DNA of 36,699 nucleotides, taken from contig JAJEIW010000220.1 of NCBI GenBank assembly GCA_022828045.1, positions 1 to 36,699 on the forward strand. Direction: 5' to 3'. The translations under genes and the position numbers were made by a program. The notes under the pieces are model-generated. The model was not told the DNA's origin. It did no database searches and saw nothing but the letters and a program-made list of their open reading frames with translations. Source of the DNA: Acidimicrobiia bacterium (lineage in GTDB: Bacteria; Actinomycetota; Acidimicrobiia; Acidimicrobiales; Poriferisodalaceae). Below, piece after piece: positions 1 to 36,699 of this stretch; within the stretch, counting starts at the first letter, position 1, and every line of letters begins with the position of its first letter.

Positions 1-120
1 GACGTCCTTGTAGTCGACGTAGGACACCCCCGCCGTGGTCAACGGGCTGACCTTGCGGCGGCGCGGGCGGCTGCGCAGATCCTTCGTCCGTGCTCGACCG
101 GTTCGCTTGCGTGGTGGCAT
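1..120 (-). CDS. rpsR: 30S ribosomal protein S18, 3' part truncated by window edge
   Basis: Reverse-strand translation from ATG at 120: MPPRKRTGRARTKDLRSRPRRRKVSPLTTAGVSYVDYKDV; directly after ssb with overlapping stop/start. Confidence 0.85.
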   Translation of the reverse strand, partial: MPPRKRTGRARTKDLRSRPRRRKVSPLTTAGVSYVDYKDV

Positions 121-587
121 CAGAAGGGTTCCTCCTCAGGAGCGTGCTGTGCGGGCGCGTCCCCGCCGTTCCAGCCGGAACTGGACGGGCGGCGCTCACG
201 GGCGCCGACGCTCTCAGCCCCCGGTCCCCGCGGGGTCCGTGTGATCTCGGCAGTTGCCCAGCGCAGCGATGGTGCGATCTCGTCGGCGACAATCTCGACG
301 ACGTTGCGCTGCTCGCCCTCCTGGGTTTCCCAGTTCCGCTGCTCGAGCCGACCCGTGACGACGACGCGATTGCCTTTCGCCAGCGATTCGCTGACGTTCT
401 CGGCCAGCTCGGCCCAGCAGACGATGTTGAAGAACGAGACCTGTTCGTCCCATTCGTTGGTCTGGCGGTTCATCCATCGCCGGTTCACGGCGATGCCCAG
501 CAGCGCCCGGGCACGGCCGGCCTGGGTGAATCGAAGTTCGGGGTCGCGGGTCAGGTTCCCCACGACGGTGATGGTGTTGTCAGCCAT
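120..587 (-). CDS. ssb: Single-stranded DNA-binding protein
   Basis: MADNTITVVGNLTRDPELRFTQAGRARALLGIAVNRRWMNRQTNEWDEQVSFFNIVCW OB-fold SSB signature; acidic C-terminus ending EEEPF; rpsF-ssb-rpsR order. Confidence 0.95.
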   Translation of the reverse strand: MADNTITVVGNLTRDPELRFTQAGRARALLGIAVNRRWMNRQTNEWDEQVSFFNIVCWAELAENVSESLAKGNRVVVTGRLEQRNWETQEGEQRNVVEIVADEIAPSLRWATAEITRTPRGPGAESVGARERRPSSSGWNGGDAPAQHAPEEEPF

Positions 588-598
588 GACGCCTCCGC

Positions 599-934
599 TT
601 ATTGGCTGTTTGCCGACGTCCCATCGAGCAGCCCGCGCCGTTGCGCTTCGTCGTCAGGGAGTCGGATGAGCTTGTGGCGGACGACGCCGTCCGCGATTCG
701 CAGATATCGCTCTACCGGGTCCATCGCCCCGGGCTCTGCCCGCAGCTCGATCACCGAGTAGTAGCCGCGTGTCTTGTGGTTTATCTCGTACGCGAAGTCT
801 CGCAGACCCCAGAAATCGAACGAGGCGACCTCGCCGATCTCGGAGATCCTGCCCTGGATCTCGTCCATGGCAGTGCGGGCTTCGGAATTCTCCAAGTCAC
901 CGTCACAGATGACCATCAGCTCATACGCGCGCAA
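599..934 (-). CDS. rpsF: 30S ribosomal protein S6, TTG start
   Basis: (M)RAYELMVICDGDLE...RGYYSVIELRAEPGAMDPVERYLRIADGVVRHKLIRL; TTG at 934 preceded by AGGAGGA. Confidence 0.92.
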   Translation of the reverse strand: MRAYELMVICDGDLENSEARTAMDEIQGRISEIGEVASFDFWGLRDFAYEINHKTRGYYSVIELRAEPGAMDPVERYLRIADGVVRHKLIRLPDDEAQRRGLLDGTSANSQ

Positions 935-1202
935 TTGGGGGCGTCCTCCTGTGGACCCGCCGCAGCGGGGCCCCTTGCGGGGCAGGTATGGGTTGCTGCA
1001 CCGGCCTGCGAGCCCGGCCCCAATGAGCAGGCCCCGTACAGACGTCACTGGCAAAAGCCATCGGCGTCTGAGGCGCTACGGGCACAAGAGCGCCCGTGGT
1101 GCTCCCGCAACGCTAGACCCGGCGGCGACGGATCGCACCCGAATTTCCGGTCACCCCCGCGCCGCACCGCCGTGCCAAGGCGCAGCAGACCTGCCGGCGC
1201 TC

Positions 1203-2948
1203 TCACCGGGGCGGGCTGACCGATGAGCTCGGCGCGTACTGCAAGGGCTCCAACACTGCGAGAAACAGCTCGCGAGCGGCCGTCGCGGCGGCAGCAGAAT
1301 CCGCAGCATCGAGGCTGACGCGAACAGCTGCCGTGTAGTGGGACGTCCAGCCGGCAAACCATGCATCACCGGTGTGCGGAACGACTCCGGCGCGGCCCCA
1401 AGCTGTCACGCCCGATGCCAGCGAGTGCTCGTCCATGCCTGCGCGCATCCGAGCGACTGCATCAGCGTCCAGCACGATGCGCGGGGTCATGCGCCAGCGA
1501 TCGAGATCTCGGTCCCCGAGCGGCCGGTGCGGCGCGACGGCAGCGTCCAGCACGATGCGCGAGGGCCGCTCGGTGCCGCCGACAGCGATGACGCCGAATG
1601 CTGAGGCCACCTCGACGACGTCGCCGGCAGCCCCGACGGTGCCGCCGGCAGGATCCGGCCCGATCAGCGACCGCAGCGTGTCGGGATCCGACCCGCCGAG
1701 ATCGCCGACCGGTCGGCGGCGCAATCCCCCCAACGGCTGCGCACCCGTGCCCATTTCAGGGGTGAGGCTCAACAGCACGCGCACATCACCGCTGCGGTCC
1801 AGCACGACCACCTCCGCTTCCGCTGCGGCGCCGAGCTGGCTCTGGATCGTCTCAAAGGCGGCCCGCTGGGCTGGCAGGTCGATGCTCGTGGTGACGTGCA
1901 GGCCGCCGGTGACAACGCGATGCACCCCGTAGCGTTCGACGAGCTGCAGGTACGCATTCGTCGCCGCGGTCGCGAGGCCTGCGTCGGCAACCAGCAGCCT
2001 GACGAACCCGCCCGAGGCTGCGTCGGGCGCAGCCGTGCGAGCCGGCCCGGCGACGATGCCCACGTCAGCGGCCGGCCGGATCCCTTCGATGACCGCTGTC
2101 GCTCGGCCGAGGGCCAGCTCATCAGGCGTGAGCATGCCGTTGTCGAACATGGCCACCAATACCTGGTCCCGGCGCAGGCGCGCCGATCGGTGCGGATCGT
2201 CTGCATCTCCCGATGGCGCGTCGACGCCCCACGGCGCATCGATGAGCGACGCGAGATACGCCGCCTGCGGCACCGTGAGATCGGACGCCGGGATCCCGTA
2301 CCAGGCTGCGGCGGCGGCGTGCACGCCGTACGCACCACGTCCCAGGTAGACGACGTTGGCGAAGCGTTCGAGAATCTCCGGACGGCTCAGCTCGCGGGCG
2401 AGCCGCAGCTCCGCGAGCAGCAACTGCGTCTCGGTGGTCACGCTCCCGTCGGAGAGGTGGACGGTGTCGAGGTACCGGCGCATGATCCCGGCACCGGCGC
2501 CCCCGGACTCAGCAACGGTCACCAGGCGTCGCGCCGAGTCGGCATACGTGGATGCATCGACGCCATCGGCTTCGAGGAACAACGGATCCAGCGCTGCCAC
2601 GATGGCGTCTACGAGCGCAGGGGCTACGTCTTCGAGACCCAATGAAGCGTGCGAAACCGGGGGCCCGATTTCTCCGAGCGCTGTGCCGTGACGGTCATGC
2701 AGCGCGCTCGGGGCCACCTCGACATGGGCCGGCGGGGACCCCAAGGTGTCCAGCGCTCGACTCCCCACTCCGATGGCGATCAACGCTGCTGCGCCCAGCC
2801 ACAGCAGGACCCGAGCCCAGCGTCGGCCTGTGGGGATCGCGGCAGGTGCGGTGCGCGACAGTCCGAGCCCGTGGGTCGCCGCGCCTGGCGTGCCGGAAGT
2901 CGGTGGCCGCCGCAAGGCGGGTGTGCCGTCAGAGGATGGACGGTCCAT
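1203..2948 (-). CDS. Class A penicillin-binding-protein-like membrane protein with degenerate GT51 and transpeptidase domains
   Basis: N-terminal TM segment; ELSRPEILERFANVVYLGRGAYGVHAAAAAWYGIPASDLTVPQAAYLASLIDAPWGVD is the GT51 C-terminal half; C-terminus HTGDAWFAGWTSHYTAAVRVSLD resembles the post-KTG PBP segment. Catalytic motifs not seen. Start assigned to ATG 2948. Confidence 0.8.
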   Translation of the reverse strand: MDRPSSDGTPALRRPPTSGTPGAATHGLGLSRTAPAAIPTGRRWARVLLWLGAAALIAIGVGSRALDTLGSPPAHVEVAPSALHDRHGTALGEIGPPVSHASLGLEDVAPALVDAIVAALDPLFLEADGVDASTYADSARRLVTVAESGGAGAGIMRRYLDTVHLSDGSVTTETQLLLAELRLARELSRPEILERFANVVYLGRGAYGVHAAAAAWYGIPASDLTVPQAAYLASLIDAPWGVDAPSGDADDPHRSARLRRDQVLVAMFDNGMLTPDELALGRATAVIEGIRPAADVGIVAGPARTAAPDAASGGFVRLLVADAGLATAATNAYLQLVERYGVHRVVTGGLHVTTSIDLPAQRAAFETIQSQLGAAAEAEVVVLDRSGDVRVLLSLTPEMGTGAQPLGGLRRRPVGDLGGSDPDTLRSLIGPDPAGGTVGAAGDVVEVASAFGVIAVGGTERPSRIVLDAAVAPHRPLGDRDLDRWRMTPRIVLDADAVARMRAGMDEHSLASGVTAWGRAGVVPHTGDAWFAGWTSHYTAAVRVSLDAADSAAAATAARELFLAVLEPLQYAPSSSVSPPR

Positions 2949-3021
2949 GTCGCTCGCGCCGCGCAGAGTACAACGAATGGGACAACGAAGGGATCGACGC
3001 TGAATTTGTACTCTCGGACGG

Positions 3022-4407
3022 GTGGGAGCGAGCCCAGCGAGATCGGACCCAAGGGGATCGAACCCGGCGGGATCGGACCCAACGCCGTCAGCCCCGGCCC
3101 GAGCGCCCCAGCCCGCTGCGGCGATCAGCGACGACGACCAGCATGAGCTCGATGAGCGGATCGGCCTGCTCGCCGAGGCGTTCGCCCACGCAGGGCACCG
3201 GTTCTTTCTCGTCGGCGGGCTCGTGCGTGACGCGCTGCTGGGCCGCGGGCTGACAGGCGACATCGACGTCACCACCGACGCCGTCCCGGATCAGATCGCT
3301 CAGCTCCTTGCCGACTGGGCCGACACCGTCTGGGACCAGGGCAAGAGCTTCGGCACCGTGGGTGCGTGCCGAGGCAGCACGACGGTGGAGATCACCACCC
3401 ATCGTGCGGAGTCCTACGACCGCGAGTCGCGCAAGCCGAACGTCCGCTTCTCTTCTGACATCGCCACCGATCTGGGACGGCGGGACTTCACCGTCAATGC
3501 CATGGCCGTCGAGATGCCGGGCTGGGCTGTCCTTGATCCGTTCGGAGGCATGGAAGATCTGGCGAACGGTGTCCTTCGCACACCCTCGGAGCCAGAAGGG
3601 CTGTTCTCTGACGACCCGCTGCGGATGCTGCGGGCGGCACGGTTCTGCTCACAGCTGAGCCTGTCAGCCGAACCTGAACTCATCGCTGCCGTTCGCAGCG
3701 TGCGGCCGCGGCTGGCGATCGTGTCGCGCGAACGCATCGCGACCGAGCTCACCAAGCTCCTCGAACTGCCCAGCGTCGCAGCAGGTGCCGCCTTTCTCGC
3801 CGAGACCGGGCTGCTCGGCGATCTCGTGCACCCATGGCGCACTTCAGATGTCGAGGTTCCGACAGCAGCGCTGGACAGCCTCGGCGACGCCGAAGGCCGT
3901 GTCCCTGTCCGCTGGGCGATCCTGCTGGGACCCGTCTGTGACGACGACGCCGAAGCTGCACGCTGTCTGTCCGCGCTGCGCATCAGGAGCGCGACGATCA
4001 AGGCGGCCCGATCCATTCTGCGAGCCGCCCACGCGCTGGCAGCAGCGAGTGCCAACGCTCCGCCGCCAGAAGTCGCAGACGCTGCAACGTGGCGTCCCGT
4101 GGCCCGTCGGCTCGTCACCGATCATGATGCGGGCCTCGACGCGGCCCTCGTCGTCTTGCGGGCGTGGGGCCGTCCCCTCATCGAGCCGTTCGCCACATGG
4201 CTGGCCGAAGTGCGCGCCGCAGAAGGCCCGGTGCTCGGTTGCCTCCCTGTCGACGGCCACCAAGTCATGGAGGCGCTCGAGACCTCCGGTGCAGTCGTCG
4301 GCGAAGCACTGAGCTGGCTGCGAGAGCGGCAGATCGAGCTCGGTCCGCTGAGCCCGGAACGCGCCGGTGAGCTGCTTCGCGAGTGGGATCGCCGGCGAGA
4401 CGGCTGA
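3022..4407 (+). CDS. cca: CCA tRNA nucleotidyltransferase / poly(A) polymerase family
   Basis: FFLVGGLVRDALLGRGLTGDIDVTTDA...RRDFTVNAMAVEM...GLFSDDPLRMLRAARF; GTG start. Confidence 0.92.
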   Translation: MGASPARSDPRGSNPAGSDPTPSAPARAPQPAAAISDDDQHELDERIGLLAEAFAHAGHRFFLVGGLVRDALLGRGLTGDIDVTTDAVPDQIAQLLADWADTVWDQGKSFGTVGACRGSTTVEITTHRAESYDRESRKPNVRFSSDIATDLGRRDFTVNAMAVEMPGWAVLDPFGGMEDLANGVLRTPSEPEGLFSDDPLRMLRAARFCSQLSLSAEPELIAAVRSVRPRLAIVSRERIATELTKLLELPSVAAGAAFLAETGLLGDLVHPWRTSDVEVPTAALDSLGDAEGRVPVRWAILLGPVCDDDAEAARCLSALRIRSATIKAARSILRAAHALAAASANAPPPEVADAATWRPVARRLVTDHDAGLDAALVVLRAWGRPLIEPFATWLAEVRAAEGPVLGCLPVDGHQVMEALETSGAVVGEALSWLRERQIELGPLSPERAGELLREWDRRRDG

Positions 4408-4455
4408 ACCGGCGGGGCGCCATCAGGCTCAAGACACGCAACTAACGTGAACTGC

Positions 4456-4851
4456 GTGGCGCTCCAGCCCTACACCGCACCCGAGCCGGCATCGCCGGTG
4501 CCGGGTTCCGTCGACTACCGGCTCAAGCGGCGACGGCTGCTCGCTGACGTGGAAGCCGGCGTGGTCTCACGTGCTGAAGCATGCGATGCTCACCCCGATC
4601 TGCTGCGGGCGGCCCGCAACGCAGCCCTGCCGCTCGGGCGCCGTTGCCCGCTGTGCCCAGACGGCGAACTGCGCATCGTCGGCTACGTCTTCGGACCCAG
4701 GATGGGCAGCGGCGGCAAGTGCGTCCTGTCGGACGCGGAACTCCAGCGCGTCGCACGGCGCCGCGGGAGCTTCGTGGCCTACGAACTCGAGGTATGTCCC
4801 GACTGCGGTTGGAACCATCTCATCCGGCGCTACCCGATAGGCGCCGGCTGA
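4456..4851 (+). CDS. DUF5318 family protein (zinc-ribbon-like CxxC pairs)
   Basis: RRCPLCPDGELRIVGYVFGPRMGSGGKCVLSDAEL...YELEVCPDCGWNHLIRRY; near the ponA-like gene and rpsF as in mycobacteria. Start GTG 4456 preferred over 4447 because 4447 lies in a -10-like hexamer. Confidence 0.75.
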   Translation: MALQPYTAPEPASPVPGSVDYRLKRRRLLADVEAGVVSRAEACDAHPDLLRAARNAALPLGRRCPLCPDGELRIVGYVFGPRMGSGGKCVLSDAELQRVARRRGSFVAYELEVCPDCGWNHLIRRYPIGAG

Positions 4852-4999
4852 GCTGACCTGCCTTGGACCCAGCCAGGACGCTGACGCTCGGGGCGGGTTG
4901 CTCGCGAAGTGGCAGCTAGACCACTTTCTGGCATCCTTCTAGCTGTCCGGCGCGGGTCTCGATCGGCTCCCGCAGCAGTCGGCAGCGGAGCAGGTGACG

Positions 5000-5482
5000 A
5001 TGAAGTTTGAGCTTGGCGACCGCGTGATCTACCCCCATCATGGGGCGGCGGAGATCACGGCGCGCGAGGAGCGGGACGAATTCGGCGAAGCACGCGAGTA
5101 CTTGGTGCTCAAGACCGCGCACGGAGATCTGACGGTCAAGGTTCCTGCCGACATGGTCGACGAAGTCGGCATGCGACCGCCGATCGACACCGATGACGTC
5201 GAGGATCTCTTCGAGCTGCTCGCCAAGAAGGATGTGCGCGAGCCAGCCAACTGGAGCCGCCGCTTCAAGAATCACCAAGAGAAGCTGAAGTCCGGCGACA
5301 TCTACCAGGTCGCCGAGGTGGTGCGGAATCTCGCGCTGCGCGAGAACGCCAAGGGCCTGTCGGCAGGCGAGAAGTCCATGCTCGAGAAGTCCCGCCAGAT
5401 CCTCGTCTCCGAGCTGTCCATCAGCATGGACGTCACCGAGGACGAAGCCCGCCAGCAGGTGGAACTGCGGCTCGCCGGCTGA
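5000..5482 (+). CDS. carD: CarD family transcriptional regulator (RNAP-binding)
   Basis: MKFELGDRVIYPHHGAAEITAREERDEFGEAREYLVLKTAHGDLTVKVP...; SD GGAGCAGG upstream. Confidence 0.93.
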   Translation: MKFELGDRVIYPHHGAAEITAREERDEFGEAREYLVLKTAHGDLTVKVPADMVDEVGMRPPIDTDDVEDLFELLAKKDVREPANWSRRFKNHQEKLKSGDIYQVAEVVRNLALRENAKGLSAGEKSMLEKSRQILVSELSISMDVTEDEARQQVELRLAG

Positions 5483-5505
5483 GCGAGCAGCGATTGGGCG
5501 CCAAT

Positions 5506-7311
5506 ATGCGCCGACGGCCCGAATTGCGCCGAGGGCAGGGCGCTGCGGCGGCCGCCGCCGGCATCGGCGTCTCGCGTCTGTCTGGCCTCGCACGCACCGC
5601 GCTGGTCACCAACGTCCTCGGGATCGGCACGATCGGCGACGCTTTCGCCGCAGCGATGCGGATCCCGAACTTTCTGCAGAACCTCTTGGGCGAGGGCGCA
5701 CTGTCAGGAGCGTTCGTGCCGGCGTACATCTCGCTCAGCGAGCGCGATGAACGCGCCGCCGGCCGGCTCGCCGGCGCCGTGGCCACGTTCCTGCTCGCCG
5801 TCACCGCCGCTGCGGCGCTGATCAGCATCTTCGCCGCGCGACCGCTCGTGCGGCTCATTGCCTGGGGCTTCGTCGGCGATCGCTTCGAGCTCACCGTCAC
5901 CCTCGTGCGCATCACTGTGTGCGGCACGGCACTGGCAGTGCTGAGCGCCTGGTGCCTGGGAGTGCTGAACAGCCATCGGCGCTTCTTCCTGTCCTATGTG
6001 GCGCCCGTGGTCTGGAACGCCACCCAGATCGCCGTGCTCGTCGGTGTGATCCTGTGGGGTGCGGCCGGCACCAGCCAGGCAACAGCGCTGGCCTGGGGCG
6101 TCACCGCGGGCGCGGCCGGACAGGTCCTCGTCCAGTTGCGTGGTGTCTGGCGTGCCGATCCCCAGATCCAGCTGAACTTGCGCTGGCGCGAGCACGAAGC
6201 AGCCGGCGTCATCAAGCGCTTCGGGCCCGCCGTTGCAGGTCGCGGAGTCTTGCAGATTTCAGCGTTCTTGGATCTCGCGCTCGCGTCTCTGCTCAGTGTC
6301 GGGGCCGCGGCGGCGATGGCTGCCGCGCAGACGCTGTACCTGCTGCCGCTGAGCCTGATCGGCACGAGCATCGCAGCAGCCGAGCTGACGGAGCTGAGTC
6401 GAGCCCGTGACACCGCAGTCATCGCGGAGCGGACATCGCAGCGCCTGTGCGCCACCGTCTTCGGGATCTCCGGAGTCACAGCGATCTACCTCGCTGCAGG
6501 CTCTCCGCTGAGCGACGCGATCTTCAACCTGGCCGGACTGCGCAATGCCATAGCGGACGACGACATCGCTCTCATCGCGCTCGTGCTCGGGGCCTACTCG
6601 CTCGGTCTGGTGCCACTGGTGGCATCGCGGCTGTGCCAGAACGTCCTGTTCGCAGCGAGAGACACGCGGACGGCTGCTGTGATCGCCGCCATCCGCCTGG
6701 CTGTGTCGCTGGTCATCGGCGCAGCCCTGATGCTGCCGCTGGATCGGGTGCTGGTGATCAACGGAGCCCTGACCGGATTCGGTGACATCGACCTGTTCTC
6801 GCGGGACTCCACCTGGTCGCTGCTCGACACGAAGATCCGTTCCGACCCAGCGCTGCCGGCCCGCCTGGGTGCCGTCGGGCTCGCGTTCGGCGCCGCCGTC
6901 GGGGCATGGGTGGAGATGGGATTGCTGCGCAGAGCGGTACTGGCGCGCCGCACAGCGCGCGGCGGGCTGCCGCGGCGCGCCGACTGGCCCGCCCAGCGGC
7001 TGTTCGGCGGGTCGGGAGCACGCCACCTGGTGCCCGCCGCCGTTGCACTCGCTGCTGGTATCCCGGCATCGCTGGCGCTGGACGTGCTGCCCGCCGTGCT
7101 GCGGTTTGGCGCCGTGGCAGCGCTCATGGCTGCGGTCCACATCGGCTGCGGACTGGCGCTCAAACTGCCCGCCGCCGGGGCGTTGATCTCGCAGCTGCCT
7201 CGTCTCATGCTGAACTGGCGTCGACGCCCCGAAGGCAGTTCCCCCGATGGCTCAGCCGGCGAGGCGGCGCGGCCGTCGGCCGACGACGATGAAGGAGGCT
7301 CCCAGCCATGA
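5506..7311 (+). CDS. murJ: MurJ/MviN lipid II flippase
   Basis: GIGVSRLSGLARTALVTNVLGIGTIGDAFAAAMRIPNFLQNLLGEGALSGAFVPAYISL; multiple TM segments. Confidence 0.94.
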   Translation: MRRRPELRRGQGAAAAAAGIGVSRLSGLARTALVTNVLGIGTIGDAFAAAMRIPNFLQNLLGEGALSGAFVPAYISLSERDERAAGRLAGAVATFLLAVTAAAALISIFAARPLVRLIAWGFVGDRFELTVTLVRITVCGTALAVLSAWCLGVLNSHRRFFLSYVAPVVWNATQIAVLVGVILWGAAGTSQATALAWGVTAGAAGQVLVQLRGVWRADPQIQLNLRWREHEAAGVIKRFGPAVAGRGVLQISAFLDLALASLLSVGAAAAMAAAQTLYLLPLSLIGTSIAAAELTELSRARDTAVIAERTSQRLCATVFGISGVTAIYLAAGSPLSDAIFNLAGLRNAIADDDIALIALVLGAYSLGLVPLVASRLCQNVLFAARDTRTAAVIAAIRLAVSLVIGAALMLPLDRVLVINGALTGFGDIDLFSRDSTWSLLDTKIRSDPALPARLGAVGLAFGAAVGAWVEMGLLRRAVLARRTARGGLPRRADWPAQRLFGGSGARHLVPAAVALAAGIPASLALDVLPAVLRFGAVAALMAAVHIGCGLALKLPAAGALISQLPRLMLNWRRRPEGSSPDGSAGEAARPSADDDEGGSQP

Positions 7312-8177
7312 CAACTCAATCACCGGTGCACATCATCACCGACAGCTCCTGCGACCTCAGCGACGCCGCCGTCGCCGAGCTTGGCATCACGATCGTGCCG
7401 CTGGAGATTCGCTTCGGCGCGGAGACGTTCGTCGACCGAGTCGAGTTGAGCACGGCCGAGTTCTGGGAGCGCTGCCGGTCCGATCCCGAATTGCCCTCCA
7501 CGGCCGCACCCGCGCCAGGCGCCTTTGCGCAGGCGTACCAGCGCGCTGTGGACGCGGGCGCTCCCGAAGTGGTCGTGATCACGCTGAGCGGTGATCTCTC
7601 GGCCACGATCGAGGCTGCCCAGCAGGCAGCAGGGACGCACGCTGAGCTTCGGTGCCACGTCGTCGACAGCCGCTCGGTGAGCGCAGGACTCGGTCTCATC
7701 GTCATCGCCGCAGCCGAACTCGCCGCCGACGGCGCCAGCGGCGCAGCGATTGTCGATTTCGTTCAGGCAGTCGCGCCGCGCGTCCGCATTCACGCTGCCT
7801 TGGACACATTGGAGAACCTCCGCAAGGGCGGCCGCATCGGGGCAGCTCAATCGCTGCTCGGATCGGTGCTGTCGATCAAGCCGTTGATCACGGTGACCGA
7901 CGGGCGCGTCGAACTGGCCGGCAAGCAGCGGACACGCACGCGTGCGCTCGCACACCTCGTCGATCTGGTCTCAACCGAACGTGCGAACATTGAACGGCTC
8001 GCCGTCATGCACGCCGACTGCGCAGACGTCGACGAGTTCGTGGCCCGAGTCGCCCCTCTCACCGATGCCGAGCCCGAGGTGATGATGATCGGGCCGGTGG
8101 TCGGCGCGCATGCCGGCGCCGGAACGATCGGCGTGGTCTTCGTCGAGCGGGAACCCGCATCTCCCTCACCGGAGTGA
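7308..8177 (+). CDS. DegV family fatty-acid-binding protein
   Basis: VHIITDSSCDLSDAAVAELGITIVPLEIRFG...LENLRKGGRIGAAQSLLGSVLSIKPLITVTDG; 4-nt ATGA overlap with murJ. Confidence 0.93.
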   Translation: MTTQSPVHIITDSSCDLSDAAVAELGITIVPLEIRFGAETFVDRVELSTAEFWERCRSDPELPSTAAPAPGAFAQAYQRAVDAGAPEVVVITLSGDLSATIEAAQQAAGTHAELRCHVVDSRSVSAGLGLIVIAAAELAADGASGAAIVDFVQAVAPRVRIHAALDTLENLRKGGRIGAAQSLLGSVLSIKPLITVTDGRVELAGKQRTRTRALAHLVDLVSTERANIERLAVMHADCADVDEFVARVAPLTDAEPEVMMIGPVVGAHAGAGTIGVVFVEREPASPSPE

Positions 8178-8238
8178 CCGCGACAGCCGATGCCGAGGAC
8201 CTCTCAGGTCCAGTCCCACGGGCTCCATCCACGCGCTG

Positions 8239-9744
8239 ATGACAGACCCCAGCGTCACAAGCGAGCGGTACGAGCGGCGCGAACTGCTCCAGCCCGGCGC
8301 GGTCGAGACGTGGTCAGGCCTCGACCGCACGCTCAACCGACCCGTCACCATCCGCAGGTCAGCCGCCGACAGCGAGATCGGGCACCGGCTGCGCCTGCAG
8401 GCCAAGGCTCTCGCTCGGGTGGAGCATCACGGCCTCCTGCACATCCTGGACACCTACGACGAAGTCGAGCACTTCGCCATCGTCACCGAGCAGTTGCCCT
8501 CCAAGCTGCTTGTCGACGAGCTCACCGCCCCCAATGGCGACATCAAACGGCTCGCCGCGTCCGAAGCCGTCCGCATCGTGATCGCAGTGACCGAGGCGCT
8601 GGCGGTTCTGCACGGCTCAGGCTTCGCTCACGGCGGCGTCGACGCCGACTACATCGGATGGCGCGCTGAGGTCGGCTGGGTCATCCTCAACGGCCCGCCG
8701 ACCGACGACGCGGTCACCATCCCTGCCACCCGGCGGGCCGACTTGATGTCGGTGGCCGTGCTCGCACATCGGCTGATCGCCGGCGCAGCTCCCCAGCGAC
8801 GACCCGACGGCACCTGGGAGCTGGATCCCGCGGTGCCTGATGTGGTGGCGCCGGTGCTGGCGCGCGCCATCAGTGCGTCAGACCCGTGGCCTGACGTGCC
8901 GTCGATGCTGCTCGCCCTGCGGTCGGTGGTCGACGACCTGCCGCATGCCGACGACGACCGCACCGACCGCAGGTCGGTGTGGCAGGCCGAGCGCCACTGG
9001 CTCGCGCCGGTCGGCGTCCTGGTGGCCGCCGCTGCGACCCTCGTCGGCATCGCCCTCATCATCGAGCAGCCCGAAGATGCCGATCAGCCAGCGGCACAGG
9101 CCGTTGCCACGATCGTTCCGAGCGTCGATCCGAGTGTCGAATCGCGGCCCGTGGTCACCGTGGCACCCACCGGGTCCCCTGCGGCTACGACGACCACACC
9201 GCAGCCCACTGTCCCGGTCCCGACCACGGTGCCGTTGCGTCGCGTGCCGGTGCCGTTGGAGTCCATCACCGACTTCGACCCAGCCGGAGACGACCGGGTC
9301 GAGCACCCGGAGCGGTTGATATTCATCAACAACGGCGATCCCACCACCGGCTGGAGCACGGCGCGCTACAGCACCCGCAACTTCGGCGGGCTGAAGGACG
9401 GAGTCGGGCTCATCATCGTGCTCGCTCCCGACGGTCCGCCAAGAGTGGACCGCTTGGCGATCGACTCCCCCACCGTGGGCTGGTCGATCGAGGTATACGT
9501 CTCGACCGAGCGGAACCGGACGCTGATCGACTGGGGCAGCCCGGTGACAGCCGCAGCGGACATCACCGGCTCGACGACGCTCGAACTGCCCGCTGCCGAG
9601 GCCGCAGCCCTGCTGGTGTGGATCACCGACCTCGGCGACGAACTCCCCAGCGGCGGGCACCGGGTCACCGTGTCCAGGATTGAAGTCAGCACGACATCAG
9701 GGGCGCCGGAGGCTCCCACGGGCACCGATGCCGTGACGCCCTAG
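8239..9744 (+). CDS. Membrane-anchored pseudokinase-like protein with C-terminal extracytoplasmic domain
   Basis: Kinase-fold-like N-terminus (RYERRELLQPGAVETWSGLDRTLNRPVTIR...LHGSGFAHGGVDADYI) with HGGVDADYI in place of HRDLKPxN and no DFG; TM WLAPVGVLVAAAATLVGIALII; Thr/Pro linker; extracytoplasmic beta-rich tail; MurJ neighbourhood. Confidence 0.75.
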   Translation: MTDPSVTSERYERRELLQPGAVETWSGLDRTLNRPVTIRRSAADSEIGHRLRLQAKALARVEHHGLLHILDTYDEVEHFAIVTEQLPSKLLVDELTAPNGDIKRLAASEAVRIVIAVTEALAVLHGSGFAHGGVDADYIGWRAEVGWVILNGPPTDDAVTIPATRRADLMSVAVLAHRLIAGAAPQRRPDGTWELDPAVPDVVAPVLARAISASDPWPDVPSMLLALRSVVDDLPHADDDRTDRRSVWQAERHWLAPVGVLVAAAATLVGIALIIEQPEDADQPAAQAVATIVPSVDPSVESRPVVTVAPTGSPAATTTTPQPTVPVPTTVPLRRVPVPLESITDFDPAGDDRVEHPERLIFINNGDPTTGWSTARYSTRNFGGLKDGVGLIIVLAPDGPPRVDRLAIDSPTVGWSIEVYVSTERNRTLIDWGSPVTAAADITGSTTLELPAAEAAALLVWITDLGDELPSGGHRVTVSRIEVSTTSGAPEAPTGTDAVTP

Positions 9745-9821
9745 CAGTCAGCTGCCCCATCGCGGTCCAAGCATGGGGTCATCGCGGCGTGCGGCCGGGA
9801 CACACCACTAGCCTGCCGCCG

Positions 9822-10190
9822 ATGAGCCCCGTGCGCGGCGCCGGCCGTTCGAAGACTGAGCGCAGCGACGCCTCGCTCTCCGACGCCGATCCCGCGGTCG
9901 ACGACAGCATTGACGCGGCCGTTGCCAAGTTCACCGATGTCGTCGAAACTGTCCGCTCGCGTACGAGCGGACCCCTGGTGACCGCTGTTCGCGCGCTCGT
10001 CTACGGCGTGGCAATCGCAACGGCGACCGTGGGTGCCGTGGTGCTCGTCGCAGTCGCGGCAGTTCGAGCACTCGACATCGTGGTGCCCGGCGACGTATGG
10101 GCAGCCCATCTCATCACGAGCGCCGTATTCGGCCTCGTGGGCGCGTGGGCGTGGTCCAAGCGCCGTCGCAGCAAGACGGCTCGCACATGA
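9822..10190 (+). CDS. Small membrane protein, function unknown
   Basis: Two hydrophobic segments (ALVYGVAIATATVGAVVLVAVAAV; HLITSAVFGLVGAWAW); ATG at 9822 is 7 nt after TAGCCT. Confidence 0.6.
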   Translation: MSPVRGAGRSKTERSDASLSDADPAVDDSIDAAVAKFTDVVETVRSRTSGPLVTAVRALVYGVAIATATVGAVVLVAVAAVRALDIVVPGDVWAAHLITSAVFGLVGAWAWSKRRRSKTART

Positions 10191-11164
10191 CGAGCGCCGA
10201 CAGTGCTCTGGACGGTGCCGTAGCGATACGCGACGTCATCATCATCGGGAGCGGGCCCGCAGGCCTGACCGCAGCGATCTACACAGCCCGTGCCCGGCTG
10301 GCGCCGCTGGTGATCGAAGGTGAACCGTCATCAACCTCCGATCAGCCCGGCGGGCAGCTGATGCTGACGACCGACGTGGAGAACTATCCCGGATTTCCTG
10401 ACGGCGTCATGGGACCCGAGCTGATGATGAGTTTTCGGGCGCAGGCAGAGCGATTCGGCGCCGAGTTTCGCACGGCCAAAGCCACCAAGGTGGATTTCAG
10501 CGAACAACCGTTTGCGGTATGGATCGGTGACGGCTGCTATCTCGGCCGCACGGTGATCGTGTCGACCGGGGCTCAGAGCTTGCTGCTCGGGCTGCCCAAC
10601 GAGGGGCGGCTGATCGGTCACGGCGTGTCCACCTGCGCCACCTGTGACGGCTTCTTCTTCCGGGGTCAGGAGATAGCCGTGGTCGGTGGCGGCGACAGCG
10701 CCCTCGAAGAGGCCCTGTTCCTGACGCGTTTCGCCTCCAAGGTGTACCTCGTGCACCGGCGTGACCAGCTCCGGGCTTCGAAGATCATGCAGGACCGCGC
10801 GTTCGCCAATGACCGCATCGAGTTCCTGTGGAACCGCCGAGTACAGGAGATCCGCGGCGACGAGCGGCTCGAGGGACTCACGCTGGAGGACACCCAGACC
10901 GGCGAGCACTCCTCGCTGGATGTCACCGGGCTCTTCGTCGCCATCGGTCACCGGCCGAACACCGAGTTGTTCGCGGACTGGCTGGATCGCAAGCCGAACG
11001 GCTATCTCGTGACAGAGCCCGGCACCGCGCGCACCAACATCGCCGGTGTCTTCGCCTGCGGCGACGTCCAGGACGACTACTACCGGCAGGCAGTGACTGC
11101 CGCCGGCTCGGGATGCCAAGCCGCCATCGACGCAGAGCGCTGGCTCGAGGCGCTCGGGCACTAG
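10187..11164 (+). CDS. trxB: Thioredoxin-disulfide reductase
   Basis: [33 protein letters not shown] redox motif; [26 protein letters not shown]. Confidence 0.96.
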
Positions 11165-11238
11165 CTCCTGGCGATCAGCCGCCGTGTACAGAGGTCAGGG
11201 CGTTAGCCTCGCGGCAATCGCGACATGAGGAGCCCGCA

Positions 11239-11562
11239 ATGGCCGAAGGCATATCCACCTTGGACGACAGCACTTTCGACGAGACCGTCGGGAGCGCTGA
11301 CAGCCCGGTGCTGGTGGATTTCTGGGCCGAGTGGTGCGGGCCGTGCAAGATGATTGCCCCGATTCTCGAAGAGATCGCCGCGGAGCAGGACAACATCCGC
11401 ATCGCGAAGGTCAACGTGGACGAGAGTCCCGACTTGGCAATGCGCTACCAGGTGATGAGCATCCCGACACTCATCATGTTCCGGGACGGAGAACCGGCGA
11501 AGCGCCTTGTCGGCGCCAAGCCAAAGAGTGCCTTGCTGGTTGAGATCGGCGAATTCCTCTGA
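11239..11562 (+). CDS. trxA: Thioredoxin
   Basis: [40 protein letters not shown] 11239. Confidence 0.97.
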
Positions 11563-12524
11563 TCCGACCCTTCGGCATCGGCGCGGCAGGTCCGCACGTA
11601 CGAGACCTCCAGCACCGACTGAGCGCGACGGGCCATTGGAACGGCCCTGTCAGCGGGATCTTCGATGCAGCGACGGCCGGGGCCGTCCGGGCATTCCAGC
11701 ACTACCGCTCCATCGATGTCGACGGCATTTGCGGTCCTGAGACCTGGTCCCTGCTGATCGAGGCCGGCCAGCGACTCGGAGATCGACTGCTGTACCTGCG
11801 CACCCCTCAGCTGCGCGGCGATGACGTGTCCGAAGTGCAGCGCATGCTCAGCACGCTGGGGTTCTCGGTCGGACGCATCGACGGCATCTGGGGACCGCTG
11901 ACGGCGGGGGCACTGGCCGACTTCCAGCTCAACATGGGACTCGGCGGAGACGGCGTCTGCGGCGGTCAAACCCTGCGAATGCTGCAGCGACTGGTGCGCC
12001 CGCTCGGCGACGCCTCGGTGGTCGCGCACATCACCGAGCGTCAACGGCTGGAGTCCGCGGGAGGCCAGCTGGCAGGCCACCGGATTGCTGTCGGCGAAGC
12101 CGGCGGCCTCGAGCCGGTCACCGCGTCTGTCAGGCGTGCCATCGGGCGCAACGGTGCAGAGGTGCTCACGGTGCACCATCCCGACTGGTCTGCACAAGCA
12201 GCGCAGGTCAACCGGTTCGGCGCAGCCGTGTACATCGGCTTCGAAGTGAAGCCCGCGGCGCCTTCGATCAGTTACTTTCAGGGGCGCCACTTCGTCAGCC
12301 GGGCCGGTCAGCGGTTGGCCGCAGATATCGCCGGACGCCTCGAACCAATGTTCGGTGAGATGCCGACGAGCGGGATGGGCTTGCCGATGCTGCGCGAGAG
12401 CGCCATGCCCGCAGTCCTGTGCAGGTTTGAAGGGCTCGACATCCTCTTGGAGTGCAACCGAGAGGTCGCCAGCGCCGTTGCACAGTCCACGCGAGATCTG
12501 CTGGCCACCCAGCCATCTGCATGA
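11559..12524 (+). CDS. CwlM-like protein: two peptidoglycan-binding repeats plus degenerate amidase_3-like domain; probable CTG (11559) or ATC (11562) start
   Basis: Frame extended upstream of the listed ORF (11826) encodes a first PG-binding repeat [56 protein letters not shown] followed by a second [52 protein letters not shown]; position after trxA matches mycobacterial cwlM. Confidence 0.75.
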
Positions 12525-12705
12525 TCCCTGCCGGCTGATCCTTACTGGGTGATCTCAGGCTCACCGCACCGCGGGTCACTGCGAACCAGACTCGACTTCT
12601 CCCCAGCTTGTCCACAGGAAGTGGACAACAAGTTCAGATTGAGGCTGTGAATCTGGCCGGTCTGATCAATTCGCGCCAAAGATTCAACTTGCTCGATCAA
12701 TTCGG

Positions 12706-13607
12706 TCAGCCTTCGACTGAATCTCGAAGGTTGGTCGTCATAGCGTCGAAGAGCCGGGAAAGATCGGCCAAATCGGCGAATCTGATGACGATGTGTCCCC
12801 CACGGCTTGCCATCTGAACCTCCACCGAGGTTGCCAAGGCGGCAGACAGTGCCGTCTCCACCTCCAAGACTGCGGCTGGGCGTTCTGCTTCGGGAGCAGC
12901 GGCGGTGCCTGGGTCCCGGTCATCGCTCGGGGTCGGCTCAACATCAGGCTCTGGCGCGGTGCCTAAGGATCTGACAGCTTCCTCGACTGCACGGACCGAC
13001 CAGCCCTCGTCCACGATGCGCTCTGCGAGCATCTCGATCTCGACAGGATCCTCGCAGCCCAGGAGCGCGCGGGCGTGACCGGCCGAGAGCTCGCCATCCA
13101 GCAGGTAGCGCTGCGCGGTGACGGGCAGCGACAGGAGCCGCAGCGAGTTGGTGATCGCTGCTCGGCTGCGGCCCATCCGGCGCCCGAGTTCGGAGTGCGT
13201 GGCACCGAAGTCGTCGATGAGCTGCCGGTACGCGGCCGCCTCCTCCAAGGGATTCAGATCCGCCCGGTGGACGTTCTCGATCAAGGCGTGCGTCAGGCTC
13301 GATTCGTCATCGGCAGCGCGCACGACTGCCGGAATGGTGTCGAGGCCGGCGATCTGGCCTGCCCGCCAGCGGCGTTCCCCGGCGATGATCTCGTAACGCC
13401 CGACAATGCCGGTTTCACGCACCACGATCGGCTGCAGGATGCCGATCTGGCGGATCGAGTCGGCGAGGGAGTCGAGCAACGCAGCATCGAAGTGCTGCCG
13501 GGGCTGCAAGGGGTTGGCCTCGACGGCACCGAGCGGGACCTCCCTGTAGGCCGACTGGCCAGTCGGTATCAGGGCGCCGAGCCCGCGTCCAAGTCCTCGC
13601 TGGGCGT

Positions 13608-13611
<4 letters not shown>
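12706..13611 (-). CDS. parB: Chromosome partitioning protein ParB
   Basis: RGLGRGLGALIPTG; PLQPRQHFD...IGILQPIVVRETG...YEIIAGERRWRAGQIAG; HTH; adjacent parA. Confidence 0.96.
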
Positions 13612-14477
<866 letters not shown>

Positions 14478-14565
14478 TCTGCCTCCGCTCTCGGGCCGCT
14501 CGGGCCGCGGCTTCGCCTCTGAGGGTAGGCCGTGGCTGTACGCGCGACGGGGTCCCGGCAGCCGA

Positions 14566-14581
14566 TGTTTCACGTGAAACG
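14566..14581. promoter_or_regulatory. parS: parS centromere-like site
   Basis: TGTTTCACGTGAAACG: 15/16 to TGTTTCACGTGAAACA with intact 14-bp palindrome GTTTCACGTGAAAC, beside parAB. Confidence 0.95.
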
Positions 14582-14604
14582 TCTGAACTACGGTGATCCC
14601 CGCC

Positions 14605-15237
14605 ATGAGTCCGGCGCCCGAACTCCTCTTGGATCAGCTCGCGCGAGCTCAGCGGCTCGGTTACCTCGGAACAGGCGATCTGCTGGCGCATATCGAGCAC
14701 GCGCGGGCCCATTGCAGCGCCGCCCGTCCCGAACCGGGCCAGCGCTGGTGCGATCTGGGCAGCGGCGGGGGAGTGCCGGGGCTCGTCATGGCCCTCGAAC
14801 GACCCCACGTCGAGTTCGCTCTGCTGGATCGCTCCGAGCGACGAACGGAGTTCCTGGCGGACGCGATTCGGCGCCTCGGGATCAGCAACAGGGTGCGGAT
14901 CGCCGACGGGGATGCCGCACAGCTCGCACACCAGCCCGAGCATCGACACGCCTACGACGGTGTCGTCAGCCGAGCTTTCGGCCCGCCGGCGGCAGTCGCG
15001 GAGTGCAGCAACGGCCTGGTGCGACCCGGCGGCAGGCTGGTGGTCAGCGAGCCGCCGCATCTGTCGACGTGTGACAGGCTCGCGCGTTGGCCGTTCGACG
15101 GGCTGGCCGAACTCGGCTGGGAATTCGACGGCCTGAGCGGAGGAGAGCCCACCTTTGCGGTTCTGACGCGCCAGCCGTCACACCTCGACGTCTACCCGCG
15201 AGCCTGGAAGCAGATCCGCAAGCAGCCGATCTTCTGA
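14605..15237 (+). CDS. rsmG: 16S rRNA (guanine-527-N7)-methyltransferase RsmG/GidB
   Basis: RWCDLGSGGGVPGLVMALERPHVEFALLDRSERRTEFL...; start ATG 14605 or GTG 14593. Confidence 0.93.
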   Translation: MSPAPELLLDQLARAQRLGYLGTGDLLAHIEHARAHCSAARPEPGQRWCDLGSGGGVPGLVMALERPHVEFALLDRSERRTEFLADAIRRLGISNRVRIADGDAAQLAHQPEHRHAYDGVVSRAFGPPAAVAECSNGLVRPGGRLVVSEPPHLSTCDRLARWPFDGLAELGWEFDGLSGGEPTFAVLTRQPSHLDVYPRAWKQIRKQPIF

Positions 15238-15304
15238 ACGAGCTGCTCGCTGCTGCCGCGCGCGAGCTATGCGGGTCGGGCCACCCAGGCTGGGAATGTG
15301 CCCG

Positions 15305-15793
15305 TTATGAGCTCGATGGCACGAGCACGACCCGGCGTCTCGGCTCGTCACCGACCGAAATAGTGTCGACGCCGGAGATCTCGTTCGCGGTGTCGTGCAC
15401 AACCTTGCGATCTGCCGCGTTCATCGGCTCGAGTCCTCGTTCGGTCCCCCGGTCCACCACGGCTTGAGCGAGCTCGCGAACGTATGCCTCGAGTGCTTCG
15501 CGTCGTCGTTGGCGGTAGCCGCCTACGTCGACCCGGACGCGGGCGCGGCGCACTCCTGGAAGCCGACGCTGCAGCATGGTCTTGGCGACTTCCTGAAGTG
15601 CCACCACATGGCGTCCGCGCGGACCGATCAGCAATCCCAAGGATTCATTGGTGCCTTCAAGATTGATCTCAAAGCTGTCGTCGTCTGCAGTGACGGGAAC
15701 CGCCGTCGCCTCGATGCCGAACGCCTGCACCAAGCCATCCAAGAACTCCTGCACCATGGCTTGCTGTTCGGCTATCGTTGTTTCACCTGTCAT
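15305..15793 (-). CDS. jag: KH-R3H RNA-binding protein (C-terminal half of Jag/KhpB)
   Basis: LGLLIGPRGRHVVALQEVAKTMLQRR (KH) and LEPMNAADRKVVHDTANEISGVDTISVGDEPRRRVVLVP (R3H); own SD AGAGGTG upstream of ATG 15793. Confidence 0.9.
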   Translation of the reverse strand: MTGETTIAEQQAMVQEFLDGLVQAFGIEATAVPVTADDDSFEINLEGTNESLGLLIGPRGRHVVALQEVAKTMLQRRLPGVRRARVRVDVGGYRQRRREALEAYVRELAQAVVDRGTERGLEPMNAADRKVVHDTANEISGVDTISVGDEPRRRVVLVPSSS

Positions 15794-15961
15794 CTTGATC
15801 ACCTCTGATCGGGCTCGCATACGTAGTGGCCCGCCACGCGGAAGCTTGTCCACGCGTGCTGATGTCACATTGCTCGCACGACGTGAGCGCTGCTCAGCCT
15901 ACGGGTCTGCGGCCGCGGAACCCCTGAGATTTGCGACGTTCATTACGGCAGCACGCAGCAT

Positions 15962-17014
15962 TCAGGGTCGGGACGAATCGCACCGAGGCCCGTCGGCATA
16001 GAACTGAGCGCAATAGGCCCGGTACTTCATGATCTCGCCGTCCGTGTGTACGAGCCGGGGACGCGGCACGTAGTGCTTACGACTCCAGATGACCTCATCC
16101 TGCTGAACGTCTCGGATCTGAAAGTCCGCAATGAACTTGTTGATGATGGGTGCTCGCATCCGTTGGGGCAAGAAGTTCAGGCCGGCGATGAAGCGCTTGG
16201 GCTCACGCAATGTACGCATCCTCGACACGATGGACATATCGATCAGCGTGCCGTCAACCGGCGTCGCCAACACCCATAACTGGGCATCGATGCCGATCGA
16301 ATGCTCCTGAAACTCGACGAACGAGTAGCCCAGTCCCACAACGTGGGCAACGGCCGATACATGCAGGGTGAGCCTGGAGAGCTTGGCAATCCTCCGGGTC
16401 GTCGAGAATCCGAACCTGCTCTCGAGTCGCGGCCCGTCGATCAACACTGGCGCATCACTCGTGACGTTGTGGTAACCGTGGATATAGCTCAGATGCGCAA
16501 TGTCCACCGAGTTCTCGCTGGTCTCCTGCGGATGGCCGGCAAAGCGAATCGTCCGGATCTGCAAATCGGTCCAATCGTCGCCGGCTCCCGGGACATCAGG
16601 CAGCTGCCACTGTGAGGGTCGTCCTCCAAGGCCCCGCCAACCGAAGATCAGACCTTCGATCTCACGCACTTCGAGGATGTCCAGATTCGCGGATCGGGCG
16701 GGCGCCCCAGATGGCGTGGCCACGCACTGCCCGCTGGTCTCGAACTCGAAGCCGTGAAAGGGACAGACGAGTCTCCCGCCGACTACTTTCGCTCCGGCTT
16801 CGGGTCCCAGGTCGGAGCCCAAGTGGGGGCAAACCGATCTCGCGATGCAGATCTGGCCGACCGGATCAGCCCAGATGACGATCTCGTCGCCCATCCAGGT
16901 TCGTTGAATCAATCCCGCCTTCTGAACGGCGGCGCGCGTCGCAATGAAGAACCAGCCTTCTGGAAATGGTGGGAGCGAACTAACGTTTGCCCCTTGCTGG
17001 AGTCCGGCGATCAT
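15962..17014 (-). CDS. Rieske non-heme iron oxygenase, KshA / cholesterol-desaturase-like
   Basis: Rieske CPHLGSDLGPEAGAKVVGGRLVCPFHGF (CxH...CxxH); mononuclear Fe motif ENSVDIAHLSYIH (E-x3-D-x2-H-x4-H); PEGWFFIA N-terminus. Confidence 0.88.
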   Translation of the reverse strand: MIAGLQQGANVSSLPPFPEGWFFIATRAAVQKAGLIQRTWMGDEIVIWADPVGQICIARSVCPHLGSDLGPEAGAKVVGGRLVCPFHGFEFETSGQCVATPSGAPARSANLDILEVREIEGLIFGWRGLGGRPSQWQLPDVPGAGDDWTDLQIRTIRFAGHPQETSENSVDIAHLSYIHGYHNVTSDAPVLIDGPRLESRFGFSTTRRIAKLSRLTLHVSAVAHVVGLGYSFVEFQEHSIGIDAQLWVLATPVDGTLIDMSIVSRMRTLREPKRFIAGLNFLPQRMRAPIINKFIADFQIRDVQQDEVIWSRKHYVPRPRLVHTDGEIMKYRAYCAQFYADGPRCDSSRP

Positions 17015-17180
17015 CGAGACGCGCTCTTCATCAGAAACGATGCCAGCAGGCTAGACCGCATAGTGAGCACTACCGAGAAATGGCGGTGCAGCACTCCACA
17101 CCCTCAAGTATCCGTACACTCGGCACGATCTTCCCAGACGTCGGAATGTGCACTGTGACCGGCGTGATCAGGAGTGTCAC

Positions 17181-19223
17181 TTGACTATTGCATCGTCGGC
17201 ATCGACCAAGATCGCGGCTGCGCGGCCGCTCGACCTGACCGAGGAGCTCATCTTGGTGCTGCTCAACGAGGAGAGCGGGTACTTCCACCAGGTTCCCGGT
17301 TGGCACCTGAATTGCGCCATGGCCGGTGCGGCGCTTGCCGAGCTCTCGCTGCAGGCGCGCATTGACACCGACATGGAGTCGCTGATCCTGCTGGACCCCA
17401 CGCCGACCGGCAAGCCGATCTTGGACCTCGCCCTCCAGCAGATCTCCAACGAGCCCGATCAGCGCAGTGCTCAGTACTGGGTGGAGCGTCTTGCGCCGCG
17501 CGCCGAAATGATGATCGACTTGGCATTGGAGCAGCTGGCCAGGCTCGGGATTCTCGAGCGTCACGACGGCGACTTCTGGAGCTTGACGGCCGCGGCACGG
17601 CACGGCGATTTCTTCGCCGACGATGACGACGGCACTGCCGCCCAATTCATCAAGACACGCATCGGCAGAAAGATTCTGCTGGGCGAGATTCCCAGCCCGA
17701 GAGACGTCATCATCATCGGCCTCGCCCACACCTGCGATGTCCTGCGCTTCATCTTCGAACTCGACGACGAAGCGGAAGAGCGGGTTCAGCTCATCTGCCA
17801 GATGGACCTGATCGGCAGGGCCATCGCAGATGCCGTCGCGCACAACTTGGTGGCGTCGCTGCTCAGAAGCTCTGCGCTGATGAAGTCGGTACCCAAGCTG
17901 CCGCTCAACAAGCTGCTGCTCAATCGTCATTTCCTTCGGGGAAACATCCCAGCTGTCTATGCACAGCTGACCGAAGAATTCGGTTCAGTCTTCAGGCTCA
18001 GCCCCCTGTTCTCCAGACAGGAGATCACGTTCCTATCAGGCACTCGCGTCAATCGCTGGGTTCACCGTCATGGTCGCATGCACCTCAGATCGAGCGATTA
18101 TCTCCGAGGTCTCGAAACTGCGTATCACGCCTCCGGGCTGCTGCCTGCGTTGGATGGTGCGGACCATTTCCGCATGCGCAAATCGCTGCGTGCTGGCTAC
18201 GGTCGCGCACGGTTCGAACAGCAGCTCGAAATGGTATATCAGCACGCCCGGACGTACATCAGCAAGTGGAATGTCGGGGACACATTTGGCGCCGTGTCGA
18301 TGTGTCGCGGTTTCTCCGGCGCCCAGGTCACGCCGTTCCTCGCAAGCATCGAGGCAGATGATGTCATCGACGACCTCATCACTTATAAGTCCCGAGTGCT
18401 CATGACCCAAGTCGTCAACGTGTTGCCGAACTTCATGCTCAATACGCCGCGCATGAAGCGCAAGAAGAACGTTGTCGACGTTCTGTACAAGCGCGTGCTG
18501 GAATCTCACACGGCCGCGCAGAGGGCTGGTTGCCCTCGCGACCTTGCCGACGACGTACTCAGCATGCACATCAGCGATCCGATCTTCGTGCCCGAGTCAA
18601 ATCTCAGCTTCACCTTCTCGGCACCAGTATTGGCAGGCATGTACGCAGGAGACGAACTCAGCTTCATCCTGCATGCGATGGTCTCACAGCCGCATTTGTA
18701 TGAACGCATCCAAGCCGAGGCTGACGCTCTGTTCACCGACGGAGATCCATCGCCGGAGGACTTGAGTTCTTCGGCGACCGACGTCACTCGACGGTTCATC
18801 ATGGAGTGCTTGCGGCTGTGGCCTACGGTGCCGATGTCGATCCGCACAGTGATGAACGCATGTGTCGTCGAAGACTACGAACTGCCGGTCGGATCCAAAG
18901 TGTTCATTGCCACGACTGCACCGCACTACATGAGCGAGGTCTTTCCGGATCCATTCACTTTCGACATTGACCGCTACCTGCCATCGCGCGGCGAGCACCG
19001 CACACCGGGATTCGCACCGTTCGGCCTCGGCACACACAGCTGCCTTGGTTCTCACATGGTTGAACTGCAGATGCTGCTGAGCCTGTTGATGCTCGCGCAT
19101 TACTTCACCTTCGAGATCTCGCCGTCGAACTACAAGCTGAGGATCAGCCCGTTTCCGTCAATGTCGCCCAACAAGCGGTTCAAGCTCAAGGTCGCGAAGC
19201 AGAGGCACCCACTGACAAAGTGA
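17181..19223 (+). CDS. Fusion protein: N-terminal GPP34 (GOLPH3-like) domain + C-terminal cytochrome P450
   Basis: GPP34-like LDLTEELILVLLNEESGYFHQVPGWHLNCAMAGAALAELSLQARIDTD...ILLDPTPTGKPILDLAL; P450 ECLRLWP (ExxR) and FGLGTHSCLG heme loop; single uninterrupted frame; TTG 17181 with SD AGGAG (ORF track GTG 17148 is alternative). Confidence 0.85.
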   Translation: MTIASSASTKIAAARPLDLTEELILVLLNEESGYFHQVPGWHLNCAMAGAALAELSLQARIDTDMESLILLDPTPTGKPILDLALQQISNEPDQRSAQYWVERLAPRAEMMIDLALEQLARLGILERHDGDFWSLTAAARHGDFFADDDDGTAAQFIKTRIGRKILLGEIPSPRDVIIIGLAHTCDVLRFIFELDDEAEERVQLICQMDLIGRAIADAVAHNLVASLLRSSALMKSVPKLPLNKLLLNRHFLRGNIPAVYAQLTEEFGSVFRLSPLFSRQEITFLSGTRVNRWVHRHGRMHLRSSDYLRGLETAYHASGLLPALDGADHFRMRKSLRAGYGRARFEQQLEMVYQHARTYISKWNVGDTFGAVSMCRGFSGAQVTPFLASIEADDVIDDLITYKSRVLMTQVVNVLPNFMLNTPRMKRKKNVVDVLYKRVLESHTAAQRAGCPRDLADDVLSMHISDPIFVPESNLSFTFSAPVLAGMYAGDELSFILHAMVSQPHLYERIQAEADALFTDGDPSPEDLSSSATDVTRRFIMECLRLWPTVPMSIRTVMNACVVEDYELPVGSKVFIATTAPHYMSEVFPDPFTFDIDRYLPSRGEHRTPGFAPFGLGTHSCLGSHMVELQMLLSLLMLAHYFTFEISPSNYKLRISPFPSMSPNKRFKLKVAKQRHPLTK

Positions 19224-19234
19224 GCCGTTCTGGG

Positions 19235-19567
19235 TCAGCGAGAACCCGATCTGGAACGACGGCGGGAACGTTTGCCGCTGCTGTTCTGACCCTGCGGGGC
19301 ATTCTGCCGTCGTTTCGCGTTCCGACTGCCCCCGCCGGAGCGTCGGCGCTGTCGCCGATCGCGCCGAGCGTCACCCACGCGTGGCGGCGGACCCGTGGGG
19401 CGCACTCGGACCCGCACCCGAGCGGGGTGATGCCGGAGTCCCCAATGCGATCGTGTCGGCGCCGCGAGGACCTCGATGTCTGCGTCTTCGGCGGCGACGG
19501 ACAGTGCGTCGAGTGCGCGCTCTCGCGCTTCGTCCACGGTCGGGGCGGTCATTACGATCCACTCCAT
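19235..19567 (-). CDS. Stand-alone Jag_N domain protein with Arg-rich tail
   Basis: MEWIVMTAPTVDEARERALDALSVAAEDADIEVLAAPTRSHWGLRHHPARVRVRV matches Jag N-terminal domain pattern; located directly downstream of yidC. Confidence 0.75.
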   Translation of the reverse strand: MEWIVMTAPTVDEARERALDALSVAAEDADIEVLAAPTRSHWGLRHHPARVRVRVRPTGPPPRVGDARRDRRQRRRSGGGSRNAKRRQNAPQGQNSSGKRSRRRSRSGSR

Positions 19568-19605
19568 GCGAGCGCCCTAGGACCCCAGACCCGTCAGCAT
19601 GCTGT

Positions 19606-20799
19606 TCATCGTTTGCGACGGTTGCGGGTTCGACCATCTCCCGAGGTGCGACGACTCTGGATTCGCTTGGGTTGCGGTTCCGGAGCTGAGCGCCCGCGTC
19701 GACGGCCCCGGTTTTCCGAGGCATCCCGGCGCGATGAGGAAGCGCGGCCCGCAGACGAAGCTGCCCGCCGACTGCGCTTGGGGGGCTCGGGAGGTTGCTG
19801 GGAAGCAGCCCGAGTCCGGCGAACCACCGGCGCTTGGGGCGGTTCCGGTTCTTCAGTGCTCTTGCTCTGTACGTCAGGGACGGCTGCGCGCCGTTCTGCG
19901 CGCCGTTCTGCCCGAGCCGCGCGCCGAGCCGCCTCAGCATCAAGCGCCTTGCGTGACCGCTGGTTCGGCATCGGACGCTCGGGTTCGGGAACCGTCTCGG
20001 CCTCGATGACGTCACCGTCGCTGCCAGAAGCGGCGATGGACTGCGGCGGCTTCATCGTGGCGTGAATGAACGCTTGGGTCAGCATCCGGTAGATGCTCGA
20101 CACGATGAAGTACGGCACCAACGCTGCGGCCACAAAGAAGCTGAACACCGGCAGCATGAAAGGCAGGTACTTCATCATGACTTCCATCTGGCGATTCGGC
20201 ATCGCCGCGCCGCCGCGCCGCCGCGCCATCTGCCGCTGCTGGAGGAAAGCGAGCAGGAAGGTGACCGCCACGAGAGCCAGATAGGGCAGCCCTTCCACGA
20301 AGTCGGCCTGCACGACTTCTCGGGCCGACTTGGCCAAGTCCATGCCGAGCGAGCGCAACTCGCCGTCCGCCGCGACGATGTCCTCGTACATCTGCGAGTC
20401 GGAATTCAGGTTGCGCGGGTAGGGATCGTCGCCCGGATTCGGGGGATTCGGGTCGGGAATGCGCAGGTTCCAGATCACCCGGTACAGCACGAAGAAGATC
20501 GGTATCTGCACCAGGTTCGGCAAGCACCCGCCCAGCGGGCTTACCCCGTGGGCCTGGTACAGCTTCATGATCTCTTCGTTCATCTTCTGACGGTCGCCGG
20601 CGTACTGCTTGCGCAACTGCGCCATCTCGGGCTGCAGCACCTGCTGTTTCGTCATCGAACGGGCGCCCCGCAACGTCAGCGGGGTGAACACCAGCATGAT
20701 CGCCAGCGTGAGCATGGCGATGGCAAACGTGTAGTCGTTGACCAGCGAGTAGAACCACGCCATCACGCCGGCGATGCCGTCGAAGATCACGTCGAACAT
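19606..20799 (-). CDS. yidC: Membrane protein insertase YidC/Oxa1 with long basic C-terminal tail
   Basis: [79 protein letters not shown]. Confidence 0.95.
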
Positions 20800-21074
20800 G
20801 AGTGCTCCGATGCCTCCGTGACGGCTTCTGATTCCTCGTCGGGGGACACGCTCGCAGGCACTGGGTCATAGCCCCAGCCACCCCAAGGGTGGCAACGGCA
20901 GATGCGCCGGATGGCCATCCAACCGCCGCGGAGAACTCCCCAGGTGCGCAACGCATCCAACGCGTACTGCGAGCATGTCGGATCGAAACGGCACGAGGGC
21001 GGTCTCGAGCGGGGGAGTGCCCGGTAGAACCGCACCGCAGCTATTGCGATGCGCGCGAAGGGCCCGGACTTCAT
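20787..21074 (-). CDS. yidD: Membrane protein insertion efficiency factor YidD
   Basis: [64 protein letters not shown]; start ATG 21074. Confidence 0.95.
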
Positions 21075-21418
21075 GTCTTCGAGTCCTTCGGGCCCCGCAG
21101 CGCCCCGGCAGACCTCAGCATCTTCAGCAGCTGAGTCTGTGCACGGCGGTAGGTCACTCGCGAGACCGGGCCTCGTGCGCCGACGAGGTAGCGGCCGGGC
21201 GTCAAGCTGTCGGCGTGCTCGCCGAGCACGGCCCGCAGACGCCGTCGCGCCCGGTTCCGCTCGACGGCGGTGCCGCTGAAGCGGCTGAGCGCGAACGCCA
21301 CACGGGGTCGTTCGAGCTCCGGGTCTGCCGCGAACGACATCCACAGCAACTCGCTGCCGAAGCGGCGGCCGCGGCGCAACGCTGCGAAATCGGCCCTGCT
21401 GCGGCACGAATCGATCAG
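21071..21418 (-). CDS. rnpA: Ribonuclease P protein component; probable CTG (21418) or ATC (21415) start
   Basis: [25 protein letters not shown]...[30 protein letters not shown]; rpmH-rnpA-yidD order; ORF track start 21379 omits the conserved N-terminus. Confidence 0.88.
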
Positions 21419-21549
21419 GCGCTCAGCCGTTGCCGGCCCTTGCGTCGGCGAGAGTTCACAATTGCCCTGCCTGCGCGGGTGGACATGCGATGACGAAAGC
21501 CGTGCTTGCGTGCTCGTCTGCGATTGTGAGGTTGGTACGTGCGTTTCAC
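21415..21549 (-). CDS. rpmH: 50S ribosomal protein L34, GTG start
   Basis: (M)[43 protein letters not shown]. Confidence 0.97.
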
Positions 21550-22010
21550 GCTGCAGCCTCCTGGAGGTTCAGGCCGCGGACTGGTCCACGAAGTGCGGTG
21601 CAGCGGCCGGAGCGTGCCCGGGAGTCGCCCCGGAAGCACTGACAGCCTACGGGTGTCGATGCGGGTCGGCACCGCGGGCGCCTCGCGTCACGGGCGCGGC
21701 GCCGAACGCGCGCAATCGCGCGCGACCAGGCCGCGATGCATGTGTTCGCACGGCAAGATCTGAACGCCGACACAACGCGAGTCCTCCCTGCGAATCCGAG
21801 TGTCAGCCGCCTGTGCTACGGGCGTTATGAAGCCGTCGACGAGTCGTCGGCTGCATGTCACCAGTGCCGTTGCGAAGGTCCCAGAACGCGCGCTTGCGAC
21901 ATCACAAGCGCGGCCATAGGTTCCCTCTACCGGACGCCGCTCCGTGGCCCGCAGGCGATCACCGAGATCGCCCGGGTCCCCGACGGCCGCAGACGAAGAA
22001 GGTTGTCGTG

Positions 22011-23612
22011 ATGAGTTCTCCGCATGCGCATTCCGCATCGCACGAACCCGACGACCGCCCCGACATCCCAGACGCTCAGGACACACTCAGCTCCTCGCGG
22101 GCGACGTCACAGGAGTCCGCGGCAACCGGCGCGAGCACCCGTGCAAACACCGACGAGCTGTGGTCGAAGTGCCGCGAGGTCCTGCGAGACACAGTGTCGG
22201 ACGCGCTCTGGCTGGGTTACTTCCGCCACCTGCAAGCCCTGCATATCGATAACGAGCTGGCGGTATTGATCGCGCCCAGCAACATGATCCGCGATCGCAT
22301 CCAGCGTCGCTACATCCCCATGCTTCACGCCGCCTTCGAACGGTTGCCGGTACGTCCGGGAACCTACGAAATCGAAACGCGACCCGAACTCGACGATCTC
22401 GATGCCGCCAACGGCACCGACGCCGACACGCACGAGTTCGATGCCATCGTCGCGGATGACGGGACTTCAGGCGATGTCGGCAGTGAGGCGTGGCATCCCG
22501 CCGGCGGCGCGGCTCACCCGACGCCTCCGGCGACAGCCCAACCCGGCGACGGCACATCACGCGAGGCCTTCCAGCAGCAGCGACCTGTGCCCAGTGCTGA
22601 CATCACGAATCCCAGGTACACGTTCGAGAGCTTCGTCACTGGCAGCAGCAACCGGTTCGCCCAAGCTGCCTCGCTGGCAGTCGCCGAGACGCCCGGCATC
22701 GCCTACAACCCACTGTTCATCCACGGCGGCACTGGCCTCGGGAAGACCCATCTTCTGCAAGCCATCGTCAACTACCTCGGCGAGATGCTGCCGGAACATC
22801 GCGTTCGCTATGTGTCGACCGAGACCTTCCTCTCCGAGTTCATCGAAGCGATCCGTACCAATACGACGTCAGCATTCAAGCGGCGGTACCGCGAACTCGA
22901 CGTGCTCCTGCTCGATGACATCCAGTTCATGGAGGGAAAGGAAGGCCTGCAGGAAGAACTCTTCCACACCTTCAACTCGCTGCATGTGGCGGGTCGGCAG
23001 ATCGTCATCTCCTCTGACCGGCGGCCTCGCAGCATCGCGACGCTGTCCGACCGCCTGCGCAGCCGGTTCGAATGGGGTCTCATCACCGACATCCAGCCGC
23101 CAGACCTCGAGACTCGCGTCGCCATCCTGCGCAAGAAGACCGAGCACGGTCATGTTCCCGACGAAGTGCTCGAACACATCGCGCATCTGATCACCAACAA
23201 CATCCGTGAACTCGAGGGCGCACTGGTCCGCGTGACCGCCTACGCCAGCCTCACCCGCAGTTCGGTGAGCCTCGAGATGGCTCAGCAAATCCTGAGTGAT
23301 GTCCGCGCGCCTCAAGAACGGCCGATCACGACCAGTCGGATCCTCGAGCTGACCGCGGAGATGTTCGGCTACGGCATCACGGAACTCACCAGTCAAGGCC
23401 GACAGCAGGGCTTGGTGAAAGCGCGCCAGATTAGCATGTACGTGATGCGCGAGTTGACCGACTTGAGCTATCCCGCCATCGCGAGCGTCTTCGGCGGGCG
23501 AGACCACACCACCGTGATGCACGCCGTCAAGAAGATCAACAGTCTGCTGCCGTCCGAACGGAAGATCTACGATCAGGTCGCACAGCTGATTGCACAAGTC
23601 CGAGCTGCCTGA
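22011..23612 (+). CDS. dnaA: Chromosomal replication initiator protein DnaA
   Basis: NPLFIHGGTGLGKTHLLQAI; LLLDDIQFMEGKEGLQEELFHTFN; FGGRDHTTVMHAVKKI; SD GAAGAAGG before ATG 22011. Confidence 0.98.
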   Translation: MSSPHAHSASHEPDDRPDIPDAQDTLSSSRATSQESAATGASTRANTDELWSKCREVLRDTVSDALWLGYFRHLQALHIDNELAVLIAPSNMIRDRIQRRYIPMLHAAFERLPVRPGTYEIETRPELDDLDAANGTDADTHEFDAIVADDGTSGDVGSEAWHPAGGAAHPTPPATAQPGDGTSREAFQQQRPVPSADITNPRYTFESFVTGSSNRFAQAASLAVAETPGIAYNPLFIHGGTGLGKTHLLQAIVNYLGEMLPEHRVRYVSTETFLSEFIEAIRTNTTSAFKRRYRELDVLLLDDIQFMEGKEGLQEELFHTFNSLHVAGRQIVISSDRRPRSIATLSDRLRSRFEWGLITDIQPPDLETRVAILRKKTEHGHVPDEVLEHIAHLITNNIRELEGALVRVTAYASLTRSSVSLEMAQQILSDVRAPQERPITTSRILELTAEMFGYGITELTSQGRQQGLVKARQISMYVMRELTDLSYPAIASVFGGRDHTTVMHAVKKINSLLPSERKIYDQVAQLIAQVRAA

Positions 23613-23935
23613 CCAAGCATCACCGGAGCGTTCCGCTGTCCAGCGCGTCAGCAGGCGTAGGGTGTCTCCACACACTGTGGACAACGAGTGGATAAGTCCT
23701 CCGAGTGCCTCGGGACAAATTGGGTTTATCCACCATCATGACAACGAGTAGAACAGGGCGGCTAGGAGCTGTGGACACAGCAGGCAACACTGTTGACAGA
23801 TTGTGCCGCTCTGATCTGCGAGAACGGCTGCTCATCCACAATCCACAGTCCCTACAACTACTACCGAAGAATTTTCAATCTGCACATTGAGGATTGTCCA
23901 TCTCACCTGTCTGACCTGGCTAAGGAGAACTGCCC
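23613..23935. promoter_or_regulatory. oriC: Putative chromosomal origin oriC (DnaA-box cluster between dnaA and dnaN)
   Basis: DnaA boxes: TGTGGACAA 23676-23684 (rc TTGTCCACA), AGTGGATAA 23687-23695, TTATCCACC 23726-23734, TGTGGACAC 23770-23778, TCATCCACA 23832-23840; AT-rich segment about 23851-23890. Confidence 0.85.
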
Positions 23936-25045
23936 GTGAAACTGCGCATTGAACGAGATGCACTGGTCAACCAGTTGACCTTGGCCAGCCGAGGGGTCAA
24001 CGCGCGCGCGGGCGGTCTGTTCGTGCTCACCGGACTGCATCTGCGGGCAGACGACGACGGCCTCACGGTGACAGGAACGGATCTGGATCTCACGGTGCGC
24101 ACCCGTTTGAGCACACCTGTGGAGGCAGAGGGCGAGACGGTAGTGCCTGCTCGCTTGCTGACCGACATCGTTCGCGCGCTGCCCAGCGGCGAGGTGAGTC
24201 TCGAGGTCACTGACGAAGACGTGCAGATCAGCAGCGCTCGGGCGCAGTTCTCGGTGAGGACCCTGCCGGTGGCCGACTTCCCGACGCTTCCCGTGCCGAC
24301 GGGCGACAGCGTGACCGTGCCCGCAGGCGACCTCGCGGAGGCCTTCCGGCAAGTAGTACGGGCCGCCAGTTCAGACGACGCTCGGCCCATCCTGACCGGA
24401 GTGCTCATGACCGCACGGGGCGATGGCCTGCGTCTGGTTGCAACTGATTCTTATCGATTGGCACTGCGGGACCTGCCCGAAGCCCAAGTTCTCGAAGCCG
24501 GGCAGCAGGTTCTCGTACCGTCCCGTGCGCTGGAGGAACTGGGCCGGATCCTCGATGAAGACAAGGACGTCGCCATGCGTCTGGGCGAACGCGAGGTCAC
24601 CTTCGAGGTCAGCGACGAAAACCAGTCAGCGCAAGTCACCTGTCGCCTGATCGCCGGCGACTTCCCCAGCTACGAACCGCTCATCCCCGATACGCACGAC
24701 AACCGCTTGGAGATCGATCGAGCTGCGCTGCTCGACGGTGCCCGCCGGCTGCGACTGCTGGCACGCGACACGAATGCACCGCTGCGGATGGAGCTGCGTG
24801 ACGACAGCATCGAACTCACGGTTATCAGCCAGGACGTCGGCAGCGCGAGCGAAGAAGTCGATGCGGCGTACTCCGGGGAGTCGACCACGGTCGCCTTCAA
24901 CCCTGACTATCTGATCGAAGGCCTGGAGGCCGCAGGGGGCGACACCGTCGAGCTCGTTCGTCTCGATGCGCTGAAGCCGGCTGTGCTGCAGACCCCTGGC
25001 CGGGGCGAATTCCTGTACCTGCTGATGCCCGTCCGGGTGTCGTGA
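23936..25045 (+). CDS. dnaN: DNA polymerase III beta subunit (sliding clamp)
   Basis: MKLRIERDALVNQLTLASRGVNAR...; DSYRLALRDLP; C-terminal FLYLLMPVRVS. Confidence 0.97.
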   Translation: MKLRIERDALVNQLTLASRGVNARAGGLFVLTGLHLRADDDGLTVTGTDLDLTVRTRLSTPVEAEGETVVPARLLTDIVRALPSGEVSLEVTDEDVQISSARAQFSVRTLPVADFPTLPVPTGDSVTVPAGDLAEAFRQVVRAASSDDARPILTGVLMTARGDGLRLVATDSYRLALRDLPEAQVLEAGQQVLVPSRALEELGRILDEDKDVAMRLGEREVTFEVSDENQSAQVTCRLIAGDFPSYEPLIPDTHDNRLEIDRAALLDGARRLRLLARDTNAPLRMELRDDSIELTVISQDVGSASEEVDAAYSGESTTVAFNPDYLIEGLEAAGGDTVELVRLDALKPAVLQTPGRGEFLYLLMPVRVS

Positions 25046-26133
25046 TCGTTGCCTGGCTGAGCGTCGATAACTTCCGGAATCATCGATCCACCAAGATCTC
25101 CTTCGACCCCGGCCGGACACTGGTGGCAGGACCGAACGGGCACGGCAAGACCAGCCTGCTCGAAGCAGTGACGATGCTGGACGGCTCAGGTTCGTTCCGG
25201 GGTGCGACTGCCGAGACGCTGGTGCGGGCGGGTTCGCAGCGGGCCTACGTGCGCGCAGAGATCCAGCGGAAGAACCGCAGCAGCTTGGTGGAGATGGAGA
25301 TTCCCGCAGGGGGACGATCCCGGGCGCAGGTCAACGGCCAGCGAGTGCGATCGCTGCGAGACCTTGCTGAGGTCGTCACCGCCGTCGTGTTCTGCCCGGC
25401 TGACCTGTCCATTCCTGCTGGCGGGCCGTCGATGCGACGATTCCTGCTCGATGATGTGCTGGCCGCCACCGATCGCCACTTCCGGGCAGCTCGCGCGGAT
25501 CTCGAGCGAATCCTGCGCCAGCGGAACAATCTGCTGAAGCAAGCAGGCCAGCGACCCGACGGCGACGCCCTGAACACGCTCGATGTCTGGGATCACCAGT
25601 TCGCCGCGGCGGGCGAGATCGTGGCCCGATGTCGAACGGATCTGGCCAGCGCAATGGCACCTGCAGCCCAGAAGGCTTACCGGCGGCTGGCGGGGACCGA
25701 TGCACCTCTGGAGCTGGCGTACGTGACCTCGTGGACGAACACGTCGCTGGCTGCTGCGGTGACGGCCGCACGCTCCGACGATCTGCGCCGCGGCACGACC
25801 TCTGTCGGTCCGCATCGCGATGAGCTGGAGATCACGTTGGAGGGTCTGGCTGCGCGGACGCACGCTTCCCAAGGCGAGCAACGCAGCATTGCGCTGTCGC
25901 TGCGGCTGGCTCAGCATCACTACATCGCGGACCGGGTCGGCACCGCCCCCATCGTGCTGCTCGATGACGTTTTCTCCGAATTGGACGAGGGGCGAGCACG
26001 CCGGCTCGTCGACTGCCTGCCGGACGCGCAAACCGTGGTGACATCGGCCACCGGGCATGTGCCAGACGGGATCGATATCGACAGTCGCATCGAGGTGCAC
26101 AACGGAGCGGTGATCTCAGCGTCTCGGCCATGA
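25042..26133 (+). CDS. recF: DNA replication/repair protein RecF
   Basis: LSVDNFRNHRSTKISFDPGRTLVAGPNGHGKTSLLEAV; SQGEQRSIALSLRLAQ; VLLDDVFSELDEGR. Confidence 0.96.
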   Translation: MIVAWLSVDNFRNHRSTKISFDPGRTLVAGPNGHGKTSLLEAVTMLDGSGSFRGATAETLVRAGSQRAYVRAEIQRKNRSSLVEMEIPAGGRSRAQVNGQRVRSLRDLAEVVTAVVFCPADLSIPAGGPSMRRFLLDDVLAATDRHFRAARADLERILRQRNNLLKQAGQRPDGDALNTLDVWDHQFAAAGEIVARCRTDLASAMAPAAQKAYRRLAGTDAPLELAYVTSWTNTSLAAAVTAARSDDLRRGTTSVGPHRDELEITLEGLAARTHASQGEQRSIALSLRLAQHHYIADRVGTAPIVLLDDVFSELDEGRARRLVDCLPDAQTVVTSATGHVPDGIDIDSRIEVHNGAVISASRP

Positions 26134-26199
26134 CGAGCGGATGCACCCCGATGAGTGAGGGCCCGGCGTGCAGGCGCCGCAGAAGGCGTGCGCGACCAT

Positions 26200-26529
26200 A
26201 TGGGTGAGATGAGGCGACGCCGCAACGGAACACGCAGCCGCGAGCCCCGATCGATCGGAGAATCGCTGAAATCCGTCACGGCCGGCTTCGGATCGCGCGG
26301 CCGGGCGATCGACCTGACCGACCGCTGGTCCGAGGCTGTCGGCGAGGCAATTGCGGCTCACGCGCAGCCCGAACGGCTCGATGCGGGACGCTTGACCGTC
26401 GTCGTGGACGACCCTGCCTGGGCGACAGAGCTGCGCTATCACAGTGCCCGGATTCTGGATGCGCTCAATGCCGATCCGGGTGCCGCGACGGTCTCTGAGC
26501 TGCACCTGCGCGTGCAACTTGGCAGCTGA
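26200..26529 (+). CDS. DUF721 / DciA-like protein
   Basis: VTAGFGSRGRAIDLTDRWSEAVGEAIAAHAQPERLDAGRLTVVVDDPAWATELRYHSARIL; between recF and gyrB; exact start uncertain. Confidence 0.85.
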   Translation: MGEMRRRRNGTRSREPRSIGESLKSVTAGFGSRGRAIDLTDRWSEAVGEAIAAHAQPERLDAGRLTVVVDDPAWATELRYHSARILDALNADPGAATVSELHLRVQLGS

Positions 26530-26610
26530 CCAGAAAATACGCTCTGACCAGCAGGTTTGCTGTGAACGATACGGCTGCTCAAGCACCGAGAATCACTCGC
26601 CGCCCAGTAG

Positions 26611-28629
<2,019 letters not shown>

Positions 28630-28657
28630 TCACGACGAGCGGCACAGCGGGCACCTG

Positions 28658-31267
28658 ATGAGCGACGGCGAACCTTCCCCCCACACCGGTGACGGCACCA
28701 CTGGTGTGCGCACCGATGGCAGCGAAGCCGATCCCGGCCGCAGCGGCTCGAGCGGTGTCACCGATGTGGAGATCCGCACCGAGATGGAGCAGTCGTTCTT
28801 GGACTACGCCATGTCGGTCATCACCTCGCGAGCGCTGCCGGATGCACGGGACGGCCTCAAGCCGGTGCATCGGCGGATCCTGTGGTCAATGTTCGACACC
28901 GGAATGCGGCCCGACCGGCCGCATCGCAAGTGCGCGACTGTCGTCGGCGATGTCATCGCCAACTACCACCCCCACGGTGACGGCTCGATCTATGACGCCC
29001 TGGTGCGGATGGGCCAGTCGTTCAGCTTGGCGAACACGCTGATCGACCCGCACGGCAACTTCGGCTCGCCGTCGGACCCGCCCGCCGCGTACCGCTACAC
29101 CGAGTGCCGGCTGACGGACTTGGCGATGACCATGGCCGAAGGCATCGACGAGCAGACGGTGGACTTCGCGGCCAACTTCGACGGCTCCCGCACCGAGCCG
29201 CAGGTGATGCCGTCGCGCTTCCCGAACCTGCTGGTCAACGGCAGCCAGGGCATCGCGGTGGGCATGGCCACCAACATTCCCACCCACAACCTCGGCGAGG
29301 TCATCGACGCCACGATTCACCTCATCTCCCATCCCGCCGCCGCCGTTGACGACCTGATGCAGTTTGTGCACGGACCCGACTTCCCCACCGGCGGGCGGAT
29401 GCTCGGTCGGTCCGGTGCCCGCGAGGCCATGGCAACCGGGCGCGGCTCGATAAAGCTGCAGGCCCACGCGGAGATCGTCGAGAACGGCAAGCGGCCGAGC
29501 ATCGTGGTCACCGCGATTCCGTACCAGACCTCCATCGACAACATCGAGCGCAAGATCGCCGATGCGGTGAACCGCAAGGTCATCGAGGGCATCACCACGC
29601 TGCGCAATGAGTCCGCACGGGGCCAGATGCGTTTCGTTATCGAGCTGCGACCATCGGCATCAGCGAACGTGGTGCTCAACAACCTGTGGAAGCACACGCC
29701 GCTGCAGTCCAGCTTCGCTGTGAACATGGTGGCGCTGGTCGACGGGGTGCCTCGCACGCTCAACCTCAGGGATGCGCTGGTCGCCTATGTCGACCATCAG
29801 ATTGACGTGGTCACCCGGCGCAGCGAGCATCGGCTGGCAGAAGCGCAGGCTCGTGCCCACATCGTGGAAGGCCTGCTGCGAGCGCTGGACCTGATCGACG
29901 AGATCATCTCGCTGATCCGCGCCAGCGATGATCGAGCAGCCGCGCTGGGGGCGCTGTGCGACGAGCCGCTGTCGTTCAGTGCAGAGCAGGCCAATCACAT
30001 CCTCGACATGCAGCTCAGCCGGCTCACCCGTCTCGGCCGGACGAGACTGAGCGAGGAACTGGCGGAGCTGGCGAGCACGATCGCCGAATTGCAGGCTGTT
30101 CTCAGCGACGAATCGCTGCTGCGCCAGATGATCATCGACGAGCTGCGCGCGCTGCGCGACGCGCATGCCGAGCCGCGCCGGACGCAGATCGTGCCGGACC
30201 CCGGCGAGATCGACGCGGAAGATCTCATCGACGACGAGCCGTTGGTGGTGACGCTGACCCGCGAGGGCTACGTGAAGGCGACCTCGCCCGACGTGTTCCG
30301 CACCCAAGGCCGCGGTGGCCGCGGTGTGCAGGGTGCGCGGCTCAAGGACGACGACGTGGTGGTCCGCGTGCTGCTGACCACGGCGCATGCCTGGCTGCTG
30401 TGCTTCACCAACCGCGGCAGGGTGCACCGGCTGAAGGCGTACGAGGTGCCGCTCACCAACCGCACGGCCCGCGGCACGGCTCTGGTGAACCTGCTGCAGC
30501 TCGCGCCCGACGAACGTGTCGAGGCGGTTGTGGAGGCGAGGGAGTTCCCTTCGGATCGGTACTTGATGTTCGTGACCCGCAACGGACTCGCCAAGAAGAC
30601 GCCGCTGAGCGCATACGAGAACATCCGCTCGAACGGCCTCATCGCGCTGAACCTGCGTGACGGTGACGAGCTGGTGCGCGTGCTCGAGACCTCCGGCGAA
30701 GACGACATGCTCGTGGTGTCCCGAGCGGGCCAAGCGGTGAGATTTGCGGAAGGTGACGTGCGGCCGATGGGCCGCAACGCGGCCGGCGTGCGCGCGATGC
30801 GCTTGCGTGCGGGCGATGTCGTGGCTTCAGCCGATGTGCTGTCAGCGGACGACGATCGGTACTTGCTCGTGGTGTCCAGCGCAGGAGCAGCGAAGCGGAC
30901 CGAGGCCACAGAGTTTGCACGCAAGGGCCGCGGCGGCCTCGGCGTGAAGGCCATCAGACTGCCCGAGCCCGACTCGCACGTGCTGGGCGCTCGCCTGGTC
31001 GACGATGACGATGAGGTGCTGCTGGTCTCGTCGAGCGGCGTGCTGATCCGGACACCCGTGTCGGAAATCTCTCAGCAGAAGCGCGATGCGGTCGGCGTGC
31101 GGGCGATGGCGCTCGACGACGGTGAGGAGGTCGTGGCGATCGCGCCTGTCGAGCTGCCCGATCTGCCTGATGCCGAGGCAAGCGAGAGTCCTGAAGCTGG
31201 TGTCGGCGGCGATGCGCTGGACGCGTCCCGCGAAAACCTTTCGGATGAGGAGACGCCGGCGTCCTAG
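28658..31267 (+). CDS. gyrA: DNA gyrase subunit A
   Basis: [31 protein letters not shown]; GyrA-box [11 protein letters not shown] 28658. Confidence 0.98.
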
Positions 31268-31276
31268 CGTCGGCTG

Positions 31277-31687
31277 ATGCCGACCGGTGCGACGTGGACG
31301 ATCCGAGCTCGGACCCAGCGCGGGCAGGCGGCCCTGCCGGTGGCGTTGCTGGCGCTGGCGCTGCTCGTGGGTCTAGGCCTCGTGGCCCGGTGGGGCAATG
31401 CCGCACTGGCGAGTTCAAGGGCCCAAGCGGCCGCCGATGCCGCTGCGCTCGTGACGCTGGCAACTGCAGAGATCGCTGCCATCCCGAACGGCGTGCTGCC
31501 GGACGATGACGCCGCACGGAGCGTTGTCCGCGACGCCGGCGGGGCACTCCTGGGCTTCGAGGTGCGCGTCGACGACACAGCCGCACATGTCGAGGTCGTC
31601 GTGGAAATCGACGGACAGCGTGCAACTGCGACAGCCGCCCTCACGCTCCCGCTGGAGGTCTCCGCGGCCGGGATGTCCGGCGGCTGA
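31277..31687 (+). CDS. TadE/G-like secretory pilus-type membrane protein
   Basis: RGQAALPVALLALALLVGLGLVARWGNAALASSRAQAAADAAALVTLA: TadE/Rv3654c-type N-terminal TM and helix. Confidence 0.65.
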   Translation: MPTGATWTIRARTQRGQAALPVALLALALLVGLGLVARWGNAALASSRAQAAADAAALVTLATAEIAAIPNGVLPDDDAARSVVRDAGGALLGFEVRVDDTAAHVEVVVEIDGQRATATAALTLPLEVSAAGMSGG

Positions 31688-31704
31688 CTCCTACACTGCG
31701 AAGC

Positions 31705-32409
31705 GTGGCCTCCGGGACTTCTGGTGGGGGACCGCCGTCGCCGGAGCCAAGCGGGCCGACCCCCACCGATGAGCTGTTTGCCGAAGCGCTGGGCATCACC
31801 CCAGCCGGTCGCGCACGCCGTCGCCGGGGGGATCGTGCGCCCGCAGCCGCACCGCTGGATCCTGCTGCGACACCCCACGTACGGCCACGTCGCGGCTCCG
31901 CACCGTCGCAGCCGCCGGCGACGCCTCCGGGTGCTCGGTTTGCGGTACCGCAGGCGCCTCCTGCTGGGGGTCCCCCCGCAGCGCTGCAGCCAGAAGAACC
32001 GCAGCCCGTCCGGTGGACGTGGCTCAGCCAGCGCCGAGCCCGGGCTCGGCGCACGCATCGCATCCTGCGACACATCGATCCGTGGTCGGTGTTCAAGGTG
32101 TCGGTGCTGCTGTATGCCTGCCTCTATGCGGCGGTCCTGATCGCCGGCGTGCTGCTGTGGAATGCGGCGCAGCGATCGGGCCTCGTCTCCAAGGTGGAGT
32201 CGTTCATCACCGAGGTGGGCTCGTATGAGAGCTGGAAGATCAATGGGATGGTGATCTACGAGCGAGCCCGCATCATCGGTCTCGTGCTGGCCACGGTCGG
32301 GGTCGCCTTCAACGTCGTGATGGCGATCATGTTCAACCTGATCAGCGATCTCACCGGCGGCGTGCGGGTCACGGTGCTCGAGGACGAGCGCCGCCCGCCT
32401 GCTCGCTAG
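31705..32409 (+). CDS. DUF3566 transmembrane protein with Pro-rich N-terminus
   Basis: HIDPWSVFKVSVLLYACLYAAVLIAGVLLWNAAQRSGLVSKVESFI...VVMAIMFNLISDLTGGVRVTVLE; gyrA-DUF3566-tRNA-Ile order. Confidence 0.9.
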   Translation: MASGTSGGGPPSPEPSGPTPTDELFAEALGITPAGRARRRRGDRAPAAAPLDPAATPHVRPRRGSAPSQPPATPPGARFAVPQAPPAGGPPAALQPEEPQPVRWTWLSQRRARARRTHRILRHIDPWSVFKVSVLLYACLYAAVLIAGVLLWNAAQRSGLVSKVESFITEVGSYESWKINGMVIYERARIIGLVLATVGVAFNVVMAIMFNLISDLTGGVRVTVLEDERRPPAR

Positions 32410-32480
32410 GCGCAGAGGATCCTGCCGCTTCCGCCGCGGGCGCACCGATGAGCGACTTGGCTGTAGTCTTTGCGGCCCCC

Positions 32481-32554
<74 letters not shown>

Positions 32555-32555
32555 C

Positions 32556-32696
32556 ATGATGAGCCTGCTTCGGCGCGTGCTGCTCGCCAGCGTGGTGGGC
32601 GGGCTGATCACCATCATCCTGCGGCTGCGCTCATCGGTGGACATCCCCCGCCGGGAAGGCAGTTGGCGGGAGCTGGCCGGTCCCGACTTGCGGTGA
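32556..32696 (+). CDS. Small single-pass membrane protein, 46 aa
   Basis: MMSLLRRVLLASVVGGLITIILRLRSSVDIPRREGSWRELAGPDLR; immediately after tRNA-Ile; positionally reminiscent of actinobacterial DLW-39-type small proteins. Confidence 0.45.
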   Translation: MMSLLRRVLLASVVGGLITIILRLRSSVDIPRREGSWRELAGPDLR

Positions 32697-32744
32697 TCAG
32701 CCGCCGTCCGACGAGATCGCATCACCGATGAGTCGAGCACTGCA

Positions 32745-33731
32745 ATGAGCACAGCGGCAGTCATCGGCGCGGGGGCCGTCGGCCAGCGCATCGCTCGCCA
32801 GCTGGCCTCGCGTCACGATGTGGATCGCTTGGTGCTGGGCTCGCGCCATACAGCGCGGCTGCGCGGACTCGCTGCGCAACTTCTCGACGTGGATGTCGAG
32901 GTCGTGGAGCCGGGTGCGCTGCCCGAGGCCGATGTCGTGGTGCTGAGCCTGCCGAGCGGGGGTCACGCGGCGCTGGCCGACAAGGCGCTGCGCGCAGGTG
33001 CCCACGTGGTGTCGCTCTCGGCTGCGGTCCCCGATGTGGAGGAGCTGCTCGAGCTCGACAAGCGAGCCCTCAACGCGGACCGATCGCTCGTGGTCGGTGC
33101 AGGCTTCTCACCGGGCTACAGCTGCCTGCTGGCGCGACACGGAGCTGCGCAATTCGATGTCGTCACCGAAGTCCACATCGCTCGTGTCGGTACCGGCGGA
33201 CCCGCCAACCAGCGCCAGCTGCACCGCGCCCGTACCGGCACCTCCATCGACTGGCGTGACGGGGAATGGCGGCGGCGGCGTGGCGGTTCGGGGCGCGAGC
33301 TGGTGTGGTTTCCCGATCCGCTCGGTGCGCACGACTGCTACCGGGCTGCACTGCCGGATGCCCTCCTGCTGGTGCCGGCGTTCGGCGACGTCGAGCGCGT
33401 CACGGCCCGTGTGGCGGGCACGCGCCGTGACCGCCTGACGGCAATGCTGCCGATGCTGCGGCCACCCCACCCTGAGGGCGGACCTGGGGGAGTACGGGTC
33501 GAGCTGCGTGGCTTGTGTGATGGCCGCCACTGCACTGACGTGCTGGGCGTGATCGATCACCCCAGTGCGGCAGCGGCAGCGGTGGCTGCGACTGCTGCGG
33601 GGCGGGCCTTGGCCGACGAACTGCCCTCGGGTGCATGGGGCTTGGGCATGCTCGACGATCCGCTGCCGTGGCTCGCTGAGCTGGCTGAACGGGGCGTCCG
33701 CGCCGCCGCCTACGAAGGGGCGCGCCTGTAG
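32745..33731 (+). CDS. Saccharopine dehydrogenase-like NAD(P)-binding protein
   Basis: AAVIGAGAVGQRIARQLASRHDVDRLVLGSRHTARLRGLAAQL...DVVVLSLPSGGHAALADKALRAGAHVVSLS. Confidence 0.75.
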   Translation: MSTAAVIGAGAVGQRIARQLASRHDVDRLVLGSRHTARLRGLAAQLLDVDVEVVEPGALPEADVVVLSLPSGGHAALADKALRAGAHVVSLSAAVPDVEELLELDKRALNADRSLVVGAGFSPGYSCLLARHGAAQFDVVTEVHIARVGTGGPANQRQLHRARTGTSIDWRDGEWRRRRGGSGRELVWFPDPLGAHDCYRAALPDALLLVPAFGDVERVTARVAGTRRDRLTAMLPMLRPPHPEGGPGGVRVELRGLCDGRHCTDVLGVIDHPSAAAAAVAATAAGRALADELPSGAWGLGMLDDPLPWLAELAERGVRAAAYEGARL

Positions 33732-33740
33732 GGCGGTCGG

Positions 33741-34478
33741 TCAGAAGCGCATGTCCCGCTGCCATTCATGCAGCAAGTCGGTGCTGCCGAACGTCTCGAG
33801 CTGCTCGGGGCCGATGCGACCCCATACGAACAGCAGGAGATCCTGCGCCGGGCCGCGGGCAGCGACGTCAGACTTCGCATGCGTGCGCTCCATCTGCATC
33901 CCGCCGGGTGCGCGGGTGATGACCCATTCGCCGTCCGTATCGGTGGCGTGCAAGTGCACAGTCTCGCCGGTGCCGGCGAAACTGTCCGGTTGTCTCAGGC
34001 GCACGTACACGTCGAAGAGTTCGTCGACGCCGTCGACAGCGAGTCTGGGCGCAATCGGCGTCGGCGTGATGCCAAGGGCGGCTTCAGCGTCCCATCGATG
34101 CATCGTGGATTCGTGTGCCATGCGTCGCCACCAGAATCTCATCGACTGGTTCTCGGGGTCCCACGTCCAGGCTTCGGCGTCCGGCGGGCGCTCGGTCATG
34201 AGACCGGTGAGTGCATCGAATGCGTCCGTGTGCCACTGCGACACCGAACCGGGAGGCTTGGCGATGGTGGATGGCTCGACGCGTCCTCCCGCGGTGATGC
34301 TGCTGCGCACGAATGTCCAGACCGTGGCGCAGTGCTCGATCAGTGCTTCGAGGGTCCAGTCTCCGCAGCTGGGGACGCGTCTGGCCCACATGTCCGGCGA
34401 GCGTTCGGCATCTGCGGCGATTTCGTTGAGTCGCGCGCCCTCTGCGGTCCGGAACTCTGCGTACCCTGTGGCGTCCAT
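33741..34478 (-). CDS. Maleylpyruvate isomerase family (mycothiol-dependent, DinB-like) protein
   Basis: VPSCGDWTLEALIEHCATVWTFVRSSI...RRMAHESTMHRWDAEAALG; start ATG 34478. Confidence 0.8.
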   Translation of the reverse strand: MDATGYAEFRTAEGARLNEIAADAERSPDMWARRVPSCGDWTLEALIEHCATVWTFVRSSITAGGRVEPSTIAKPPGSVSQWHTDAFDALTGLMTERPPDAEAWTWDPENQSMRFWWRRMAHESTMHRWDAEAALGITPTPIAPRLAVDGVDELFDVYVRLRQPDSFAGTGETVHLHATDTDGEWVITRAPGGMQMERTHAKSDVAARGPAQDLLLFVWGRIGPEQLETFGSTDLLHEWQRDMRF

Positions 34479-34529
34479 GGCGTGTGATCTCCTGCTCCTG
34501 CCGGTCGAGCCAATGGCCGCAGCCATGAC

Positions 34530-35441
34530 GTGAGCGGGCTCCTGGCGTCGATTCCCAGCCCGTCGCGGAGCTACATCTCGCTCGGCCCGCTCGACATTCG
34601 AGCCTATGGCGTTGCCATCGCGGTGTCGGTGCTGGTTGCGCTGTGGATCACCTCCCGCCGCTGGCGCCGGGCCATCGCAGACCGAGACGATGCGTACCGG
34701 GCCAGCGCCAACGACTTGGTCGGGACGATCGCCATCTGGGCGGTCCCCGCCGGTCTGATCGGCGCCCGGCTGTACCACGTCATCACCGACTTCGACCGGT
34801 ACCAAGGCAGCCTCGGCGACGTGCTGAAGATCTGGCAGGGCGGGCTGGGCATCTGGGGCGGCATCTCAGTCGGCGTGCTGGTTGCGGTGTGGATGCTGCG
34901 CCGTGGCGGGCACAGCACCGGAGCGATGCTCGACGCGCTGGCGCACGAGCTCGCGGTGGCCCAGGCCATTGGCCGGCTGGGGAACTGGTTCAACCAGGAG
35001 CTGTACGGCCGGCCCACGGACTTGCCGTGGGGGCTTGAGATCGACGAGTCGCACCGCGTCGCCGGCTACGGCCTCGAAGACACGTTTCACCCGACGTTCG
35101 CGTATGAGGCCCTGTGGAATCTGTGCCTGGCGGCCACGCTCGTGTGGATCGTCCCCAGGGTGCTCCCGCGCCTGCGCACGGGCTATCTATTCGCTGTGTA
35201 CGTGCTCGGCTACACCGTCGGGCGGCTGTGGATCGAGCTGCTGCGCATCGACACGGCCAACGAGCTGTGGGGCGTGCGGATCAACGTGTGGACCAGCATC
35301 GTGGTCGGCCTCGCAGCACTGATTGCCGTGCTGGTGGGCCTGCGTCGCGGCCCCGATGCCCCCGAGGGCCGCAGTGAACCCGAGCCCGCCGAGTCCGAGC
35401 CTGCCGACGCAGACGCTGAGACCGCTGAGACAGGCAGCTGA
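34530..35441 (+). CDS. lgt: Prolipoprotein diacylglyceryl transferase
   Basis: LGPLDIRAYGVAIAVSVLVALW; GARLYHVITDF; IGRLGNWFNQELYGRPTDLPWGLEI; HPTFAYEALWNL. Confidence 0.96.
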   Translation: MSGLLASIPSPSRSYISLGPLDIRAYGVAIAVSVLVALWITSRRWRRAIADRDDAYRASANDLVGTIAIWAVPAGLIGARLYHVITDFDRYQGSLGDVLKIWQGGLGIWGGISVGVLVAVWMLRRGGHSTGAMLDALAHELAVAQAIGRLGNWFNQELYGRPTDLPWGLEIDESHRVAGYGLEDTFHPTFAYEALWNLCLAATLVWIVPRVLPRLRTGYLFAVYVLGYTVGRLWIELLRIDTANELWGVRINVWTSIVVGLAALIAVLVGLRRGPDAPEGRSEPEPAESEPADADAETAETGS

Positions 35442-35465
35442 TCGCCGGTCGCTGCCGCCTGAACG

Positions 35466-36362
35466 TCAGCTGTGCAAGCCGATCAGGGTCTCGCGAGTAG
35501 CAGCCTGCTCGTCAAGCGTCCCGAACGCCATGGCGGCGCATGACGTAACGCCGTGGTCGGCGAGGGCACCGATGCGGTCGCTGACTTCGGCAGCGCTGCC
35601 GATGATGGCGATGTCCTCGGGCCCGTCGTATCCCTCACGATCCAGCATCGCCCGGTAGCTCGGCAAGGTGCCGTAGACCACGAGATCCTTGGCGGCGCGC
35701 TCGCGCGCCGTCGCCGCATCATCGGTCACGCAGACGGGAAATCCGGCTACCACCTGCGGCGCAGGCCGTCCCGCTTCGGCCGCTGCCTCATTGATCGTCG
35801 GAGCGGTATGGGTGCCGAGCGTCACCGGCCCGGTCATCCACGTGAAGGTGCCGTCGGCCATCCGTCCGGTGAGTCGCAGCATCTGGCTGCCGAGGGCCGC
35901 AACGAACACCGGCGGGGCTTCGGCGGGCGGGGGAGTGATCTCGCCACGCCCGGTCACTGCATCGCCGCCGTGCGAGACGCGTCGGTCCGTCATCAGTTTC
36001 GTCAGGATGGTCAGGTAGTCGCGCATGTGCGCAATGGGCCGGTCGAACGAGTACCCCCACATGCCTTCGACCACCGGCTTGTGCGACGGACCGATGCCCA
36101 AGTCCAGCCGCCCGCCAAGCACGGCCTGAGTCGTGAGCGCCTGCTGGGCCAGCATCATCGGGTGCCGCGGGTAGGTGGGTACTACTGCGGTGCCGAGCCG
36201 GATGCCGGGCACCTCGCGGCCGGCGACGGCGATGGTGGTCAGCGCGTCGTGGCCGAAGATCTGAGGCGTCCAGTAGCGCCGAAAGCCCTGCTCGGAGGCC
36301 TCGCGGATGCTGGCCTCGAAGCGTTCAGGTGTGGTGTCGAATCCGAACAGCTCGATATGCAT
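35466..36362 (-). CDS. LLM class F420-dependent oxidoreductase
   Basis: GFRRYWTPQIFGHDALTTIAVAGREVPGIRLGTAVVPTYPRHPMMLAQQALTTQAVLGGRLDLGIGPSHKPVVEGMWGYSFDRP. Confidence 0.88.
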   Translation of the reverse strand: MHIELFGFDTTPERFEASIREASEQGFRRYWTPQIFGHDALTTIAVAGREVPGIRLGTAVVPTYPRHPMMLAQQALTTQAVLGGRLDLGIGPSHKPVVEGMWGYSFDRPIAHMRDYLTILTKLMTDRRVSHGGDAVTGRGEITPPPAEAPPVFVAALGSQMLRLTGRMADGTFTWMTGPVTLGTHTAPTINEAAAEAGRPAPQVVAGFPVCVTDDAATARERAAKDLVVYGTLPSYRAMLDREGYDGPEDIAIIGSAAEVSDRIGALADHGVTSCAAMAFGTLDEQAATRETLIGLHS

Positions 36363-36425
36363 GCCCGGCAGCGTAACGGCGCGCCCAACAATGTTTCCGG
36401 GTTGGCAACCGAGACGGCCCCAGGC

Positions 36426-36698
36426 TCAGGCAAACGTGTCGAAGAGCTCCTCGAGCGCCTTGAGCTGGCCGCCGCTCGTGCTGGACGGCACCAGGATCGG
36501 TGTCTTGCAGCCAGCGTCGAACCATGCCTCGACGCCGTCGCGGACTTGGCTGGCCGACCCGTACAGCGTCGCGTTCGACAGCCAGTCATCGGTCATGGCT
36601 CGGTTCAACGCCTCGGAGTCGCCCGCGGCGATCGCCGTCTCAGCCGCGTCCATCTCGTCGACCCAGCCGGCTTGCTTCCAGTAGTTCCGGTAATTCGG
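36426..36698 (-). CDS. LLM class flavin-dependent oxidoreductase, C-terminal part (gene runs off window)
   Basis: Frame open to window end: PNYRNYWKQAGWVDEMDAAETAIAAGDSEALNRAMTDDWLSNATLYGSASQVRDGVEAWFDAGCKTPILVPSS. Confidence 0.75.
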   Translation of the reverse strand, partial: PNYRNYWKQAGWVDEMDAAETAIAAGDSEALNRAMTDDWLSNATLYGSASQVRDGVEAWFDAGCKTPILVPSSTSGGQLKALEELFDTFA

Positions 36699-36699
36699 C

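Follow-up and report, generated by a model that had tools for sequence, protein, structure and literature searches.

Among the solved P450s that a profile search places closest to the protein described here is the CYP51-ferredoxin of Methylococcus capsulatus (6mcw/7snm), a bacterial, sterol-sphere P450 carrying a second domain. Contrary to that enzyme, the extra domain of our protein is an N-terminal GPP34 instead of a redox partner, and its P450 has neither the CYP51 signature nor the I-helix threonine. The gene next to it shares its fold, Rieske cluster, mononuclear iron motif and KshA_C domain with KshA, the 3-ketosteroid 9-alpha-hydroxylase oxygenase (4qdd, 2zyl), which provides its best solved fold relatives; however, the two share no more than some 20-22% of residues, and the genes around it are sterol-building rather than sterol-degrading. 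The GPP34 fold, in turn, is that of GOLPH3/Vps74 and of the GOLPH3-like SCO4440 from Streptomyces (PMC12402492); neither GOLPH3 nor SCO4440 is fused to a P450. According to this 2025 Streptomyces study, GOLPH3-like proteins were previously undescribed in prokaryotes.

Sterol genes of sponge symbionts have been described as an ERG24-CYP51-LSS cluster (PMC9531527), as msb genes (PMC7074536) and as sterol methyltransferases (SMTs), the last of these studies reporting functional SMTs from sponge-symbiont bacteria (PMC10070321). Our locus has in common with them a spread over many phyla, signs of probable horizontal transfer and an SMT, but it belongs to a separate gene set, and most genomes carrying it have no squalene epoxidase. 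A further parallel is the sterol transporter BstA of M. capsulatus, an MMPL/RND protein encoded beside sterol genes (PMC10942540), as is the transporter of our gene set, even though the latter reaches a mere 19.5 bits with the model for BstA, whose cut-off is 1400.

What we refer to here as the window is the whole stretch of DNA analysed, 36,699 nucleotides long. In our reading, to which we give a probability of about 0.62, its GPP34-P450 fusion and KshA-like Rieske gene form the oxygenase half of a sterol-remodelling module shared across phyla. The domain architecture appears to be undescribed, and the sterol-associated module is newly recognised. Full-text searches of openly accessible journal papers returned no description of a GPP34-P450 or GOLPH3 fusion ('Gpp34' also designates insecticidal proteins, which are unrelated); the sequence-only reading, too, knew of no such characterised architecture. 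In the searched text of two of the symbiont studies, GPP34 is not mentioned in PMC9531527 nor GOLPH3 in PMC10070321. Almost nothing is known of what GOLPH3-like proteins do in bacteria, where a conserved P450 fusion in a sterol context would be the first clear enzymatic setting of the domain. The module, moreover, marks symbiont genomes of many phyla and is distinct from the published sterol operon, so it is relevant to the question of which organisms produce or modify the side-chain-alkylated sterols found in sponges, and to the dispute over sponge sterane biomarkers.

The fusion protein and its divergent neighbour

A single uninterrupted frame of 691 codons (17148-19223, plus strand) encodes a GPP34 domain followed by a cytochrome P450, both well above the curated Pfam cut-offs (114.3 bits against 29.1 for PF05719 and 127.9 against 22.8 for PF00067). 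The sequence-only reading had proposed this single frame, together with complete Rieske and mononuclear iron motifs in the divergent neighbour, while allowing that the N-terminal ~230 residues might score to a family other than GPP34; the Pfam scores and the ligand conservation given below bear out both proposals and leave the domain as GPP34. The real start is most likely the TTG at 17181, since orthologues begin there and the codon is preceded, at a distance of 6 nt, by an AGGAG ribosome-binding motif, whereas the GTG at 17148 is unconserved in the congener compared. The AlphaFold model of the whole protein (mean pLDDT 81.8, pTM 0.69) leaves the arrangement of the two domains unsure.

Table 1. 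Features of the locus and its surroundings, in window positions
Feature	Position	Strand	Details
khpB (jag), flanking the insertion on the left	15305..15868	-	PF01424 R3H; R3H/KH protein
Rieske / KshA_C non-haem iron oxygenase gene	15962..17014	-	Pfam Rieske 3.4e-14 and KshA_C 1.7e-23, both over cut-off; divergent from the fusion
Intergenic region between the divergent fusion and Rieske genes	17015..17180	.	166 bp; AGGAG before TTG
GPP34-cytochrome P450 fusion gene	17181..19223	+	680 aa from probable TTG start; longest frame from GTG 17148
GPP34 (GOLPH3-like) domain	17235..17843	+	PF05719, 1e-32, residues 30-232
Cytochrome P450 domain	17916..19193	+	PF00067, 6.2e-37, residues 257-682; ECLR; FGLGTHSCLG
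yidC, right border of the insertion	19606..20799	-	PF02096 (60KD_IMP)
Pair of luciferase-like monooxygenase genes where the contig ends; second gene truncated	35466..36698	-	PF00296 for 35469-36362

The P450 half has the defining ExxR (ECLR) and haem-loop motifs, and E553, R556, G626, G628, H630, C632 and G634 do not vary in any of the 86 sequences aligned. Its I-helix departs from the acid-alcohol pair AGx(D/E)T: in a HMMER alignment to CYP51 the threonine position holds L, V, A or M, and the canonical threonine is absent from all 86 sequences, with no conserved threonine in the neighbouring I-helix registers. The helix reads A[SG]xYxGD in place of the CYP51 signature AG(H/Q)HTS, with Y499, G501 and D502 invariant or nearly so instead. 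Other P450s without this threonine are known, with altered proton delivery, and the chemistry of this one may likewise be unusual, given the loss of the residue; it may not be an ordinary monooxygenase. In a profile search against the PDB, the best matches are CYP51s (1.4e-38); other P450s, several steroid enzymes among them, come next, with CYP46A1, CYP90B1 and CYP21 lower down. An identity as CYP51 is nevertheless rejected, given the I-helix motif and the separate CYP51, with AGQHTS, that lies elsewhere in G130. When the model of the fusion was submitted to a fold search, the top 50 matches were all P450 heme domains, so that the search is silent on the GPP34 half.

For that half, a profile built from 24 relatives matches the human GOLPH3 chain 3kn1_A (3.7e-6, positions 8-194). 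The PI4P-binding residues of GOLPH3 are W81, R90, R171 and R174. The position of R90, the sole arginine that could be placed, is occupied by the hydrophobic V, A or I in the fusion relatives; the helix of R171 and R174 aligns weakly, and these arginines are absent. A specific phosphoinositide tether consequently finds no support, the R90 contact being lost. We infer instead a general membrane adaptor for the P450.

The divergent gene carries the Rieske motif CPH...CPFH and the mononuclear iron motif E-x3-D-x2-H-x4-H (ENSVDIAHLSYIH), with cluster and iron ligands kept in 63 of 63 relatives, and these, in the form CxH...CxxH plus E-x3-D-x2-H-x4-H, together with the KshA_C domain, place it among KshA-type Rieske oxygenases. 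Its AlphaFold model matches KshA5 (4qdd) with an E-value of 1.6e-23 and a TM score of 0.78, at 22% identity. The 4-beta-methylsterol monooxygenase SdmA was also considered and rejected, as model NF052579 gives 23.5-35 bits against a cut-off of 600.

Spread and recurrent neighbours

A scan of the genome collection found 433 relatives, the best 80 of which were fetched. All 80 are fused end to end, with 53-93% identity, and their alignments start no later than query residue 44 and extend at least to residue 680. The MAG labels of these 80 comprise at least eight phyla, with Actinomycetota, Chloroflexota, Pseudomonadota, Gemmatimonadota, Latescibacterota, Nitrospirota, Verrucomicrobiota and Binatia. 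Some of the fusions lie on chromosomes of 2.6-4.2 Mb (OX638375.1, OX638356.1 and OX638325.1), which makes a binning error unlikely for those phyla. An assembly artefact or chance fusion, the former raised in the sequence-only reading for the case that the two domains always occurred as separate genes, is ruled out by the intact copies present in numerous genomes, some of them on chromosomes of megabase size. Within the Acidimicrobiales, the full fusion is present in 12 of 198 genomes, from four genera, one copy being split between two contigs. Close congeners share 91-93% identity at a dN/dS of 0.07-0.09, rising to 0.18 against a more distant congener, and nucleotide comparison of the Rieske gene with congeners gives 0.13-0.15, values that indicate maintenance of both genes under purifying selection. 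The tree of the fusion mixes phyla, with 13 changes of label where 6 would be the minimum, a count limited by the MAG labels and by paralogues; judged from these sequences, the mixing is consistent with horizontal transfer.

The hosts of the fusion appear to be bacteria living in sponges, corals and marine invertebrates. Several MAG names recall what are presumably Aplysina and Porites projects. Others, with the isolate names COS, IRC and RHO, point to a sponge study (PMC8163846). For the SB066x MAGs, a text search gave no confirmation of a sponge origin.

Custom gene calling and clustering around the fusion loci defined four neighbour families over 73 dereplicated loci: the Rieske oxygenase (58 of 73), a flavoprotein of the flavin amine-oxidase type (42), an MMPL/RND transporter with sterol-sensing/Patched similarity (38), and an ERG6-like SMT with a Sterol_MT_C domain (33). 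All four partners accompany the fusion at 15 loci and none of them at 7. The gene order varies, and contig ends truncate a large number of loci, which makes these counts lower bounds. Distances among partners and fusions are correlated in Mantel tests (r = 0.67 for the Rieske enzyme, and 0.51, 0.50 and 0.38 for the other three; all p = 0.001), shared host ancestry contributing to these correlations. The Rieske/P450 pairing, whose lack of conservation would have counted against the sequence-only reading, is kept well beyond the genus; what was pictured there as a simple two-enzyme sequence has turned out to be a module of five genes. Two protein families found at a few fusion loci, of 718 aa (L164:4345-6501) and 842 aa (L135:4114-6642), have no Pfam match and may be wrong-strand calls over the fusion itself, where the gene caller missed it.

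The SMT, of the C-24 type, matches PF08498 above the cut-off, and its family consensus (...FMvfGWgESLHFAP...VGCGiGGPMRRV...) resembles plant and fungal ERG6; the motif is ERG6-like but not identical, since the strict eukaryotic YExGWG occurs in 2 of 36 SMTs. Among the 198 Acidimicrobiales genomes, the SMT is present in 11 of the 12 with the fusion and in 1 of the 186 others, and the 12 SMT-bearing genomes belong exactly to the four genera that hold the fusion (Fisher p = 4e-16, a value overstated by the relatedness of the genomes). Over several phyla, 41 of 49 fusion genomes have an SMT, and none was found in the remaining 8. Full-length flavoprotein orthologues (76-100% identity) were restricted, among 19 genomes tested, to those with the fusion. 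In G175, where no fusion was detected, a flavoprotein fragment and orthologues of the Rieske enzyme and the transporter lie on a contig that ends there, and the fusion may merely be unassembled.

These neighbours also bear on two other explanations. The first is steroid catabolism, in which the P450 as side-chain oxidase and the Rieske enzyme as 9-alpha-hydroxylase would start the breakdown of host sterols for carbon. The Rieske fold and KshA_C domain speak for it, as do the divergent KshA clusters of sponge MAGs (PMC5790920), whereas the recurrent partners are of the kind that build sterol side chains or move sterols, the identity to KshA is low, and no meta-cleavage or KstD-type gene figures among the common annotated families of the neighbourhoods, which renders this explanation unlikely. 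The second is that enzymes of sterol families were recruited to make some other isoprenoid or hydrophobic natural product. Such a pathway would agree with the closest NCBIfam models of the P450, those of pentalenene and albaflavenone oxygenases, although every score falls well short of its cut-off, and with the likeness of the flavoprotein to LkcE; it is made improbable by the SMT, ERG6-like and carrying PF08498, and by the recurrent annotated neighbour families, which include no terpene synthase, prenyltransferase or PKS/NRPS.

Sterol supply and the proposed pathway

The proposed sterol-remodelling module is linked to sterols by genomic association, that is, by the recurrent SMT and sterol-sensing transporter neighbours and by the co-occurrence of the SMT with the fusion, and this association favours the sterol-like substrate already suspected in the sequence-only reading. 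There are points on the other side: non-sterol substrates also occur in the KshA_C, MMPL and amine-oxidase families, some bacterial SMT homologues proved inactive when tested (PMC10070321), and there are the 7 loci devoid of nearby partners, the 8 fusion genomes with no SMT, and the scattering of the module in the window genus.

As for the origin of the sterol, squalene epoxidase was found neither in G000 nor in four tested members of the window genus, while 12 of 49 fusion genomes give strong matches, the frames measuring 1116-1409 aa; of the 12 Acidimicrobiales fusion genomes, 3 have the enzyme. In G056 (L170:6830-10204), one frame joins squalene epoxidase to both cyclase domains of the oxidosqualene type, resembling the bifunctional MsbE (PMC7074536). 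The epoxidase-cyclase frame was seen also in G130 (L169), G098:C67 and G183:C39, all Acidimicrobiales of family f57, with domains confirmed in G056. It could be proposed that the fusion contributes a tailoring step to the known bacterial de novo pathway (ERG24-CYP51-LSS), for example its 14-alpha-demethylase, given the CYP51 matches of the P450 profile and these epoxidases, cyclase-fused in G056. However, G130 encodes its epoxidase-cyclase with ERG24, a VanA_C Rieske protein, the separate CYP51 and an SMT; with the fusion devoid of the CYP51 I-helix motif and most fusion genomes of an epoxidase, this proposal appears quite unlikely. The separate CYP51/ERG24 set of G130 and the general lack of epoxidase set the fusion module apart from the published de novo clusters (PMC9531527). 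From these absences, noted in draft genomes, most hosts probably act on acquired rather than self-made sterols.

In the proposed module, the P450 and the Rieske enzyme would oxidise a sterol that most hosts take up; the flavoenzyme, which resembles LkcE and the lipid double-bond isomerase 2b9w, would move or introduce a double bond, the methyltransferase would alkylate the side chain, and the transporter would put the product in the envelope. GPP34, as a peripheral membrane adaptor, would hold the P450 at the lipid surface where the substrate lies. A more specific version, which we offer only tentatively and regard as rather unlikely, makes the fusion the founder of a new family of membrane-recruited P450s, unusual in their threonine-free oxygen chemistry and preparing scavenged host sterols for the SMT, for example by side-chain desaturation or oxidation, and so a horizontally transferred route to side-chain-alkylated sterols in unrelated sponge symbionts. 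If true, the pathway would yield side-chain-alkylated sterols like those that serve as biomarkers of animals.

Placement in the window genus and related genes

In the window, where parA, parB and dnaA are recognised from their sequences, the fusion and Rieske genes are inserted between khpB and yidC, as they are in the window genus. In G132, from the same family, about 0.65 kb separates khpB from yidC and the pair is absent; khpB adjoins yidC in G119 and G118, whose fusion lies elsewhere in the genome. The setting near oriC is therefore a lineage-specific insertion. The position, noted in the sequence-only reading as one that normally holds core genes only, is rejected as a functional clue, as the placement is peculiar to the genus and the module is not at oriC elsewhere. 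An rsmG-like gene (window:14593-15237) lies on the strand opposite to khpB/parA here and in the congener G100, and on the same strand in G132, which indicates a local inversion.

The module is scattered in this genus. In the congener loci L167 and L168 the luciferase-like genes have the same order as in the window and the module SMT follows directly (L167:7237-8274), some 18 kb from the pair and, in window terms, just past the end; PF00296 is also found in the full-length L167 orthologue of the truncated second gene. The flavoprotein of G059 lies about 70 kb from the fusion, and of the module transporter the genus has a 39% homologue only, or none.

Most of these genomes also have a stand-alone GPP34 gene, G000 included (C213:12006-12602), and G056:C81 has two in tandem (L047:7615-9009). 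Two congeners, G184 and G059, encode a second, paralogous GPP34-P450 fusion of 25-27% identity (L033:8283-10289 and L034:8469-10478), which shows the architecture to be broader than one family. The paralogue adjoins carboxyltransferase and CoA-transferase genes, and in G059 a sterol-methyltransferase homologue (L174:6355-7410) lies about 10 kb from it.
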